Origin: Mesoflavibacter zeaxanthinifaciens DSM 18436
Lineage (GTDB): Bacteria; Bacteroidota; Bacteroidia; Flavobacteriales; Flavobacteriaceae
Length of the DNA: 64,000 bases
Assembly: GCF_000422365.1 (NCBI RefSeq)
Contig: NZ_AULQ01000002.1
Coordinates: 310,001 to 374,000, forward strand
Reading direction: 5' to 3'
The stretch's first letter is position 1; the number at the start of each line of letters is the position of its first letter. Made by a program: the position numbers and the translations under genes. Under the pieces are notes generated by a model. That model made no database searches and had not been told where the DNA came from. It worked only from the letters and a program-made list of their open reading frames with translations. This document shows, piece after piece, positions 1 through 64,000 of this stretch.

Positions 1-1218
1 TTTGCACATGCTTTAAACTTTATTATTAATAAAAAATGGGTGCCACATTATTTGCTTAATGTATTTGCTTTAGCAGCAGTTTTAGGTGTTTTTGTACTAT
101 CAGATGCATTTGCACACGAGTCTGGATTATTAGCTGTTGTGGTTATGGGTATGGTTTTAGGTAACTCTAAATCACCATATTTAAAAGACTTATTATACTT
201 TAAAGAATCGTTAAGTGTTTTATTGATTTCGATTTTATTTATTCTTTTAGCTGCTAATATTAATTATAGCGATTTACTTTTAATCTATAACTGGAAAACC
301 GTAATATTATTTGCAATAGTTGTGTTTGCAGTAAGACCTATAGGTGTATTTTTAAGTACACAAGGTTCTAAATTAAAACTGAATGAAAAACTATTTATTA
401 GTTGGGTTGGTCCACGTGGTATTGTAGCTGCTGGTATTGCGTCTCTTTTTGGTTTAAAATTAGCCCGAAATGGTGTTGCAGGAGCAGAATATATTACACC
501 ATTAGTCTTTGTAATTGTATTAGGAACAGTACTTTTAAATGCCACAACAGCGCGTTTATTTGCTAAGTTGGTTGGAGTGTTTCTAACAAAATCTGGTGGA
601 ATTTTAATCGTTGGCGCTTCAAAAGTATCTAGATTAATCGGACATTATTTAGAATCTAACGGAAGACATGTTGTACTTATTGATAGTAATCAAAACAACA
701 TAAATAAAGCTAAAGAGTTAGGCTTAGAAGCTATCAATACCGATATTTATTCTCAAACTTTAATTGATAATATCGAATTAAATGACGTTGGTTATTTAAT
801 GGCTTTAACAGGCAACAGCGACATAAATAAATACGCTATTAACAAATTTGGAAAACAATTTGGAGAAAACGGCGCTTTTAGATTAGTGTCTTCTTCAGAA
901 ATGGCAGATAAAAATAATAACCCAAAAGAAGGTTTATTTTCTCATACTGATGATTTTAATTCTTTATCTGAAGTGACCAGAAAATACCCTAGCATTCAAG
1001 AAATTGAAATAATAGATAAAGAACATTTAGACGACTTAATTAAGACAACTAATAATGATAAGGACATTATTCCTTTATTTATTAAAGATAATGAAGGCGA
1101 GCTACATATCATTTCATCTTACAATACCGAAATTACAGATGTAGAAAAAGGCTATCATTTAGTCTATCTAGGAAAACCTTTAGATGTCGAAAAAGTAGAA
1201 ACAGTACAAAGCTCTTAA
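1..1218 (+). CDS. CPA1-type sodium/proton antiporter with TrkA-N domain, 5' end missing
   Basis: The reading frame is open from base 1, so the gene starts left of the window; the GTG at 40 is internal. The visible part begins in the membrane domain: several hydrophobic segments run to about base 580 and include the WVGPRGIVAAG stretch typical of CPA1/NhaP exchangers. From about base 595 a cytosolic Rossmann-type TrkA-N (RCK) domain follows (GGILIVGASKVS, then VVLIDSNQNN), which in this family senses nucleotide or redox state and gates transport. The likely role is Na+ or K+/H+ exchange in the inner membrane for pH and salt homeostasis. It is convergent with lepA and separated from it by a hairpin terminator. 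The transported ion cannot be read from sequence. Confidence 0.85.
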   Translation, partial: FAHALNFIINKKWVPHYLLNVFALAAVLGVFVLSDAFAHESGLLAVVVMGMVLGNSKSPYLKDLLYFKESLSVLLISILFILLAANINYSDLLLIYNWKTVILFAIVVFAVRPIGVFLSTQGSKLKLNEKLFISWVGPRGIVAAGIASLFGLKLARNGVAGAEYITPLVFVIVLGTVLLNATTARLFAKLVGVFLTKSGGILIVGASKVSRLIGHYLESNGRHVVLIDSNQNNINKAKELGLEAINTDIYSQTLIDNIELNDVGYLMALTGNSDINKYAINKFGKQFGENGAFRLVSSSEMADKNNNPKEGLFSHTDDFNSLSEVTRKYPSIQEIEIIDKEHLDDLIKTTNNDKDIIPLFIKDNEGELHIISSYNTEITDVEKGYHLVYLGKPLDVEKVETVQSS

Positions 1219-1222
1219 AAAC

Positions 1223-1256
1223 AAAAAACCTTCAGTTAATATTGAAGGTTTTTTTT
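1223..1256. terminator. Hairpin terminator between antiporter gene and lepA
   Basis: Stem ACCTTCA / TGAAGGT around loop GTTAATA, preceded by an A-run and followed by eight or more T, so it can end transcripts from both convergent genes. Confidence 0.75.
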
Positions 1257-1276
1257 ATATGTACAAGGTTTAAGTT

Positions 1277-3073
1277 TTAATCATTTAGTTTTAAAACCGC
1301 CATAAATGCTTGTTGAGGTATTTCTACATTACCGACTTGACGCATACGTTTTTTACCTTTTTTCTGCTTTTCTAAAAGTTTTCGCTTACGCGAAATATCT
1401 CCACCGTAACATTTCGCTGTTACATCTTTACGTAACGCTTTAATAGTTTCTCTAGCAATAATTTTTGCTCCAATAGCAGCCTGAATTGGAATATCAAACT
1501 GTTGACGTGGTATTAATTCTTTTAGCTTTTCACACATCTTTTTACCAATATGATAAGCATTATCTGCATGTATTAAAGCCGAAAGCGCATCTACATTTTG
1601 TGCGTTAAGTAATATATCTACACGTACTAATTTTGAAGCACGCATACCAATTGGATGGTAATCAAATGAGGCATAACCTTTAGAAACGGTTTTTAAACGA
1701 TCGTAGAAGTCAAAAACAATTTCGGCTAATGGCATATCAAAACTAAGCTCAACACGCTCGGTAGTTAAGTAAGTTTGATTGGTAATTTGTCCACGTTTTT
1801 CAATACATAAACTCATTACATTACCAACAAAGTCTGCTTTTGTAATAATTGTAGCTTTAATGTATGGTTCTTCAACACGATTTAAAGTTGAAGGTTCTGG
1901 TAAATCTGATGGGTTATTAACAATAATAATTTCATCTGGATTTTTATTTGTAAACGCATGATAACTAACGTTTGGTACGGTTGTAATAACAGTCATGTTA
2001 AACTCACGTTCCAGACGTTCTTGGATAATTTCCATGTGTAACATTCCTAAAAATCCACAACGGAAACCAAACCCTAATGCAGCCGAGCTTTCTGGCTGAA
2101 ATACTAATGATGCATCGTTAAGCTGCAGTTTTTCCATAGAGGCACGAAGCTCTTCATAATCTTCAGTATCAACAGGATAAATACCTGCAAATACCATTGG
2201 TTTTACGTCCTCAAAACCGCCAATTGCATTTTTAGTTGGGTTAGCAGCATCGGTAATGGTATCTCCTACTTTTACTTCTTTAGCTTCTTTAATACCGGTA
2301 ATGACGTAACCAACATCTCCAGCTTTTATTTCTTTTTTTGGTAACTGTTTTAGTTTTAATGTACCAACCTCATCAGCACCGTAAGTTTTTCCTGTAGCGA
2401 TAAACTTAATTTGTTGATTCTTTTTAATAGAACCATTAATAACTCTAAAGTAAGTTTCTACACCTCTAAAAGGGTTGTAAACCGAGTCAAAAATTAAGGC
2501 TTGTAAAGGTTCATCTTCGTTACCTTTTGGTGCAGGAATACGCTCTATAATCGCTTTTAAAATATTGTCTACACCAAAACCTGTTTTTCCGCTAGCGTGA
2601 ATTACTTCTTCTGGGTCACAACCTAATAAATCTACAATATCATCGGTAACCTCTTCTGGATTAGCACTTGGTAGATCTACTTTATTTAAAACAGGAATAA
2701 TTTCTAAGTCATTTTCTAACGCTAAGTATAGGTTAGAAATAGTTTGTGCTTGTATACTTTGTGCTGCGTCTACGATTAGTAAAGCACCTTCGCAAGCAGC
2801 GATAGAACGAGAAACTTCATAAGAAAAATCTACGTGACCAGGAGTATCAATAAGGTTAAGTACATAATGTTCACCTTCATGAATAAAATCCATTTGAATG
2901 GCGTGAGATTTTATTGTAATACCACGTTCACGTTCTAAATCCATGCTATCCAAAAGCTGATCTTGTTTTTCGCGTTCGGTAACAGAACCAGTGTAATCAA
3001 GTAACCTATCTGCAAGTGTACTTTTACCGTGGTCAATATGTGCAATAATGCAAAAGTTTCTAATGTTCTTCAT
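1277..3073 (-). CDS. lepA: Elongation factor 4 (LepA), ribosome back-translocating GTPase
   Basis: This is a translational GTPase that acts on stalled or mispositioned ribosomes. All G motifs are visible: G1 [10 protein letters not shown] near residue 10, G2 ERGITIK, G3 DTPGH, G4 NKVD and G5 SGKTG. The LepA-specific C-terminal domain ends with the basic [15 protein letters not shown] stretch and the [12 protein letters not shown] signature. The length of 598 residues is normal and the protein is complete. A -7 box (TATATTTG) on this strand lies at 3105-3112, about 30 bases before the ATG. It is transcribed alone, divergent from the barrel gene at 3232. Confidence 0.97.
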
Positions 3074-3104
3074 AGTCCAAATATCTTCATTAAAAAAGAT
3101 GTTG

Positions 3105-3112
3105 CAAATATA
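3105..3112 (-). promoter_or_regulatory. -7 box for lepA
   Basis: On the minus strand this reads TATATTTG, an exact match to the Bacteroidota consensus TAnnTTTG, 32 bases upstream of the lepA start codon. Confidence 0.6.
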
Positions 3113-3231
3113 ATGTAATTATTAAGGATTTAAATATATTTATTAATAAGGTAAATCATTGAAAATTGCGGTTTTTCCCACAAGGAAAAGTAATTAACAA
3201 TTATTATCTTGCACGACCTATTAATTTTTAA

Positions 3232-5634
3232 ATGAAATACTTAGCCAATATTTTATTCTATTTACTGTCTTTTTATGCTATTGGGCAAGAGGCGACCATT
3301 ACTGGTCAAGTAGTAGATCAAAATAACCAACCACTATCTTTTGTTAACGTTTTAGTTACAGATGCATCAGATAATTCTATAGTAAAAGGAGCAAGTACAG
3401 ATGAGTCTGGAAAGTTTATTATTACAGGATTAGACTTTAAAACTTATATTTTGCAAGCTTCTTTTTTAGGTTTTGCAAGTTATACTGAAAATTTAACTAT
3501 AGCTAACACGACATCTGTTACAAATATTATTTTAAAAGATAGCACAGAAAATTTAGAAGAAGTTGTTGTTACAGCTAATAAACCAACCCTTAAAAAGGAA
3601 GCAGATAGATTAATTTTTAATGTTGCAAATACTTCTTTAGTAGAAGGTACAATGTTAGACGTCTTACGAAGCACACCAGGTGTTTTGGTTTTAGGCGGAA
3701 ATATTTCTGTTAAAAACAGTACTCCTACAGTATTTATTAATGGCAGAAAAGTGCAACTATCTGCATCAGAAGTAACACAGTTGTTAGAAAACTCTTCTGC
3801 AAATAGCATTCAAAAAGTAGAGGTTATTACCAATCCTTCTGCTAAGTATGATGCAGAAAGCGGAGTTGTTTTAGATATAGTAATGACTAAAAACTTAATA
3901 ACAGGTTACAGAGGTAATGTGTTTTCTAATTACACGCAAGGTGTTTTTCCTAGGTATAATGCAGGAATCAATCAGTTTTACAAAACCAATAAAGTTAATA
4001 TTAACCTTAACTACAACTATAACCAAAGTAAGATTAACAGAGATAATATTAACGAAATAAATTATTTAGATAATAACAACGCTATTTCAGAAAATTGGTA
4101 TTCTACTTTAAATAGAAATACAACTTCAAAAACACACAATGCAAACTTAAATTTTGACTATTTTTTAAGTGAAAGAAGTACGCTTAGTCTAACATCTAAC
4201 TTTTTGTATTTACCTTATTTTGATTATTTGACAAGAGGAAATACAACAGTAAATGATTTACAAGGAACTAATAATTATAATTTTAATGTAAATAATAATT
4301 CTAGTGATGATAAATATAATCTTGGAATAGATTTAGACTTTATGCAAAAGTTTAAAAATGAAAGTTCTTTAGCTATTAATGTACATATGACTAAATATGA
4401 TTATGAGAGACACCAGCAAGTAGAATCTCAGTATTATTTTGTTAATAGTAACTCTAATTTTGACACTGCTTTTACAACAGATAATAATCAAACTACAGAT
4501 ATTATAACATCACAAATAGATTACAATACGGCATTAAGTGATAACTCTTCTTTGTCTACAGGAATAAAAACGTCTGTAATTAATACAGACAGTGATATTA
4601 GTCAGTTTGATATAGATCCAAATACAGGAAATACAACATTTAACAATCAAAATTCTGATACTTATCATTATGATGAGTCTATTTTTGCTGCATATTTAGA
4701 CTATCAAATAGATTGGGAAAAATGGAGTTTTTCAGGAGGATTAAGAGTAGAGCAAACAGATATTGAAGGTCAATCTATAAGCACAAACGGATTAAACAAC
4801 CAAGATTATTTAGAATGGTTTCCTACACTTAATTTAAGTTGGCAAACTTCAAAAAATATAAATCTATACACTAATTATAAACGTAGTATTAACAGACCAG
4901 ATTATCAAGATTTAAATCCGTTTAATTTCTTTTTAAATGATAATACGATAGCTACAGGTAACCCTTTTTTACAACCAACATTTACCAACAAATTTGTTTT
5001 AGGAACATCTATAAAAAGCAGATATACTTTTGAATTTTACTACAAAGACATATCAGATCAAATACATGAAATTCCAATTCAAGACAATACCAACAACATT
5101 TTAATCTATCAACCAACCAATATTGGTAAAGCAACAGATTTTGGTTTAGATTTTATAACATATTTTGATGTTTCAAATAGCTGGTCTGTTTATTTTGTAA
5201 CATCTTTTTATAACATACAAGAAGAAGCTTTTTTAGACAATCAAATAGTTAAACAAGATCAATGGAGCAACTACTCTGTGCTTAGTAATGATTTTTCATT
5301 TTTAAAAGACAAAAGCCTATCTGCTAATTTTACAGTTATTTACACAAGTAAAAATTTACAAGGGTTTCAAACGGTAGATGGACGTTTAATATCAGATTTG
5401 TCTATTAGTAAAAAGCTATTTAAGGATAAAGCAACATTATCTTTAGCTTTTGCAGATTTATTTAATAAGCAAGATTTTACTGTACGCACTAAATATGGTA
5501 GACAAGACAATTATAACTTCCATAACCAAGATAATAGATATGTTAAGTTAGGTTTTAGTTATAAATTTGGTAATACAAGCTTACAGACTAACGAACGTAC
5601 CAAAGATAAGAAAGAAAGAGACCGATTAGAGTAA
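3232..5634 (+). CDS. TonB-receptor-like outer-membrane beta-barrel protein with carboxypeptidase-regulatory-like domain
   Basis: The protein has 800 residues. A signal peptide (cleavage likely after the ALP-like AIGQ region near residue 19) is followed by a CarboxypepD_reg-like beta-sandwich (TITGQVVDQNNQPLSFVNV, residues about 22-105), a plug-like domain (LRSTPGVLV, VFINGRKVQL, about 115-220) and a long Asn/Tyr-rich barrel. It resembles the outer-membrane beta-barrel (OMP_b-brl_3) family of Bacteroidota, relatives of TonB-dependent receptors. The C terminus is not the usual aromatic strand: a charged tail (TKDKKERDRLE) follows. There is no SusD partner nearby, so the substrate is unknown. 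It stands alone, with a shared terminator towards the convergent lipoprotein gene. Confidence 0.85.
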   Translation: MKYLANILFYLLSFYAIGQEATITGQVVDQNNQPLSFVNVLVTDASDNSIVKGASTDESGKFIITGLDFKTYILQASFLGFASYTENLTIANTTSVTNIILKDSTENLEEVVVTANKPTLKKEADRLIFNVANTSLVEGTMLDVLRSTPGVLVLGGNISVKNSTPTVFINGRKVQLSASEVTQLLENSSANSIQKVEVITNPSAKYDAESGVVLDIVMTKNLITGYRGNVFSNYTQGVFPRYNAGINQFYKTNKVNINLNYNYNQSKINRDNINEINYLDNNNAISENWYSTLNRNTTSKTHNANLNFDYFLSERSTLSLTSNFLYLPYFDYLTRGNTTVNDLQGTNNYNFNVNNNSSDDKYNLGIDLDFMQKFKNESSLAINVHMTKYDYERHQQVESQYYFVNSNSNFDTAFTTDNNQTTDIITSQIDYNTALSDNSSLSTGIKTSVINTDSDISQFDIDPNTGNTTFNNQNSDTYHYDESIFAAYLDYQIDWEKWSFSGGLRVEQTDIEGQSISTNGLNNQDYLEWFPTLNLSWQTSKNINLYTNYKRSINRPDYQDLNPFNFFLNDNTIATGNPFLQPTFTNKFVLGTSIKSRYTFEFYYKDISDQIHEIPIQDNTNNILIYQPTNIGKATDFGLDFITYFDVSNSWSVYFVTSFYNIQEEAFLDNQIVKQDQWSNYSVLSNDFSFLKDKSLSANFTVIYTSKNLQGFQTVDGRLISDLSISKKLFKDKATLSLAFADLFNKQDFTVRTKYGRQDNYNFHNQDNRYVKLGFSYKFGNTSLQTNERTKDKKERDRLE

Positions 5635-5667
5635 GAAACAATCTTAAATAATAAAACGTTTTTAATA

Positions 5668-5707
5668 TAAAAAGACCGTGTAACATAAAGTTATATGGTC
5701 TTTTTTA
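5668..5707. terminator. Bidirectional terminator between barrel and lipoprotein genes
   Basis: Ten-base-pair stem ACCGTGTAAC / GTTATATGGT (two G-U pairs) around loop ATAAA, with AAAAAG before and CTTTTTT after, between two convergent genes. Confidence 0.8.
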
Positions 5708-6226
5708 TTTAGGCTCAAAAGAGTTTATAATTAACATGGCATCATCAAAATATTTATCAAATAATTTTTCTTCCATATGAAACGCTATATAATCTAATTT
5801 AGAGTCTCTAACATAAAAAAACTCTAATCGTTTAAATTTTTCTTTAAAAGATTGTCGCTCAATAGTCGATTCAATTTTATAAATATATTTAGAACCTTCT
5901 GGTAATTTAGTTAATATGTATTCTTTTTTAATTTCTCTTGGTCTTAGGGTTTTACCATGTTCGTTTAAAGTATTTTCTACGCCATTAAATTTTTCAATAT
6001 AGAAAGGGTTTTTATTTACAGAGATATTATTTAATTCATCTTCGGGATTTAAATCTTTTAATTTTTTTGGAGTCAAATTAATGTGACCAACACCTCCAAA
6101 CCTAACCCATGTATTAGGATATTGTATCTTAAAATGACTGTGTCTTATAGTTTTTAATTTTATCTGGCTATTCTGTGTGCCACAGCTAAAAAAGATAATG
6201 CAAAAAATAATGATGAGTCTTTTCAT
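5705..6226 (-). CDS. Predicted lipoprotein of unknown function (PsbP/Mog1-like fold possible)
   Basis: The product has 173 residues. The N terminus is a lipoprotein signal: basic MKR, a hydrophobic IIIFCIIFF core and lipobox FFSC with Cys15 as the acylation site. The mature part is soluble, charged, and contains HFKIQYPNTWV near its start and AMLIINSFEP at the end. This layout (short strand with PxxW, final helix ending in SF) is common in small PsbP/Mog1-like lipoproteins of Bacteroidota, but I do not recognise a named family. The gene is alone on its strand. It probably sits in the inner leaflet of the outer membrane or faces the periplasm. Confidence 0.7.
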   Translation of the reverse strand: MKRLIIIFCIIFFSCGTQNSQIKLKTIRHSHFKIQYPNTWVRFGGVGHINLTPKKLKDLNPEDELNNISVNKNPFYIEKFNGVENTLNEHGKTLRPREIKKEYILTKLPEGSKYIYKIESTIERQSFKEKFKRLEFFYVRDSKLDYIAFHMEEKLFDKYFDDAMLIINSFEPK

Positions 6227-6262
6227 TTAGAAACTAATTTGCATAAATATAGTTTAATCTTC

Positions 6263-6297
6263 TTTGTCTTACAATTATTTAAAAAGATGTAATTTTG
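6263..6297 (+). promoter_or_regulatory. Promoter of dus (TTTG-N23-TAATTTTG)
   Basis: A -33-type TTTG lies at 6263-6266 and a perfect TAnnTTTG box at 6290-6297, spacing 23. A TTG sometimes taken as the start of dus (6295) lies inside this box, which argues for the GTG at 6313 as the true start. Confidence 0.65.
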
Positions 6298-6312
6298 CCA
6301 AAAAATTGTAAC

Positions 6313-7308
6313 GTGGTAAAAATAGGTAATATAGAACTTCCAGAGTTTCCGTTGTTGTTAGCTCCAATGGAAGACGTAAGCGATCCGCCTTTTAGAAAAT
6401 TATGTAAAGAGCAAGGTGCAGATGTGGTGTATACAGAGTTTGTGTCTAGCGAAGGTTTAATACGTAATGCAGCTAAAAGCGTTATTAAGTTAGATATTTA
6501 CGAAAAAGAACGTCCTGTTGGTATTCAAATTTTTGGAGCTAATATGGATAGTATGTTACAAACCATAGATATTGTTTCTGAGTCTAAACCAGATATCATC
6601 GATATTAACTTTGGTTGTCCAGTAAAAAAGGTAGTTAGTAAAGGTGCTGGCGCAGGTATCTTAAAAGATATTTGTTTAATGGAACAATTAACTGCCGAAA
6701 TGGTTAAGCGTACCAATATACCTATTACCGTAAAGACAAGATTAGGTTGGGATCATGATTCTATTAGGATTGTTGAAGTTGCAGAACGCTTACAAGACGT
6801 TGGTTGTAAAGCAATAGCGATACATGGTCGTACACGTGCGCAAATGTATAAAGGTAACGCAGATTGGAAACCAATTGCTGAGGTAAAAAATAATCCACGT
6901 ATGCATATTCCTGTTTTTGGAAATGGAGATGTAAATACACCAGAACGCGCAATGGAAATGCGTGACCAATACGGTTTAGACGGTTGTATGATTGGTCGTG
7001 CTACAATTGGTAATCCGTGGTTTTTTAAACAAGTAAAACACTTTTTTGAAACAGGAGAACATTACCGACCAATAACTATGCAAGAGCGTGTTGATGCGGC
7101 AAGAAGACACTTGCAAATGGCTATAGATTGGAAAGGCGAAACTTTAGGTGTTTTAGAAACCAGACGTCATTACACCAATTACTTTAAAGGTATTCCTCAC
7201 TTTAAAGAATACAGAACAAAAATGGTAACTAGTGATCATTCTGTTGATGTTTTTGCAGCTTTTGATGAAGTAGAAAAACAGTTTAGCGATTATGTGTTTA
7301 CTGAGTAA
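6313..7308 (+). CDS. dus: tRNA-dihydrouridine synthase
   Basis: This FMN enzyme reduces uridine to dihydrouridine in the D-loop of tRNAs using NAD(P)H. The TIM-barrel opens with the flavin-binding LLLAPMEDVSDPPFR stretch. DINFGCPVKKVVSKGAGAG carries the catalytic Cys, followed by VKTRLGWD, AIHGRTRAQMYKG and PVFGNGDV with the phosphate-binding GRATIGNPWFF. The C-terminal helical domain recognises tRNA. The start is GTG at 6313 because a further upstream TTG overlaps the promoter; the product then has 331 residues, normal for the DusB-like group. It converges with the permease gene, with one base between stop codons. Confidence 0.93.
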   Translation: MVKIGNIELPEFPLLLAPMEDVSDPPFRKLCKEQGADVVYTEFVSSEGLIRNAAKSVIKLDIYEKERPVGIQIFGANMDSMLQTIDIVSESKPDIIDINFGCPVKKVVSKGAGAGILKDICLMEQLTAEMVKRTNIPITVKTRLGWDHDSIRIVEVAERLQDVGCKAIAIHGRTRAQMYKGNADWKPIAEVKNNPRMHIPVFGNGDVNTPERAMEMRDQYGLDGCMIGRATIGNPWFFKQVKHFFETGEHYRPITMQERVDAARRHLQMAIDWKGETLGVLETRRHYTNYFKGIPHFKEYRTKMVTSDHSVDVFAAFDEVEKQFSDYVFTE

Positions 7309-7309
7309 T

Positions 7310-8515
7310 CTAACCTGTTTTTACTAAATTTCTATTTATTCTAGATGCAGCAATCTTAGAAGCTATGACGCCTAAAACCATTAATGTTAGCATTACAATT
7401 ACAAAGTTTTTAAATTGTAATGCAACAGGATAAGGTAAAACAGGTGTTATCATAATTAGCTTAAAAGATAATTGTAATTGTACTAATGCATAACCAATAA
7501 TTAGTCCAATAATACCGCCAATTAATGTCATTAATATACCTTGATATAAAAATATTTTTCTAATATCTTTTACGCTTGCACCTAAGTTATATAAAGTGTT
7601 TAGTGTCTTTTTCTTATCTAAAATAGCCATTATAATGGTGCCAATAATATTGAAAAGCGCAATGATTAAAACTAAAGTGAAAATAAGATATACCGCCAGA
7701 TTTTCAGTATTTAACATCTTATAAATAGCATCATTTAATTGGTCTTTGTTTTTCACCAAAATATTAGGTCCTAAAACAGAAGCTATTTTATTTTTTATAG
7801 TGTCTTCATCTGCATTTTCATTCAGTTTAAACTCAATGCATGTAATTTGGTTATCGTTGTAGTTTAATAACTGCTTTGCTGTTTCTAAAGATGTAAAAAT
7901 GTATTTGTTATTTATTTCTTCATTAATATCATAAATACCAACATTAACTACTTTTACTTGGTTTATAGCTTGATTTTGAGATGTAATTTGACCTTTTCCT
8001 GGTTTTGGTACAGAAAGCGTCATACTTTTTCCGTAGTCGTTAGCGCCAACATTTAAATGTGTAGAAATGGTCCAACCAACAACAGATTGTGGTGTTTCTG
8101 GATAAATCCAACCACCAATAGGAATAACAGATTCTATTTTAGTAACTTCACTAAAATTTTGATCAACACCTTTTATGTAAGCAGGATGATTATTGCCATC
8201 AAAAGTAGCGATAACACGTTCTTCAATAATTTTTGAAAAACTAGCAATACCTTCAATGTTCTTTAAATCTTCAGCTTGGTGTTGAGACAATGTAAACGAT
8301 TTACCAATAGTTGTTTCTGCTTTTAAATCTGGATCGATTATAGAAGTAAATTCTAAAGTAAACTCACGTAAACCAGCAAAACCAGAAAGTACAATAAATA
8401 AAGAAGCAGACCCTAATACGATACCAACCATTGCAATAATGGTTATAAAGTTTATAGCATTATTACTGCTTTTAGAACGTAAATAACGTTTAACTATGTA
8501 CAGCGGAAAATTCAA
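7310..8515 (-). CDS. LolE/FtsX-type ABC transporter permease
   Basis: The product has 401 residues in the MacB/LolCE arrangement: an N-terminal membrane helix (INFITIIAMVGIVLGSASLFIVLSG, about 22-46), a periplasmic MacB-core domain of about 200 residues, and three membrane helices at the C terminus (LAVYLIFTLVLIIALF, LIGGIIGLIIGYALV, FVIVMLTLMVLGVIA). This family extracts lipoproteins from the inner membrane or works as a mechanotransmitter. The start is TTG at 8515, immediately after the TAG of rbfA, so the two are translationally coupled. No ATPase gene is adjacent, so the partner must be encoded elsewhere. Confidence 0.85.
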   Translation of the reverse strand: MNFPLYIVKRYLRSKSSNNAINFITIIAMVGIVLGSASLFIVLSGFAGLREFTLEFTSIIDPDLKAETTIGKSFTLSQHQAEDLKNIEGIASFSKIIEERVIATFDGNNHPAYIKGVDQNFSEVTKIESVIPIGGWIYPETPQSVVGWTISTHLNVGANDYGKSMTLSVPKPGKGQITSQNQAINQVKVVNVGIYDINEEINNKYIFTSLETAKQLLNYNDNQITCIEFKLNENADEDTIKNKIASVLGPNILVKNKDQLNDAIYKMLNTENLAVYLIFTLVLIIALFNIIGTIIMAILDKKKTLNTLYNLGASVKDIRKIFLYQGILMTLIGGIIGLIIGYALVQLQLSFKLIMITPVLPYPVALQFKNFVIVMLTLMVLGVIASKIAASRINRNLVKTG

Positions 8516-8911
8516 CTAAGATTTTTTTCGTTTGCCTAATAAATCTGGGTTTTCAATAGGATTATCCTCTCCTTTTAAAGACTTTTCAATTTTGTCAATA
8601 TATTCTAAAGAGTCGTCTATATAAAACATTAGTTGTGGCATACGACGTAATTGATTTTTAGTACGTTGCGCAATTTCGTGTCTTATAAAAGGTGTGTTTG
8701 CTTTAATACCTTCAAGCAACTCTTTTCCTTTATCGTTAGGAAAAATACTTAAATATACTTTAGCATCTGTTAAATCTGCAGTTACTTTTACTTTAGATAC
8801 CGATATAATTACACCTTTTAATCCGCCTTTAGTAGCAGCACCTTGTAGTACATCTACCAAATCTCGTTGAAGTACCGAAGCTATTTTTTTTTGTCTTTGA
8901 CTTTCTTCCAT
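8516..8911 (-). CDS. rbfA: Ribosome-binding factor A
   Basis: RbfA binds the 30S subunit during late maturation of 16S rRNA and cold adaptation. The small KH-like protein shows MEESQRQKKIASVLQRDLVDVLQ at its start, then VTADLTDAKVYLSIFP and RMPQLMFYIDDSLEY, all typical of the family. The start is ATG at 8911 (131 residues). An upstream extension to 8968 is open, but it would cover a -7 box (TATTTTTG on this strand, 8916-8923), so that extension is unlikely to be translated. It is the first gene of a two-gene operon with the permease, a pairing often seen in Flavobacteriaceae. Confidence 0.95.
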   Translation of the reverse strand: MEESQRQKKIASVLQRDLVDVLQGAATKGGLKGVIISVSKVKVTADLTDAKVYLSIFPNDKGKELLEGIKANTPFIRHEIAQRTKNQLRRMPQLMFYIDDSLEYIDKIEKSLKGEDNPIENPDLLGKRKKS

Positions 8912-8915
8912 GCTA

Positions 8916-8923
8916 CAAAAATA
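8916..8923 (-). promoter_or_regulatory. -7 box for rbfA-permease operon
   Basis: Reads TATTTTTG on the minus strand, five bases before the rbfA ATG. It gives a very short leader and helps choose the start codon. Confidence 0.5.
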
Positions 8924-8994
8924 GTTGTTATTACAAGAATATATTACTTTTAAGACATATTTAAGCAAATATTAGATCTAAAATACGTTAAAAA

Positions 8995-9396
8995 ATGGAA
9001 AAAATTGAACATATTGGTATAGCAGTTAAGAGTTTAGAGGATTCTAACAAACTTTTTGCTAAACTATTTGGTAAACCACATTATAAAGTTGAAGCTGTAG
9101 AAAGTGAAGGCGTTAGCACATCTTTTTTTGAAGTTGGACCAAACAAAATAGAACTTTTAGAAGCAACAAAACCAGATAGCCCAATTGCAAAGTTTATAGA
9201 AAAAAAAGGTGAAGGAATACATCATATTGCTTTTGCGGTTAATGATATTGAAAAAGAAATTAAGCGTTTAAAAGAAGAAGGTTTTACAGTTTTAAATGAA
9301 ACACCTAAAAAAGGCGCAGACAATAAGTTAGTAGCATTTTTACATCCAAAAACAACTAACGGAGTTTTAATAGAACTTTGCCAAGATATCAAGTAA
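8995..9396 (+). CDS. mce: Methylmalonyl-CoA epimerase
   Basis: The enzyme interconverts (R)- and (S)-methylmalonyl-CoA in the propionate/succinyl-CoA route. The protein is a compact 133-residue VOC-fold metalloenzyme with two beta-alpha-beta-beta-beta modules. Metal ligands expected for the family are visible: His6 in IEHIGIAV, the HHIAF histidine in the second module and Glu in VLIELCQ near the C terminus. Length is normal. It is divergent from rbfA and followed by a tRNA gene. The mutase genes that would use its product are not in this window. Confidence 0.93.
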   Translation: MEKIEHIGIAVKSLEDSNKLFAKLFGKPHYKVEAVESEGVSTSFFEVGPNKIELLEATKPDSPIAKFIEKKGEGIHHIAFAVNDIEKEIKRLKEEGFTVLNETPKKGADNKLVAFLHPKTTNGVLIELCQDIK

Positions 9397-9452
9397 TTTA
9401 AAAAAGGTTTGCAGTATTTTAAAAATAGTAGTAATATTGCACTCCAATTTCG

Positions 9453-9526
9453 GGTCCTATAACTCAGTTGGTTAGAGTATCTGACTCATAATCAGAAAGT
9501 CCCTGGTTCGAGCCCAGGTGGGACCA
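9453..9526 (+). tRNA. tRNA with CAU anticodon (tRNA-Met, or tRNA-Ile2)
   Basis: The cloverleaf pairs cleanly: acceptor GGTCCTA/TGGGACC (one G-U), D-stem ACTC/GAGT with GG in the loop, anticodon stem TCTGA/TCAGA around loop CTCATAA (anticodon CAT, 9487-9489), and T-arm CCTGG-TTCGAGC-CCAGG. The discriminator is A and CCA is not encoded. CAU may decode Met or, if lysidine-modified, Ile (AUA); I cannot settle this by eye. Initiator tRNA is unlikely because position 1 pairs normally and the three G-C pairs below the anticodon loop are absent. Confidence 0.93.
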
Positions 9527-9539
9527 CTTCTAGAAATTG

Positions 9540-9571
9540 AAAAGCTTCACAGTTTTGTGAAGCTTTTTTTA
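9540..9571 (+). terminator. Terminator after tRNA gene
   Basis: Eleven-base-pair stem AAAGCTTCACA / TGTGAAGCTTT (9541-9551 and 9556-9566) followed by a T-run. Confidence 0.85.
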
Positions 9572-9772
9572 TTTTCGTTTTAAATATTTTTGATAAAAGT
9601 ATTTAAATAAAAAGGACGTTATCATATCGTTAAATATGTATTTTAACGATAAAATTTGCACTTGAAAGATAAATTTTAAGTAAAAACTGTTTAAAAAATT
9701 TTGTTAGCAGTCTTTTTTTCATACATTTACAACCGAATTTCTCTCAAGTTCAATAAAAAAATAATAGCCCAA
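9572..9772. other. Intergenic stretch with a -7-like box
   Basis: AT-rich and without a convincing gene. The box TACATTTA at 9722-9729 (TAnnTTTA) is a plausible promoter for the small ORF starting at 9773. A TTG at 9701 opens the same frame further upstream but lies before this box. Confidence 0.4.
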
Positions 9773-9955
9773 ATGTTATTTATGTTTTTTAACCTAATTA
9801 ATATAGTAGATGGAGGTAATGTTCCGCCACCGCCACCGCCACCAGTACCACCACCTGGTTTACCCATAGATAATGGTATTGTGTTTTTAATTGCTGCTGC
9901 TCTTTTTTACGGGATATATAAGGTTATAAAACATAAACAAAGCTTAAGCGCTTAG
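9773..9955 (+). CDS. Small protein with polyproline and PID-type C-terminal sorting signal
   Basis: The predicted product has 60 residues. It starts with a hydrophobic signal-like helix (MLFMFFNLINIV), then DGGN, a run of seven prolines and a further PPP, then GLPIDNG, a hydrophobic helix (IVFLIAAALFYGIYKV) and a basic tail (KHKQ). The order P-I-D, membrane helix, basic end is the plan of the PID-CTERM sorting domain of Bacteroidota. The mature part is almost nothing but the polyproline linker. ATG 9773 is preferred to TTG 9701, which would give 84 residues. Its last 12 bases overlap the convergent ribE. Polyproline implies dependence on EF-P for translation. Confidence 0.65.
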   Translation: MLFMFFNLINIVDGGNVPPPPPPPVPPPGLPIDNGIVFLIAAALFYGIYKVIKHKQSLSA

Positions 9956-10534
9956 TTCGGTTAAACGTTTTACATATTTTCCTATAACATCAAATTCTAA
10001 GTTTACTTCAGTTCCAACTTTAAAAGTTTTAAAATTTGTATGCTCAAAGGTGTAAGGTATAATTGCTACACTAAAGCTGTTTTTTTGAGAGTTTACAACT
10101 GTTAGACTTACACCATTTACAGTTATAGACCCTTTTTCAATAGTTACATTATTTAATTTTGGGTCATATTCAAAAGTAAATAACCAACTGCCTTCAGTTT
10201 CCTTTACATCAATACAAGTTGCTGTTTGGTCTACATGACCTTGCACGATATGTCCATCAAGTCTTTCACCTAATTTCATTGCGCGCTCAAGGTTTACGGT
10301 ACTATCAATAATTAAATTACCGATATTTGTTTTATCAAGTGTTTCTTTTATGGCTGTTACAGTATACTGGTTATTATCAATTGCAACTACAGTCAAGCAA
10401 ACGCCATTATGGGCAACACTTTGATCTATTTTTAGCTCATGAGTAATTTCGCTTTCAATAGTAATATGTAAATTATCTTTTTCAGTAACAAGATTGGTTA
10501 CTTTACCAAGTGTTTCAATAATTCCTGTAAACAT
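9944..10534 (-). CDS. ribE: Riboflavin synthase alpha chain
   Basis: The enzyme dismutates two 6,7-dimethyl-8-ribityllumazine molecules to riboflavin. The sequence is the classic tandem repeat of two lumazine-binding barrels: MFTGIIETLGKV begins the first and GHIVQGHVDQTATCI begins the second, each with its NGVCLTV or NGVSLTV motif. The 196 residues end in a trimerising helix (IGKYVKRL). It is a single gene, far from other rib genes, with no FMN riboswitch visible upstream. A TAATTTTA box on the minus strand at 10573-10580 is a possible promoter. Confidence 0.95.
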   Translation of the reverse strand: MFTGIIETLGKVTNLVTEKDNLHITIESEITHELKIDQSVAHNGVCLTVVAIDNNQYTVTAIKETLDKTNIGNLIIDSTVNLERAMKLGERLDGHIVQGHVDQTATCIDVKETEGSWLFTFEYDPKLNNVTIEKGSITVNGVSLTVVNSQKNSFSVAIIPYTFEHTNFKTFKVGTEVNLEFDVIGKYVKRLTELSA

Positions 10535-10602
10535 AAACGTAATCGTTATTATTTGGTTAAATTTGTTGCAGGTAAAATTACAAACAATAGTTAGTTTTAT
10601 TA

Positions 10603-11649
10603 ATGAAGAAAGAAGAAAATATTAAAGTAGGAATTTCAATTGGAGATTTAAACGGGATCGGCTCAGAAATTGTTCTAAAGATTTTTGAAGACGCAAGAAT
10701 GTTAGATTTTTGTACTCCAGTAATTTTTGCTTCAATTAAAACAATGAGTTTTGTAAAAAAACATTACAAAATAGATATCAATCTTAATGGCATTAATCAT
10801 ATTAATCAAGCAGTGATAGGTAAAGTTAATGTGCTTAATTGTTGGAAAGAAAATGTTAACATATCCTTTGGAAAAGAAGATAAAACCATAGGAGAATATG
10901 CTATAAAATCTTTACAAAAAGCTACTAAAGCTTTAAAAAGTGACGAAATAGATGTGCTTGTAACAGCACCAATAAATAAAAGTAGTATACAATCAGATAC
11001 TTTTAAATTTCCTGGACATACAGACTATCTTAATCAAGAGTTAGAAGGTAACAGTCTTATGTTTATGGTCAATGGAGGATTAAGAGTAGGATTGTTAACA
11101 GATCATGTACCTGTTAAAGATGTATCTAAACATATAACAACAAAACTAATTGAAGATAAAATAAATACAGTACACGATTCTTTAGTTAAGGATTTTAAAA
11201 TTAATAAACCAAAAATTGCCGTATTAGGTATTAATCCACATACAGGAGATAATGGAGTTATAGGAAATGAAGATGATAAAATTTTACGACCAGCATTAAA
11301 GAAAATTAAAGAAAAAGGTAAGTTAGTCTTTGGGCCATACGCTGCAGATAGTTTTTTTGGTTCTAATAATTACCAAAATTTTGATGCAATAATAGCATCA
11401 TATCATGATCAAGGTTTGATACCATTTAAAACGCTTTCGTTTGGTCAAGGTGTTAATTATACAGCGGGATTAAACAAGGTAAGGACATCTCCAGATCATG
11501 GAACTGCTTTTGAAATAGCAGGAAAAGGACAAGCAGATATAGGGTCTTTTAAAGAAGCTATTTTTACGGCAATAAAAATTTTTAATAACAGAAATGAGTA
11601 CGCAGAAATAAGTAAAAATCCTCTACCTTTCTCTAAAAAAAAGATATAA
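10603..11649 (+). CDS. pdxA: 4-hydroxythreonine-4-phosphate dehydrogenase
   Basis: PdxA oxidises 4-phosphohydroxy-L-threonine in the DXP-dependent pathway to pyridoxal phosphate. Family marks are GISIGDLNGIGSEI at the start, TAPINKSSI, the metal-binding GHTDYL, the LLTDHVPVKDVS stretch, GINPHTGDNGVIGNED, SYHDQGLIPFK and TSPDHGTAFEIAG. The length (348 residues) is normal. It starts 68 bases from the divergent ribE and is followed by the DUF177-rpmF-fabH cluster, which has its own promoter. Confidence 0.95.
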   Translation: MKKEENIKVGISIGDLNGIGSEIVLKIFEDARMLDFCTPVIFASIKTMSFVKKHYKIDINLNGINHINQAVIGKVNVLNCWKENVNISFGKEDKTIGEYAIKSLQKATKALKSDEIDVLVTAPINKSSIQSDTFKFPGHTDYLNQELEGNSLMFMVNGGLRVGLLTDHVPVKDVSKHITTKLIEDKINTVHDSLVKDFKINKPKIAVLGINPHTGDNGVIGNEDDKILRPALKKIKEKGKLVFGPYAADSFFGSNNYQNFDAIIASYHDQGLIPFKTLSFGQGVNYTAGLNKVRTSPDHGTAFEIAGKGQADIGSFKEAIFTAIKIFNNRNEYAEISKNPLPFSKKKI

Positions 11650-11692
11650 ACAAAAAAATGTTTATAAGTCTTTATAAATAAGAAGATTTTTG

Positions 11693-11700
11693 TATATTTG
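11693..11700 (+). promoter_or_regulatory. -7 box for the DUF177-rpmF operon
   Basis: TATATTTG, an exact consensus, 22 bases before the ATG at 11723. A TTG-initiated extension from 11690 would cover this box and is rejected. Confidence 0.6.
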
Positions 11701-11722
11701 CAGGCTCAAAATAGATGTGAGA

Positions 11723-12262
11723 ATGAAGCAATTAAAAGAATTTACAATACAGTTTGTAGGTTTAAAAGAAGGAAAACATCATTTTGATTATAAAATAGAC
11801 CAAACGTTCTTTGATCATTTTGACTATGAAGAGTTTAACTCTAGTAATATAAATGTAGATGTTACTTTAAATAAAAAATCTACTTTATTAGAATTTCATT
11901 TTGAAGTTTCAGGAGATGTAAACGTAAACTGTGATGTAACTAATGAACCTTATGACCAACAAATATCAAACACCTTTGATTTAGTTGTAAAATTTGGAGA
12001 AGAATATAACGATGAAAACATTGATATATTAATAGTGCCACACGGTGAGTATGAAGTAAACATACAGCAATACATTTATGAAACTATTGTGCTAGCAATA
12101 CCAAGTAAACTAGTGCATCCAGGAGTAGAAGATGGAACATTAGACTCAGAAATACTCAAAAAGTTAGAAGAATTAAGTCCAAAATTAAAAGATAAAAAAG
12201 AAAAAGAAGACGAGATTGATCCTCGTTGGAATACATTAAAAAAACTATTAACGGATAAATAA
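11723..12262 (+). CDS. DUF177 (YceD-like) protein, companion of ribosomal protein L32
   Basis: This is the YceD/DUF177 family, encoded directly before rpmF in most bacteria and linked to 23S rRNA accumulation and ribosome assembly. Visible marks are the acidic, beta-rich middle (NVNCDVTNEPYDQQISNTFDLVVKFGEEY, shown here only as landmarks), the NIQQYIYETIVLAIPSK stretch, and the DPRWNTLKKLL end that is highly typical of the family. Start ATG 11723 gives 179 residues. rpmF follows after 9 bases, so the two are one operon. The metal-binding cysteines seen in some members are not all present. Confidence 0.88.
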   Translation: MKQLKEFTIQFVGLKEGKHHFDYKIDQTFFDHFDYEEFNSSNINVDVTLNKKSTLLEFHFEVSGDVNVNCDVTNEPYDQQISNTFDLVVKFGEEYNDENIDILIVPHGEYEVNIQQYIYETIVLAIPSKLVHPGVEDGTLDSEILKKLEELSPKLKDKKEKEDEIDPRWNTLKKLLTDK

Positions 12263-12271
12263 TAATATAAA

Positions 12272-12472
12272 ATGGCACATCCTAAGAGAAAAATCTCGAA
12301 AACTAGAAGAGATAAGAGAAGAACGCATTACAAAGCAACTGCGCCACAAATTGCAACTTGCCCAACAACAGGTGAAGCTCACTTATATCACAGAGCTCAC
12401 TGGAGTGAAGGAAAATTATATTACAGAGGTCAAGTATTAATAGACAACTCAGTAGAAGAAAACGTAGCATAA
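12272..12472 (+). CDS. rpmF: 50S ribosomal protein L32
   Basis: The product is a 66-residue L32 with the basic N terminus [20 protein letters not shown] and the conserved [14 protein letters not shown] core. Only one cysteine is present, so this is the zinc-free (C-minus) form rather than the four-Cys zinc ribbon. It follows DUF177 by 9 bases, and a strong terminator follows, so the fabH-acc genes downstream need their own promoter. Confidence 0.97.
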
Positions 12473-12490
12473 TTTATTATGCACGCATAT

Positions 12491-12520
12491 AAGAAACGCT
12501 CACTTGTGAGCGTTTTTTTT
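12491..12520 (+). terminator. Terminator after rpmF
   Basis: Stem AAACGCTCA / TGAGCGTTT with loop CTTG, followed by an eight-base T-run. Confidence 0.85.
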
Positions 12521-12572
12521 ATGAAACGCTTTTCTTTACGTTAAAAACGTTTTACTTTGCGTCAAATTAGTT

Positions 12573-12610
12573 CAAAAATGACTAATTTAGCTTAATTTAA
12601 GTCATTTTTG
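12573..12610. promoter_or_regulatory. Inverted repeats upstream of fabH, candidate operator and promoter
   Basis: CAAAAATGAC at 12573-12582 and its exact reverse complement GTCATTTTTG at 12601-12610 are separated by 18 bases. A second nested pair, AAATTAGT/ACTAATTT, occupies 12564-12571 and 12581-12588. The right arm includes a -7-like CATTTTTG (12603-12610) 40 bases before fabH. This could be a binding site for a lipid-synthesis regulator or an attenuating hairpin; there is no direct evidence for either. Confidence 0.4.
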
Positions 12611-12650
12611 TCCCGTTTTGGGTCTTTTAATGACCAAATTATATAAAAAT

Positions 12651-13646
12651 ATGAGCAAGATTACTGCTGCAATAACTGCTGTTGGTGCTTATGTACCAGA
12701 GTTTGTATTATCAAACAAAGTCTTAGAGACTATGGTGGATACAAACGACGAATGGATTACCACAAGAACAGGAATTAAAGAACGTAGAATTCTTAAAAAA
12801 GAAGGCAAAGGTACCTCTTACCTTGCAATAAAAGCTGCACAAGACTTACTAGAAAAAAGAAATCTAGATCCCAAAGAAATAGACTTAGTTATCGTAGCAA
12901 CAGCTACGCCAGATATGCCAGTTGCATCTACAGCAGTATATACTGCAACACAGATAGGCGCAACAAATGCTTTTGCATACGATTTGCAAGCAGCATGCTC
13001 TAGTTTCCTTTATGGCTTATCTACAGCAACAAGTTATATAGAGTCTGGACGATACAAAAAAGTTTTATTAATAGGAGCAGATAAAATGTCTTCTATAATA
13101 GATTACACAGATCGTGCTACATGTATCATTTTTGGAGATGGAGCAGGAGCTGTTCTATTAGAACCGAACGAAGAAGGTCTAGGATTTCAAGATGAATATC
13201 TTAGAAGTGATGGTACCGGAAGAGAATTCTTAAAAATTGAAGCAGGAGGATCTATATTACCTACCTCTCAAGAAACACTAGATAACAAACAACATTTTGT
13301 ACACCAAGAAGGACGTACAGTATTTAAATTTGCTGTAGCAAATATGGCAGACGTTTGCGAAAAAATTATGCAGCGTAATAACCTATCCCATGAAGATGTT
13401 TCATGGTTAGTACCACATCAAGCTAACTTACGTATTATTGATGCAACAGCAAATAGAATGAATCTTGATGAAAGCAAAGTGCTAAAAAATATCTACAGAT
13501 ACGGTAACACTACATCAGCAACATTACCATTATTACTATACGACTTTGAAAAAAAGTTAAAAAAAGGAGATAACTTAATTTTTGCTGCTTTTGGAGGCGG
13601 ATTTACATGGGGCTCAATTTATTTAAAATGGGCTTATAACTCTTAA
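12651..13646 (+). CDS. fabH: 3-oxoacyl-ACP synthase III
   Basis: FabH condenses acetyl-CoA (or branched primers) with malonyl-ACP to start fatty acid synthesis. The Cys-His-Asn triad is visible: Cys in DLQAACSSFLYGL, His in WLVPHQANLRI and Asn in YGNTTSATLPLLL. The start is ATG at 12651 (MSKITAAITAVGAYVP), giving 331 residues. The upstream TTG at 12618 adds eleven residues with no family match. It heads a cluster with accB (35 bases) and accC (85 bases), so the initiating condensation and malonyl-CoA supply are encoded together. Confidence 0.96.
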   Translation: MSKITAAITAVGAYVPEFVLSNKVLETMVDTNDEWITTRTGIKERRILKKEGKGTSYLAIKAAQDLLEKRNLDPKEIDLVIVATATPDMPVASTAVYTATQIGATNAFAYDLQAACSSFLYGLSTATSYIESGRYKKVLLIGADKMSSIIDYTDRATCIIFGDGAGAVLLEPNEEGLGFQDEYLRSDGTGREFLKIEAGGSILPTSQETLDNKQHFVHQEGRTVFKFAVANMADVCEKIMQRNNLSHEDVSWLVPHQANLRIIDATANRMNLDESKVLKNIYRYGNTTSATLPLLLYDFEKKLKKGDNLIFAAFGGGFTWGSIYLKWAYNS

Positions 13647-13680
13647 ACTAACTAAAACTTAAATTAATAACTTAATAATT

Positions 13681-14163
13681 ATGGATTTAAAAGACATTCA
13701 AAACTTAATTAAATTTGTAGCAAAATCTGGCGCAAGTGAGGTTAAATTAGAAACAGATGATGTTAAAATAACTATCAAAACTGGATCAGATACAGAAACT
13801 ACAATTGTACAACAAGTGCCAATGCAAGCACAAATGCCTGTACAGCCAATGCAACCAGCACCAGCTGCAGCACCTGCACCAGTTGCTACAGAAGCACCAG
13901 CTGCACCAGCAGAAGACTCTAAATATATAACTATAAAATCTCCAATCATAGGAACATTCTACAGAAAACCATCTCCGGATAAACCATTATTCGTAGAAGT
14001 AGGTCAATCTATAGCAGAAGGAGACGTATTATGTATTATCGAAGCTATGAAGTTATTTAACGAAATAGAATCTGAAGTGTCAGGTAAAATCGTTAAAATA
14101 TTAGTAGATGATGCTTCTCCTGTAGAGTTTGATCAACCACTTTTCTTAGTAGACCCATCTTAA
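13681..14163 (+). CDS. accB: Biotin carboxyl carrier protein of acetyl-CoA carboxylase
   Basis: The 160-residue carrier moves biotin-bound carboxylate between AccC and the carboxyltransferase. The N terminus ([16 protein letters not shown]) is the usual AccB helix. An Ala/Pro/Gln/Met-rich flexible linker covers about residues 45-80, and the C-terminal biotinyl domain has the EAMKLFNEI motif with Lys124 as the biotin attachment site. Neighbouring accC completes the biotin-carboxylase pair; accA and accD are not in the window. Confidence 0.97.
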
Positions 14164-14248
14164 TTTAGATTATTAGATCTGTTCAAGTTTCATCTTAAAA
14201 ATTTGAACTATCAATAATCCTATTGTCTAATTATCTAATTCAATAAAG

Positions 14249-15601
14249 ATGTTTAAAAAAATATTAGTTGCCAATAGAGGTGAAATAGCACTGCGTGTTA
14301 TTAGAACCTGTAAAGAAATGGGCATAAAAACAGTAGCTGTATACTCTAAAGCAGACGAAGACAGTTTACATGTAAAATTTGCTGACGAGGCTGTTTGTAT
14401 TGGTCCAGCACCAAGCAACGAGTCTTATCTAAAAATGTCAAACATTATTGCAGCTGCAGAAATAACAAACGCAGACGCTATACATCCAGGATACGGGTTC
14501 CTTTCAGAAAACGCAAAATTCTCTAAAATCTGTGAAGAGCATGATATTAAATTTATCGGTGCTTCAGAAGAGATGATTAATAAAATGGGAGACAAAGCTT
14601 CTGCAAAAGCAACAATGAAAGCAGCAGGAGTACCTTGTGTACCAGGTAGTGATGGTGTTATCGAAACTTTTGAAGACTGTAAAAAAATAGCAAAAGAAAC
14701 AGGTTATCCTGTTATGCTTAAAGCTTCTGCAGGTGGAGGAGGAAAAGGTATGCGTGCCGTTTGGAAAGAAGAAGACCTAAAAGACGCTTGGGATTCGGCT
14801 AGACAAGAATCTAAAGCTGCATTTGGAAACGACGATATGTATATGGAAAAACTTATCGAAGAACCAAGACATATCGAAATCCAAGTAGTAGGAGATAGTA
14901 CAGGTAAAGCATGTCACTTATCAGAAAGAGACTGTTCTGTACAACGTCGTCACCAAAAGTTAACAGAAGAAGTACCTTCGCCATTCATGACCGACGAGTT
15001 AAGAGATAAAATGGGTAAAGCAGCCGTAAAAGCTGCAGAATACATTAGCTACGAAGGTGCAGGAACTGTAGAGTTTCTTGTAGACAAGCACAGAAACTTC
15101 TACTTTATGGAGATGAATACGCGTATACAAGTAGAACATCCAATAACAGAACAAGTAATAGATTTTGATTTAATCCGAGAGCAAATATTAGTTGCTGCAG
15201 GAGTACCAATTTCAGGTAAAAACTATACGCCTAATTTACACTCAATAGAGTGCCGTATAAACGCAGAAGACCCTTATAATGATTTTAGACCTTCACCAGG
15301 AAAAATCACAACACTTCATGCGCCAGGAGGACATGGTGTACGTTTAGACACACACGTTTATGCAGGTTATAGTATACCGCCAAACTACGATTCTATGATT
15401 GCAAAATTAATTACCACTGCACAAACACGTGAAGAGGCAATTAATAAAATGAAACGTGCATTAGACGAGTTTGTAATAGAAGGTATCAAAACCACAATTC
15501 CATTCCATAGACAATTAATGGACCATCCAGATTACCTATCAGGTAACTATACCACTAAATTTATGGAAGATTTCAAAATGGAAAAACCAAAAGAAGATTA
15601 A
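14249..15601 (+). CDS. accC: Biotin carboxylase subunit of acetyl-CoA carboxylase
   Basis: AccC carboxylates biotin on AccB using ATP and bicarbonate. The ATP-grasp architecture is complete: [19 protein letters not shown] at the N-terminal pre-ATP fold, the glycine loop [14 protein letters not shown], the catalytic [14 protein letters not shown], and the C-terminal domain ([16 protein letters not shown]). It has 450 residues. The 85-base gap after accB contains an imperfect GTTCAA/TTGAAC inverted repeat but no terminator, so co-transcription is likely. A hairpin terminator follows. Confidence 0.97.
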
Positions 15602-15608
15602 AAAAATA

Positions 15609-15637
15609 AAACTCCGAAAGTAATTTCGGAGTTTTTT
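15609..15637 (+). terminator. Terminator after accC
   Basis: Stem AAACTCCGAAA / TTTCGGAGTTT, loop GTAA, then a T-run. Confidence 0.85.
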
Positions 15638-15641
15638 TATG

Positions 15642-15737
15642 GTGTTACCCTTTGTTGTTAAGTCAACAAACGGTCAGGCTATTCGTTATATCTTTTTTTC
15701 ATACTTCAAAAAAGGATGCCACTACTATCCTTAACAC
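15642..15737 (-). repeat. Dispersed structured repeat, copy C (reverse orientation)
   Basis: This 96-base element has inverted ends GTGTTA/TAACAC. On the minus strand it contains GGCATCC followed by a T-run, a loop, an A-run and GATATAACG, then AGCCTGACC. The same ordered blocks occur at 19671-19753 and 53782-53879. It lies between the accC terminator and the oxidoreductase gene. Confidence 0.7.
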
Positions 15738-15801
15738 AAAGCCAACAACAGTACTAAAAATTAAGTACATTTACATCACTTAATCTTTTACTTATTTTTT
15801 T

Positions 15802-16917
15802 GTGAACTTTAGCTATTGGGAAATAAAATCATGGTTAACCAACGTAGACTTTACTATTGTTGGCAGTGGTATTGTAGGTTTAAGTTGTGCATTACAATTA
15901 AAAAAAACATATCCTAAAGCAAATATTTTAATCCTTGAAAAAGGAGTTTTACCAAATGGCGCTAGTACTAAAAACGCAGGATTTGCATGCTTTGGTAGTT
16001 TAAGCGAAATTTTAGACGATTTAAATACACATACTGAAGCAGAAGTTCTACAATTAATAAACAAACGCATAAAAGGCTTAAAACTATTACGACAAACCTT
16101 AGGAGACCATACCATAAATTATCAAGCTTTTTGTGGTTACGAGCTGTTTACAGAAAATGACAATCTATTTGAAAATTGCCTATCAAAAAAAGATTATATC
16201 AATAAGCTGCTAAAGCCAATATTTAATGCAGAAGTGTTTAGCTTAAAAGACAATATATTCAATTTTAAGAACATAAAAAAGCAATACATATTTAATGCTT
16301 TTGAAGGTCAAATAGACACCGGGAAAATGATGGAAGCACTTCTTCAAAAAGTACAATCTAAAGGAATTAAAATTTTAAATAGTATTACTGTTGAAAGTTT
16401 TTCAGAAAATCAAGATTCAGTTAAAGTAAAAACCAATCAGTTCGAGTTTTTAACCTCAAAATTATTGATAGCTACCAACGGTTTTGCTTCACAATTAAAC
16501 ATTCAAAATGTAAAACCAGCACGAGCGCAAGTATTAATTACAAAACCGATAAAAGATTTACATATAAAAGGTACGTTTCATTTAGATCAAGGCTATTATT
16601 ACTTTAGAAATATTAATAATCGCATCCTTTTTGGAGGTGGACGTAACCTAGATTTTAAAACCGAAGAAACTACCGAGTTTGCGCAAACAAAACTCATTCA
16701 AAATAAATTAGAAACACTTTTAAAAACCACGATTTTACCCGAAACTAACTTTGAAATTGATCACCGTTGGTCTGGTATTATGGGTGTTGGTAAACAAAAA
16801 AACACTATAGTAAAACAGGTTTCTAATAATGTGTTTTGTGGTGTTAGACTTGGTGGAATGGGCATAGCAATTGGAAGTTTAATAGGAAAAGAATTAGCAG
16901 ATTTAACCCAAAATTAA
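15802..16917 (+). CDS. FAD-dependent oxidoreductase (DAO family)
   Basis: The product has 371 residues. The FAD-binding Rossmann motif is VDFTIVGSGIVGLSCAL near residue 16, followed by LILEKG (the acidic end of the second strand) and the DAO-type second half, ending in GVRLGGMGIAIGSLIGKELA. These proteins oxidise amines or D-amino acids with FAD; the substrate is not evident. The start is GTG at 15802; MNFSYWEIKSW before the Rossmann strand fits the usual N terminus of this flavobacterial group. It is followed by mtgA after 3 bases and by a GreA/B-like gene, making a three-gene operon. Confidence 0.85.
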   Translation: MNFSYWEIKSWLTNVDFTIVGSGIVGLSCALQLKKTYPKANILILEKGVLPNGASTKNAGFACFGSLSEILDDLNTHTEAEVLQLINKRIKGLKLLRQTLGDHTINYQAFCGYELFTENDNLFENCLSKKDYINKLLKPIFNAEVFSLKDNIFNFKNIKKQYIFNAFEGQIDTGKMMEALLQKVQSKGIKILNSITVESFSENQDSVKVKTNQFEFLTSKLLIATNGFASQLNIQNVKPARAQVLITKPIKDLHIKGTFHLDQGYYYFRNINNRILFGGGRNLDFKTEETTEFAQTKLIQNKLETLLKTTILPETNFEIDHRWSGIMGVGKQKNTIVKQVSNNVFCGVRLGGMGIAIGSLIGKELADLTQN

Positions 16918-16920
16918 GCA

Positions 16921-17622
16921 ATGAAAAGAGTCTTTCGGTTTTTACTAAAATGTTGTGTTTGGTTTGTAATTTTAACTGTATTATGGGTTGTAATTTATCG
17001 TTATGTACCAATATATTATACACCGTTAATGGCTATTCGCTCTTTAGAAAACACAGAAAAAACCTCAACATTTAAACATAATTGGGTAGATATTGAAGAT
17101 ATTTCAATTCACCTACAAAAAGCTGTAATTTGTAGTGAAGATCAAAAATTCGTAAACCATAATGGTTTTGATATAGAAGCGATTGAAAAGGCTTACCAAA
17201 ATAATAAAAAATCAAAACGAATAAAAGGCGCAAGTACCATAAGCCAACAAACCGCAAAAAATGTATTTTTATGGCCAAACAGAAGTTGGTTACGTAAAGG
17301 TCTAGAAACTTATTTTACGTTTTTAATAGAAAAACTATGGTCTAAAGAGCGCATTTTGGAAGTGTATCTTAACAGCATCGAAATGGGTAATGGCGTTTAC
17401 GGCGCAGAAGCAGCGTCACAACATTGGTTTGGGACTTCGGCAAAAAGATTAAATATCAATCAATCGGCTGCAATAGCTGCAATTTTGCCAAACCCAAGAC
17501 GCTATAAAGCACAACCTGTAACAAGTTATATTTCGGCAAGAAAACAATGGATTATCAAACAAATGGGTTTTTACGGACCATTAAAATTTCCTAAGAAAGA
17601 CGATGAAAACCCAAAACATTAA
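16921..17622 (+). CDS. mtgA: Monofunctional biosynthetic peptidoglycan transglycosylase
   Basis: MtgA polymerises lipid II into glycan strands at the outer face of the inner membrane. There is one N-terminal membrane anchor (residues about 8-28) followed by a GT51 domain: the catalytic Glu region AVICSEDQKFVNHNGFD, GASTISQQTAKNVFLW, KLWSKERILEVYLNSIEMG and NGVYGAEAASQHWFG. The length of 233 residues matches stand-alone MtgA, with no transpeptidase domain. It starts 3 bases after the oxidoreductase and overlaps the next gene by 20 bases. Confidence 0.95.
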   Translation: MKRVFRFLLKCCVWFVILTVLWVVIYRYVPIYYTPLMAIRSLENTEKTSTFKHNWVDIEDISIHLQKAVICSEDQKFVNHNGFDIEAIEKAYQNNKKSKRIKGASTISQQTAKNVFLWPNRSWLRKGLETYFTFLIEKLWSKERILEVYLNSIEMGNGVYGAEAASQHWFGTSAKRLNINQSAAIAAILPNPRRYKAQPVTSYISARKQWIIKQMGFYGPLKFPKKDDENPKH

Positions 17623-18061
17623 AACCCAATTATTACAGCTTTGTAATCAAAGTTTAGAGACGCGTTTACAGAGTGTTTTGGCGGTTATTGAAGATATAAA
17701 ACAAAGTCTGCAAAGTGAAACAAAGAGTAGTGCAGGAGATAAGCACGAAACAGGACGCGCCATGTTGCAATTAGAACGGGAAAAAGCAGGACACCAATTA
17801 GCTGAAATTGAAAAAACGAAACAAATTCTGTCTAAAATTAACACCGAATTAACCTCTAAAAACATTGGTTTAGGTAGTGTTGTTTTCACTACAACATCTA
17901 ATTACTTTATTAGCATTAGTGCTGGTGAAATTAAAGTTGAAAGTGAAGTTTTTTACGCTATTTCGGCAAATACACCAATTGGTCAATTACTTCTCGGAAA
18001 ATCGGTTGGTGATAAAGTAACTTTCAGAAATATGTCTTTTAAAATTACAGAGATTTTATAA
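17603..18061 (+). CDS. GreA/GreB-like protein
   Basis: The product has 152 residues. A helical, probably coiled-coil N-terminal half (LETRLQSVLAVIEDIKQSL ... LEREKAGHQLAEIEKTKQIL) is followed by a beta-rich C-terminal domain of the GreA/GreB type (NIGLGSVVFTT, then ANTPIGQLLLGKSVGDKV). True Gre factors insert the coiled coil into the RNA polymerase channel to rescue backtracked complexes; whether this one keeps the acidic tip residues is unclear. Relatives in Flavobacteriia are often mislabelled as 3-oxoacyl-ACP synthase. It overlaps mtgA by 20 bases. Confidence 0.7.
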   Translation: MKTQNIKTQLLQLCNQSLETRLQSVLAVIEDIKQSLQSETKSSAGDKHETGRAMLQLEREKAGHQLAEIEKTKQILSKINTELTSKNIGLGSVVFTTTSNYFISISAGEIKVESEVFYAISANTPIGQLLLGKSVGDKVTFRNMSFKITEIL

Positions 18062-18104
18062 TTAAAAAAGCAGACCACCATATGTTAGTCCACTTTTTTC
18101 CTTT

Positions 18105-19550
<1,446 letters not shown>

Positions 19551-19560
19551 TCAATTTAAC

Positions 19561-19590
19561 GAGATTCTTCGCTGTCGCTCTGAATGACAT
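19561..19590. repeat. REP-like short repeat in the rtcB leader
   Basis: GAGATTCTTCGCTGTCGCTC then TGAATGACAT. It belongs to a widespread class of short imperfect-palindrome repeats (GAGAT..CTTCG....TGA/GCATGACA). A related copy is at 22420-22447. It would lie inside the rtcB 5' leader. Confidence 0.5.
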
Positions 19591-19592
19591 TA

Positions 19593-19627
19593 CAAATATT
19601 ATAGTGTATTACGCAATGTTTTTGCGT
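19593..19627 (-). promoter_or_regulatory. Operator-promoter module of rtcB
   Basis: Palindrome ACGCAA-N5-TTGCGT at 19611-19627, 10 bases, then the -7-like box AATATTTG (minus strand, 19593-19600). The same geometry occurs at 21765-21799 and 22851-22885. Confidence 0.65.
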
Positions 19628-19670
19628 TTTTGTATTTTTTTATTTAACAAAATGCTTATTGGTTTAGCCC

Positions 19671-19753
19671 GCGTAAGCGATTGAAGTGGCATCCTTTTGC
19701 TTGCAAAAGATATAACGTAAAGCACGACCACGCCACTAAAAGCGTGGTTACGC
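19671..19753 (+). repeat. Dispersed structured repeat, copy A
   Basis: This 83-base element has inverted ends GCGTAA/TTACGC, a GGCATCC-T4 / A4-GATATAACG hairpin core and an AGCACGACC block followed by a second hairpin (CCACGC/GCGTGG). It lies just downstream of the SPFH stop codon. Confidence 0.7.
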
Positions 19754-19761
19754 CCAAAAAA

Positions 19762-20862
19762 TTACTTGTTTACCGAAAAAATATCTTTTAATTGCTCGAT
19801 CACGTTTCCGTTTCCGGCTATAGTGATTTCGCCAATTTTATCGGCTATTTTTTCTACGTATTCCATTTCTTTTAATTTGAACAACATGCTGTTGTCTTCC
19901 ATTAATTTTGCGGTATTTAACAAGCTACGTGTCGATGCGGTTTCTTCGCGTCTTGTAATTACGTTGGCTTGCGCTTTTTTCTGTGCAATTAATACTTGGT
20001 TCATGATGTCTTTCATGTCGCCTGGTAAAATTACATCGCGCATACCGGCATGTAATACGTTTACGCCTAACTTGCTGGCTTGCGCTTTTACGTCTTCTAG
20101 AACTGCTTTTGCTATTTGGTCTTTTTGCTCTAACAATTCGTCTAAGGTGTAAGCGCCAACGTATGCTCTTAAGGCTAATTGCAAGCTTGTGTACAATTGT
20201 TTTTCGTAATCTTTATTTTGCATTAATGCCGTTTCGATATCGATTACTTTGTACTGTGCGTAAAAGTTAATACGTACCGCTGCTTTGTCTTTGGTTAACA
20301 ACTCTTGACCTGACACTTCTAATTGTAACTGACGTAAATCTGCTTTTGCGATTTTTATAGTTTGATTGTTTCTCCAGAAGTGGTATGTACCGTGATCTAA
20401 GATTTTATCGAACTTATCGTCTACAATCATAATGGCTTTTTCGTATGCTGCTACTTCGAAAGCGCGTATGTATTGTCTTAATTGCATATTGGTGTATAAT
20501 GACTTGCTGATGTTTTCTGTGATTTCGATTTTACTTAAATCTACAGTAACAAATTTATAGTCTACCAACGTGTTCCAAAAGGTGTATTGACCAGCGGTTA
20601 GCACTTGCTTAAAGTTGTTGTACGTGTAAACTAAAACAATTTGATTGTCTTCTACATTTACAACGTGTAACATGTTGGCTAAAGCTTGGTCTTCTAGTAA
20701 GATTTCCAATGCTTTAGGCGCATTAAAAGCTGTAGTTAAGCTGTATGTTATAACGCTTTCGTTAAAGCCTAACCAATGTGTACCACTAGTAATTACGCGT
20801 TTGTAATCACCGTTTTTAAATACTAAACCTACGTTTCCTGCATGAATTCTTACTCTCTTCAT
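19762..20862 (-). CDS. Soluble SPFH/Band-7 (slipin-like) protein of the RtcB island
   Basis: The product has 366 residues. The C-terminal two thirds match an SPFH/slipin domain: LTKDKAAVRINFYAQYKVID (about 189-208), then ALRAYVGAYTLDELLEQKDQI and LGVNVLHAGMRDVILPGDMK, then a helical tail with AQKKAQANVITRREETA. The usual N-terminal membrane segment is absent. Instead there are three related units at residues about 8-33, 72-97 and 139-164, each with a hydrophobic strand, then K-x-V/I-L/T-x-x-G and an aromatic pair. Such proteins form large ring scaffolds. Linkage to rtcB and tRNA-like RNA fits the proposed SPFH scaffold of RNA repair. A roughly 900-base leader with tRNA-like modules precedes it. 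Confidence 0.85.
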   Translation of the reverse strand: MKRVRIHAGNVGLVFKNGDYKRVITSGTHWLGFNESVITYSLTTAFNAPKALEILLEDQALANMLHVVNVEDNQIVLVYTYNNFKQVLTAGQYTFWNTLVDYKFVTVDLSKIEITENISKSLYTNMQLRQYIRAFEVAAYEKAIMIVDDKFDKILDHGTYHFWRNNQTIKIAKADLRQLQLEVSGQELLTKDKAAVRINFYAQYKVIDIETALMQNKDYEKQLYTSLQLALRAYVGAYTLDELLEQKDQIAKAVLEDVKAQASKLGVNVLHAGMRDVILPGDMKDIMNQVLIAQKKAQANVITRREETASTRSLLNTAKLMEDNSMLFKLKEMEYVEKIADKIGEITIAGNGNVIEQLKDIFSVNK

Positions 20863-21210
20863 GATTTCTAATTATTATGTTCTGATTGCATTATTTTTTA
20901 AATATCAGAACGGTTATACATTTATAATAGGATTTTCAAGCTTATGCTGAAAATGATCTATTCTTAGTTAAAGCAAAATAAAAGTTAACCATCTTTCTTA
21001 CTACGGAAATACTACGGTTTTATAGCGCTTTACATAATGTTTAGTAGATGATTTTTAAATGTTTACACCGAAAAAATTTCAATGATTTGATTTAAAAATG
21101 AATCTTTAAAAGATTACCCAAAGTGACTTTAAATACATTAGTATTTCAAGGTGTTGTCTAGACTGCTTTTTGTAAAAATTACATAAGCTAGCCAACTTAT
21201 ACTTTGCTTT
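20863..21210 (-). other. Non-coding leader between tRNA-like modules and SPFH gene
   Basis: This 348-base stretch has no convincing gene. It contains simple hairpins on the minus strand: AAATAC-TAAT-GTATTT near 21134-21149, AATCTTT/AAAGATT near 21100-21115, an ATAAG/CTTAT stem near 21184-21201, a CCGTAGTA direct repeat near 20999-21016, and GTTCTGAT/ATCAGAAC arms at 20879-20886 and 20904-20911 just before the SPFH start. No good terminator or second promoter was found, so read-through from the tRNA-like region into the SPFH gene is plausible. Confidence 0.4.
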
Positions 21211-21215
21211 TGTTT

Positions 21216-21302
21216 TTAGAGCCATTTTTTACGTGATGGCAACACTGGTGGTCTATTTTTACAAGTGACCTTCTTGATCAAAAAAGATGGATTAAAGTCC
21301 AT
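21216..21302 (-). CDS. Possible 28-residue micro-ORF after the permuted tRNA-like module
   Basis: An ATG at 21302, nine bases after the Leu-like anticodon stem, opens a frame of 28 codons ending TAA. The peptide begins MDFNPSFLIKKV, is strongly basic and ends KKWL, with a PPVLP stretch. It overlaps a hairpin (ATGGA/TCCAT) that includes its start codon. It may be a real small protein, a leader peptide, or chance in structured RNA; only conservation would tell. Confidence 0.25.
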   Translation of the reverse strand: MDFNPSFLIKKVTCKNRPPVLPSRKKWL

Positions 21303-21310
21303 TTTCAAAA

Positions 21311-21382
21311 CTGTAACCTAAATACAGCGCGTTTACCAATTTCGCCACAAGACCGTTAGATCTTGGTAGGATTCGAACCTAC
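21311..21382 (-). ncRNA. Circularly permuted tRNA-Leu(UAG)-like module
   Basis: Read on the minus strand, parts of a tRNA appear in rotated order: T-arm GTAGG-TTCGAAT-CCTAC, 3' acceptor strand CAAGATC, linker TAAC, 5' acceptor strand GGTCTTG (seven pairs with CAAGATC, one G-U), then TG, D-arm GCG-(AAATTGGTAAA)-CGC, G, and anticodon arm CTGTA-TTTAGGT-TACAG with anticodon UAG (21318-21320). The D-arm and anticodon loop match bacterial tRNA-Leu(UAG) closely. The class II variable arm is missing. Without cutting in TAAC there is no free acceptor end, so it cannot be charged as drawn. Confidence 0.7.
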
Positions 21383-21446
21383 AATTTGAATCTATTGCTT
21401 AACCGCTAAGCTACTTCCCGTTAGAGAAGACAGGATTCGAACCTGT
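21383..21446 (-). ncRNA. Second permuted tRNA-like module with stunted anticodon arm
   Basis: The order is as in its downstream neighbour: T-arm ACAGG-TTCGAAT-CCTGT, acceptor strand CTTCTC, linker TAAC, acceptor strand GGGAAG (six pairs, one G-U), TA, and D-arm GCTT-AGCGGTT-AAGC with the conserved GG. Only 14 bases (21383-21396) follow before the next T-arm. They offer at most a weak AAT/ATT stem, so the anticodon arm is rudimentary or shared. The two modules abut directly and share the TCTAACGG junction sequence. Confidence 0.6.
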
Positions 21447-21592
21447 GTACATAGATGGGATTATTTATTTGGTCAAATAACCTAAAAACCTTCAAGCCAA
21501 GTTGAACATAAATACCTAATGCGAAACTGCAAGGATTTATACAATAGTGCTATACAGAAACACTTAACAAGACTTACTTGATATTTTAATTG
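21447..21592 (-). other. Linker between tRNA-like modules
   Basis: 146 bases without coding potential. On the minus strand there is a TTATTT-GACC-AAATAA hairpin (21465-21480) and a TTCAA-CTTGGC-TTGAA hairpin (around 21493-21508). Both may be part of the structured RNA. Confidence 0.35.
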
Positions 21593-21665
21593 TCTGAGAG
21601 ATAGGATTCGAACCTACAACCTCTCGCTTCCAAAGCGAGTAAACCAACCATCGTTATCCTCTCAG
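21593..21665 (-). ncRNA. tRNA-Pro(UGG)-like element, normal order
   Basis: Acceptor CTGAGAG/CTCTCAG (seven perfect pairs), D-arm TAAC-GATGGTTG-GTTT (three pairs, GG kept), anticodon arm CTCGC-TTTGGAA-GCGAG with anticodon UGG (21630-21632), five-base variable loop, T-arm GTAGG-TTCGAAT-CCTAT, discriminator A. Departures from a working tRNA are G instead of U at position 8, a weak D-stem and no encoded CCA. It is unlike the usual tRNA-Pro in its acceptor stem. It is best called tRNA-like; a degenerate tRNA gene is the alternative. Confidence 0.65.
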
Positions 21666-21688
21666 TTATGTTTAAGAACTTTTATTAA

Positions 21689-21717
21689 GCTTCACCAGTT
21701 CCTTCGACTGGTGAAGC
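21689..21717 (-). repeat. Perfect 11-bp hairpin in the tRNA-like leader
   Basis: Arms GCTTCACCAGT and ACTGGTGAAGC around a seven-base loop. No T-run follows, so it is a structural hairpin rather than a terminator. Confidence 0.6.
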
Positions 21718-21725
21718 GCTGCTTT

Positions 21726-21750
21726 AAAAGTCTGATTCCAAAAGACTTTT
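21726..21750 (-). ncRNA. Anticodon-like hairpin at the 5' end of the tRNA-like transcript
   Basis: Arms AAAAGTCT and AGACTTTT around loop TTTGGAATC. The first seven loop bases equal the anticodon loop of the Pro(UGG)-like element 60-100 bases downstream. It follows the promoter at 21765 by about 10 bases. It could also act as a weak terminator for the upstream TPR gene. Confidence 0.45.
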
Positions 21751-21764
21751 TGTTATCTACTCTG

Positions 21765-21799
21765 CAAATATTTTACGCTATTGCGCAATATTTTTGCGT
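21765..21799 (-). promoter_or_regulatory. Operator-promoter module of the tRNA-like/SPFH transcript
   Basis: Palindrome GCGCAA-N5-TTGCGT at 21783-21799, 10 bases, then AATATTTG on the minus strand (21765-21772), identical in spacing and -7 box to the rtcB module. Transcription should start near 21758. Confidence 0.65.
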
Positions 21800-21809
21800 A
21801 GTTTAAAAT

Positions 21810-22358
21810 TTATTTTTTCTTCTTCTTTTTCTTGTCTTTTTTGCTCTTTTTCTTCTTAGAGGCTTTTTTCTTTTTAGGTTTTATTTTGTCTTTAATCCTA
21901 GATATTTCATTATCTATATGACTTATAAAATCTCTATTGTAACCAAATGCTTTTGCTGTTTTTAATGCTTTTATGGCTTTTTTGTATACTGTTTGATACT
22001 CTAAAAGCATACCTTGATAATACCAGATTAAGCCTTTATCTATGCCTTTAACGGTTAGCGCAAAGTCTATTAAATTTTGAGCTTCTTGATAATCGTCGTT
22101 CCAGATTAGTACTAAAATGTATTTATCATAAACCTTATGAAAATCCATTTTATTAGCTAAAGCTTCTGCAAAATAGTGCTTGGCTTTTTCATAGTCGCCT
22201 AATTGTTCTGCTTGTAATTGTCCCATTAAATACAAAGCGTAAGCGTTGTTACTTTCGTAAGACAAAGCGTAGTTTAGGTTTTCTACGGTTTCTTCTAATT
22301 CGTATGGATAAGCATCTATAGCTTTAAGCACGTAGTTGTTTAACAAATTCGTGTCCAT
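21810..22358 (-). CDS. TPR-repeat protein with polylysine tail
   Basis: ATG 22358 gives 182 residues; an ATG at 22412 would add 18, but the sequence before ATG 22358 (ACAATGGA) matches that before rtcB. Helical pairs resembling tetratricopeptide repeats run from about residue 10 to 135 (NLNYALSYESNNAYALYLMG, YEKAKHYFAEALANK, YKKAIKALKTAKAFGYN). The last 30 residues are almost only Lys with a few Ser/Ala/Asp (KKKASKKKKSKK), an obvious nucleic-acid-binding or ribosome-binding tail. It sits between the micro-ORF terminator and the tRNA-like promoter, all on one strand. Function unknown; its setting suggests an RNA-linked role. Confidence 0.75.
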   Translation of the reverse strand: MDTNLLNNYVLKAIDAYPYELEETVENLNYALSYESNNAYALYLMGQLQAEQLGDYEKAKHYFAEALANKMDFHKVYDKYILVLIWNDDYQEAQNLIDFALTVKGIDKGLIWYYQGMLLEYQTVYKKAIKALKTAKAFGYNRDFISHIDNEISRIKDKIKPKKKKASKKKKSKKDKKKKKKK

Positions 22359-22419
22359 TGTTTTATGTTTTTTTAATTCTGAATTAAATTCAGTGATATT
22401 TTTTAAAATCAATTAAAAT

Positions 22420-22447
22420 GAGATGCTTCGTCAAGCTCAGCATGACA
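22420..22447. repeat. REP-like short repeat upstream of the TPR gene
   Basis: GAGATGCTTCGTCAAGCTCA then GCATGACA, an imperfect palindrome (ATGCT/AGCAT arms). The reverse form TCATGCTGAGCTTGACGAAG is a recurrent dispersed motif in flavobacterial genomes. Confidence 0.55.
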
Positions 22448-22499
22448 TTCTGTTTTTATTTTAATGTTTCGGGGAAATGTTTTAGCAGACTTGCTAATG

Positions 22500-22548
22500 G
22501 CTGAAAAACAAAAAATCCGAAACAGTTAAAAATTTGCTTCGGATTTTT
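22500..22548 (-). terminator. Terminator of the micro-ORF transcript
   Basis: Arms AAAAATCCGAA (22511-22521) and TTCGGATTTTT (22538-22548); on the minus strand the hairpin is followed by TTTTTTGTTTTT. A second hairpin, TTTTGTA/TACAAAA, precedes it at about 22552-22571. Confidence 0.8.
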
Positions 22549-22572
22549 CATTTTGTATGAATTTACAAAAGT

Positions 22573-22650
22573 TTATCTACAATAATCACGAAGCGTCACA
22601 AAAGGTGAAAGTCCTTTTGGTTCTGGTTGATATGTTATAAATAAACGCAT
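22573..22650 (-). CDS. 25-residue micro-ORF with dedicated terminator
   Basis: ATG 22650 to TAA at 22573-22575. The peptide starts MRLFITYQPEPKG, continues with LSPFVTLRD and ends YCR. An A-rich leader precedes the ATG, as is normal for Bacteroidota genes. A -7-like AATCTTTG is on the minus strand at 22709-22716, and a strong terminator follows the stop, so a transcript of about 200 bases is expected. Inside it CAAAAGG/CCTTTTG form a hairpin with a seven-base loop. It may be a small protein, a regulatory leader or a structured sRNA. I do not recognise the peptide. Confidence 0.45.
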   Translation of the reverse strand: MRLFITYQPEPKGLSPFVTLRDYCR

Positions 22651-22708
22651 TGTTCTTGTTTTTAATTTTACTTGTTTTAGCTGGTCTTAGTAAGCCAATT
22701 GCGCTGCA

Positions 22709-22909
22709 AAGATTTAGATTTATTTTTCAATTTTCAAAATTTATTTTTTGAATTTCAAGAAATTACAACCCTTAATACGTAGTATTAACTTTTTTTGAAA
22801 AAAGCAAGAATTTTTTGCTATTGAACGAATTTTTCATGAAAAACATGACTACGCAAAATTATTGCGTAGAAATTATTTACTTTTATTTCGACCTTAAAAA
22901 TCACTTAAA
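22709..22909. promoter_or_regulatory. Divergent regulatory region, micro-ORF / WYL gene
   Basis: About 200 bases holding the -7-like box for the micro-ORF (minus, 22709-22716), a perfect palindrome TTAATACGTAGTATTAA at 22772-22788, and the WYL operator-promoter at 22851-22885. Confidence 0.5.
22851..22885 (+). promoter_or_regulatory. Operator-promoter module of the WYL regulator gene
   Basis: ACGCAA-N5-TTGCGT at 22851-22867 (flanked by CT/AG to make a longer palindrome), 10 bases, then TACTTTTA at 22878-22885, a -7-like box. The spacing is the same as at the rtcB and tRNA-like promoters, so the WYL protein probably controls itself. Confidence 0.65.
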
Positions 22910-23920
22910 ATGGCTGTAAATAAAAATGCATTAATTAGATATAAAACCATTGATAAATGTCTTCAAAATAACTATCGAGAATGGACACTTGACGACTTAA
23001 TTACTGCTTGTTCTGATGCGCTTTACGAGTATGAAGGTAAAGATGTAGATGTAAGTAAACGTACTGTGCAATTAGATATACAAATGATGCGTAGTGATAA
23101 ATTAGGCTATAATGCGCCAATAGTGGTTTACAATCGTAAATTTTATAAATACGACAATCCAGAATACAGCATTGTAAACATACCTGTAACCGATAAAGAT
23201 ATTAAGGTAATGAACGAAGCTATACAAGTGCTAAGGCAATTTAAAGACTTCTCATTATTTAAAGAAATGGATGGCGTTTTACAGCGTTTGGAAGATTCGG
23301 TGTATGCGTCGCAAAAGGACAATCGCGCTATTATTCATTTAGATAAAAACGAACAACTAAAAGGTTTAGAGTTTATTGATGTTATTTATAACGCGATACA
23401 ATCTAAAAAAGTGATTAAAGTGTCATATCAATCGTTTTCTGCAAGAACTTCTAGCGTTATGCAAGTGCATCCGCAGTTATTAAAAGAATTTAATAACCGT
23501 TGGTTTTTGCTAGCGTCTCACAAAAAAAAAATGATCACTTTGGCTTTAGATAGAATAATAAACATTAATATTGAAGACAACGTAGATTATATTGATTTGC
23601 AAATTGAAGGTGACAACTTTTACAAAGACGTTGTTGGTGTTACGGTATCCAACTCTAGAGCGCAACGCATACAATTTTGGGTTGATAAAAAAAATGCACC
23701 TTATGTGGTTACTAAACCTTTTCATCCGTCCCAACGTACAATAAAAACCAGAGAAGATGGTACTATTTTTAATATTTTCGTTCAACATAATTTTGAGTTA
23801 GAACGACTCATTTTAGGTTTTGGTGATAGTATTGAAGTTTTAAAACCTAAAAAATTAAGAGACCGAATTTTAGGAAAATTAAAACAATCGGTTAAAAATT
23901 ATTCCGAAATTGATAAGTAA
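22910..23920 (+). CDS. WYL-domain transcriptional regulator (YafY-like)
   Basis: The product has 336 residues. An N-terminal winged-helix region (residues about 1-85, with VDVSKRTVQLDIQMMRS as the likely recognition segment) is followed by a linker and a WYL domain (VIKVSYQSFS ... MQVHPQLLKEFNNRWFLLASHKK, about 165-225) and a WCX-type C-terminal part (VQHNFELERLILGFGDSIEVLKP). WYL domains bind nucleic-acid or nucleotide ligands and often control RNA-repair or defence genes. It is the only regulator in the island and lies divergent to it, so it is the natural reader of the three shared operators. The 3' end overlaps the convergent ABC gene by 22 bases. Confidence 0.88.
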   Translation: MAVNKNALIRYKTIDKCLQNNYREWTLDDLITACSDALYEYEGKDVDVSKRTVQLDIQMMRSDKLGYNAPIVVYNRKFYKYDNPEYSIVNIPVTDKDIKVMNEAIQVLRQFKDFSLFKEMDGVLQRLEDSVYASQKDNRAIIHLDKNEQLKGLEFIDVIYNAIQSKKVIKVSYQSFSARTSSVMQVHPQLLKEFNNRWFLLASHKKKMITLALDRIININIEDNVDYIDLQIEGDNFYKDVVGVTVSNSRAQRIQFWVDKKNAPYVVTKPFHPSQRTIKTREDGTIFNIFVQHNFELERLILGFGDSIEVLKPKKLRDRILGKLKQSVKNYSEIDK

Positions 23921-24810
23921 ATTTCTTGTCCTTTTTCTATTGAATTATGATGCTCAAAAAACACTTTGTCGCCATTTAAATTAGCTTCAATTAAGTAGTG
24001 ATTGCCTTTAAAATAACTGGTAATAATAGTTGCTTTTAGATTAGATTTTTCAACGATTTTTAATTGATTTGCGTAAACAATTCTGTCATCAATCACATTA
24101 AATTCGTCAAAAAAAGAAGCAATTAATGGTGTTTTAGGATTGTTATATAATTGTTCTGGTTTACCTTGTTCTAAGATTTTTTTATCCTCCAAAACAATCA
24201 TATTATCGGCAAATCCTAATACATCTTCTTTGTCATGTGTTGCTACAATACAAGCGATATTTTTATCTTTTAAATACTTAAACACATTACGTCTTAAACT
24301 TTGTTTTTTAAAATTATCTATATGGCTAAAAGGTTCATCCAACAAGATAATTTCTGGTTGCTTTGCTAAAGCTCTTGCTAGTGCCACACGTTGTTTTTGT
24401 CCGCCAGATAGCGTTTTTACTTTTACATTGGCAAATGCTTCTAATTCTACAACGTTTAGTAGCTCTCCGGTACGCTCTTCTCGTTCTTCTGGATAAAATC
24501 TTGACAGATGTTTGGCAATATTTTCGGCAACGGTTATGTATGGCATTAAATCGAATTCTTGATGCACATATTTCATAAACTCATAACCAACCACTAAGTT
24601 GTATTTTGGACCTAAAATTTCGGTGTCTTTCCAAAAAATGTGTCCTTGATTTAAATCAAATTCGCCATAAATAAGATTTAATAACGTACTTTTTCCTGAG
24701 CCACTTTCGCCAATAATAGCAAGGTTTTCACCAGTTTCAACTTTAAAAGAAATATCTTTTAAAACAGGTGTATTTTTATATGAAAATGTTAGGTTTTGTA
24801 CGTTTAGCAT
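23899..24810 (-). CDS. ABC transporter ATP-binding protein
   Basis: ATG 24810 gives 303 residues; a longer frame to 24963 runs back into the oligopeptidase gene and is rejected. Motifs: Walker A GESGSGKSTLL, Q-loop YVHQEFDLMPY, signature LSGGQKQRVALARAL, Walker B EIILLDEPFSHID and H-loop VATHDKED. A C-terminal extension of about 70 residues (FFDEFNVIDDRIVYANQLKIV) resembles the regulatory TOBE-like end of import ATPases. No permease gene is adjacent, so substrate and direction are unknown. A -7 box (TATTTTTG, minus strand) is at 24816-24823. Confidence 0.85.
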   Translation of the reverse strand: MLNVQNLTFSYKNTPVLKDISFKVETGENLAIIGESGSGKSTLLNLIYGEFDLNQGHIFWKDTEILGPKYNLVVGYEFMKYVHQEFDLMPYITVAENIAKHLSRFYPEEREERTGELLNVVELEAFANVKVKTLSGGQKQRVALARALAKQPEIILLDEPFSHIDNFKKQSLRRNVFKYLKDKNIACIVATHDKEDVLGFADNMIVLEDKKILEQGKPEQLYNNPKTPLIASFFDEFNVIDDRIVYANQLKIVEKSNLKATIITSYFKGNHYLIEANLNGDKVFFEHHNSIEKGQEIYLSISE

Positions 24811-24815
24811 AGTTG

Positions 24816-24823
24816 CAAAAATA
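24816..24823 (-). promoter_or_regulatory. -7 box for the ABC ATPase gene
   Basis: TATTTTTG on the minus strand, 5 bases before the ATG, and just downstream of the oligopeptidase terminator. Confidence 0.5.
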
Positions 24824-24829
24824 GTATAA

Positions 24830-24862
24830 AAAAAACCGCTTAAATTAACTTTTAAGCGGTTT
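24830..24862 (-). terminator. Terminator of the prolyl oligopeptidase gene
   Basis: Arms AAACCGCTTAA (24833-24843) and TTAAGCGGTTT (24852-24862), with a T-run on the minus strand. Confidence 0.85.
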
Positions 24863-24883
24863 GATGTATTTTTATCTTTATTC

Positions 24884-27046
24884 TTAATTTTTAAAATCTT
24901 CAATTTTTTCTGGTAGTACATCAAATCCCATATTGAATAATGTAAACCCGTAAATATCTGCATATTGTTCTATGGTTTTACTTACCGGTGTACCAGCACC
25001 ATGACCTGCATCGGTTTCAATTCTAATTAAAACAGGATTATCTCCTTTTTGTTTTGCTTGTAGTTCTGCCGCAAATTTAAAGCTATGTGCAGGTACAACT
25101 CTATCATCATGATCACCAGTGGTAACCATTGTTGCAGGATATTGTGTACCTTCTTTTACATTGTGTACAGGCGAGTATCCTTTTAAGTATTCAAACATTT
25201 CCTTGTTATCTTCAGCCGTACCGTAATCGTATGCCCAACCGGCACCAGCGGTAAATGTATGGTAGCGTAACATATCTAAAACACCAACAGCAGGTAAAGC
25301 AACCTTCATTAAATCTGGTCGTTGCGTCATAGTTGCGCCAACTAATAATCCTCCGTTTGATCCACCTCTAATTGCTAAGTAATCTGACGAGGTATATTTG
25401 TTCTCTATAAGATATTCTGCAGCAGCAATAAAATCGTCAAAAACATTTTGTTTTTTTAGTTGTGTTCCGGCATCATGCCAAGCTTTTCCGTATTCTCCGC
25501 CACCACGTAAATTTGGTACAGCATAAATACCTCCTTGCTCCATCCAAACTGCATTTGCTATACTAAAACTTGGTGTTAAGCTAATATTGAAGCCACCATA
25601 TCCGTAAAGTATTGTTGGGTTTTTTCCGTTAAGTTCGATACCTTTTTTATGTGTAATTATCATAGGTACTTTTGTACCGTCTTTTGAGGTATAAAATACT
25701 TGTTTACTTTCGTAATTTTCAGGATTAAAATCGATATCTGGTTTACGGTATAATTCTGAAGTTCCGTTTTCGATATCGTACTTATAGATGCTTCCTGGTG
25801 TAACATAGTTTGTAAACGAGTAGTAAAGCTCTTTTTCTTCTTTTTTAGCACCAAATCCGCCAGCGCTTCCAACACCAGGTAATTCTACTTCGCGCACTAG
25901 TTTACCAGAATAATCATATTGTAATACTTTTGATACAGCATCTACCATATATTCTGCAAAAAAGTATCCACCAGCTTTTGATGCGCTTAATACATTTTTA
26001 GTTTCAGGAATGATATCTTTCCAGTTTTCTGGAGCTGGATTTGAGGCATTAACAGTTACTAATCTTTGGTTAGGCGCATTAAGATTTGTAACTATAAATA
26101 GCTGATCGCCTTCGTTTTCTAAAATGTATGTGTCACTATCTGTGTGATCTAAAATGGTTACAAAATCACTATTTGGTTTTGTTAAATCTTTAATTAATAA
26201 TTTGTTTCCTGAGGTTGATACACGAGGAGAAAGAATTAAAAATCTATCGTCTCTAGTAACATTTCCATAGATATAACGGTGTTTTTCGGCTTCTGTACCA
26301 CCATAAATTAACTGGTCTTCGCTTTGTGGTGTTCCTAATTTATGATAGTAGACTTTGTGTTGGTCTGTTTTTGCAGATAACTTGCTTCCTTTAGGTTTAT
26401 CATAGCTTGAGTAATAAAAACCTTCGTTTTTGTACCAAGACATACCACTAAATTTAATATCGACTAAAGTATCTTCTATAATTTCTTTAGTTTCTACATC
26501 CATAATTAAAATTTTACGCCAATCGCTTCCTCCTTCAGAAATGGCATAGGCTAAAATCTTTCCATTTTTAGAAAAACTTGTTCCTCCAAGAGAGATTGTT
26601 CCGTCTTCTTTAAATGTATTTGGGTCTAAGAAAACTTCGGCTGTTTTTGGGTCTTCACCTGTTTTGTAACGATAAATGACGTATTGGTTTTGTAGACCAT
26701 CATTTTTATAGAAATAAGTATAATCACCTTCTTTAAAAGGAGATCCTATTTTTTCGTAATTCCATAATTTAGATAGACGTTCTTTTAATTGCTCTCTGTA
26801 AGGTATGTTTGCTAAGTAACCTTGTGTTACTTTATTTTCTGCTTTAACCCAAGCTTCAGTTTCTTCACTTCTATCATCTTCTAACCATCTGTATGGGTCT
26901 TTTACTGTTTCACCAAAATAAGTATCTACAGTATCTACTTGTTTAGTTTCTGGGTAGGTAAGTTTGATTGTTTCTTTTTGCTTCATTTCTTCTTTACAAG
27001 ACATTATGGTGATTAGGGAAAATAGACCAATAGCTAATTTTTTCAT
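24884..27046 (-). CDS. Prolyl oligopeptidase family serine peptidase (S9A), lipoprotein
   Basis: The product has 720 residues. A lipoprotein signal (SLITIMSC, Cys17) places it in the cell envelope. The N-terminal segment [15 protein letters not shown] and [14 protein letters not shown] are typical of S9A peptidases. A seven-bladed propeller fills the middle, and the C-terminal hydrolase domain carries the triad: Ser in [11 protein letters not shown] (near 565), Asp in [10 protein letters not shown] (near 645) and His in DAGHGAGTP (near 682). It cleaves short peptides after proline. It is a single gene between two strong terminators. Confidence 0.94.
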
Positions 27047-27082
27047 TTTTAAGTGAATTTATATTTAATAGCTTTAAAAATA

Positions 27083-27123
27083 CGCAAAAAAGCGTTTGTA
27101 AACTTGTTACAAACGCTTTTTTA
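27083..27123 (-). terminator. Terminator after asd
   Basis: Sixteen-base-pair perfect stem (27086-27101 with 27107-27122), loop ACTTG, T-run on the minus strand. Confidence 0.9.
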
Positions 27124-27135
27124 AGATTTTTTTAA

Positions 27136-27169
27136 ATAGAAAACAAACTTATATAAGTTTGTTTTCTAT
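27136..27169. repeat. 34-bp perfect palindrome spanning the asd stop codon
   Basis: ATAGAAAACAAACTTAT followed directly by its reverse complement. It includes the last codons and stop of asd and lies just before the asd terminator, giving two tandem hairpins in the mRNA 3' end. Confidence 0.8.
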
Positions 27170-28138
27170 TAGGTATTCTGCAATTTGAACAGTATTTGTT
27201 GCTGCTCCTTTACGTAAATTGTCTGCAACAATCCACATATTTAATGTGTTTGGTTGAGTTTCGTCACGTCTTATGCGTCCAACAAAAACGTCGTCTTTAT
27301 CATGTGCATAAATTGGCATTGGATAAGTGTTTGTATCTGTATTGTCTTGCACAGTAACACCAGGTGTTTGACTTAATAAAGATCTAACCTCGTCAAGGTT
27401 AAAGTCGTTTTCAAACTCTACATTTACAGACTCGCTATGTCCACCTGCAGTTGGTATTCTTACCGCTGTTGCAGAAACAGAGAATGTACGATCGTCAAGA
27501 ATTTTTTGAGGTTCGCGTGCTAATTTCATTTCTTCTTTAGTGTAACCGTTAGCTTCAAAAACGTCACAATGCGGTAATGCATTTTTGCCTATTGGATATG
27601 GGTATGCCATTTCGCCTTCAATACCTGCAATTTCATTTTCTAATTGTCTAACTGCTTTTACACCAGTACCAGAAACAGATTGATAGGTTGAAACAACAAC
27701 ACGTTTCATTTTATATTTTTGATGAAGTGGTGCCAAGCACATTACTAACTGTATTGTAGAACAGTTTGGATTAGCAATAATTTTATCTTCTTTAGTCAAT
27801 TGTGATGCGTTAATTTCTGGCACTACTAACTTTTTAGTCTCATCCATACGCCAAGCAGAAGAGTTATCTACTACTGTTGTGCCAGCATCTGCAAATTTTG
27901 GAGCCCATTCTAAAGAAGTAGATCCTCCAGCAGAAAATAAAGCAATGTCAGGACGCATAGAAACTGCTGTTTCTAAACCAACAACTTTATAATCTTTGTT
28001 TTTGTAGGTTATTGTTTTTCCAACAGATCTTTCTGAAGCTACAGGTATTAATTCTGTTATTGGAAAATTACGTTCTGCTAATACTTTTAACATGACTTCG
28101 CCAACCATTCCTGTGGCACCAACAATTGCTACTTTCAT
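27149..28138 (-). CDS. asd: Aspartate-semialdehyde dehydrogenase
   Basis: Asd makes aspartate semialdehyde for lysine/diaminopimelate, methionine and threonine synthesis. The NADP-binding start MKVAIVGATGMVGEVML, the active-site Cys126 in ANPNCSTIQLV, the substrate-binding VVSTYQSVSGTGV and the His region RIPTAGGHSESVNVEF are all present. It has 329 residues, normal length. It is transcribed alone. A TAATTTTA box on the minus strand at 28165-28172 is a likely promoter. Its 3' end is unusual because of the long palindrome at 27136-27169. Confidence 0.97.
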   Translation of the reverse strand: MKVAIVGATGMVGEVMLKVLAERNFPITELIPVASERSVGKTITYKNKDYKVVGLETAVSMRPDIALFSAGGSTSLEWAPKFADAGTTVVDNSSAWRMDETKKLVVPEINASQLTKEDKIIANPNCSTIQLVMCLAPLHQKYKMKRVVVSTYQSVSGTGVKAVRQLENEIAGIEGEMAYPYPIGKNALPHCDVFEANGYTKEEMKLAREPQKILDDRTFSVSATAVRIPTAGGHSESVNVEFENDFNLDEVRSLLSQTPGVTVQDNTDTNTYPMPIYAHDKDDVFVGRIRRDETQPNTLNMWIVADNLRKGAATNTVQIAEYLIENKLI

Positions 28139-28215
28139 CTTTTTTGATTTAAAAAATTTGCACGTAAAATTAGAGTATTTATAGTATTAGAACGCTAATA
28201 ATTTCTTAAAAAAAG

Positions 28216-28253
28216 ACCAAAAAAAATCAGGAACTATTAATAATTCCTGATTT
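28216..28253 (-). terminator. Terminator after mscL
   Basis: Arms AAATCAGGAA (28224-28233) and TTCCTGATTT (28244-28253) with a long T-run on the minus strand. Confidence 0.85.
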
Positions 28254-28275
28254 AGTATAAAATGTGTTATCTAGA

Positions 28276-28683
28276 TTACTTTTTTAAAGCGTCTCTAATT
28301 TCTTTTAATAAGTCAATCTCTGATGGTCCTGCAGGAGCTGCTGGAGCTTCTTCTTTTGGCTTTTTAGTTTTGTTGTATGCTTTTACAATCATAAATAATA
28401 CAAATCCTACAGTAATTAAATTAATGATAGCATTAATCCATTTACCATATAAAATTGCATTTTCTGGTGTTGTTACGGTTCCTTCTGCATCTACTACAGC
28501 TGGAGATAATACTACTTTAAGGTCTTCAAAGTTCATTCCACCAGCAAAATGACCAACAATTGGCATCATAATGTCAGATACAAATCCATTTACAACCATT
28601 CCTACTGCACCAGCAAGAATTACAGCTACTGCTAAATCTATGACATTTCCTGTCATGATAAAATTCTTAAATTCTTTAAGCAT
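28276..28683 (-). CDS. mscL: Large-conductance mechanosensitive channel
   Basis: MscL opens under membrane tension to release solutes on hypo-osmotic shock. It has 135 residues: the N-terminal amphipathic helix (MLKEFKNFIMTGNVIDLAVAVILAGAVGMVVNG, used here as landmark), TM1 with the narrow-pore glycines and alanines, a periplasmic loop with LSPAVVDAEG, TM2 (INAIINLITVGFVLFMIV) and a cytoplasmic helix bundle (SEIDLLKEIRDAL). The sequence between TM2 and the last helix is Lys/Ala/Pro-rich, as usual. It is a single gene. Confidence 0.96.
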   Translation of the reverse strand: MLKEFKNFIMTGNVIDLAVAVILAGAVGMVVNGFVSDIMMPIVGHFAGGMNFEDLKVVLSPAVVDAEGTVTTPENAILYGKWINAIINLITVGFVLFMIVKAYNKTKKPKEEAPAAPAGPSEIDLLKEIRDALKK

Positions 28684-28780
28684 AATCTTAAAATTTTACG
28701 TTAGTTAATTTTTAATATGAGATTCAAATTACTTAAAATTTTAACACAAACCGATTTTAAGTAGCATAAAAAAAGAGTTT

Positions 28781-29887
28781 TTATCGATTAAAGACACGTT
28801 TTATACGTTGAGAGATAGCTGTGATTAATTCGTAAGAAATAGATTGCACAGTTTCTGCTAAATCTTCTGCAGTGTTATGCGCATCAAAAATTATGACTTC
28901 GTCTCCTTCTTTACAGTTTATATTAGTAACGTCTACCATAATCATATCCATACAAACATTACCTAAAATAGGTGCTTTTTGGTTGTTTATTGTTATAAAA
29001 CCTTTGCCTTTACCATACTGTCTTTTTATGCCATCTGCATGTCCAATAGGTATTGTTGCAGTTGTTGTATCTTGTTTAGCAATATAACCTCTGTTGTAGC
29101 CTAAACTGTCTCCTTTTTTAAGATGATGAATTTGAGAGATAATACTTTTTAAATTAGCTATTGGCTTTAAATCTTTTTTGTGTTTAGCATCGTTACCAAA
29201 GCCATATAATCCTATACCACTTCTTACCATATCAAAATGTGCTTCGGGATAATTTAATATTCCTGATGTGTTACACATATGTAAGAAAGCATTGTAACCT
29301 AAACCAGAATTAAAAGTTTTTGCAATGTTTTTAAAACTTTTAATTTGATTTAAAGTAAATTCTCTTTCATTTAAATCTTCGCTTGCAGCTAAGTGTGAAA
29401 ATAGAGATCGCACTTTGATACTTTTAGTTGTTTTTAAGCTACTTAAAACAGTTTGGATATCATGTTCTGAAAAGCCAATTCGGTTTAATCCTGTGTTAAA
29501 TTTTATATGAACAGGATAATTGGTTTGTTTATGTTTTTCCGCGCAAGCGATAAATGTTTCTAGAATACGTTTAGAGTACATGCTAGGTTCTAAACAGCGT
29601 TTGATTATAGTATCAAAATTTACAGGTTGTGGATGCAGTACCAATATGGGTTTTGTAACACCAGCATCGCGTAATGCAACACCTTCGTAGCTATACGCAA
29701 CAGCAAAATAATCTACGTCTAAGTCTTGTAAATATTTGGCAATTTCTACAGCATCACTACCATATGCAAATGCTTTTACTACTGCTAAAAATTTGATGTT
29801 TGCAGTGGTTTTTGATTTTAAAAACTTAAAATTTTGTTTTAGTGTTTTTAAATCAATTTCAAGAATAGTTTCTTGTGCCTTATCCAT
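28781..29887 (-). CDS. alr: Alanine racemase
   Basis: Alr makes D-alanine for peptidoglycan using PLP. The Schiff-base Lys38 lies in [15 protein letters not shown]. The catalytic Tyr region is [11 protein letters not shown], and the substrate/carboxylate region [12 protein letters not shown] is conserved. The protein has 368 residues in the usual TIM-barrel plus C-terminal beta domain. It overlaps tdk by 8 bases and the two are co-transcribed (tdk first), a common flavobacterial pair. Confidence 0.96.
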
Positions 29888-30527
29888 TTTTTGCTTCTGG
29901 ATTAGTATCTAATGGTTTAGCGTCGGTTACTTTTATGTTTTTAATTTTTTCGCGCATGGTTGCCTTGTAATATGCTGCGCGACTTAAAGGTTCATACTCT
30001 TCTGTTTCTCCCAAAAGTACTAAGTTGTCGTTTTGAGATTTACGGTAACTGTATTGTGCTAGGTTACCTGTTCTTGTGCATACAGCGTGTACTTTAGTAA
30101 CATACTCTGCAGTTGCCATTAAAAAAGGCATTGGTCCAAAAGGATTACCTTTAAAGTCCATATCTAAACCAGCAACAATAACTCTAATACCTTTATTTGC
30201 TAGGTCATTACATACTTTTACAATTTCGTCATCAAAAAATTGAGCTTCGTCAATACCTACAACATCACAATTATCTGCTAAAATAGGAATATTTGCAGCA
30301 GCCGGTACAGGAGTTGATCGAATAGAGTTTGAGTCGTGAGATACAACTTCTTCTTCGTCATATCTTACATCTATAGCCGGTTTAAAAATTTCGACTTTTT
30401 GTTTTGCAAATTGGGCGCGTTTTAGTCTTCTTATTAGCTCTTCGGTTTTACCGGAAAACATTGATCCACAGATGACTTCAATCCATCCAAATTGTTCTTT
30501 TTGATTTACTGTATTTTCAAGAAACAT
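29880..30527 (-). CDS. tdk: Thymidine kinase (type II)
   Basis: Tdk phosphorylates thymidine in the salvage pathway. The P-loop is [27 protein letters not shown] supplies the catalytic and Walker B acids, and the lasso region includes [11 protein letters not shown]. It has 215 residues. Type II enzymes normally hold a structural zinc with four Cys/His, but here only the AVC cysteine of that set is visible and the C-terminal pair reads SRAAYY, so the zinc site seems lost. A TAAATTTG box on the minus strand (30582-30589) may be the promoter of tdk-alr. Confidence 0.94.
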
Positions 30528-30646
30528 TTTGTAATTTTAACACTAGAATAAGAATGGTACTTGTTTTCTATAAAGGTGGCCCAAATTTATTAAAAAACAA
30601 AAGGCTATCTTGTATTAAATTTTAAAAATTATAAAAAAGACAAATC

Positions 30647-31378
30647 ATGAAGAAGAAATTAGAGTCAGAATTAATAAGCATTGCGCACAGGATTCTAAAG
30701 TTAGGTGGTAAAGAAGATGTTAATAAAATGCATGCAGAAGTTGCTGCGCTTTATGAGAAGTTAACAGTTTTAAAATTTGCTAATGAAAATTTTGAGGACG
30801 ATAAACCTACTATAGGTGATGATTCTTCTTTTTTTGGGATGCTAGATACAGCATTTAACAATAGAATAAGTGATAATATTGAAGTTGATAATAAAACATA
30901 TATCAATTTAGATGACACTGAAAATGAAGAAATCACAGAACCTTTAATGGAAAAAATTAAAGACATGGTAGCGCAAATGCCTGAAGAAACTCAAAAAGTT
31001 GATGAGTTATTAGAAGAGGTTATCCCAAAAAAGAACTACCATAAAAATGATTTTGAAGATATTACTGCTGGTTTTGAAGAAATGCCAATTTTTGAACCTG
31101 TAACTAACCAAACTAACCCAGAAAAGAAAAGCCTTAACGATAGATTTAAATCTAGTTTAAACATTGGTTTAAACGACAAGCTGGCTTTTATAAAACATCT
31201 TTTTGATGGTAGTGCAGAAGATTATAACCGTGTGCTTTCTCAATTAAATACTACTTCAGACCTTACAGAAGCTACACATCTAATACGCAATGTTGTAAAA
31301 CCAGACTACAACAATTGGGAAGGGAAAGAAGACTATGAAACTAGATTTATGCAAATTATAGAAGCTAGATTTAATTAA
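30647..31378 (+). CDS. Conserved hypothetical protein, acidic, flavobacterial
   Basis: The product has 243 residues, without signal peptide or membrane segment. It begins with a helical, basic segment (MKKKLESELISIAHRILKLGG, landmark), has a long acidic and probably disordered centre (about residues 40-145, rich in Asp, Glu and Asn) and ends with a compact helical domain (LNDKLAFIKHLFDGSAEDYN ... KPDYNNWEGKEDYETRFMQII). The last domain resembles one seen after disordered linkers in Bacteroidota proteins, but I cannot name its function. It overlaps the stop of the convergent T9SS gene by 4 bases. Confidence 0.75.
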   Translation: MKKKLESELISIAHRILKLGGKEDVNKMHAEVAALYEKLTVLKFANENFEDDKPTIGDDSSFFGMLDTAFNNRISDNIEVDNKTYINLDDTENEEITEPLMEKIKDMVAQMPEETQKVDELLEEVIPKKNYHKNDFEDITAGFEEMPIFEPVTNQTNPEKKSLNDRFKSSLNIGLNDKLAFIKHLFDGSAEDYNRVLSQLNTTSDLTEATHLIRNVVKPDYNNWEGKEDYETRFMQIIEARFN

Positions 31379-34300
31379 TAATTTAAATATACGTAGCCAG
31401 TAAAAACATTAGATATTCCTTCTATCTTAAAAGTGTAAAAATACGTGCCAACAGGTAACACTTTATTTTGGTTAAGTGGTCCTGTGTTAGGTTTTCCGTC
31501 CCATTGATTTATGTAATTGTCTTTATGATAAATTAAGGTACCATAACGATTATAAATATCTAAACTGTTAATTGGATAATCTTCTACGCAAGGAATTACG
31601 AAAGTATCATTTAAGGTGTCTTCATTTGGCGAAAAACCTTCAGGTATTTGTAAACAGTTATTTACTAATACTTCTGCAAAATCTTCGTTATTAGTCAAAT
31701 CTCTATCAACTTCGTTTACGTTACTTAAGGTAGCAACATTTAATAAATTTTGTGCTGAAATTACCTGAACAGTTAATAATAAATTCTCTGATTGGTTAGG
31801 AGTAAGGTTAGGTATATTCCAGGTTGAAGAACTTTCATCATAAGTTCCAAAACTAGTTAAGGCATTTATAAATAAATATCCTTCTGGCAAATTTTCTATA
31901 ATTTCGATATTAGTTGCTTCAGTTGTTCCAATATTAGTTGCGGTTATTGTAAAAACAACTTCGGTACCAATTGCTGTTTCTTCAGGGTTTACTGTTTTTA
32001 AAACTTCAATGTCGACATTAGTTGTGTCTTCTGTAACTAATAATGTTGCACTTGCCTGAGAACTATCTATATTATTTAAATTGCTAAAATTAGAGCTGTT
32101 GTTAATATATTCTCCAGGTGTATTTGAAGTTACTATTACAGAAAAGCTACAAGTACTTACACCTTCAGGAAAAGTTAAATCAGTAACCGAAATTGCTGTA
32201 TCTCCGATTTCACCAGAAAATGTGGCTGTACAATTATTAGCATCTTCCCAAACAATTGGACCAGCTATTGTTAAACCCGTTGGCAAATTGTCTGTAAATG
32301 ATATGTTGTTTTGAGCAGGATTTCCTGATAAATTTTGAAGTGTAAATAGTAACATACTAGTTTGACCTTGCATAATTTGATCTGGAGAAAAAACTTTTTC
32401 TACCAAAGGAGCAATAACTTGAGCGTTGCTAATTGAAATATTTGTTTCTGGAGTTAACTCTTCATTGTCCTCTCCGTTAGGTATGGCTTCTGCTGTATTT
32501 GTAAATGCGCCGCCATAGCTAGGTGCTGTAACGGGTATTATAATTTGAATATTTGCAGCAGGATCCATATTTGATATATTTCCTGTAATAGTATTACCAT
32601 TTACATTGAAATTTGAAATACAAGTGGCATTTCCTGAAACAACATTACAAGTTGGTGTCCCGTTTATTGTAAACTGAGCACCTAACGTATCTATAAAATC
32701 TATATTTATGGCATTTGAGCTAGTATTACTATTGGTAATATCTACAATCCAATTGAAGTTATTATTTACACCTACAGAGGTAAATTCTGGATAAGTTTGT
32801 ACAACTAAATCTACACATGGAGCAAAATAAATAATAGAAGATGCTGTATTGTTACTTTCGTTATTATCTAAAACACCATCTAAATTTTCGATAGAGACAT
32901 TATTTGTAGCTCTAACAAAATTAGCATTACAACCAGGAAACCAATCTACAATAACCTCATAAGTTATAGAGCTTTGAGCTGGAAGTATTAAGTTATCTTC
33001 AGGTAAAATTTCCCAAAAAACATCTGGTTGTCCATCTTGTGGTAAACCATCGTAGACAATGCCTACATTTTGATTTGTAACATCAAAGCACGTTGCTGTT
33101 CCTGTTGTACCAACACAGTTTACAGATATTAAGCTTGCATCTGTATTAGTGTTTTCTCCTAAAGGCATATAGTCTTGTACAGCTACAGTAGCATCTTGAT
33201 CACTATTATTAGATATAACAATTTCATAGGTTACTGCTCCCCAAGATGTAGTGTTATTAGGAGAGTTTCCTATTGGTAATACTGGATCAATTTGTGTTTT
33301 TGTAACACTTAAGTCTACATAGTCTTCTGGTTCACAAACAGGTAAAGGTGGTAATAAAACAAAATCACTTTCTGCATTATTATTAAGGTTAGGATCTAAA
33401 ATAAAAGAGTCTAAGTTGTTTACACCACTTCTTACGTGACCAAGTGTGTTATCTTCTTGTTCAGCAGCACAATCGTCAGATTCTAAAAAGACAACAACAG
33501 TAGTTACTTGGATAGTTGTATTAGGTTGTAGTACAAAATTATTACTTTGCCAGTATTGATCTAAATCTGTAAGTGTAAAGTCGCTACAGTCTACTGGACC
33601 TGTTGTAAAATCGCAAGTTATAGAAATAATATCCCAATCTACACCTACTGTTAAATTCTGTAAAAAGAAACGCATTAAAGTCGCTTCAGGACCACTATTA
33701 CAAACGGTGGTTTGAAAGGTAACTTGTTCTCCCCATGCAACATCTTGGGAAGCATCAGGATTTATTTGAGTAGTTTGTACGCATAAATCTGCTTCGGGAC
33801 AAGCTTCTGCAAGTAATAATGGTGTAATAACATTATTAGAGCTATTAGAAGATTCATTTGTATGTTCAATAAGTATTTGTGAGAAGCTAGACACAGACAT
33901 TTGCTGTATGTCTATACCACATAATGGATCCAAAAATCTTATATCAATTTCAAAAGTTAAAGAAGCGCCTGCAGGAAAATTAATAGTTTGATCAACGGTT
34001 AAAATTGTAGATACAGAGGATATAGTTTGAATACTATTATCCTGTACATTTAAAGAGCTAGGACAATTTATACCGTTTGTACCACCAATACAGTTTATAG
34101 ATTCTAATTCAATTCTTGGTCTACCATATAAAATACTTGAGTTAAGATTAAATTTTTGAGAAAAGCTTTCAAGCGGAAACGCGATAGTACTATTATTAGT
34201 TATTGTAACTTGATAAGTCACGACCTCATTCCAAGCACTTATACCTGTCCCTAAACTAGGGTTTGTTTGGGTATAATCTACTGTAAAATCTATTGGGATA

Positions 34301-34773
34301 TCAAAAACATCAATTGATATTACAGATTGATTATTGGATGTATTAGTATCTGTGACCGTATCCGGAGCAGATACAGTTGCACTACTAGCAATACCACCAA
34401 GGTTTAAAGGCGCTTTTACTAATACCTCTAACGCTACACTTGCATTTGACGGCATATTAGCAATAGTACCAGTTATAATACTACCGGTTATATTTATTGG
34501 GTCTATACTGCTAGCGCCACCAGTTTGGTTTTGACTTTGAGCGCTTAAAATGATTAAATTAGTATTTAAAGTTTGAGAAAACGAAGCATTATTTACAGCA
34601 TTTCCTCCATTTAAAATGGTAACTATGTATTTAAATTCTTGATTAATTCCTATTTGAGAAATAGGATTTCCTGATAAATCTTGAGCTTCAACAACAATAG
34701 ATAAGTCTGTTGTTTGAGCATTTAAAATGTAAGACACAACAGAAAATAAGAAGATAAATAGCGATTTTTTCAT
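31375..34773 (-). CDS. DUF11-repeat adhesin-like protein with T9SS type B sorting domain
   Basis: The product has 1132 residues. A Sec signal peptide (MKKSLFIFLFSVVSYILNAQ) is followed by several Ig-like DUF11 repeats with recurring landmarks such as VTYQVTITNNSTI, VTYEIVISNNSDQDATV and VVFTITATNIGTTEATN. The C-terminal about 90 residues are the gliding-motility-type (CHU_C, type B) T9SS sorting domain: PEGFSPNEDTLNDTFVIP, LDIYNRYGTLIYHKDNYINQ and LPVGTYFYTFKI. It should be exported through the outer membrane by T9SS and kept at the surface or released. The role is probably adhesion or matrix. Confidence 0.92.
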   Translation of the reverse strand: MKKSLFIFLFSVVSYILNAQTTDLSIVVEAQDLSGNPISQIGINQEFKYIVTILNGGNAVNNASFSQTLNTNLIILSAQSQNQTGGASSIDPINITGSIITGTIANMPSNASVALEVLVKAPLNLGGIASSATVSAPDTVTDTNTSNNQSVISIDVFDIPIDFTVDYTQTNPSLGTGISAWNEVVTYQVTITNNSTIAFPLESFSQKFNLNSSILYGRPRIELESINCIGGTNGINCPSSLNVQDNSIQTISSVSTILTVDQTINFPAGASLTFEIDIRFLDPLCGIDIQQMSVSSFSQILIEHTNESSNSSNNVITPLLLAEACPEADLCVQTTQINPDASQDVAWGEQVTFQTTVCNSGPEATLMRFFLQNLTVGVDWDIISITCDFTTGPVDCSDFTLTDLDQYWQSNNFVLQPNTTIQVTTVVVFLESDDCAAEQEDNTLGHVRSGVNNLDSFILDPNLNNNAESDFVLLPPLPVCEPEDYVDLSVTKTQIDPVLPIGNSPNNTTSWGAVTYEIVISNNSDQDATVAVQDYMPLGENTNTDASLISVNCVGTTGTATCFDVTNQNVGIVYDGLPQDGQPDVFWEILPEDNLILPAQSSITYEVIVDWFPGCNANFVRATNNVSIENLDGVLDNNESNNTASSIIYFAPCVDLVVQTYPEFTSVGVNNNFNWIVDITNSNTSSNAINIDFIDTLGAQFTINGTPTCNVVSGNATCISNFNVNGNTITGNISNMDPAANIQIIIPVTAPSYGGAFTNTAEAIPNGEDNEELTPETNISISNAQVIAPLVEKVFSPDQIMQGQTSMLLFTLQNLSGNPAQNNISFTDNLPTGLTIAGPIVWEDANNCTATFSGEIGDTAISVTDLTFPEGVSTCSFSVIVTSNTPGEYINNSSNFSNLNNIDSSQASATLLVTEDTTNVDIEVLKTVNPEETAIGTEVVFTITATNIGTTEATNIEIIENLPEGYLFINALTSFGTYDESSSTWNIPNLTPNQSENLLLTVQVISAQNLLNVATLSNVNEVDRDLTNNEDFAEVLVNNCLQIPEGFSPNEDTLNDTFVIPCVEDYPINSLDIYNRYGTLIYHKDNYINQWDGKPNTGPLNQNKVLPVGTYFYTFKIEGISNVFTGYVYLNY

Positions 34774-34814
34774 TAAAGGTTGGTTTATTAACAGATGACT
34801 AAAATAGCAAAAGG

Positions 34815-34848
34815 TTGCTTCATTATATATTAAAAGATTGTAAATTTG
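34815..34848 (+). promoter_or_regulatory. Promoter of rsmI (TTG-N23-TAAATTTG)
   Basis: TTG at 34815-34817 and an exact -7 box TAAATTTG at 34841-34848, 19 bases before the ATG. Confidence 0.6.
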
Positions 34849-34867
34849 AATAATATTTCAAAATAAA

Positions 34868-35539
34868 ATGGGTAAACTCTACATTGTACCAACACCAATA
34901 GGAAATTTAAAAGACATCACTTTTAGAGCAATTGAAGTTTTAAAAGAAGTTGATATAATTTTAGCTGAAGATACGCGTACATCAGGTAAATTATTAAAGC
35001 ATTTTGAAATTAGTACACCAATGCAAAGTCACCATATGCATAACGAGCATAAAACGGTTGAAAGTTTGGTGCAAAAATTAAAAGCAGGAACAACCATTGC
35101 ATTGATTAGTGATGCAGGTACACCAGCAATTTCTGACCCAGGATTTTTACTAACTAGAGCATGTATTGAAAATAATATTGAAGTAGAATGTTTACCAGGC
35201 GCAACAGCATTTGTCCCAGCATTAGTTAATAGTGGTTTACCAAACGACAAGTTTGTTTTTGAAGGGTTTTTACCTGTAAAAAAAGGAAGACAAACCCGAC
35301 TTTTATTTTTAGCTGAAGAAACCAGAACCATCATATTTTATGAAAGTCCGCATAAATTAATAAAAACATTAACCAATTTTTGCGAGTATTTTGGAGAAGA
35401 CAGACCAGTTTCAGTTTCTAGAGAACTTACCAAATTGTATGAAGAAACCATACGCGGTACAGCCAAAGAAGTTTTAGAATACTACACCAATAAGCCACCA
35501 AAAGGAGAAATTGTAATTTGTGTTGGAGGGAAAAAGTAA
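34868..35539 (+). CDS. rsmI: 16S rRNA 2'-O-ribose C1402 methyltransferase
   Basis: RsmI methylates the ribose of C1402 in 16S rRNA with SAM. Tetrapyrrole-methylase fold marks are MGKLYIVPTPIGNLKDITFRA, LAEDTRTSGKLLKHF, TIALISDAGTPAISDPGF, CLPGATAFVPALVNSGLP and the phosphate-loop-like FYESPHKL. The length of 223 residues is the shorter Bacteroidota form, lacking the C-terminal extension of proteobacterial RsmI. It is a single gene with a good promoter, divergent from the T9SS gene. Confidence 0.96.
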   Translation: MGKLYIVPTPIGNLKDITFRAIEVLKEVDIILAEDTRTSGKLLKHFEISTPMQSHHMHNEHKTVESLVQKLKAGTTIALISDAGTPAISDPGFLLTRACIENNIEVECLPGATAFVPALVNSGLPNDKFVFEGFLPVKKGRQTRLLFLAEETRTIIFYESPHKLIKTLTNFCEYFGEDRPVSVSRELTKLYEETIRGTAKEVLEYYTNKPPKGEIVICVGGKK

Positions 35540-35583
35540 AACCTTATTAATTATACTTACTGCTACTGAAAACTGTCAACTAG

Positions 35584-36174
35584 TTAAACATGCTTCCCAA
35601 CCTCAAAACCATGTTTACCTAAATGTTGTTTTCCGCTATCAATAGCATCATGCTCTAAGGTTGTTGCCATACTATCATTCCAACGGTTTAAATAACCAAA
35701 TAGGCTAATTACGCCAAGCATTTCTACAATTTCACCTTCATTCCAATATTTATATAGTTCAGTTTTAATAGTTTCATCAACTGCATTTGGTACTTGACTT
35801 GCGGCTAAACTAAAATCTAATGCAGCACGTTCGGCATCACTAAAAGCAGGATGCGTTTTATAATCCCAAATATTATCTAATTGTTCTTGTTCTGCACCAT
35901 AACGTTCTGCAGCTCTAATGGCATGAGCTTGACAATATCTACAACCTGTTGCGTTACTGCTAACCCAAGCAATCATTCGTTTTAAAGCAGAAGTCACTTT
36001 ACCTTCATTAGCCATAACTGCTTTATTTAAATTTATAAAAGCCTTACTTATTGCAGGTCTGTGTTGCATGGTTAAAACCGAGTTTGGGCAAAAGCCAAGT
36101 GTCTCATTAAAAAAGTCTGCAAGCGCTTTGGTTTCTAAATCGTGATCTGCGTGTAAAGGGTTTACTAAAGGCAT
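35584..36174 (-). CDS. AhpD-like carboxymuconolactone decarboxylase family protein
   Basis: The alpha-helical protein has 196 residues from ATG 36174 (an in-frame ATG at 36210 adds twelve residues of unlikely sequence). The catalytic CxxC-xxH motif GCRYCQAHAIRAAERYG is that of AhpD-like peroxidase-linked reductases. PLVNPLHADHDLETKALADFF at the N terminus is typical of the flavobacterial members. It probably handles peroxide or another oxidative product with a thiol donor. It is divergent from an OsmC gene, another peroxide-linked family, so the two may share a regulatory region. Confidence 0.85.
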   Translation of the reverse strand: MPLVNPLHADHDLETKALADFFNETLGFCPNSVLTMQHRPAISKAFINLNKAVMANEGKVTSALKRMIAWVSSNATGCRYCQAHAIRAAERYGAEQEQLDNIWDYKTHPAFSDAERAALDFSLAASQVPNAVDETIKTELYKYWNEGEIVEMLGVISLFGYLNRWNDSMATTLEHDAIDSGKQHLGKHGFEVGKHV

Positions 36175-36235
36175 GGGTTTTCTAAATTTTATAATGTATT
36201 TTTGATACATTCAATAAACAAAAAAATTCTTAAAA

Positions 36236-36655
36236 ATGACACATAAAATCACAACTAGTTGGAAAGGCGGAATGCTATTCGATTCTGATAACCCAAGTAA
36301 TCATCATGTTTTAATGGATACCGATGTAGAAGGACAGAAGCGTCAAGGTCTATCACCAAAAGCAATGATGCTTTCTTCTTTAGCAGGTTGTTCAGGCTTA
36401 GATGTTGTTTCTATTTTAGAAAAAATGAAAGTTGAGGTCGAAGATTTTAAAATGGAAGTAGAAGGTGAGCTTACCGAAGAACATCCAAAATACTATAAAA
36501 CCGTTTGGCTTACTTACCACTTTACAGGTACAGATTTAAACGAAGAAAGGATTAACAGAGCAGTACAACTATCTGTCGAAAAATATTGCGGCGTTATGGA
36601 AATGTTTAGACAATTTGCCGATGTAAAAACAGATATTAAATTTCACAGCAAATAA
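36236..36655 (+). CDS. OsmC family protein
   Basis: The protein has 139 residues with the OsmC/Ohr fold: an N-terminal beta segment (ITTSWKGGMLFDSDN) and the SSLAGCSGLDVVSILEKMK helix carrying one redox-type Cys. A second catalytic Cys, in EKYCGVMEMFR, completes the pair. Members reduce organic hydroperoxides; this is the YhfA-like subgroup rather than classical Ohr. The divergent AhpD-like neighbour supports a role in peroxide defence. recJ follows after 38 bases. Confidence 0.88.
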   Translation: MTHKITTSWKGGMLFDSDNPSNHHVLMDTDVEGQKRQGLSPKAMMLSSLAGCSGLDVVSILEKMKVEVEDFKMEVEGELTEEHPKYYKTVWLTYHFTGTDLNEERINRAVQLSVEKYCGVMEMFRQFADVKTDIKFHSK

Positions 36656-36693
36656 ACTTTTCGCTTTAAAACTTTCAACTTTTTAACTGAAAT

Positions 36694-38382
36694 ATGCGCT
36701 GGACATTAAAGCCAAAACCAAACCTAGAAATTGTCAAACAACTGCAACAATCTTTAAATGTAGATGAAGCAATTGCAACGCTTTTAGTACAACGTGGTAT
36801 AGAAACTTTTGAAGACGCGAAACACTTTTTTAGACCTAGTTTAGAGCATCTTCATAATCCATATTTAATGAAAGGTATGGACAAAGCAGTGACTAGAATT
36901 TTGCAAGCAATTAAAGACGGCGAAAATATATTGGTATATGGCGATTATGATGTAGACGGAACAACATCAGTAGCGTTAATGTCTTCCTATTTAAAGACCA
37001 AAACAGCAAATGTCGCAACTTATATTCCGGATAGATATGATGAAGGTTATGGCGTCTCTTACAAAGGAATTGATTTTGCAGACGATAATGATTTCAGTTT
37101 AATCGTTGCATTAGACTGCGGTATAAAAGCAATCGATAAAATAGACTATGCTAAAGAAAAAGGTATTGATTTTATTATTTGCGATCACCATAGACCAGGT
37201 AATCAAGTACCAAATGCTGTAGCGGTTTTAGACCCAAAACAAGAAGATTGTAATTATCCATACAAAGAACTTTGTGGTTGTGGCGTAGGTTTTAAATTAA
37301 TACAAGCTGTAGCTGAAAAGTTTAGTGAAACGTTAAATGATTTAATCCCATATTTAGACCTTGTTGCCACAGCAATTGGCGCAGATATTGTCCCGATTAC
37401 AGGCGAAAACAGAGTGTTAGCTTATTTTGGTTTACAGGTTATAAATGCGCAACCTCGTGCAGGTTTTAAAGCCATAATTAATCAGATAAAAAAGGATTCA
37501 TTAACCATTACCGACGTTGTTTTTATCATCGCACCACGTATTAATGCTGCTGGTAGAATGAAACATGGGCAATACGCTGTAGATCTTTTAACCGAAAACA
37601 ATTTACAAACAGCCTTACAATATGCTGAAGAAATAGAAGCATTTAATACCGATAGGAGAGAAGCCGACCAAAGTATAACCCAAGAAGCATTAGAGTTAAT
37701 AAAGTCTGAAAATGAAGAAAACCGTTTAACAACCGTAGTGTATCAAGACCATTGGCACAAAGGTGTGATTGGTATTGTGGCATCTCGTTTAATCGAAACC
37801 TATTACAGACCAACCTTAGTATTTACAAAAAGTGGCGATAAGTTAGCTGCTTCTGCTAGATCGGTTTCTGGATTTGATGTGTATAATGCGTTACAAGGTT
37901 GCGCCGAACATATCGAGCAATTTGGCGGACATAAATACGCAGCAGGATTAACCCTTAAAGAAGAAAACTACGAAGCGTTTAAACAAGCTTTTGAAGATGA
38001 GGTCTCTAAAACCATAGATAAAAATCTACTAACGCCAGAAATAAAAGTAGATATGCAAATTGATTTAGCTGAAATTGATGATAAATTTTGGCGAATAATC
38101 AAGCAGTTTGCACCATTTGGACCAGGAAATATGACACCAATTTTTATGACCGATAACCTAAAAGATACAGGTTATGGTAAATGTGTTGGCGAAGATAAAA
38201 CGCACTTAAGGTTTACAGCAACGCAATCAGGTAAACAATTTGTATGCATCGGTTTTAATTTAGGTGAAAAACTTAATCTTATTAAAGACAAGCAACCGTT
38301 TAGCGCTGTATATTCTGTAGACGAAAACCATTGGCAAGGTAACGTATCGCTTCAACTTAAAATTAGAGATATAAAAGGATAA
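36694..38382 (+). CDS. recJ: Single-stranded-DNA-specific exonuclease RecJ
   Basis: RecJ degrades single-stranded DNA 5' to 3' in recombination and mismatch repair. DHH-family motifs are VYGDYDVDGTTSVALM (motif I), IVALDCGIKAID (II), FIICDHHRPG (III, the DHH) and later GIVASRLIETYYRP with the DHHA1 domain GGHKYAAGLTL. A C-terminal OB-fold (about 450-560) follows. The length of 562 residues is normal. The MFS gene starts one base after the stop, so they form an operon. Confidence 0.96.
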   Translation: MRWTLKPKPNLEIVKQLQQSLNVDEAIATLLVQRGIETFEDAKHFFRPSLEHLHNPYLMKGMDKAVTRILQAIKDGENILVYGDYDVDGTTSVALMSSYLKTKTANVATYIPDRYDEGYGVSYKGIDFADDNDFSLIVALDCGIKAIDKIDYAKEKGIDFIICDHHRPGNQVPNAVAVLDPKQEDCNYPYKELCGCGVGFKLIQAVAEKFSETLNDLIPYLDLVATAIGADIVPITGENRVLAYFGLQVINAQPRAGFKAIINQIKKDSLTITDVVFIIAPRINAAGRMKHGQYAVDLLTENNLQTALQYAEEIEAFNTDRREADQSITQEALELIKSENEENRLTTVVYQDHWHKGVIGIVASRLIETYYRPTLVFTKSGDKLAASARSVSGFDVYNALQGCAEHIEQFGGHKYAAGLTLKEENYEAFKQAFEDEVSKTIDKNLLTPEIKVDMQIDLAEIDDKFWRIIKQFAPFGPGNMTPIFMTDNLKDTGYGKCVGEDKTHLRFTATQSGKQFVCIGFNLGEKLNLIKDKQPFSAVYSVDENHWQGNVSLQLKIRDIKG

Positions 38383-38383
38383 C

Positions 38384-39646
38384 ATGCAAAAAAACGATCC
38401 TTACGCGGCACTTCGTATTAAAGAATTCAACACCTTTTTATTGTTAAGATTTGCCTTAGTTTTTGGTTGGTCTATGCAATTTATTGTGATAGAATGGGAA
38501 GTGTATTCTTTAACAAAAGATCCGTTATACTTAGGTCTTATTGGACTTATGGAGATTATTCCCGCCTTTACTATGGCGCTTTTTGCAGGACATATTGTAG
38601 ACCAAAAAGAAAAACGAAACTTGCTAGCTATTTGTATTGCTGCATTTTCATTAATTAGTTTAGGCTTGTTTTTATTGACTTGGGATAAAGTGGTTGGCGA
38701 TTGGGAAACCCAAAACATTTTATACTGTATTTATGCTTTGGTGTTTTTTGGCGGATTTTTACGCTCGTTTTTTGGTCCAACCATATTTTCATTAATTGCG
38801 CTTATTGTTCCCAAAAAAATCTACCCAAATGCAGCAACTTGGAGTAGTAGTACATGGAAAGCAGCTACCGTAACCGGCGCATTATTTGCAGGATTTTCAA
38901 TAGATTGGATAGGTGTTGACAAGACACTTTGTATTGTTTTTGCACTAGTTACCTTCGCATTACTAATTACTTTCAAGATTAAAAAGAAACCTATTTTAAA
39001 CCCAAATATTGGCGAGTCTGTTGGAAAAAGTTTAAAGGTTGGTTTACAATTTGTGTTTAGTAATAAAGCCATTTTAGGCGCACTAACATTAGACATGATT
39101 GCAGTTTTATTTGGTGGTACAGTAGCACTTTTATCGGTGTTTGCGCAAGATATTTTAGAAGTTGGTTCTAAAGGATTTGGCGTGCTTAACGCATCTATTT
39201 CAGTAGGAAGTATTTTAACCATGTTTATTACTACCTATTTACCAGTTAATAAAAATGCAGGTAAAAAATTACTAATTTCAATTTTTGGTTTTGGTATTTG
39301 TATTATCGTATTTGGAGCTTCAAAATTATTTTGGTTAAGCGTGTTAGCGCTATTCTTTTCTGGAGTTACAGATGGCGTTTCTATGGTAATTAGACAAACC
39401 ATTTTGCAGTTAAAAACGCCAGATCATATGCGTGGTCGTGTTGCGTCTGTAAATAGTATGTTTGTTGGATCGTCTAACGAGCTTGGTGCTTTTGAAAGCG
39501 GTTTAGCTGCAAAAATTTTAGGTCCTTCTGTCGCTGTTATTTTTGGCGGAATAATGACTTTAGTTACTGTTGTTGCTATTGGAGCCAAAAATAAAACGCT
39601 AAGAGAATTAGATCTTACTGAAGATATTGAAGATCACAACGAGTAA
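38384..39646 (+). CDS. MFS transporter (EntS-like)
   Basis: The protein has 420 residues with about twelve membrane helices. The MFS loop 2-3 motif is AGHIVDQKEKRNLLA, and VASVNSMFVGSSNELGAFESG in the C-terminal half resembles the EntS/multidrug subgroup. It is probably an exporter of small molecules in the inner membrane, substrate unknown. It is coupled to recJ (stop and start one base apart), which is likely an expression convenience rather than a functional link. Confidence 0.88.
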   Translation: MQKNDPYAALRIKEFNTFLLLRFALVFGWSMQFIVIEWEVYSLTKDPLYLGLIGLMEIIPAFTMALFAGHIVDQKEKRNLLAICIAAFSLISLGLFLLTWDKVVGDWETQNILYCIYALVFFGGFLRSFFGPTIFSLIALIVPKKIYPNAATWSSSTWKAATVTGALFAGFSIDWIGVDKTLCIVFALVTFALLITFKIKKKPILNPNIGESVGKSLKVGLQFVFSNKAILGALTLDMIAVLFGGTVALLSVFAQDILEVGSKGFGVLNASISVGSILTMFITTYLPVNKNAGKKLLISIFGFGICIIVFGASKLFWLSVLALFFSGVTDGVSMVIRQTILQLKTPDHMRGRVASVNSMFVGSSNELGAFESGLAAKILGPSVAVIFGGIMTLVTVVAIGAKNKTLRELDLTEDIEDHNE

Positions 39647-39664
39647 TTCAATTTAAATTTCTTT

Positions 39665-39672
39665 TATATTTG
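39665..39672 (+). promoter_or_regulatory. -7 box for the peptidoglycan-binding protein gene
   Basis: TATATTTG, an exact consensus, 27 bases before the ATG at 39700. Confidence 0.55.
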
Positions 39673-39699
39673 AACTTCGCAAGCTAATCTTTTTGATTT

Positions 39700-40347
39700 A
39701 TGAAAAAACTAATCATCGCTTTAATTGTCATTATAGTATTAATTTTTGCTTACAACCAGTATAAAGAATATCAACGTTTTCATCCAGATAACTTTAATTA
39801 TAAATCAAGCGAAAATATTGATTTAGAGTATTATAATCAAGATGTAGTTTATAGTTATTTTGAAGCAGTACAAGCTTTAAATGGTTTTGCTAACATGCAA
39901 TGGAATGTAAATGAAATTAATGTAAAATCTCCAGAAGATGACGATGAATCTACAACTTTTGTAGTTAACGAATATCGAAAAAAGTTAGCAAAAGTTAAGT
40001 ATTACGAAGCTAAGTTAGAAGCCTCTAAACAATTAAAAGAAGAAGGATTAACAAACGATTTAATTAAGTTGAAACTTGAAGGGAATAGCACAAAACCTGA
40101 TAGTAGCGCTATTTTTAAATCTAAAATAAAAAGCATGTATGCAGCAAATCCTAAAGTTAGATTAGGCGAAAAAAGTGCTTTTATTTACGAAGTACAAAAG
40201 CTGTTAGTTAAAAAAGGGTTTGATTTAGAATTAGATGGCGTTTATCACACAATTACCAGAAATGCTATAATAGAATTTGAAACTAAGCATAATCTTTTTC
40301 CTGATGGTAATTTAGATGTGATGACCTTAGATGCGTTATTAGATTAG
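39700..40347 (+). CDS. Membrane-anchored protein with peptidoglycan-binding domain
   Basis: The product has 215 residues. One N-terminal membrane helix (LIIALIVIIVLIFAYN) is followed by a charged helical region and a C-terminal PG_binding_1 domain (VRLGEKSAFIYEVQKLLVKKGFD, FDLELDGVYHTITRNAIIEFE, landmarks), a small three-helix fold that binds muropeptides. It probably sits in the inner membrane facing the wall. The middle 110 residues match nothing I know. It overlaps the convergent lpxH-like gene by 4 bases. Confidence 0.8.
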   Translation: MKKLIIALIVIIVLIFAYNQYKEYQRFHPDNFNYKSSENIDLEYYNQDVVYSYFEAVQALNGFANMQWNVNEINVKSPEDDDESTTFVVNEYRKKLAKVKYYEAKLEASKQLKEEGLTNDLIKLKLEGNSTKPDSSAIFKSKIKSMYAANPKVRLGEKSAFIYEVQKLLVKKGFDLELDGVYHTITRNAIIEFETKHNLFPDGNLDVMTLDALLD

Positions 40348-41123
40348 TTTTTAAATTCTTTTAACTCCATCTTTTCACCATCAAAAACACCATAAGTATA
40401 ATATTGTATCCAATCACCAAGATTGATGTATTTAGAGTTTTGGGTCAGGTCAATATTTAAAGGCAAATGTCTGTGACCAAATACAAAATAATCTCGGTGT
40501 TTGTCTTCCAGTTTTCTTTTGCAATATTGTACCAGCCATTCATTGTCTTCGCCTAAAAACTTAGCATCATCATCACCAGAAATAAGCTTGTTTTTTACCG
40601 ATAAATAATTACCTAAACGCATTGCAAAGTCCGGATGCAACAATCTTTTAAACATCCATTTAGAAATAGGATTGGTAAATAACTTTTTCATGCGTTTATA
40701 CCCTTTATCACCAGGTCCTAATCCGTCGCCATGACCTATAAAAAAAGATGTTTTATTAAAGGTAAATTCATGTGGTTTATGGTAAACAGGTATATTTAAT
40801 TCTTCTTCAAAATAACCATTCATCCATAAATCATGATTACCAACAAAGAAGTAAATAGGTATTCCAGAATCTGTAATTTCGGCTAATTTGCCTAATGTTC
40901 TTGTAAAACCTTTTGGTACAACATTGCGGTATTCTACCCAAAAATCAAACAAATCGCCTAATAAAAAAATAGCAGCTGCATCTTGTTTTACTTGATCTAA
41001 CCAAGCCACAAATTTTTTTTCTCGTGGTAAAGATGCTGCTTTTGTTGGCGCACCAAGATGATTATCTGATGCAAAGTATATTTTTTTTCCGTTAGGTACG
41101 TGTATGTTAATAGGCTTATTCAT
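40344..41123 (-). CDS. lpxH: UDP-2,3-diacylglucosamine diphosphatase (LpxH-like metallophosphoesterase)
   Basis: LpxH hydrolyses UDP-2,3-diacylglucosamine to lipid X in lipid A synthesis. The calcineurin-like metal motifs are all there: D-x-H in FASDNHLGAP, GD in FLLGDLFDFW, GNHD in FVGNHDLW, H in FIGHGDGLG and GHxH in VFGHRHLP. ATG 41123 (259 residues) overlaps the queD stop by 8 bases; ATG 41135 is possible. It is the second gene of a queD-lpxH operon. Assignment to LpxH rather than another Bacteroidota phosphoesterase rests on overall likeness. Confidence 0.85.
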   Translation of the reverse strand: MNKPINIHVPNGKKIYFASDNHLGAPTKAASLPREKKFVAWLDQVKQDAAAIFLLGDLFDFWVEYRNVVPKGFTRTLGKLAEITDSGIPIYFFVGNHDLWMNGYFEEELNIPVYHKPHEFTFNKTSFFIGHGDGLGPGDKGYKRMKKLFTNPISKWMFKRLLHPDFAMRLGNYLSVKNKLISGDDDAKFLGEDNEWLVQYCKRKLEDKHRDYFVFGHRHLPLNIDLTQNSKYINLGDWIQYYTYGVFDGEKMELKEFKN

Positions 41124-41568
41124 TATCACTTGCATACCATTGTGCGTAACTGGTTGCAGTTTCAGAAAGTTTTAAAGAATGTAATTTGATAGTATTTGGT
41201 AATCTGTCTTTAATTTTTTTGGCAAAATCTATAACCATCATTTCGCTTGTTGGTTGATAATCTACCAGTAAAACATCATGACCTCGATCTTGAAGTTCTT
41301 TTGCTAAATCTACATGAGGTGTATTTTTATTAAACACAGTCGCATGGTCAAATACGTCTACAATTTCTTCTTTTACAATTTTTTTAAGGTCACCAAAATC
41401 TATGACCATCCCAAACTTTACATTATTGGTATCTGTAATAGGTTGTCCTATCACGGTTACGTCTAGTTTGTAGCTATGACCATGAACATTTTTACACTTA
41501 CCGTCGTAGCCATAAAGCGCATGACCAGTTTCAAAAGAGAATTGTTTTGTTATTCTGATGTTTGACAT
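41116..41568 (-). CDS. queD: 6-carboxy-5,6,7,8-tetrahydropterin synthase
   Basis: QueD makes 6-carboxytetrahydropterin from dihydroneopterin triphosphate in queuosine synthesis. Zinc histidines are in FETGHALYGYDG and CKNVHGHSY, the catalytic Cys is in GKCKNVHGH, and the partner Glu is in SETATSYAQW. The protein has 150 residues, slightly longer than E. coli QueD, as is normal in Bacteroidota. A TATCTTTG box (minus strand) at 41586-41593 gives an 18-base promoter-to-ATG distance. No other que genes are nearby. Confidence 0.93.
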   Translation of the reverse strand: MSNIRITKQFSFETGHALYGYDGKCKNVHGHSYKLDVTVIGQPITDTNNVKFGMVIDFGDLKKIVKEEIVDVFDHATVFNKNTPHVDLAKELQDRGHDVLLVDYQPTSEMMVIDFAKKIKDRLPNTIKLHSLKLSETATSYAQWYASDNE

Positions 41569-41585
41569 ACATTAATTTTATGCTA

Positions 41586-41593
41586 CAAAGATA
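41586..41593 (-). promoter_or_regulatory. -7 box for queD-lpxH
   Basis: TATCTTTG on the minus strand, an exact TAnnTTTG match. Confidence 0.55.
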
Positions 41594-41598
41594 TTGAT

Positions 41599-41632
41599 TT
41601 TGTAAAACCAATTAGTTTTTAGTTTACATTTA
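41599..41632 (+). promoter_or_regulatory. Promoter of the 2OG oxygenase gene
   Basis: TTTG at 41599-41602 and TACATTTA at 41625-41632 (TAnnTTTA), spacing 22, 26 bases before the ATG. Confidence 0.5.
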
Positions 41633-41658
41633 CGCACTTTTTTTAAAATAATTGGCTA

Positions 41659-42300
41659 ATGAGTCAGCTTTTTGAAGCTATCGATTTTGTCGAAGTCCCT
41701 TTATATGAAAGGATTATAGACGATATTACACATCAAAAATATTGTATAATTGACAATTTTTTTGATGATACTGAAGTAGATTTTTTAAGAGCATCTTTAC
41801 TAGAAAAATATGAAGATGATGCGTTTAAAAAAGCTGCTATTGGTAATAAGTTTGATGAGGTAATTGCTAAATCCATAAGAGGCGATGTAATTTTATGGAT
41901 GGATGAAGCAAGAGCTAATCCTTCTGAAAGCTTATTTTTTAATAAGATTAATCACTTGGTCAATTATTTAAATAAGACTTGTTTTATGGGTATTTTGCAT
42001 AAAGAATTTCATTATGCTATTTATCCTAAAGGTACGTTTTATAAGCGTCATTTAGATACTTTTAAAAACGACGATAGGCGTAAATTATCTTTTGTTTGTT
42101 ACCTTAATCACGAAGATTGGCAACCAGAAAATGGTGGCGAATTGGTGTTATATCTAGACGAAAACAATCCAGAAAATGATAAAATAATTTATCCTTTACC
42201 AGGACGAGTTGTTATTTTTGAAAGCCAGATTATAGAGCACGAAGTTAAGCCTGTAAACACAAAACGCTTAAGTATTACAGGTTGGCTTAAGACCCGTTAG
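41659..42300 (+). CDS. 2-oxoglutarate/Fe(II)-dependent oxygenase (prolyl 4-hydroxylase type)
   Basis: The protein has 213 residues. The double-stranded beta-helix core shows the iron triad and 2OG anchor: H-x-D in YKRHLDTFKNDDRRKLSFV, the distal His in SQIIEHEVKPV and Arg in KRLSITGWLK. It belongs to the P4Hc-like group, which hydroxylates prolyl residues in proteins such as ribosomal or elongation factors; the target here is unknown. It converges with the small membrane-protein gene at 42297 and overlaps it by 4 bases. Confidence 0.88.
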   Translation: MSQLFEAIDFVEVPLYERIIDDITHQKYCIIDNFFDDTEVDFLRASLLEKYEDDAFKKAAIGNKFDEVIAKSIRGDVILWMDEARANPSESLFFNKINHLVNYLNKTCFMGILHKEFHYAIYPKGTFYKRHLDTFKNDDRRKLSFVCYLNHEDWQPENGGELVLYLDENNPENDKIIYPLPGRVVIFESQIIEHEVKPVNTKRLSITGWLKTR

Positions 42301-42371
42301 TAGCGCCTGCGTTTATTGTAAAAATAAACGATTATAAGTACGATAGCTAGTAGTAAAAATATTCTATTCAT
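42297..42371 (-). CDS. 24-residue single-pass membrane micro-protein
   Basis: The frame runs ATG-AAT-AGA to TAA. The product is one hydrophobic helix (IFLLLAIVLIIVYFY) capped by MNR in front and the strongly basic NKRRRY behind, a perfect signal-anchor shape. It begins two bases after the stop of the 55-residue gene, so they are co-translated after the MATE gene. Function unknown. Confidence 0.55.
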   Translation of the reverse strand: MNRIFLLLAIVLIIVYFYNKRRRY

Positions 42372-42373
42372 AA

Positions 42374-42541
42374 CTAATTGTTGTTTCTGTTTTTGTTGTA
42401 TCTGTAAAGAAAGTATGCTAATAATACTAAAACAATTAGCGGTAAGAAAGAACCAATAAAGACACCAATTTCATAACTGTTATCTGGAGCATTTTTAATT
42501 TTTTCTTCAATATCAACTTGTTGTAATAAACCTATAAGCAT
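42374..42541 (-). CDS. 55-residue small membrane protein downstream of the MATE gene
   Basis: ATG 42541 to TAG 42374-42376. A polar N-terminal part (LLQQVDIEEKIKNAPDNS) precedes one membrane helix (IGSFLPLIVLVLLAYFLY) and a basic Asn-rich end. It starts 26 bases after the MATE stop on the same strand and is followed directly by another micro-protein. The coding look (clean frame, topology, tight spacing) supports a real gene of unknown function. Confidence 0.6.
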   Translation of the reverse strand: MLIGLLQQVDIEEKIKNAPDNSYEIGVFIGSFLPLIVLVLLAYFLYRYNKNRNNN

Positions 42542-42567
42542 AATCTAAAACTAATTGTGTTGTAAAG

Positions 42568-43923
42568 TTAGTTGTTTTGTGTTAGCGGTAAAAATTGTTT
42601 TCTAAAAATTATTATTAATGGTAAACCACGAGCAATAATCCAAAAGGTAAATGCAATAAAGATACCGTGCAATTTTAAGTCAAAATAATCTACAATAAAA
42701 AGTATAGGAATAAAGACTAAAAATGTTGACAGAAGTAATACATTACGTAAAGCCTTCATCTTACCTAAACCTTTAAATATTCCATCAAAAATAAAGGCTA
42801 AAGCACATAAAGGTTGCATTGCTAGAATAATCCAAAAGACGCTGTAAAACTGGATTAAAACATTACTTTCGTCTGTAAAAATTCTTCCAATAGGATAGTA
42901 TAAAATACTACCAATTATTGCAACAGTTATTCCAAGATAAATACCATACTTAATTAATTTGTTACTTAGTTTGATTAGTTGATTGTAATTTTTTTGACCA
43001 AATAATTTTCCTGATAAAATATTACCAGCGCTAGCATAACCGTCAATAATAAAAGCACCTAAAAACCATAAATTAATTGCTATAGTATAAGCTGCAATAT
43101 AATTTTTACCATAACCTGTAGCATATTTTGTAGCAAGGTAAAGCGTAATGTTTAATGCTAATGTGCGTATAAACAGATTTAAAATCATGAGGGCAAAATT
43201 TTTAATCTGCGGATTTAAAGGAAAGCTAAACCGCAAAGGAATACTTGTTTTTGTAAGCAGCAAGTATGCCGAAAATAAAGCCATAAACACTTGAGCAATT
43301 AAACTTGCATAAGCAGCACCTTTAATGTGTTGACCAGTAATTACACCATCTATTCCGTACACTAAGATGAAGTCTAAAATTACGTTTAATGCAGCTCCAG
43401 AAATAGCTATAACCATTGGGTAATACGTGTTTTGTAATCCTCTAAATGTTCCAAAAACAGCAATAACAAAAAGTGTAAACGGAAATCCTAATACGCGTAT
43501 CCTATAATACTCAACACTGTAATCTAAAATTAAGTTTTCGGCATTATATAGTTTAAAAATTGGTGCAGCTAGAGGATAGGTTATAGCAATAATAAATATA
43601 CTTAAAGATGTAATCAAAAAAATTGCTTGAGCAGGTAATTGTCTTACTTGGTCTAAAGCATTTGCACCAAGATGTTGAGAAATTATTGAAGATATAGCAC
43701 TACGTGTTTGTCCTAAAACCCAAATAAGCATAGAGATAAACGTTGTAACAATACCAATAGCAGCTAAAGATTCGGTAGCATTTAAGTCTACATTACCAAC
43801 TACAGCTGCGTCTGTAAGTGATAATATAGGCTCTGATATGCCAGCAATTAATGCAGGAATTGCTAATTTGTTGATATGCTTTAAGCTAATTTTAGTTTTC
43901 ACTTTGATAAAAATTAATGCCAA
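42568..43923 (-). CDS. MATE family efflux transporter
   Basis: The protein has 451 residues with twelve membrane helices in two halves, of the DinF/NorM-like MATE fold. Family marks are LAIPALIAGISEPILSLTDAAVVGNV in helix 1 and the matching VLGFPFTLFVIAVFGTFRGLQNTYYP region (landmarks). It exports cationic drugs or metabolites using H+ or Na+. The start is ATG 43923; an in-frame GTG at 43902 before KTKISLKHINK is a credible shorter start. Two tiny membrane proteins follow in the same operon. Confidence 0.92.
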   Translation of the reverse strand: MALIFIKVKTKISLKHINKLAIPALIAGISEPILSLTDAAVVGNVDLNATESLAAIGIVTTFISMLIWVLGQTRSAISSIISQHLGANALDQVRQLPAQAIFLITSLSIFIIAITYPLAAPIFKLYNAENLILDYSVEYYRIRVLGFPFTLFVIAVFGTFRGLQNTYYPMVIAISGAALNVILDFILVYGIDGVITGQHIKGAAYASLIAQVFMALFSAYLLLTKTSIPLRFSFPLNPQIKNFALMILNLFIRTLALNITLYLATKYATGYGKNYIAAYTIAINLWFLGAFIIDGYASAGNILSGKLFGQKNYNQLIKLSNKLIKYGIYLGITVAIIGSILYYPIGRIFTDESNVLIQFYSVFWIILAMQPLCALAFIFDGIFKGLGKMKALRNVLLLSTFLVFIPILFIVDYFDLKLHGIFIAFTFWIIARGLPLIIIFRKQFLPLTQNN

Positions 43924-43967
43924 AGGTCGTAAAACTTTATTTAAATTTAAGTGAATAAAAAATCTGT

Positions 43968-43975
43968 ACTTTTGT
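43968..43975 (+). promoter_or_regulatory. -7 box for the universal stress protein gene
   Basis: TACTTTTG, an exact TAnnTTTG match, 18 bases before the ATG. Confidence 0.55.
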
Positions 43976-43993
43976 AACCTAAACCATTTATTT

Positions 43994-44791
43994 ATGAAAT
44001 CTATTTTAGTACCTGTTGGTTCTTCAAAAAATGCACAAAGTCATTTACAATATGCGGTAGATTTTGCACAAGCTTTTGGTGCAAAATTATATGTAGTACA
44101 AATTTATAATGTCTACACAAAATCAGGTACAATGATTAAAGTAGATCATATTTTAGAAAGAGAAAGCATGGACTTTTTAAAAGGTCATATTGCTAAAGTA
44201 GATACTAAAAATGTTGAAGTTGTTATTAAGACGTTTAAAGGAAAACTAATTGATACATTAGAGTTAGTTTGTAAGTCTTTAGATATTGATTTAATCCTAT
44301 TAGAGCCTAGAACAAACTCTATTAAAGATGAAGTTTATCTAGGTAAAACATCAGGAAAAATTATTAAACAAACCAATATACCAGCTTTAATTGTTCCAGA
44401 AGGTTATAAGTATAAACCAATTATTTACATACTAATGGCTTTAAAATCTGCAACAATTAAAAAAGAAGGCGTTTTAAAACCATTACAAGATATTAAAGAA
44501 CATTATAAATCAATTGTTAATTTACTTTTAGTAAAAACCCCTTTTTATAATAATGGTGATTTTGATGTTAATGAAGAGTTGAGCAGTATGATTACTAAAA
44601 CTACAAAATCTGAAAATGCCACAACGTTTCAAGGTGTGCTAGAGCATTATAAAGATAATGATCCTGATTTGTTATGTGTGGTTAGACGTAAGCGTGGATT
44701 TTTTGCTAAACTGTGGGAGAAAAATTCGATTTTAAAGAAAGATTTTCACTCTTCAACATTACCAGTTTTAGTATTAAGCGGAATAAAATAA
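43994..44791 (+). CDS. Tandem universal stress protein
   Basis: The product has 265 residues with two UspA-like halves. The first (MKSILVPVGSSKNAQSHLQYAVDFA through ALIVPEG, about 1-140) keeps the nucleotide-binding G-rich loop LGKTSGKIIKQTNIP. The second half (about 145-265) is degenerate and ends STLPVLVLSG. Such tandem Usp proteins are common in Flavobacteriia and act in the cytoplasm under starvation or stress. It has its own promoter and terminator. Confidence 0.9.
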   Translation: MKSILVPVGSSKNAQSHLQYAVDFAQAFGAKLYVVQIYNVYTKSGTMIKVDHILERESMDFLKGHIAKVDTKNVEVVIKTFKGKLIDTLELVCKSLDIDLILLEPRTNSIKDEVYLGKTSGKIIKQTNIPALIVPEGYKYKPIIYILMALKSATIKKEGVLKPLQDIKEHYKSIVNLLLVKTPFYNNGDFDVNEELSSMITKTTKSENATTFQGVLEHYKDNDPDLLCVVRRKRGFFAKLWEKNSILKKDFHSSTLPVLVLSGIK

Positions 44792-44820
44792 TTTAAAATT
44801 TTATATAAAATTTTTATTTA

Positions 44821-44848
44821 AAAGGTCGAGCTAAGTTGCTCGACTTTT
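44821..44848 (+). terminator. Terminator after the Usp gene
   Basis: Arms GTCGAGC and GCTCGAC (44825-44831, 44838-44844) flanked by A-run and T-run. Confidence 0.75.
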
Positions 44849-44966
44849 GCTTTTTAACGAATATATTTAGTCTTAAACTATTTTTTTAAGCAGTTAACCG
44901 TTTTATAGGTTTATTTATAAAACTTACAAAACCCCATTTTCGTAAGTAACCTAAACTTAACCTAAT

Positions 44967-47327
44967 ATGAAAAAACTAACCTGGCTGTTAATAGCTTTGT
45001 TTTGTGCGGTAACTTTTGCGCAAGATAAAATTGTATTCAACCCAAATACCTCTAAAGGAAAACTTTACCAATACGCTAGTTTTGTAAATGTAGAAGATAA
45101 CACGTTGTCAATTGAAGATGTTGTTGCTTCTAAAAACCTTGATTTTAAACCTATACCATCAGATAATCTAAGTTTAGGTTTTACGTCTTCAAATTATTGG
45201 GTCTCATTTAGTTTAGAAAACACATCATCTAGTAAAAACACCTATTATTTAGAAACAGCAAGACCAGTAACAGATTTAGCTAATTTGTACATACTAAATA
45301 AAGGTAGTGTTACAAAATATCAAAGCGGAGATCAAATCCCGTTTAATAAGCGTCAAGTAGCACATAGATCAACAGTTTTTAAACTTCAATTAGAGCCAAA
45401 TACTGTAAAAGATTTTTATTTAGAATTAAGTAGTGATGGCGAAACTATAAATGTACCTTTAAACCTTTATTCTGAAAGCGAATTTTTAATAGCCAATTAC
45501 AAACAGCAATTGTTTTTAGGTTTGTTTTACGGTATTTTGTTTTTAGCAGGTATTGTTTATTTGTTTTTTTATAGCAGTTTATCTAATAAAACCTTCTTGT
45601 ATTATAGTTGCTATGTATTATCTATAGCGCTTATGCAAGGTGCTTTAGATGGGTTTATTTATCAATTTATCTTTACTAATGCAGGGTTTTTTAATAGCAA
45701 GGCAGTTTTAGTTTCAGCTTTACTATCTAACTTTTTTCTTTTGAAGTATTGCGAACATTTTTTAAAAATTGATAAACGTTTAAAAGTTCTAAAAAAGATT
45801 TTTAATGGTATTTATATTGCTATTGCTGTACTTTTTATAATGACAGTAATTTCGCCTATAACTATGGAAGCTGTTTATCCTTTAAGTAATTTAAATGGCT
45901 TAATAAGTTTATTGTTAATATTAACATCTTTAACAATTTTAAAAGTTAAAAAGGTAAAAATTGATCCTTTCTTTTCAGTAGGGATATTCTTTTTAGTAAT
46001 AGGTCTTTTAGGTTTTGTAATGAATAACTTAAGCTTGCTGCCTAATAATTTTTATACTTTAAATAGCGCAAAGTTTGGATCAGGATTAGAGGTTATTTTC
46101 TTATCGCTTTCTATGACAAATTTGATTAAAAAATTAAGATTAGAAAACGAATCTTCTCAAGAATTAGCCCTTATAAGAACAAAAGAAATAAGTGAGTTAA
46201 AGTCCTATTTTATGTCTAACATGAGTCATGAGCTTAGGACACCAATTAACGCCATTCTAGGGATTGTACAATCAAATTTGGATACTAATGATCCAGAAGT
46301 AAAAGAACAATATCAAACTATTAAAAATGCATCCTTAAGTCTTTTAAGCAATGTAAACGATATTTTAGATTTTGAGAAGATAGAGTCTAACCAACTTAGG
46401 TTAAATATCAATAAGTTTAACCCAAAACAGTTAATTACAGATATAAGTGATAACTGGAAAGTAGAAGCAAATAAAAAAGGACTAAACTATATATTTGAAA
46501 TTGATTCTGAAATACCAGAAACTGTAGAAGGCGATGCAGAGCGATTTATTCAAATCATAAATAATGTATTAAGTAATGCAGTAAAATTTACTTTAGAAGG
46601 CACCATAGTTTTTAAATTAAAATGTTCAAGCCAACCCAATGGTTTTAACCGGTTTTCTATACAGATTTCTGACACAGGAATTGGTATGACAGAAGAAGTT
46701 AAAAACAATGTATTTAACAGCTTTAACCAAATGCGCAATAATCACAAACGTCAATTTGGAGGTATTGGTTTAGGTTTAAATATAGTAGAAAATTTAGTAA
46801 CCTTGTTTGAAGGTACTATTTCTATAGAAAGTAAGTTAAATAAGGGTACAAATGTTTATATAGATATACCGTTACAAGTAGTTGAAGCAGAAGCACAAGT
46901 ACAAAAAGAACAACAGCCTAGTCAAGAAAAAAGCATACAAATCTTGGTTGTAGAAGATAACCGACTAAACCAAATGGTAATGAAAAAGCTATTAAGCGCT
47001 AACTTAAGGTTTAATTATACCATTGTTGAAAACGGTAAAGAAGCTTTAGACGAATTAAATAATAATACATATGATTTGGTTTTAATGGATTTACAAATGC
47101 CAATTATGGATGGCTACGAAGCCACTAAAGCCATTAGAGAAGGAAAAACAAGTATATTAAATAAAGATATTGCAATAATTGCAGTAACTGCAGATGCTAT
47201 GCCAAAAACTAAAGACCGTGTGTTAGAAATTGGGATGGATGATTATATGACTAAACCAATTGATAAAAACGAACTGTTTGATAAAATAAATCACTTTAGC
47301 ATAAAGCCAAAACTTAAGATAGCTTAG
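44967..47327 (+). CDS. Hybrid sensor histidine kinase/response regulator with 7TMR-DISM sensor
   Basis: The product has 786 residues. Order: signal peptide (to about 19), extracytoplasmic DISMED2-like beta domain (about 25-165, with SNYWVSFSLENTS), seven membrane helices (about 175-385), HisKA with the phospho-acceptor His in SNMSHELRTPINAILG (near 420), HATPase (NVLSNAVKFT, DTGIGM, GGIGLGLNIVENL) and a receiver domain (ILVVEDNRLNQMV, phospho-Asp near 707 in LVLMDLQMPIMDG, Lys in DYMTKPID). The ligand is probably a carbohydrate or small envelope signal. No separate output regulator is next to it, so phosphorelay to a distant Hpt or regulator is expected. Confidence 0.93.
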   Translation: MKKLTWLLIALFCAVTFAQDKIVFNPNTSKGKLYQYASFVNVEDNTLSIEDVVASKNLDFKPIPSDNLSLGFTSSNYWVSFSLENTSSSKNTYYLETARPVTDLANLYILNKGSVTKYQSGDQIPFNKRQVAHRSTVFKLQLEPNTVKDFYLELSSDGETINVPLNLYSESEFLIANYKQQLFLGLFYGILFLAGIVYLFFYSSLSNKTFLYYSCYVLSIALMQGALDGFIYQFIFTNAGFFNSKAVLVSALLSNFFLLKYCEHFLKIDKRLKVLKKIFNGIYIAIAVLFIMTVISPITMEAVYPLSNLNGLISLLLILTSLTILKVKKVKIDPFFSVGIFFLVIGLLGFVMNNLSLLPNNFYTLNSAKFGSGLEVIFLSLSMTNLIKKLRLENESSQELALIRTKEISELKSYFMSNMSHELRTPINAILGIVQSNLDTNDPEVKEQYQTIKNASLSLLSNVNDILDFEKIESNQLRLNINKFNPKQLITDISDNWKVEANKKGLNYIFEIDSEIPETVEGDAERFIQIINNVLSNAVKFTLEGTIVFKLKCSSQPNGFNRFSIQISDTGIGMTEEVKNNVFNSFNQMRNNHKRQFGGIGLGLNIVENLVTLFEGTISIESKLNKGTNVYIDIPLQVVEAEAQVQKEQQPSQEKSIQILVVEDNRLNQMVMKKLLSANLRFNYTIVENGKEALDELNNNTYDLVLMDLQMPIMDGYEATKAIREGKTSILNKDIAIIAVTADAMPKTKDRVLEIGMDDYMTKPIDKNELFDKINHFSIKPKLKIA

Positions 47328-48166
47328 CACTTAATAAAAGCTATTGTTTTATTAACTACTTTTTCTAAATTATCGGGCATATCCTTTTCTTTCCAAGGAT
47401 GTTTTGCATCAAAAACATGATTACTGTAATCTATTGTAAACAGTTCACTTTTTTGATTCCAATTGTTTAAGTTTAATGCTTCTTGGTATAAAACTGAAGG
47501 ATTATCTTTTGCATGAATAATTAAGTGAGGCACAGTAATATTTTTTTCTGCATTTTCAATATTTAAGCGTTGCTCATTAGCTTTAAAATCCAGATAAAAT
47601 TGAAAATTATGAGGCATTTTTTGGTTTGTTCTTCCGTTTAAAACGTATTTAACTCCATCCTTTTTCCATTGTTCTAAATTACCTGTAGTAGATGTGCGTT
47701 TGCCAAAGCTACTTACACTAGCCCAAGTAATTAACTTTTTAATACGTTGGTCTTCATTTGTTTTTAAAATCGAAATTCCGCCACCACGAGAATGTCCAAT
47801 AACAGAAATATTATTAATATCAATTTGATCTAAAAATTCATTTTCTTCAGAAGTTAAAAACGTAATCATATCATCCAAATCGTCAAGTTCTTTAGAGTAG
47901 TTATTTTCTGCAAATGCTTCTAAATCCGGAAAATCTATAGGTTGTTCAACTGTACCTCCGTTATGAGAAAAATTAAATTTTACAAAAAATACATTGGCTT
48001 TCATAAAGGCTTCTGCAACTAAATCCCATGCGCCCCAATCTTTAAAACCCTTGTATCCATGACAAAAAATAATTAGTGGTTTTTTCTTGTTATTATTGTT
48101 AAAAAAGGCATCCCAAACAATTGGTTTGTTATTTTCTCTTTTTAGAACTAGATTTTTATTGATCAT
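47324..48166 (-). CDS. Alpha/beta hydrolase
   Basis: The protein has 280 residues. The hydrolase fold shows PLIIFCHGYKGFKDWGAW (oxyanion loop), the nucleophile Ser in VIGHSRGGGISI, an acid near HAKDNPSVLY and a C-terminal His in YSNHVFDAKHPW. There is no signal peptide, so it is cytosolic. It resembles dienelactone hydrolase or acyl-esterase types; the substrate is unknown. It starts 2 bases after the addB-like gene stop and is probably co-transcribed with it. It overlaps the convergent kinase by 4 bases. Confidence 0.85.
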   Translation of the reverse strand: MINKNLVLKRENNKPIVWDAFFNNNNKKKPLIIFCHGYKGFKDWGAWDLVAEAFMKANVFFVKFNFSHNGGTVEQPIDFPDLEAFAENNYSKELDDLDDMITFLTSEENEFLDQIDINNISVIGHSRGGGISILKTNEDQRIKKLITWASVSSFGKRTSTTGNLEQWKKDGVKYVLNGRTNQKMPHNFQFYLDFKANEQRLNIENAEKNITVPHLIIHAKDNPSVLYQEALNLNNWNQKSELFTIDYSNHVFDAKHPWKEKDMPDNLEKVVNKTIAFIKC

Positions 48167-48168
48167 TT

Positions 48169-50916
48169 TTAGACTTCTTTTTCGGTAAACGGTATGTTTG
48201 GATTACAGATTTCTGTAATTAATTTTTTTAGCTCTAACTCAAAATCAGATAAAGTGTCTTCGGTAATATTGGTGTCCTTTTTACTGTTACCTGGTTTTTC
48301 TTTTTTTGCAAATTTTATAAACCCTTCACTTAAATTTTTAAATGAAACAATTCCAGCTTCCACAGGAAATTTAAGAGCTGTTTTTTTAGACAGCATATAT
48401 GCATACATTAATACCTGAAATGACTTGCTGTATTTTTTGTAGTCTGTTGGCAAATCTTCCCAATTTACAACTGTTAGGTTGGTTTGCTCTACTTTTCCCG
48501 TCTTATAGTCTATGATTCTTGTCATACCATTACAGGTGTCAATTCTATCAACTGTTCCTTTTAAGTGTATGTCAAAATTTAAACTTTCAATGTTGATTTT
48601 TATGCCTTCAATTTTTTCTTCTAAAGCTATGATTTTTATCTCGTTACCAGATTTTATAGTATCAATTTCAAAGTTTAAAAAGTTTAAAACGTATCGTTTA
48701 GCAATTTCAAAAACAATTAGGTTTTTTCCTTTGGTTATATCGCCTTCTTTGTATTCGTCTTTAAAAAATTTAGTGATGTATTTTTCAATTTTTGGGATAA
48801 GATTTTTAATATCATCTACTGTTAATATTCTTCCCATTAATGGTAAATACAAAGCTTCTAATGTATTGTGAACAACTGTACCTAATGTGTTTGCTGCAAC
48901 ATTTTCTTCGGCTTCTTCAACATCTTTTACGCCTAGTATTTTTTGGTTATAAAAATCTATCGGATTACGAATGTAGCTGGTTAAAGATGAAGGTGAAAAT
49001 CCGCTATTTGCTAACCTTTTTATCTGATTTACCAATGCTTCGGATTTTTTAACTTCTAATAGTTGAGGTTGATAATTTGGTACTTCTGGCGAAATAATTT
49101 GATGATTAATTTGATGAATACCTTCTAGCTCTAATTGGCTAATAAACCTACTTTTTTCGCCACCTAAAAGCGTGTCTATTTCTGTATTATAAAGTATATA
49201 TACATTTTTTGCACGTTGTAGTAAATGGTAAAAATGATAGGTATACACTGCGTCTTTTTCTTTGTATGTCGGTAGGTTTTTTTCAACTTTTACATCAAAA
49301 GGGATAAAAGAGTTATTTGTTTTGCCAGATGGTAAAACGCCTTCATTAACGTTTGTTATTATTACGGTTTCAAAATCTAAAACCCTAGATTCTAACATTC
49401 CCATTATTTGTAAGCCTTGTAATGGTTCTCCTTGAAAATCTAAAGTCTCGCTACTTAAAAGTTCTTTGTAAATATTATACAGGCTTCTAATGTTTGTTAA
49501 TGTGTTAAACTTTTTATTTAGTCTATCAATCTCATTAAAAAGCACATTAAATCTATATAAATACTCTAAACTAAGTTGGTTAGATTTTCTGTCTTCAATA
49601 AGTTTATTTTTTATTAGCTGGATTAACTTAAAACTATTTTGAATAGCTAGTGTTGGATTATTATTCCAATTACTAAAAATGATATTAATAATGTCACTCT
49701 GTTCACTATTAAGTGATAAGGATAGCAGTTTTTCTTTGCTTAGATATATTATATTATTTGTGTTTATAATATCGACTATCTTTTGAGTGTAATTGTTATT
49801 AAAAACAGTGCTTAAGTATTGATCTTTTAGTATGTCAATAACATCTTTATGGTAATAGTTATTTGTATTATTTATTTGTACGCTAAAAATTTTCTCAAAT
49901 AATGCTGCTAATGGGATTGAGTTTAAAGGAAATCCCATAGTTACATTTATTGCATTAATATGTTTTGGTATAGAATTTAACGTTGGTAATAATAAGTTTT
50001 CGTCACCTAAAACAACAGCTGTATTTTTTATGTCTTTTTCTGATAAACTATTTAGTATATTTCCTATAGTTTTAGCTTGACCTATTGCTTTAGGTACACC
50101 AAATATGTTTATATTTTTTAAAGTTGAATAATTACTCTCTTTCCAATTAAATGGGTTTTTCTGAAAATACTTCCAATTTTCTTTATGTTTTCTTTTAAAT
50201 AAACCTGCATCATGATATGAGCTATCTATAAATATTTTATCTATATCCCAATATATAGCTGCTAGATCATTTTGTAATAATTCTTGGATAATGGTTTCCT
50301 CTGCTGTATTTAGTGCATTAAAACCAGCAAAAACATGTCTTTTAGAACAGCTTTGAATATAAGTTTCAAGGTTATCTACTGCTTCTCTATAAATCAAACC
50401 TTGATATCCTTTTTTCTGATTTATTAAGCTTTTACTAAAGTGTTTGTAAAACGGATAGAGTTTATTCCAAAATTTTATATAATTGTTTACTACATCAGTT
50501 GGATTTGGATTTAAAGACCAATGATCTAAATCTTTTATAGCAGATAAATACTCAAATATATTTTTTTGAGGTATTAGATGTCTATCAATTTCATTAAAAT
50601 CTTGAAGTAAGATTTGACCCCATTTTGAAAAGATATCAAAAGGTTCTTGCTCTTCTTTTGGTGTTAATTCTATATAGCTATTATAAAGCTGAAATAGAAG
50701 TTCTGTATTTGTTAAGGTTTTAAGTTGAGATAGCTCTTCAACAAAAGACTCTATACTAATTATGGTTGGAGAGAAAGATGTTTTATTAATAATATTACTT
50801 AATTCTTTCCTCAAAAAAACACCTGCTCTTCTACTAGGAAGGACAAATGTTATATCACTAAAATTTACATTTTGTTTTTGTAAATCAAGTAGTACTTTGG
50901 TTATAAAACTTATCAT
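48169..50916 (-). CDS. AddB-like PD-(D/E)XK nuclease protein
   Basis: The product has 915 residues. The N terminus (FVLPSRRAGVFLRKEL) is the remnant of a helicase ATP loop with a lost Walker A, as in AddB. The C-terminal nuclease has GTVDRIDTCNGMTRIIDYKTGKVEQ near 790-810, with catalytic D and D-x-K. With an AddA-type partner it would process double-strand ends for RecA loading. The AddA-like gene is 5 kb away on the same strand, split from it by ompA and kbl, a non-operon arrangement. The four cysteines that form an iron-sulphur cluster in Bacillus AddB are not obvious. Confidence 0.85.
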   Translation of the reverse strand: MISFITKVLLDLQKQNVNFSDITFVLPSRRAGVFLRKELSNIINKTSFSPTIISIESFVEELSQLKTLTNTELLFQLYNSYIELTPKEEQEPFDIFSKWGQILLQDFNEIDRHLIPQKNIFEYLSAIKDLDHWSLNPNPTDVVNNYIKFWNKLYPFYKHFSKSLINQKKGYQGLIYREAVDNLETYIQSCSKRHVFAGFNALNTAEETIIQELLQNDLAAIYWDIDKIFIDSSYHDAGLFKRKHKENWKYFQKNPFNWKESNYSTLKNINIFGVPKAIGQAKTIGNILNSLSEKDIKNTAVVLGDENLLLPTLNSIPKHINAINVTMGFPLNSIPLAALFEKIFSVQINNTNNYYHKDVIDILKDQYLSTVFNNNYTQKIVDIINTNNIIYLSKEKLLSLSLNSEQSDIINIIFSNWNNNPTLAIQNSFKLIQLIKNKLIEDRKSNQLSLEYLYRFNVLFNEIDRLNKKFNTLTNIRSLYNIYKELLSSETLDFQGEPLQGLQIMGMLESRVLDFETVIITNVNEGVLPSGKTNNSFIPFDVKVEKNLPTYKEKDAVYTYHFYHLLQRAKNVYILYNTEIDTLLGGEKSRFISQLELEGIHQINHQIISPEVPNYQPQLLEVKKSEALVNQIKRLANSGFSPSSLTSYIRNPIDFYNQKILGVKDVEEAEENVAANTLGTVVHNTLEALYLPLMGRILTVDDIKNLIPKIEKYITKFFKDEYKEGDITKGKNLIVFEIAKRYVLNFLNFEIDTIKSGNEIKIIALEEKIEGIKINIESLNFDIHLKGTVDRIDTCNGMTRIIDYKTGKVEQTNLTVVNWEDLPTDYKKYSKSFQVLMYAYMLSKKTALKFPVEAGIVSFKNLSEGFIKFAKKEKPGNSKKDTNITEDTLSDFELELKKLITEICNPNIPFTEKEV

Positions 50917-50925
50917 AACATAAAA

Positions 50926-50957
50926 ATAAAAAACGCTTCGGTTATCCGAAGCGTTTT
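50926..50957 (-). terminator. Terminator after ompA
   Basis: Arms AAAACGCTTCGG and CCGAAGCGTTTT around TTAT, with T-run on the minus strand. Confidence 0.88.
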
Positions 50958-50988
50958 CTAATAAATTATATTATTTGTTGATTAAAAC

Positions 50989-52428
50989 TTAGTCTTTTTT
51001 AAGTTTTACTTCAACACGTCTGTTGTTTCTTCTACCAGCAGCAGTTGCGTTAGTGTCGATTGGGTAATCTTCACCAAATCCAAAAGCTCTTAATCTTTCA
51101 GTGTCAATTCCGTTTTCAATTAAGTAAGCCATTACAGCGTTAGCTCTAGCATCAGATAACTTTTGGTTTAAAGTTTTGCTACCAACACTATCAGTATGAC
51201 CTTCAATTGTAAAGTTAGACTCTGGATATTCTTTTAAGATTGCAGTAATAGACTGTAATACAGAGTAAGATTGTTTTTTGAAACTAGCTTTACCAGTATC
51301 AAATAAGATAGTTTTAGCGTAGCTGTTTAATTGCTCCATAACTTCTTGAGTTGGCTCAACTATTTCTGGACAACCATCGTTAGCAACAGTACCAGCTTCG
51401 TTAGGACATTTGTCTACGTTATCTGTTACACCGTCACCGTCAGTATCAGGCCAAGGACATCCGTTGTTAGCTTTAGGACCAGCTTCATTAGGACATTTAT
51501 CATCAGCATCTGTTACACCGTCACCATCAGCATCTGGACAACCACCTAAAGATTTTAAACCTGCAACTTCTGGACAGTTATCTTTATTGTCAGCAATACC
51601 ATCACCGTCAGTGTCAGGACATCCGTTAAACTCAGCTAAACCAGCTTCGTTAGGACAAGCGTCTTTAGAATCTTCGATTCCGTCACCATCAGCATCTGGA
51701 CAACCATTGAATGCTTCTAATCCAAATACTTCTGGACAAGCATCATCTTTGTCATATACACCGTCACCGTCAGTATCAGTTCCACCAAATCTTACAGCAA
51801 CACCTGCAGAGTGTTGGAAGTGCTTAGTTAAATAGTCTTCAAAAGAGTGCTTGTATTTAGACTCTACGAATAAACCAATGTTTTCTGAGAACCAGTAAGT
51901 TAAACCTAAAGAAGCATTAACTGTACCAGCACCTACTGTATTGTTAGTACCAGCAGCTGTAGAGAAAGTGTTGTATGGACCTTCTTCAATCCAAGTGTAA
52001 CCACCACCAATACCAATTGCTGGGTCAATTTTCTTTGAATTAATTAAATTAGCAAAGTGATATCTTACGTTACCATCTACTGCATAGTATGCTAAATCGT
52101 CTACTTCTAAACTAGGAGAAGTAGCATCTTGTCCCCATTTTTTGATTTGGTTTACAGAACCTCCAACTTGAACAGAGAAGTTATCTCCTACATATTTAGA
52201 TACAGAGATTGTAGATAATGATGGTAAAATACTCCAGTGGTCACCAACATTAAAAAATTCGTCAAAATAACCTCCTTGTGGAGCGTCTTCACCTACTGGA
52301 AACACATCAACTGCGTTAACACCGAAGTTGATAGCCCAAGGATTGTTTTGGTCTTGTGCCATAACATTACCCATAGTAGTTACAAGTAACATTGTGAACA
52401 TTAATCTGCTAAGATTTTTCATATTCAA
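50989..52428 (-). CDS. OmpA family protein with thrombospondin type 3 repeats
   Basis: The product has 479 residues. A signal peptide ending ...NVMAQ is followed by an eight-stranded-type beta-barrel region (about 25-210), a calcium-binding stretch of TSP3 repeats ([30 protein letters not shown] and similar, about 215-350) and an OmpA-like peptidoglycan-binding domain ([52 protein letters not shown]). It links outer membrane and wall. ATG 52428 or the in-frame ATG at 52422 may start it. A consensus promoter lies upstream and it is transcribed alone. Confidence 0.94.
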
Positions 52429-52457
52429 AAATTTAATTTTTAAGTGTTAATTAGAAG

Positions 52458-52488
52458 CAAAAATAAGCTGTTAAATATTATTAACAAA
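52458..52488 (-). promoter_or_regulatory. Promoter of ompA (TTTG-N19-TATTTTTG)
   Basis: On the minus strand TTTG (52485-52488), 19 bases, then TATTTTTG (52458-52465): the best match to the Bacteroidota consensus in the window. Confidence 0.75.
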
Positions 52489-52548
52489 GACAAATATATA
52501 AAAATATTGATTATTTAAGGTTTTTATTAAGGTTTAAACAATTGTTTA

Positions 52549-53742
52549 TTAAATGATTTCTAAAGTTTTGCCAACCTTTTTAAAGGCGTTAATAGCTTTG
52601 TCTAAATGCTCTTTTGTATGCGCAGCTGAAAGCTGAACTCTTATTCTTGCTTTTTCTTTTGGCACAACAGGATAGAAAAATCCTATTACATATATACCTT
52701 CTTCTAACAATCTATTTGCCATTATTTGTGATAGCTTAGCATCATATAGCATAACCGGAACTATTGCAGAATCACCATCTACTATATCAAATCCTGCTGC
52801 CTTCATTTCTTTTTTGAAATACTTTGTGTTTTCTTCTAGTTGATCTCTTAAAGAGTGATCATTAGCTAGCATATCAAAGACTTTTATTGATGCTCCTACA
52901 ATTGCTGGTGCTAGAGAGTTGGAAAACAAATAAGGTCTTGATCTTTGACGTAGCATTTCTATGATTTCTTTTTTTCCTGTGGTGTATCCACCCATTGCTC
53001 CGCCTAATGCTTTTCCTAAAGTACCTGTAATGATATCTATTCTGTCCATTACTCCTTTTTCTTCTAAAGTACCACGACCGGTTTCGCCAATAAAGCCAGT
53101 AGCATGACACTCATCTATCATAACTAAAGCGTCATATTTATCTGCTAAGTCACATATTTCATCTAATGGAGCTACTAAACCATCCATAGAAAAGACACCA
53201 TCTGTAACAATAATTTTAAAACGACTTCCAGCTTCGTTAGCTGCTATAAGTTGTTTTTCTAAATCTTCCATGTTATTATTTTGGTATCTATATCTTGCTG
53301 CTTTACATAATCTAACACCATCTATAATTGATGCATGATTTAATGAGTCTGATATAATTGCGTCTTCTGGACCTAATAATGGCTCAAAAACACCACCGTT
53401 TGCATCAAAAGCTGCTGCATATAATATTGTGTCTTCTGTACCATAAAAATCTGCTATTTTTTGTTCTAAAGTTTTGTGTATGTCTTGTGTACCACAAATA
53501 AATCTAACAGAAGACATTCCAAAACCATGAGTATCCATTGTGTCTTTTGCCGCTTGGATGACTTCTGGGTGAGATGATAAACCTAGGTAATTATTTGCAC
53601 AAAAGTTTAAAACCTTTTCTCCTGTATTTAATGTAATCTCTGCACCTTGAGCAGAAGTTATTATACGCTCTTCTTTAAAAAGTCCACTGTCTTTTATGTC
53701 TTGTAATTCTTTATTTAAATGATCTTTAATTTTAGTGTACAT
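52549..53742 (-). CDS. kbl: Glycine C-acetyltransferase (2-amino-3-ketobutyrate CoA ligase)
   Basis: Kbl converts 2-amino-3-oxobutyrate and CoA to glycine and acetyl-CoA in threonine breakdown. It is a PLP enzyme of the alpha-oxoamine synthase family: [16 protein letters not shown] near residue 45, [18 protein letters not shown], the [11 protein letters not shown] Asp/His and the PLP Lys in [13 protein letters not shown] (near 244). 397 residues, normal length. The partner tdh gene is not adjacent. A TAAATTTG box (minus, 53763-53770) lies between it and the dispersed repeat. Confidence 0.95.
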
Positions 53743-53762
53743 AATTAAGGGTTGTTTTTTTA

Positions 53763-53770
53763 CAAATTTA
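53763..53770 (-). promoter_or_regulatory. -7 box for kbl
   Basis: TAAATTTG on the minus strand, exact consensus, 20 bases before the ATG and immediately downstream of repeat copy B. Confidence 0.55.
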
Positions 53771-53781
53771 GTAATGTTTTT

Positions 53782-53879
53782 GCGTTAGTGATAGAAACGA
53801 CATCCTTTTTTGTTTTAAAAACAAAAAAGATATAGTGGATAGCACGACCCTTTGTAGTCTGTACGAAAAAGGGTAACGC
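53782..53879 (+). repeat. Dispersed structured repeat, copy B
   Basis: This 98-base element has inverted ends GCGTTA/TAACGC, the GACATCC-T6 / A6-GATATAGTG hairpin core and AGCACGACCC block, and a CCCTTT/AAAGGG second hairpin. Its end abuts the stop codon of the addA-like gene at 53881. Confidence 0.7.
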
Positions 53880-53880
53880 C

Positions 53881-56800
53881 TTAATTGTAATTTTTAGTTT
53901 GAATATTCTCGTTGATAAAAACCAAAATTTTATTTGAAATTTGATATCCCATTTCTTTTAAATGTGTAGCATATATTTCTAATTGCTGTTCGTATTTTGG
54001 ATTTGGTAACCCTGTTTTGTAATCAATAATTGTAGCTTGATTGTCCCTTATAACTAAACGGTCTGGTCTAATCATTTGTCCTGTGCTGGTTAAAATATCA
54101 CGCTCGTTGTAAATTGTATATTGATCTGTAAAAAACTCTTTAAGGTCTTTTTGGTTTACAATATCATTTATGTTTTTTGTGATGCCTTCTACTTGGTCAT
54201 CATTGATAAATCCATTGTCTAAAGCTAAATTTATTGCAAAATCGATATCGTCTTTTGTATAGATTTTTGACATTATATCGTGTATAATGTTTCCTTTTTC
54301 TATAGCATGCTGTTGATTAGTGTCCCATAAATATCCAGACTTAGTAATTATTTTAATGTTGTGTTCCTTTTTGTTAACACTTATAATGTTTTTGTTAGAT
54401 GAAGTGTCTAAAGATTTTTCTACTGGAATAATTTCTCTTTTTGAATTGCCAAATTCGTAAAAGGTTTGATTGTCACTCCATAGTTGTTCTGTTTGTAAAT
54501 AAGATTGGAATAGTTTAGAGTAGCTATTTAATTCATTTAAATTATTATCTGTTTTACTAATAACATGTAATTGCTCTACAGGTCTTGTTAAAGCAACATA
54601 AAGTAAATTTATATTGTCTAGTTCTTGTTCTGCCTTATGTTTGGTGTAAATGTTTTGACCAATTTCCCCAAAATTTTCTACATCACTGTTAAAGTTTATT
54701 AGTGTTTTTGAAAAACCGTTAAAAAGGGTTTTATCTATTGGAAACCATTCTTGAGGGTCTATCTCTCGATAAATATCTAAATCGGCAAAAGGAAAAATAA
54801 CCACAGGAAACTCTAAACCTTTTGATTTATGTATGGTCATTATTTGTACCGCATTTTGGTTGTTAGGAGACACAATACTTAAGCTGTCTTTTTTATTGTC
54901 GTAGTAATCTAAAAATCCAGAAATACCAGTTATATGTTTTTGAGAAAACTCTAAAACTAAGTCTAAATAAAACTGTACAAATGCACCTGAAGTTTGTAGT
55001 AAATTAAACTGTCTTGCAATATCTTCTACACTATCGTATAGCGAAAGTTGTGCAATTTCTGTAGTATTAAAATCGATACCAAATTGTTTAAAGCTTCCAA
55101 AAAAAGTATCAACATTTAATTTTAGATTTTGATTAAAAAATGTGTGTTTATCTTCAACGTTGAAAGTACTTGCTAAATAATGAAGTACATTAATTCTAAC
55201 TTCAAAATTATTTGGATTGACTAATAATCTTAAGATGTTATTGATTAGCTGAACGGATTCGGAATTATCGATCAGCATTGTTTCAGAAGACATGATCTTA
55301 ATGTCGTTTTCACTTAAATAATTTGCTACAGCAATACCTTCTTTTTTCTTACGTACTAAAACACAGATGTCTTTTAAATCATAACCATTATCTAAGCATT
55401 TTTTTAAGGTATTGTATGTTTCTTTAGCATAAAGGGTTTCTTTATCGTCTTCGCTTTCCTTTAAATCTAAAAATTGAAAGCTTACATAACCTTCTTCTTT
55501 TATGGTAGGATTTTGATGTGCTTTTTTATACAAATTTGCATAATGCTCATTTCTAAAACTTGTGTTTGAAATGTATTTAAAAAACGAATTATTAAAGTTG
55601 ACAATATTTTTGTGACTACGGTAATTTTCTTCAAGCTCAATGAGCTTTTTATCTACAGGAAAAGGATTTTTATCTTCGGTTAAATCTATAAATTGTTCTG
55701 CCTTTCCGCCACGCCAACGGTAAATAGCTTGTTTAGCATCACCAACAATCATAGTGCTTCCTTTTTCGCCTTTTAAATTTTCGGCGGTAAGCGAGTTTTC
55801 TATTAATGGGATTAAGTTATTCCATTGCATTTCGGAAGTGTCTTGGAATTCATCAATAAAATAGTGTCTAAATTTTTCTCCAATACGCTCGTAAATAAAT
55901 GGTGTTGGTTGGTCTTTTAATTGATTTGAAATTAGTGTATTAAATTCTGAAATTAATAGTTTATTCTCATTGTCTTTTATAAGTTGAAGTTCGGTATTAA
56001 TAGCATTTAATACAGAAAGTGGTGTAACGTTTTTATATATGGCTTTGAGAAAAGTTAGATTATAGACAGCTGCTTTTATGGTTTTATAGGTTAAACCAAT
56101 CTCTGGAAGTAAACTATCTATAATATCTTTTTTATTAGCATCTAGCTTTGTAGTGTATACTTTGTTTTCTTCTATATTACTTTCTAATTGATTATTATAT
56201 AATCCGTTTGTTTGTAATAATGAAGCTTTTTCAAAATGATTAAAAAGCGTTCCTCTAGAAAAGTCTGCTTTAGTTAATCCGTTATTTTCAAATGTTGTTA
56301 AAATGCTTTTAGCATTATCTATAATTTGGTTTTCAGTAGATTTAATTTGTTTGATTAAGCTGATTTTTAAGCTTTCAAAATCGTCCAAAGTTTTGTCCTT
56401 TAAAGCTTTTTTTAAATGTGGTATGTCGTTTTCGTTGGTAAGTTTTTTTGCAATTTTATTTAAGTCGTTGGAGATGTCCCAGCTTTTATCGTCATCAGCT
56501 TTTTCAATAGCAAAATCAATTAAAATTTTAGTAAGTTTTTTGTCGGTTCCTGCTTTAGCTATTAGGCTATCTACAGCTTCAATTAAAAGGGCTTCGGTAT
56601 CTAACTCGACTTCAAAATTGATGGGTAATTTTAAATCGTAAGCAAACGTTCTGATTAATCTGTGATTAAAACCATCTATCGTACTAATATCAAAAGCAGC
56701 ATAATTATGCATTATGGTACTTAATAATGTTTTGGCTTTTTTGTTAACGTATTCTGGTTGTAAACTTAGTTCTAAACAAAGAGCATTAAACATAGCGTCG

Positions 56801-57027
56801 TTACCATCTAAAACGGTTTCTTCAGAAAAATCTTTTAATTTTTTAAGAATACGCTCTTTCATTTCACCAACAGCTTTGTTGGTAAATGTCATTGCTAAAA
56901 TGTTTCTAAACCCAAAAATATTTTCGGTTTTAAAAAGTAATTTTAAGTAAGATTTTACAAGGTTAAAGGTTTTTCCGCTTCCAGCAGAAGCGTTAAATAC
57001 TTTAAAAGGAGCAATATTATTCATCAA
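53881..57027 (-). CDS. AddA-like UvrD/REP helicase-nuclease
   Basis: The product has 1048 residues. The superfamily I helicase motifs are visible: Walker A FNASAGSGKTFNLVKSYL (14-21), AMTFTNKAVGEMKERIL (Ia), YFIDEFQDTSEMQW (II), VGDAKQAIYRWRGG (III), TIHKSKGLEFPVVIFPF (V) and LLYVALTRPVEQLHV (VI). A C-terminal PD-(D/E)XK nuclease (RPDRLVIRDNQATIIDYKTG, near 1000) follows. It should pair with the AddB-like protein at 48169 to resect double-strand breaks. A TTG-rich alternative start was not needed; ATG 57027 or 57024 both fit. Confidence 0.9.
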   Translation of the reverse strand: MMNNIAPFKVFNASAGSGKTFNLVKSYLKLLFKTENIFGFRNILAMTFTNKAVGEMKERILKKLKDFSEETVLDGNDAMFNALCLELSLQPEYVNKKAKTLLSTIMHNYAAFDISTIDGFNHRLIRTFAYDLKLPINFEVELDTEALLIEAVDSLIAKAGTDKKLTKILIDFAIEKADDDKSWDISNDLNKIAKKLTNENDIPHLKKALKDKTLDDFESLKISLIKQIKSTENQIIDNAKSILTTFENNGLTKADFSRGTLFNHFEKASLLQTNGLYNNQLESNIEENKVYTTKLDANKKDIIDSLLPEIGLTYKTIKAAVYNLTFLKAIYKNVTPLSVLNAINTELQLIKDNENKLLISEFNTLISNQLKDQPTPFIYERIGEKFRHYFIDEFQDTSEMQWNNLIPLIENSLTAENLKGEKGSTMIVGDAKQAIYRWRGGKAEQFIDLTEDKNPFPVDKKLIELEENYRSHKNIVNFNNSFFKYISNTSFRNEHYANLYKKAHQNPTIKEEGYVSFQFLDLKESEDDKETLYAKETYNTLKKCLDNGYDLKDICVLVRKKKEGIAVANYLSENDIKIMSSETMLIDNSESVQLINNILRLLVNPNNFEVRINVLHYLASTFNVEDKHTFFNQNLKLNVDTFFGSFKQFGIDFNTTEIAQLSLYDSVEDIARQFNLLQTSGAFVQFYLDLVLEFSQKHITGISGFLDYYDNKKDSLSIVSPNNQNAVQIMTIHKSKGLEFPVVIFPFADLDIYREIDPQEWFPIDKTLFNGFSKTLINFNSDVENFGEIGQNIYTKHKAEQELDNINLLYVALTRPVEQLHVISKTDNNLNELNSYSKLFQSYLQTEQLWSDNQTFYEFGNSKREIIPVEKSLDTSSNKNIISVNKKEHNIKIITKSGYLWDTNQQHAIEKGNIIHDIMSKIYTKDDIDFAINLALDNGFINDDQVEGITKNINDIVNQKDLKEFFTDQYTIYNERDILTSTGQMIRPDRLVIRDNQATIIDYKTGLPNPKYEQQLEIYATHLKEMGYQISNKILVFINENIQTKNYN

Positions 57028-57090
57028 AAAACTAATTTGTTACAAGATAAGGACAATCAATCTTAAAATAGTTATAAATTATTAGCATTA

Positions 57091-57123
57091 TTGGAGAAAA
57101 AAGCTAAATTATTTTTAAGTTTG
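57091..57123 (+). promoter_or_regulatory. Promoter of sodA (TTG-N22-TAAGTTTG)
   Basis: TTG at 57091-57093 and TAAGTTTG at 57116-57123, spacing 22, 37 bases before the ATG. Confidence 0.65.
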
Positions 57124-57160
57124 ATACAAACAAAAATTAATAACCACAAAAAAATATATT

Positions 57161-57769
57161 ATGGCTTTTGAATTACCAGAATTAGGTTATGCATATGATG
57201 CATTAGAACCACATATAGATGCAAGAACTATGGAAATACACCATAGTAAACATCACAACGGATACACAACAAAATTAAATGGTGCTATTGAAGGTACTGA
57301 CTTAGAAGGAAAATCTATTGAAGACATTTTAACTAATCTAGATATGTCTAATAGCGCTGTTAGAAATAATGGAGGTGGATTTTATAATCACTCTTTATTT
57401 TGGACGGTAATGAATCCTGAAGGAAAAGGACGTTTGTCTGGAGAATTAAAAGATGCTATCGAAGCAGAATTTGGTTCTTTTGAAGATTTTAAAGATGCAT
57501 TTAGTAAAGCAGCAGCAACACAGTTTGGATCTGGTTGGGCTTGGCTTTGTGTGCACAAAGGTGGTAAAGTAGAAGTTTGTTCTACACCAAACCAAGATAA
57601 TCCTTTAATGCCAGGTGTTTCTTGTGAAGGTACTCCAATCTTAGGATTAGATGTTTGGGAGCACGCTTATTATTTAAATTATCAAAATAGACGTCCAGAT
57701 TATATTGAAGCATTTTTTAATGTAATTAACTGGAATGAAGTAGAAAGAAGATACGCTGAAGCTAAGTAG
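57161..57769 (+). CDS. sodA: Superoxide dismutase (Mn/Fe family)
   Basis: The enzyme removes superoxide in the cytosol. Metal ligands are His in [12 protein letters not shown], His in [11 protein letters not shown], and Asp and His in [20 protein letters not shown]. The last stretch, with [14 protein letters not shown], looks more like the Mn or cambialistic type than strict Fe-SOD, but metal choice cannot be fixed by eye. It has 202 residues, without signal peptide. A good promoter and a perfect 30-bp palindromic terminator frame it as a single gene. Confidence 0.96.
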
Positions 57770-57789
57770 TTATCTACTGAAATATAAAT

Positions 57790-57821
57790 AAAAAGGCAGA
57801 CTAATTAGTCTGCCTTTTTAT
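57790..57821. terminator. Perfect palindromic terminator after sodA
   Basis: AAAAAGGCAGACTAA and its exact reverse complement (57790-57804, 57805-57819), so it can work in both directions. Confidence 0.88.
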
Positions 57822-57856
57822 TTTGTAAAACATTGATAATCATTTGTTTGTTTCAA

Positions 57857-57928
57857 TAAAAAAGCCGGACGAGAGTCCAGCTTTTTTGCCCCAAATCTAC
57901 CATGAACTTAACCTACTTATGTTATGGT
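57857..57928 (-). ncRNA. Candidate small RNA between sodA and purF
   Basis: A TATATTTG box on the minus strand (57934-57941) is followed by about 70 bases without an ORF. These hold a hairpin (TACCAT/ATGGTA arms, 57895-57930) and then a terminator-like stem (GGAC/GTCC within AAAAAGC..GCTTTTTT, 57857-57887) with a T-run. This is the layout of a short stand-alone sRNA. The alternative is the leaderless 3' end of purF with a chance -7 box. Confidence 0.5.
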
Positions 57929-57933
57929 AAGCT

Positions 57934-57941
57934 CAAATATA
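57934..57941 (-). promoter_or_regulatory. -7 box for the candidate small RNA
   Basis: TATATTTG on the minus strand, exact consensus, about 90 bases downstream of the purF stop; the -33 element is not clear. Confidence 0.5.
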
Positions 57942-58032
57942 ACGAAGATTAATTTCAATAATTGTAATTAATAGTCAAAACGTAAAAAAAATCGCTTAAC
58001 GGACTTTTAGGTAAGAAAACCCTTCAAATTAG

Positions 58033-59931
58033 TTAATAAGCTCTTTCTTTATTGCCTTCATAAAAATTAATAAAAGCTCTGTTAACCACACGGTTACCTC
58101 CAGCTGTTGGATAATTACCTGTAAAATACCAGTCGCCTAAATGTTCAGGACAAGCTTGGTGTAAATTGTCTACAGATTGAAAAATAATTTCTACATCAGC
58201 ATTAACAGAACTGTCTGTTAATAACTCTGATATTTTAGCAGAAATTTGTTCTGGAGTAAATTGATCATAAATTTCTTTTACAAAATTTTGTACGTCTTTA
58301 TCTGCAAGATCTACTTGTGCTTTACATTTTTTGTAAACCTCTTCAACTAAATTATAATTGTTATTTTCTTTTAATAGCTCTAAAGCAGCATTAAAAGCAA
58401 CTAAAGATTCTAAGTTAGCCATGTCTATACCATAGCAATCAGGATAGCGTATTTGTGGTGCAGAAGAAACAACTATTATTTTTTTAGGATGTAATCTATC
58501 CATCATTTTAATAATACTTTTCTTTAAAGTTGTACCACGTACAATACTATCGTCAATGATTACTAAGTTATCGGTTGGTTTTATAACGCCGTAAGTTACA
58601 TCGTAAACGTGTGCTACTAAATCGTCACGACTACTGTCTTCGGTAATAAACGTTCTTAGTTTTACGTCTTTAATGGCTATTTTTTCAATACGAGGTGTTT
58701 CTTCTAAGATAGATATAACCTGCTCTTTAGATAAATTACCATTACCTTTTAAAATATCTTGTGTTTTTCTTTCGTTTAGATGTTCTTCTACAGTATCAAT
58801 TAATCCGTAAAAAGATGTTTCTGCTGTATTAGGTATGTAAGAAAAAACAGTGTTTTTTGTGTCGTTATCTATTGCTTTTAGTACCTGAGGCATCAACAAT
58901 TTACCTAATGTTTTACGTTCTTGGTAGATTTCGGCATCACTTCCTCTAGAAAAATAGATGCGTTCAAAACTACAAGATTTACGCTCTAAAGGTTGTAAAA
59001 TTTGTTTTATAGATACATCTCCAGAAGTTTTTGTAATTATAGCATGACCTGGCTCTAGTTCTTTTACATCATCAAATTCTACGTTAAAAACGGTTTGTAT
59101 TACAGGTCGCTCTGATGCTACAACAACAACTTCGTCATCCTTATAATAAAAAGCAGGTCTAATTCCTGCTGGGTCGCGTAAGACAAAAGAGTCTCCATGA
59201 CCTAAAAGTCCAGCCATAGCATATCCTCCATCCCAATTTTTAGCAGCGCGTTTTAATATTTTGTGTACTTTTAAACGTTCTGCAATTAAAGGTGAACACT
59301 CATGTTTGCTGTATCCTTCTTTTTTTAGGTCTTTATAGACTTTACTTACTGCATCATCTAAAAAATGACCTATTTTTTCCATTATAGTAATGGTGTCTGT
59401 ATATTCTTTTGGGTGTTGTCCTAAATCTACTAGGTTTTGAAATAACTCTTTAACATTGGTCATGTTAAAGTTTCCTGCAAGAATCAGGTTACGGTGCATC
59501 CAATTATTTTGTCTTAAAAATGGATGTACACTTTCTACACTGTTTTTACCAAATGTACCGTAACGTACATGTCCTAAAAGCACTTCGCCAATGTAAGGAA
59601 CGTGTTTTTTTTGTAAAGCAACATCATCTTGATATTCTGGATGTTCTGTTAGTACTTGATTAATACGACTATTAATTTGACCAAAAATATCTTGAATAGG
59701 TTGTTGTTGTATTGATCTTACACGACTTATGTATCGTTCTCCAGGATTTGTATTTAATTTTATACTCGCAAATCCAGCACCATCTTGACCGCGATTGTGC
59801 TGTTTTTCCATCATTAAATACATTTTATTAACACCATAAAAGGCACTACCGTATTTTTCTTTGTAGTATTCTAATGGTTTTAATAATCTAATATGCGCTA
59901 TTCCGCATTCGTGTTTTAAAGCATCACTCAT
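58033..59931 (-). CDS. purF: Amidophosphoribosyltransferase-like protein
   Basis: The product has 632 residues, longer than E. coli PurF (about 505). The N-terminal glutaminase has its nucleophile Cys in HECGIAHIRL after an eight-residue propeptide, with NRGQDGAGFASIK and GHVRYGTFGKNS. The phosphoribosyltransferase domain has the PRPP loop LVIIDDSIVRGTTLKKSI. It would start de novo purine synthesis, fitting purN a few genes away. The extra length lies mostly in insertions and in a C-terminal part ending with RVVNRAFINFYEGN. This long form is the usual one in Flavobacteriia as far as I know. Confidence 0.88.
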   Translation of the reverse strand: MSDALKHECGIAHIRLLKPLEYYKEKYGSAFYGVNKMYLMMEKQHNRGQDGAGFASIKLNTNPGERYISRVRSIQQQPIQDIFGQINSRINQVLTEHPEYQDDVALQKKHVPYIGEVLLGHVRYGTFGKNSVESVHPFLRQNNWMHRNLILAGNFNMTNVKELFQNLVDLGQHPKEYTDTITIMEKIGHFLDDAVSKVYKDLKKEGYSKHECSPLIAERLKVHKILKRAAKNWDGGYAMAGLLGHGDSFVLRDPAGIRPAFYYKDDEVVVVASERPVIQTVFNVEFDDVKELEPGHAIITKTSGDVSIKQILQPLERKSCSFERIYFSRGSDAEIYQERKTLGKLLMPQVLKAIDNDTKNTVFSYIPNTAETSFYGLIDTVEEHLNERKTQDILKGNGNLSKEQVISILEETPRIEKIAIKDVKLRTFITEDSSRDDLVAHVYDVTYGVIKPTDNLVIIDDSIVRGTTLKKSIIKMMDRLHPKKIIVVSSAPQIRYPDCYGIDMANLESLVAFNAALELLKENNNYNLVEEVYKKCKAQVDLADKDVQNFVKEIYDQFTPEQISAKISELLTDSSVNADVEIIFQSVDNLHQACPEHLGDWYFTGNYPTAGGNRVVNRAFINFYEGNKERAY

Positions 59932-59997
59932 CTTAGTTGTGTTGTGTGTTGTTTTTTAAGAATGATAAATTTTTATGTCCTTAATTTAAAACAAGTT

Positions 59998-60031
59998 AAT
60001 AAAAAATGCGCTCAAAAAAATTAGAGCGCAT
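59998..60031 (-). terminator. Terminator after the PfkB-type kinase gene
   Basis: Arms ATGCGCTC (60006-60013) and GAGCGCAT (60024-60031) with a T-run on the minus strand. Confidence 0.85.
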
Positions 60032-60036
60032 AGGTT

Positions 60037-60960
60037 TTATAATTCGATTTCAAATTGTGTTAAGTTTTTAAACTGTTGCAGTCGTTTGTTTACTTCGTCT
60101 TGTGTTAGTGTAAGCATACGCTCGGTTCCAAATTTTTCTACACAAAATGAGGCTAAAGTAGAACCGTAAATGACTGCGTTTTTCATGTTTTCAAAAGAAA
60201 CATCATTTGTGCTTGCTAAGTAACCTGCAAATCCGCCAGCAAAAGTATCTCCTGCTCCTGTTGGGTCAAAAACTTCTTCTAAAGGTAATGCAGGTGCATA
60301 AAATACATTGTCATCATGAAATAGTAACGCGCCATGTTCTCCTTTTTTAATCACTACGTATTTTGGACCCATTTCATGTATTTTTCTTGCTGCAACAACC
60401 AAGCTGTATTCTCCGGTTAGTTGTCTTGCCTCTTCATCATTAATTGTAATGACGTCTACACGTTTAATAACTTCATGTAATTGGTCTAAAGCTGTATCCA
60501 TCCAAAAATTCATAGTATCTAAAACTACTAGTTTTGGTTTTTTTGTCATTTGGTCTAAAACACCAATTTGTACGATAGGATGTAAGTTACCTAGCATTAC
60601 AACATCAGAATCTTTGTAATTATCTGGTACGATAGGATTAAAATCTGCTAATACGTTTAGCTCTGTTGCTAAAGTATCACGAGAGTTCATGTCGTTATGG
60701 TATTTACCGCTCCAGAAAAAGGTTTTACCTTCTTTAACTATTTCTATTCCTTCAATATTAATATTTCTATCTTTTAAAAGGTCTAGATATTCTTGAGGAA
60801 AATCTCCACCAACTACAGAAACTGCAGCTGCATCTAACTGAAAATTTGAAGCAGATAAACCTATGTAAGTTGCTGCTCCGCCAAGTATTTTGTCTGTTTT
60901 TCCAAAAGGTGTTTCAATAGCATCAAAAGCTACAGTACCTACTATTACTAATTTGCTCAT
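60037..60960 (-). CDS. PfkB family carbohydrate/nucleoside kinase
   Basis: The protein has 307 residues of the ribokinase fold. The N-terminal VGTVAFDAIETPFGK and GGAATYIGLSA (substrate lid region) and the anion-hole/catalytic motif DPTGAGDTFAGGFAGYLA near 230-245 mark the family. The substrate may be a sugar or a nucleoside such as adenosine; likeness to flavobacterial 'sugar kinase' proteins is all I can use. It lies downstream of rnhA and purN on the same strand (68 bases after rnhA), so a nucleotide-linked role is reasonable. Confidence 0.87.
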   Translation of the reverse strand: MSKLVIVGTVAFDAIETPFGKTDKILGGAATYIGLSASNFQLDAAAVSVVGGDFPQEYLDLLKDRNINIEGIEIVKEGKTFFWSGKYHNDMNSRDTLATELNVLADFNPIVPDNYKDSDVVMLGNLHPIVQIGVLDQMTKKPKLVVLDTMNFWMDTALDQLHEVIKRVDVITINDEEARQLTGEYSLVVAARKIHEMGPKYVVIKKGEHGALLFHDDNVFYAPALPLEEVFDPTGAGDTFAGGFAGYLASTNDVSFENMKNAVIYGSTLASFCVEKFGTERMLTLTQDEVNKRLQQFKNLTQFEIEL

Positions 60961-61028
60961 AAGGGCGATTTAAATTAAGGCGCAAATATACGATTTTTAC
61001 TGAGTATTTAAATGAAAGAAGATTTAAC

Positions 61029-61670
61029 TTATTTTCTGCCAAAATCTGCAGGAATTTCTCCCCAAGCTTTGGTTTCCCATTTAACGATTGTAGTAGTATA
61101 CGTGTTTTCTTTTAGCCATTTTACAGCACGATCTACCAAATCAAAAACTGGTTTGTTTTTATGGTTACGTTTTAATTTACTGTTGCAGTTTTTCTTTTTA
61201 ACCCAACTTATTGCGGTTTTAGAGTCGGTATAAATAATACGGTCACTATTATGTTGTTTTAAAAATGCTAACCCGTGGACAATAGCTAAAAATTCGCCTA
61301 TATTATTGGTGCCTTCTTCAAAAGGACCTTGAATAAATAATTGTTTTTTGGTTTTGGTGTCTACACCACGATACTCCATTACGCCAGGATTTCCAGACGA
61401 AGCGGCATCAACCGAAATGGAATTGTAATTAGGTTGACCTATTTTTTTTAGTTGTTCGGTAGAGAGTTCGCTTTTAAATGTTTTATTTTTTCCAACGTAG
61501 TCAAAATAGTTTCCTTTTAAAGCTTTTTTTGCAGCATCAAATGTTGTGAAAGATTTGTATTGCGCGCCTTCAAAATCTTTAATTTGAGCCTTACAATCGT
61601 CCCAAGATTCAAACACACCGGTGTTGTGACCTTTCCAAACGGTATAATATTTTTTTTTCTTTTTACTCAT
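61029..61670 (-). CDS. rnhA: Ribonuclease HI with viroplasmin (RNA/DNA hybrid-binding) domain
   Basis: The protein has 213 residues. The N-terminal viroplasmin domain (YYTVWKGHNTGVFESWDDCK, YKSFTTFDAAKKAL) binds RNA/DNA hybrids. The RNase H domain has catalytic Asp in ISVDAASSGNPG, Glu in NNIGEFLAIVHGLAFL and Asp in IIYTDSKTAISWV. It removes RNA from hybrids at Okazaki fragments and R-loops. It overlaps purN by 8 bases; the two are co-transcribed, with purN first. Confidence 0.94.
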   Translation of the reverse strand: MSKKKKKYYTVWKGHNTGVFESWDDCKAQIKDFEGAQYKSFTTFDAAKKALKGNYFDYVGKNKTFKSELSTEQLKKIGQPNYNSISVDAASSGNPGVMEYRGVDTKTKKQLFIQGPFEEGTNNIGEFLAIVHGLAFLKQHNSDRIIYTDSKTAISWVKKKNCNSKLKRNHKNKPVFDLVDRAVKWLKENTYTTTIVKWETKAWGEIPADFGRK

Positions 61671-62229
61671 TTAAAAGTCGATCAACCACTTTAGGAAAAT
61701 GTTCCATTTCTAATTTATGAATTTTTGTAGCAACATCTTCAGCGCTGTCTGAAGCTTCAACCTTACATTTTGCTTGAAATATGATAGCGCCTTCATCGTA
61801 ATTTTCGTTTACATAATGTATTGTAATACCAGTTTCTGTTTCTTTATTATTTACAACAGCTTCATGTACATTCATACCATACATACCTTTACCGCCAAAT
61901 TTTGGTAATAACGCAGGATGAATATTTATCACTTTATTTGGGAAATTTTTTAAGATATTTTCTGGAAGCTTCCATAAAAATCCTGCAAGAATAATCAAAT
62001 CTGGATTAGAAGATTTTAAAATATTAAGTACATCTTCTGTTTGTGTAAAAGCAATTCTGTTAAATGATAAAGCGCTAACTTTTAATCTTTTACATCTTTC
62101 TAAGACTTTGGCATGAGGATTGTTAGTCAATACCTGAACAACAGAAGCATTGTCACTATTGTGAAAAAACTTTATTAAATTTTCAGCATTACTTCCGCTA
62201 CCGGACGCAAAAATTACTACACGTTTCAT
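61663..62229 (-). CDS. purN: Phosphoribosylglycinamide formyltransferase
   Basis: PurN transfers a formyl group from 10-formyltetrahydrofolate to GAR in purine synthesis. Marks are VIFASGSGSNAENLIKF at the N terminus, LAGFLWKLPENIL, the active-site VINIHPALLPKFGGKGMYG, and GITIHYVNENYDEGAIIFQ with the catalytic Asp. The length is 188 residues. It is divergent from acpP and first in the purN-rnhA pair. A purF gene lies on the same strand 2 kb downstream. Confidence 0.96.
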   Translation of the reverse strand: MKRVVIFASGSGSNAENLIKFFHNSDNASVVQVLTNNPHAKVLERCKRLKVSALSFNRIAFTQTEDVLNILKSSNPDLIILAGFLWKLPENILKNFPNKVINIHPALLPKFGGKGMYGMNVHEAVVNNKETETGITIHYVNENYDEGAIIFQAKCKVEASDSAEDVATKIHKLEMEHFPKVVDRLLNE

Positions 62230-62362
62230 TTATATAGTTTCAGTGTTAAATTCTTCAAACAAAAAAAGTAATAATTATTAACAATTACGGGCAAAACCGA
62301 TTTAATTATTTAATTTAGTAGCACATTTTTCAACTAAAAGTGTGTTTTAAATTAAAGTTTTT

Positions 62363-62370
62363 TATTTTTG
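62363..62370 (+). promoter_or_regulatory. -7 box for acpP-fabF-rnc
   Basis: TATTTTTG, an exact consensus, 30 bases before the acpP ATG. Confidence 0.6.
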
Positions 62371-62400
62371 CCACTTAATTAAAACTAAAAAATTAAAATT

Positions 62401-62634
62401 ATGTCAGACATTGCATCAAGAGTAAAAGCGATTATCGTAGACAAATTAGGTGTTGATGAGAACGAAGTAGTAAACGAAGCAAGCTTCACAAACGATTTAG
62501 GAGCAGATTCTTTAGACACTGTAGAATTAATTATGGAATTCGAAAAAGAATTTGATATTCAAATTCCAGATGACCAAGCAGAAAATATTGCAACAGTAGG
62601 TCAAGCTGTATCTTATATTGAAGCTGCAAAATAA
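62401..62634 (+). CDS. acpP: Acyl carrier protein
   Basis: AcpP carries growing acyl chains in type II fatty acid synthesis. The protein has 77 residues with the phosphopantetheine Ser in [14 protein letters not shown], the acidic helix 2 that docks FabF and other enzymes, and the [19 protein letters not shown] end. fabF starts 11 bases after the stop, so they are one operon. Confidence 0.97.
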
Positions 62635-62645
62635 GCACAATATTT

Positions 62646-63896
62646 ATGGAACTTAAGCGAGTAGTAGTTACAGGTTTAGGTGCGCTAACACCAATAGGAA
62701 ACACTAAAGACGAGTACTGGAATGGACTTGTTAATGGAAAAAGTGGTGCAGCGCCTATAACATATTTTGATACCGAAAAATTCAAAACTAACTTTGCTTG
62801 CGAGTTAAAAAACTTCGTGGCAACAGATTTTCTTGATAGAAAAGAAGCCCGAAAAATGGATAGGTTTACACAGTACGCAATGGTCGCGTCAGACGAGGCT
62901 ATTGCGGACTCAAACCTTGATTTAGACAAGGTCAACAAACTTAGAGTTGGCGTTGTTTGGGGAGCAGGAATTGGTGGACTAGAAACGTTTCAGAACGAAG
63001 TTTTAAACTACGCAGCAGGAGACGGTACACCAAGATTTAATCCTTTCTTTATCCCAAAAATGATTGCAGATATCGCACCAGGAAACATATCTATTAAAAA
63101 TGGATTTATGGGTCCTAACTACACAACTGTATCTGCATGTGCATCTTCAGCAAATGCATTAATTGATGCCTTAAACTATATACGTTTAGGACACTGTGAT
63201 GTTATCGTTACTGGTGGTAGTGAAGCTGCAGTAACTATAGCAGGAATGGGCGGGTTTAATTCTATGCATGCTTTGTCTACAAGAAACGATAGTCCAGAAA
63301 CTGCATCAAGACCGTTTGATGCTACACGAGATGGATTTGTTTTAGGTGAAGGAGCAGGCGCATTAATTTTAGAAGAATATGAACACGCTAAAGCTAGAGG
63401 TGCAAAAATTTACGCCGAAGTTGTTGGTGGAGGATTATCTTCAGATGCATATCACATGACAGCACCACATCCAGATGGAATAGGAGTAATAGCTGTTATG
63501 AAAAACTGTCTAGAAAATGCAGGTTTAAAACCTGAAGAAGTAGATCATATTAATACACACGGAACATCTACACCATTAGGTGATGTTGCTGAATTAAAAG
63601 CTATCAAAGCAGTTTTTGGTGATCATGCTAAAAACATTAATATCAACTCAACAAAATCTATGACTGGTCATTTGTTAGGTGCAGCAGGAGCTATAGAAGC
63701 GATTGCATCTATTTTGGCTATGGAAAACGGTACTGTTCCTCCTACAATTAACCATACAACTGTAGACGAAAATATTGATCCAGAACTAAACTTAACATTA
63801 AACAAACCTCAAAAAAGAGATATTAAAGTAGCTATGAGCAATACTTTTGGCTTTGGAGGACATAACGCTTGCGTATTGTTTAAGAAAATAGATTAG
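62646..63896 (+). CDS. fabF: 3-oxoacyl-ACP synthase II
   Basis: FabF elongates acyl-ACP by condensation with malonyl-ACP. The protein has 416 residues, the KAS II length. The catalytic Cys is in TVSACASSANALIDA, and the two His are in HINTHGTSTPLGD and SMTGHLLGAAGAIEA. The N terminus ELKRVVVTGLGALTPIGN is canonical. It lies between acpP (11-base gap) and rnc (13-base gap), the usual Bacteroidota order. Confidence 0.97.
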   Translation: MELKRVVVTGLGALTPIGNTKDEYWNGLVNGKSGAAPITYFDTEKFKTNFACELKNFVATDFLDRKEARKMDRFTQYAMVASDEAIADSNLDLDKVNKLRVGVVWGAGIGGLETFQNEVLNYAAGDGTPRFNPFFIPKMIADIAPGNISIKNGFMGPNYTTVSACASSANALIDALNYIRLGHCDVIVTGGSEAAVTIAGMGGFNSMHALSTRNDSPETASRPFDATRDGFVLGEGAGALILEEYEHAKARGAKIYAEVVGGGLSSDAYHMTAPHPDGIGVIAVMKNCLENAGLKPEEVDHINTHGTSTPLGDVAELKAIKAVFGDHAKNININSTKSMTGHLLGAAGAIEAIASILAMENGTVPPTINHTTVDENIDPELNLTLNKPQKRDIKVAMSNTFGFGGHNACVLFKKID

Positions 63897-63909
63897 TTCA
63901 AAAATTTAC

Positions 63910-64000
63910 ATGAAACGTATTAAAAACATATTTAATTCCCAGTCTAAGGACAAAGGGGAATTTTTTATGTCTATATCTAAGATTGTAAACTTTAAACCTA
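63910..64000 (+). CDS. rnc: Ribonuclease III, 5' part (cut by window end)
   Basis: ATG at 63910 is followed by an open frame to the end of the window, beginning MKRIKNIFNSQSKDKGEFF. This basic, helical start and its place 13 bases after fabF match the rnc genes that close acpP-fabF clusters in Bacteroidota. Only 30 codons are visible and none of the catalytic residues, so the call rests on synteny and N-terminal likeness. Confidence 0.7.
   Translation, partial: MKRIKNIFNSQSKDKGEFFMSISKIVNFKP

Follow-up and report, generated by a model that had tools for sequence, protein, structure and literature searches.

The window, that is, the whole stretch of 64,000 nucleotides that was analysed, contains a structured RNA of about 430 nucleotides in an intergenic region, with a TPR-like gene and a tRNA-Pro on one side and the genes for slipin and then RtcB on the other. 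The RNA has the same orientation as slipin and lies amid RNA-repair genes. The features of the locus are:

18105..19520, (-), RtcB RNA ligase of 471 amino acids (Pfam PF01139, E 1.4e-37), the sole RtcB match in the genome
19762..20862, (-), slipin, an SPFH/Band_7 protein of 366 amino acids (Pfam PF01145, E 1.1e-31)
21146..21583, (-), structured RNA of about 430 nucleotides upstream of slipin (RNAalifold, two clades)
21287..21302, (-), third hairpin ATGGA-CTTTAA-TCCAT (helix 89.7% paired)
21304..21390, (-), permuted tRNA-like module 2 including its closing helix (alignment of 55 sequences; closing helix from the MFE fold only)
21391..21455, (-), permuted tRNA-like module 1 (alignment of 51 sequences and MFE fold)
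21455..21583, (-), conserved 5' domain, used for model R2 (alignment A4, 31 sequences)
21592..21665, (-), divergent (backup) tRNA-Pro(UGG), just upstream of the RNA
21810..22412, (-), TPR-like protein, upstream of the tRNA and the RNA (TPR matches below the cut-off)

Of the 34 listed tRNA matches in the genome, the divergent tRNA-Pro(UGG) scores lowest; two housekeeping copies of tRNA-Pro(UGG) are encoded elsewhere in the genome. Three Flavo-1 RNAs (Rfam RF01705) are also found in the window, at 53777-53853 on the forward strand, 15739-15668 on the reverse strand and 19662-19733 on the forward strand, and one of them occupies the gap between the slipin and rtcB genes, on the strand opposite to theirs.

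A preliminary description of the DNA had read the segment 21382-21311 as a circularly permuted tRNA with a seven-pair acceptor stem. The order of the parts is as described there, and the acceptor stem is upheld by covariation among relatives. The parts of this module, here called module 2, are:

21382-21366, (-), T-arm
21365-21359, (-), 3' acceptor strand CAAGATC
21358-21355, (-), linker TAAC
21354-21348, (-), 5' acceptor strand GGTCTTG
21345-21329, (-), D-arm
21327-21311, (-), anticodon arm with the loop UUUAGGU

A helix resembling a variable arm, TTCAAA at 21390-21385 with TTTGAA at 21309-21304, may close the module, as proposed by the single-sequence MFE fold alone. Module 2 can be pictured as a tRNA opened beside the anticodon arm, with the acceptor end sealed by a loop. 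The resemblance to tRNA-Leu(UAG) had been called almost base for base. The 5' half is indeed similar to tRNA-Leu, with 26 of 32 aligned positions identical to tRNA-Leu(GAG) of the same genome, but the likeness was overstated: the local score of this half is 20 against Leu(GAG) and Leu(CAA) and 18 against Leu(UAG), and the T-half scores highest against tRNAs for Pro and Arg when 32 of the 34 tRNAs of the genome are used for the comparison.

There is not one permuted module in the RNA but two, because a second lies just upstream of module 2 inside the same molecule. This module 1 is arranged as TCTAT, GTAC, T-arm, CTTCTC, TAAC, GGGAAG, D-arm and ATAGA:

21455-21451, (-), 3' strand of the anticodon stem, TCTAT
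21446-21430, (-), T-arm
21429-21424, (-), CTTCTC, followed by TAAC
21419-21414, (-), GGGAAG
21411-21397, (-), D-arm
21395-21391, (-), 5' strand of the anticodon stem, ATAGA

The anticodon-stem strands flank the module, and module 1 would thus correspond to a tRNA opened in the anticodon loop, with a loop closing the acceptor end. In both modules the two acceptor strands pair with each other, the 3' strand coming directly before the 5' strand. In three loci (L029, L072 and L078, left out of the module 1 alignment) module 1 appears by eye to have a complete anticodon arm and to be opened elsewhere.

The two modules are part of a larger fold. Unconstrained RNAalifold predictions in two clades, of 16 and 18 loci, recovered both modules and a helix that joins the ends of the RNA, UCAAG at 21581-21577 with CUUGA at 21150-21146; the exact ends given above are predicted from this closing helix only. 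The single-sequence MFE fold of the window RNA also yields both modules, though the folding energy of the single sequence is not unusual (z -1.26; 23 of 200 shuffled sequences fold at least equally well). In many relatives the third hairpin has a stem of five base pairs and the loop CUNNNAA, resembling a free anticodon arm.

The relatives are the best 80 loci obtained when genome contigs were scanned with the slipin protein, nearly all from Flavobacteriaceae; the closest among the listed slipin loci is from Tamlana, with 98% identity over slipin. In 79 of 81 loci (the best 80 and the window, a set chosen by slipin) the 5' element precedes slipin in the same orientation; it was not found in L031 and L047 at the mismatch limit used. 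Model R2, built on the 5' domain, matches five of 395 genomes of the class, all five in the family of the window, and all of these matches, found without using slipin, adjoin slipin. The filters of the large scans may have missed more distant copies of the RNA, since a similar 5' element is seen by eye in L114, from the same order, and a similar pair of modules in L121, from the same class. The exact 5' pattern of the RNA has no match in viral contigs and the RNA none in plasmids. The single phage match is a stretch of 40 bases in a tRNA-Leu, and a phage or plasmid home was discarded.

Acceptor pairing is preserved in the relatives while the sequences differ. With the 5' acceptor anchored independently by the D-arm, a mean of 6.15 of 7 pairs is formed in module 1 (79 of 79 loci parsed) and 6.26 of 7 in module 2 (77 of 79), counts that include misplaced anchors in, for example, L001, L005, L014, L017 and L075. 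When only distinct strand combinations are counted, the means are 6.04 (n=48) and 6.26 (n=53) of 7, to be compared with 3.65 and 3.72 after shuffling, where the maxima in 2000 shuffles were 4.29 and 4.28. The 3' acceptor strand has 36 different sequences in module 1 and 51 in module 2.

Alignments of the whole modules give the same result. In alignment A1, 96.9% of the pair cells of module 1 can pair (77.7% when shuffled, 0 of 500 shuffles reaching the observed value, and at most 50.8% when slid), and in alignment A2 the corresponding values for module 2 are 96.8%, 77.1%, 0 of 500 and 44.8%; these figures are to be read with the caveat that related rows beat shuffles more easily than independent rows and that the rows, 51 and 55 of 77 distinct sequences, are hand-picked with short linkers, mainly long-linker or odd loci having been left out for the sake of the aligner, a selection that favours clean pairing. 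The four helices of module 1 are each 93.1-99.6% paired, with changes on both sides in 7 of 7 acceptor, 3 of 5 T-stem, 4 of 4 D-stem and 3 of 5 anticodon-stem pairs. In module 2 the acceptor is 97.1%, the T-arm 100% and the anticodon arm 99.6% paired, and double changes occur in 7 of 7 acceptor pairs. The GG of the D-loop is present in all 51 rows of A1 and all 55 rows of A2; the conservation of the T-loop is by construction, as TTCRA was used to locate the modules.

Compensatory changes are thus found in all seven acceptor pairs of both modules, and the result goes against the two doubts raised in the preliminary description, that covariation might be missing or that the parts might vary freely as in a decayed tandem array. 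The permuted order is kept with covariation in the relatives, which makes it more than a chance arrangement: it is real and has been kept by evolution. A decayed array in which acceptor pairing is a leftover of duplication had some appeal, because in many relatives the locus is at the end of a tRNA array and tandem tRNAs mimic the module in searches. This explanation is largely refuted by the level of pairing in the distinct combinations and by the double changes, which decay would not produce, and it now has hardly any credibility.

The decayed-array explanation could also draw on tRNA calls in normal order over the modules. The Rfam tRNA model gives such a reading over both modules at 21414-21365 with 26.6 bits (cut-off 29), lacking the acceptor stem (model positions 7-64 of 71), and another over module 2 and the next hairpin with 19.6 bits under the same cut-off. 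Matches above the cut-off occur in relatives, namely L121 1543-1603 (43.5 bits), L074 4486-4558 (42.4), L064 4564-4634 (34.5), L080 4555-4623 (32.7) and L107 1543-1610 (32.5), and in three of the 22 loci given to ARAGORN (L070, L072 and L078) the program places a tRNA on the modules. A reading as ordinary tandem tRNAs was rejected because the acceptor strands in that order form only 2.86 of 7 pairs, and given this failure to pair such calls are expected from parts derived from tRNA; they show that the parts of the modules have not drifted far from tRNA.

Among the best 80 loci, relatives of the TPR-like protein lie upstream on the same strand in 59, and RtcB is found in the flanks of 33, downstream of slipin in 19 and upstream of the tRNA array in 14; seven of these 14 have only about 28-30% identity to the RtcB of the window. 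Twenty-four genomes that hold the RNA, drawn from the 47 loci without rtcB in the flanks, were searched genome-wide: 15 have a match to RtcB and nine have none, two of the nine (L048 and L072) being metagenome-assembled and possibly incomplete. RtcB was therefore not retained as a fixed partner. In L011, L021, L076 and L080 it lies about 3 kb or less from the locus, as judged from coordinates on the assumption that contig numbering follows the records. The repair nucleotidyltransferase RlaP follows slipin in two of the four loci scanned downstream (L011 and L016), while the downstream genes scanned in the other two, L040 and L064, are not repair genes. A protein of 230 amino acids with an RF-1 domain, taken to be PrfH, is encoded upstream of the TPR gene in L080.

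At least three tRNAs called by ARAGORN, and up to 16, are found upstream on the same strand in 50 of the best 80 loci, although a few of these calls may fall on the RNA itself. The backup arrays extend as far as about 5 kb from slipin and jointly cover most amino acids, and by eye their tRNAs often have N-CA instead of CCA after the acceptor. Six tRNA-like genes in the arrays (a pattern search over 80 loci) have inserts of about 50 nucleotides in the anticodon loop that start with TTTAGCTCA and have GTGAAT near the 3' end, at L011 833 and 1514, L016 1776, L046 3906, L057 4072 and L076 1493. These inserts resemble a family of small introns and would, if spliced, be unusual for bacteria. Another insert is seen by eye in tRNA-Ser(UGA) of L011, at about 230-372. 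A further tRNA-like gene, with the acceptor CCTCTT/AAGAGG and good D- and T-arms, carries an insert of over 100 nucleotides that is conserved and structured and contains a string like AGTAGGGAAGCGCATTT (L017 about 3894-4092, L072 about 3308-3512, L077 about 2920-3122, and L076 with its end near 3296); by eye this insert is like the 3' part of GOLLD RNA.

The anticodon is not fixed as UAG. The hairpin at the position of module 2 carries 18 different triplets among 78 hairpins, with UUU in 27, CAU in 14, UAG in seven and UCG in six, counts that are approximate because the third hairpin was taken for the first in L003, L063 and L078, no hairpin was obtained from L065, and spurious second hairpins were called in some loci, the window and L001 among them. 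Around the triplet the loop is far more constant: U33 is present in 53 of 54 rows of module 2, where the anticodon arm is complete, and the hairpins have R37 in 77 of 78 and A38 in 58 of 78. The CUNNNAA hairpin after module 2 also shows several triplets across loci. In module 1 there is neither a conserved anticodon loop nor a conserved U33 (T at the would-be position 33 in 21 of 51 rows).

In eight of 79 loci ACC(A) is encoded after the 3' acceptor of module 2, and seven of these eight linkers go with the anticodon CAU compared with seven of the 71 others. The ACC is likely a relic of an encoded tRNA 3' end, and its association with CAU suggests that the modules stem from tandem copies of tRNA-Met that would have lost their outer halves. 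Where the linker has no early ACC (71 cases), the position of the discriminator base is taken by T in 32, A in 25, C in 11 and G in three, a rough tally since the linker ends were set by best pairing.

Taken together, the noncoding RNA with its two permuted modules is probably a tRNA mimic similar to YrlA and not a permuted tRNA that can be charged, because the loop of module 1 is not conserved, tRNA-Leu(UAG) is encoded elsewhere and nine of the 24 genomes are without RtcB. Of the two proposals made earlier, that of a closed, unchargeable mimic is favoured, and the modules would not be matured into tRNAs. By analogy with YrlA, which recruits PNPase, the slipin-linked RNA would offer two tRNA elbows to a tRNA-binding partner and thereby bring such a protein to the slipin-linked repair system, while the conserved 5' domain and the closing helix would tie the RNA to that system. 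Some observations fit a mimic less well. The complete anticodon arm of module 2, with its nearly invariant U33, is superfluous in a pure mimic of the tRNA elbow, and the normal-order calls of the Rfam tRNA model and ARAGORN in some relatives, the fact that RtcB is not a universal neighbour and the weak match to YrlA (31.9 bits with a cut-off of 69) also speak against it.

The other readings account for parts of these data. True permuted tRNA genes, in which RtcB or another ligase would join the ends, RNase P and tRNase Z would cut out the linker and the product would receive CCA and be charged, have in their favour the rtcB genes near many loci, the encoded ACC(A) and the gene order: in known permuted tRNA genes the 3' half comes first with an intervening sequence of 1-74 bp, and in algae and archaea a bulge-helix-bulge junction and a circular intermediate are involved in their maturation, according to the available part of the source (PMC3978253). 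Both modules have the 3' half before the 5' half with pairing acceptor strands. Given that range of lengths, the four-base linker, which had been used as an argument against charging, carries no weight either way, and the short linker was dropped as proof of a mimic because intervening sequences down to 1 bp are known. Charging is nevertheless very unlikely: a joined tRNA would have no conserved anticodon and loop, as U33 is not conserved in module 1 and the triplet of module 2 drifts, the discriminator base is mixed, and a normal set of tRNAs is present, including a housekeeping tRNA-Leu(UAG) (L103). Cutting and resealing by RtcB, proposed earlier, is not supported as a general mechanism with nine genomes (chosen for having no rtcB nearby) without a match.

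The changing triplets within a constant loop could instead point to a molecular bait or sensor, in which unchargeable modules and free hairpins present fast-changing loops to anticodon nucleases and are cut instead of, or before, the real tRNAs. Cleavage may then signal or absorb the attack, and the bait, as an alarm or a decoy, may be wired to slipin, RNA ligation and the backup tRNA set, so that the neighbouring repair genes answer. The diversity of triplets would fit an arms race, and RtcB, RlaP and backup tRNAs are nearby. Against this, the triplets are dominated by UUU and CAU, an anticodon loop is not conserved in module 1, and fragments of Salmonella YrlA were, in the available portion of one report, not detected under conditions that cleave tRNA (PMC7790460). 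The bait is a weaker reading than the mimic and a doubtful one. It is still less probable, and on the whole unlikely, that the RNA forms a 5' untranslated leader on the slipin mRNA, in which enzymes that process or bind tRNA would act on the modules and control slipin and rtcB. The nearly constant position upstream of slipin on the same strand, also in the matches found without slipin, agrees with a leader, but there are about 280 bases between the 3' end of the RNA and slipin, and in 20850-22600 no terminator-like sites and promoter-like sites only at chance level were found.

The RNA can be compared with several known systems. In a review in Nucleic Acids Research in 2016, Burroughs and Aravind reportedly named a new tRNA-like molecule as the partner of SPFH/Band-7 modules. 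That RNA is likewise tRNA-like and placed next to an SPFH/Band-7 protein in a setting of RNA repair, and the RNA of the window adjoins such a gene in such a context; the two may be the same. In the portions of the literature that were consulted no description of the slipin-linked permuted RNA was found.

The permuted tRNA genes of algae and archaea share with the modules the 3' half placed before the 5' half, the junction in the anticodon loop (module 1) and the short intervening sequence, but differ from the modules, which retain no anticodon and coexist with normal tRNAs. In Anabaena a single repressor linked to stress, TrcR, controls an additional tRNA array together with rtcB and a slipin gene; there the tRNA operon, which is silent, is carried by a megaplasmid and rtcB is chromosomal, and the accessible text mentions no permuted RNA (PMC10272220). 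GOLLD RNA (RF02032) occurs near tRNA islands according to the available part of PMC12286853, and a GOLLD-like RNA is present in the same arrays as the permuted RNA in five of nine array loci scanned, but as a separate, adjacent RNA. These GOLLD-like RNAs, in Flavobacteriaceae arrays and all near the permuted RNA, score 117-136 bits (cut-off 150) and lie at L074 3714-4215, L011 3561-4038, L066 3716-4188, L076 3685-4162 and L080 3676-4151. No match to GOLLD was found in L016, L023 and L037 (E up to 1e-4), in L064 (E up to 0.01) or in 20850-21830 of the window (E up to 5).

A further comparison is with YrlA (Rfam RF02553). In the available sections of PMC8394870 the tRNA-like domain of YrlA is likened to the acceptor, D and T arms; enzymes that act on tRNA modify it and PNPase binds to it, while the basal stem holds Rsr; the structure 6CU1 of the domain is cited there. 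The TROVE protein is a repair platform with a tRNA-like partner (PMC7824862, as far as available). The preliminary description knew of no permuted tRNA established in bacteria, and this has to be modified insofar as permuted tRNA-like modules with the same order of parts are already present in YrlA Y RNAs (L116; PMC8394870, same sections). In L116, which encodes a Ro60 vWA domain and RtcB, YrlA scores 73.2 and 73.0 bits with three more matches below the cut-off, and the five form an array at 1324-2081 between the Ro60 vWA protein and RtcB.

The scores alone say little about kinship. The Rfam YrlA model gives 31.9 bits in the window and 31.1-47.7 bits where it is listed in other slipin loci, with no match at E 1e-4 in L011, L016 and L074, and, as regards a Ro60-binding stem, 11 of the 15 matches listed for the slipin loci and the window cover only about positions 17-92 of 114, as partial as both matches in the Ro60 locus L119. 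Ordinary tandem tRNA genes reach 29.8-37.9 bits with the same model, and the weak YrlA score was dropped as proof of kinship after this control. Model R1, built from modules of slipin loci only and run on 296 genomes of the phylum, matches 278 of them at E 0.01 or better and was rejected as a specific detector; among the 20 loci of its best matches 11 adjoin slipin, six are ordinary tandem tRNAs and three adjoin Ro60-type proteins (L116, L119 with TROVE and vWA, and L118 with a TROVE match below the cut-off, 19.1 of 23 bits). Because tandem tRNAs also score with both models, identical copies reaching 60.3 bits with R1, a likeness of plan is claimed and not descent from YrlA.

This likeness lies in the permuted tRNA-like module with a closed acceptor, which the slipin-linked RNA has twice over. 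T-arm, closed acceptor hairpin and D-arm follow in the same order as in YrlA, as seen in L116, so that Ro60-YrlA-RtcB loci of the phylum share this arrangement of the module, and both RNAs are encoded near RNA-repair genes, YrlA in Ro60-RtcB repair loci. The slipin-linked RNA differs from YrlA in being larger, with two modules and a conserved 5' domain of its own, and in having slipin as its partner and a score below the Rfam cut-off. No Ro60 was found in 20 genomes with the RNA or in the window's own genome, and among 120 genomes of the family Ro60 is present in one, which is 81% complete. These comparisons suggest that permuted tRNA-like modules in bacteria extend beyond the Y RNAs bound by Ro60 to slipin-linked repair loci, where there are two in each RNA with interchangeable anticodons. 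The role of tRNA mimics in bacterial RNA repair thereby becomes testable, and Ro60 and slipin offer a clean comparison of two platforms for tRNA-like RNAs.
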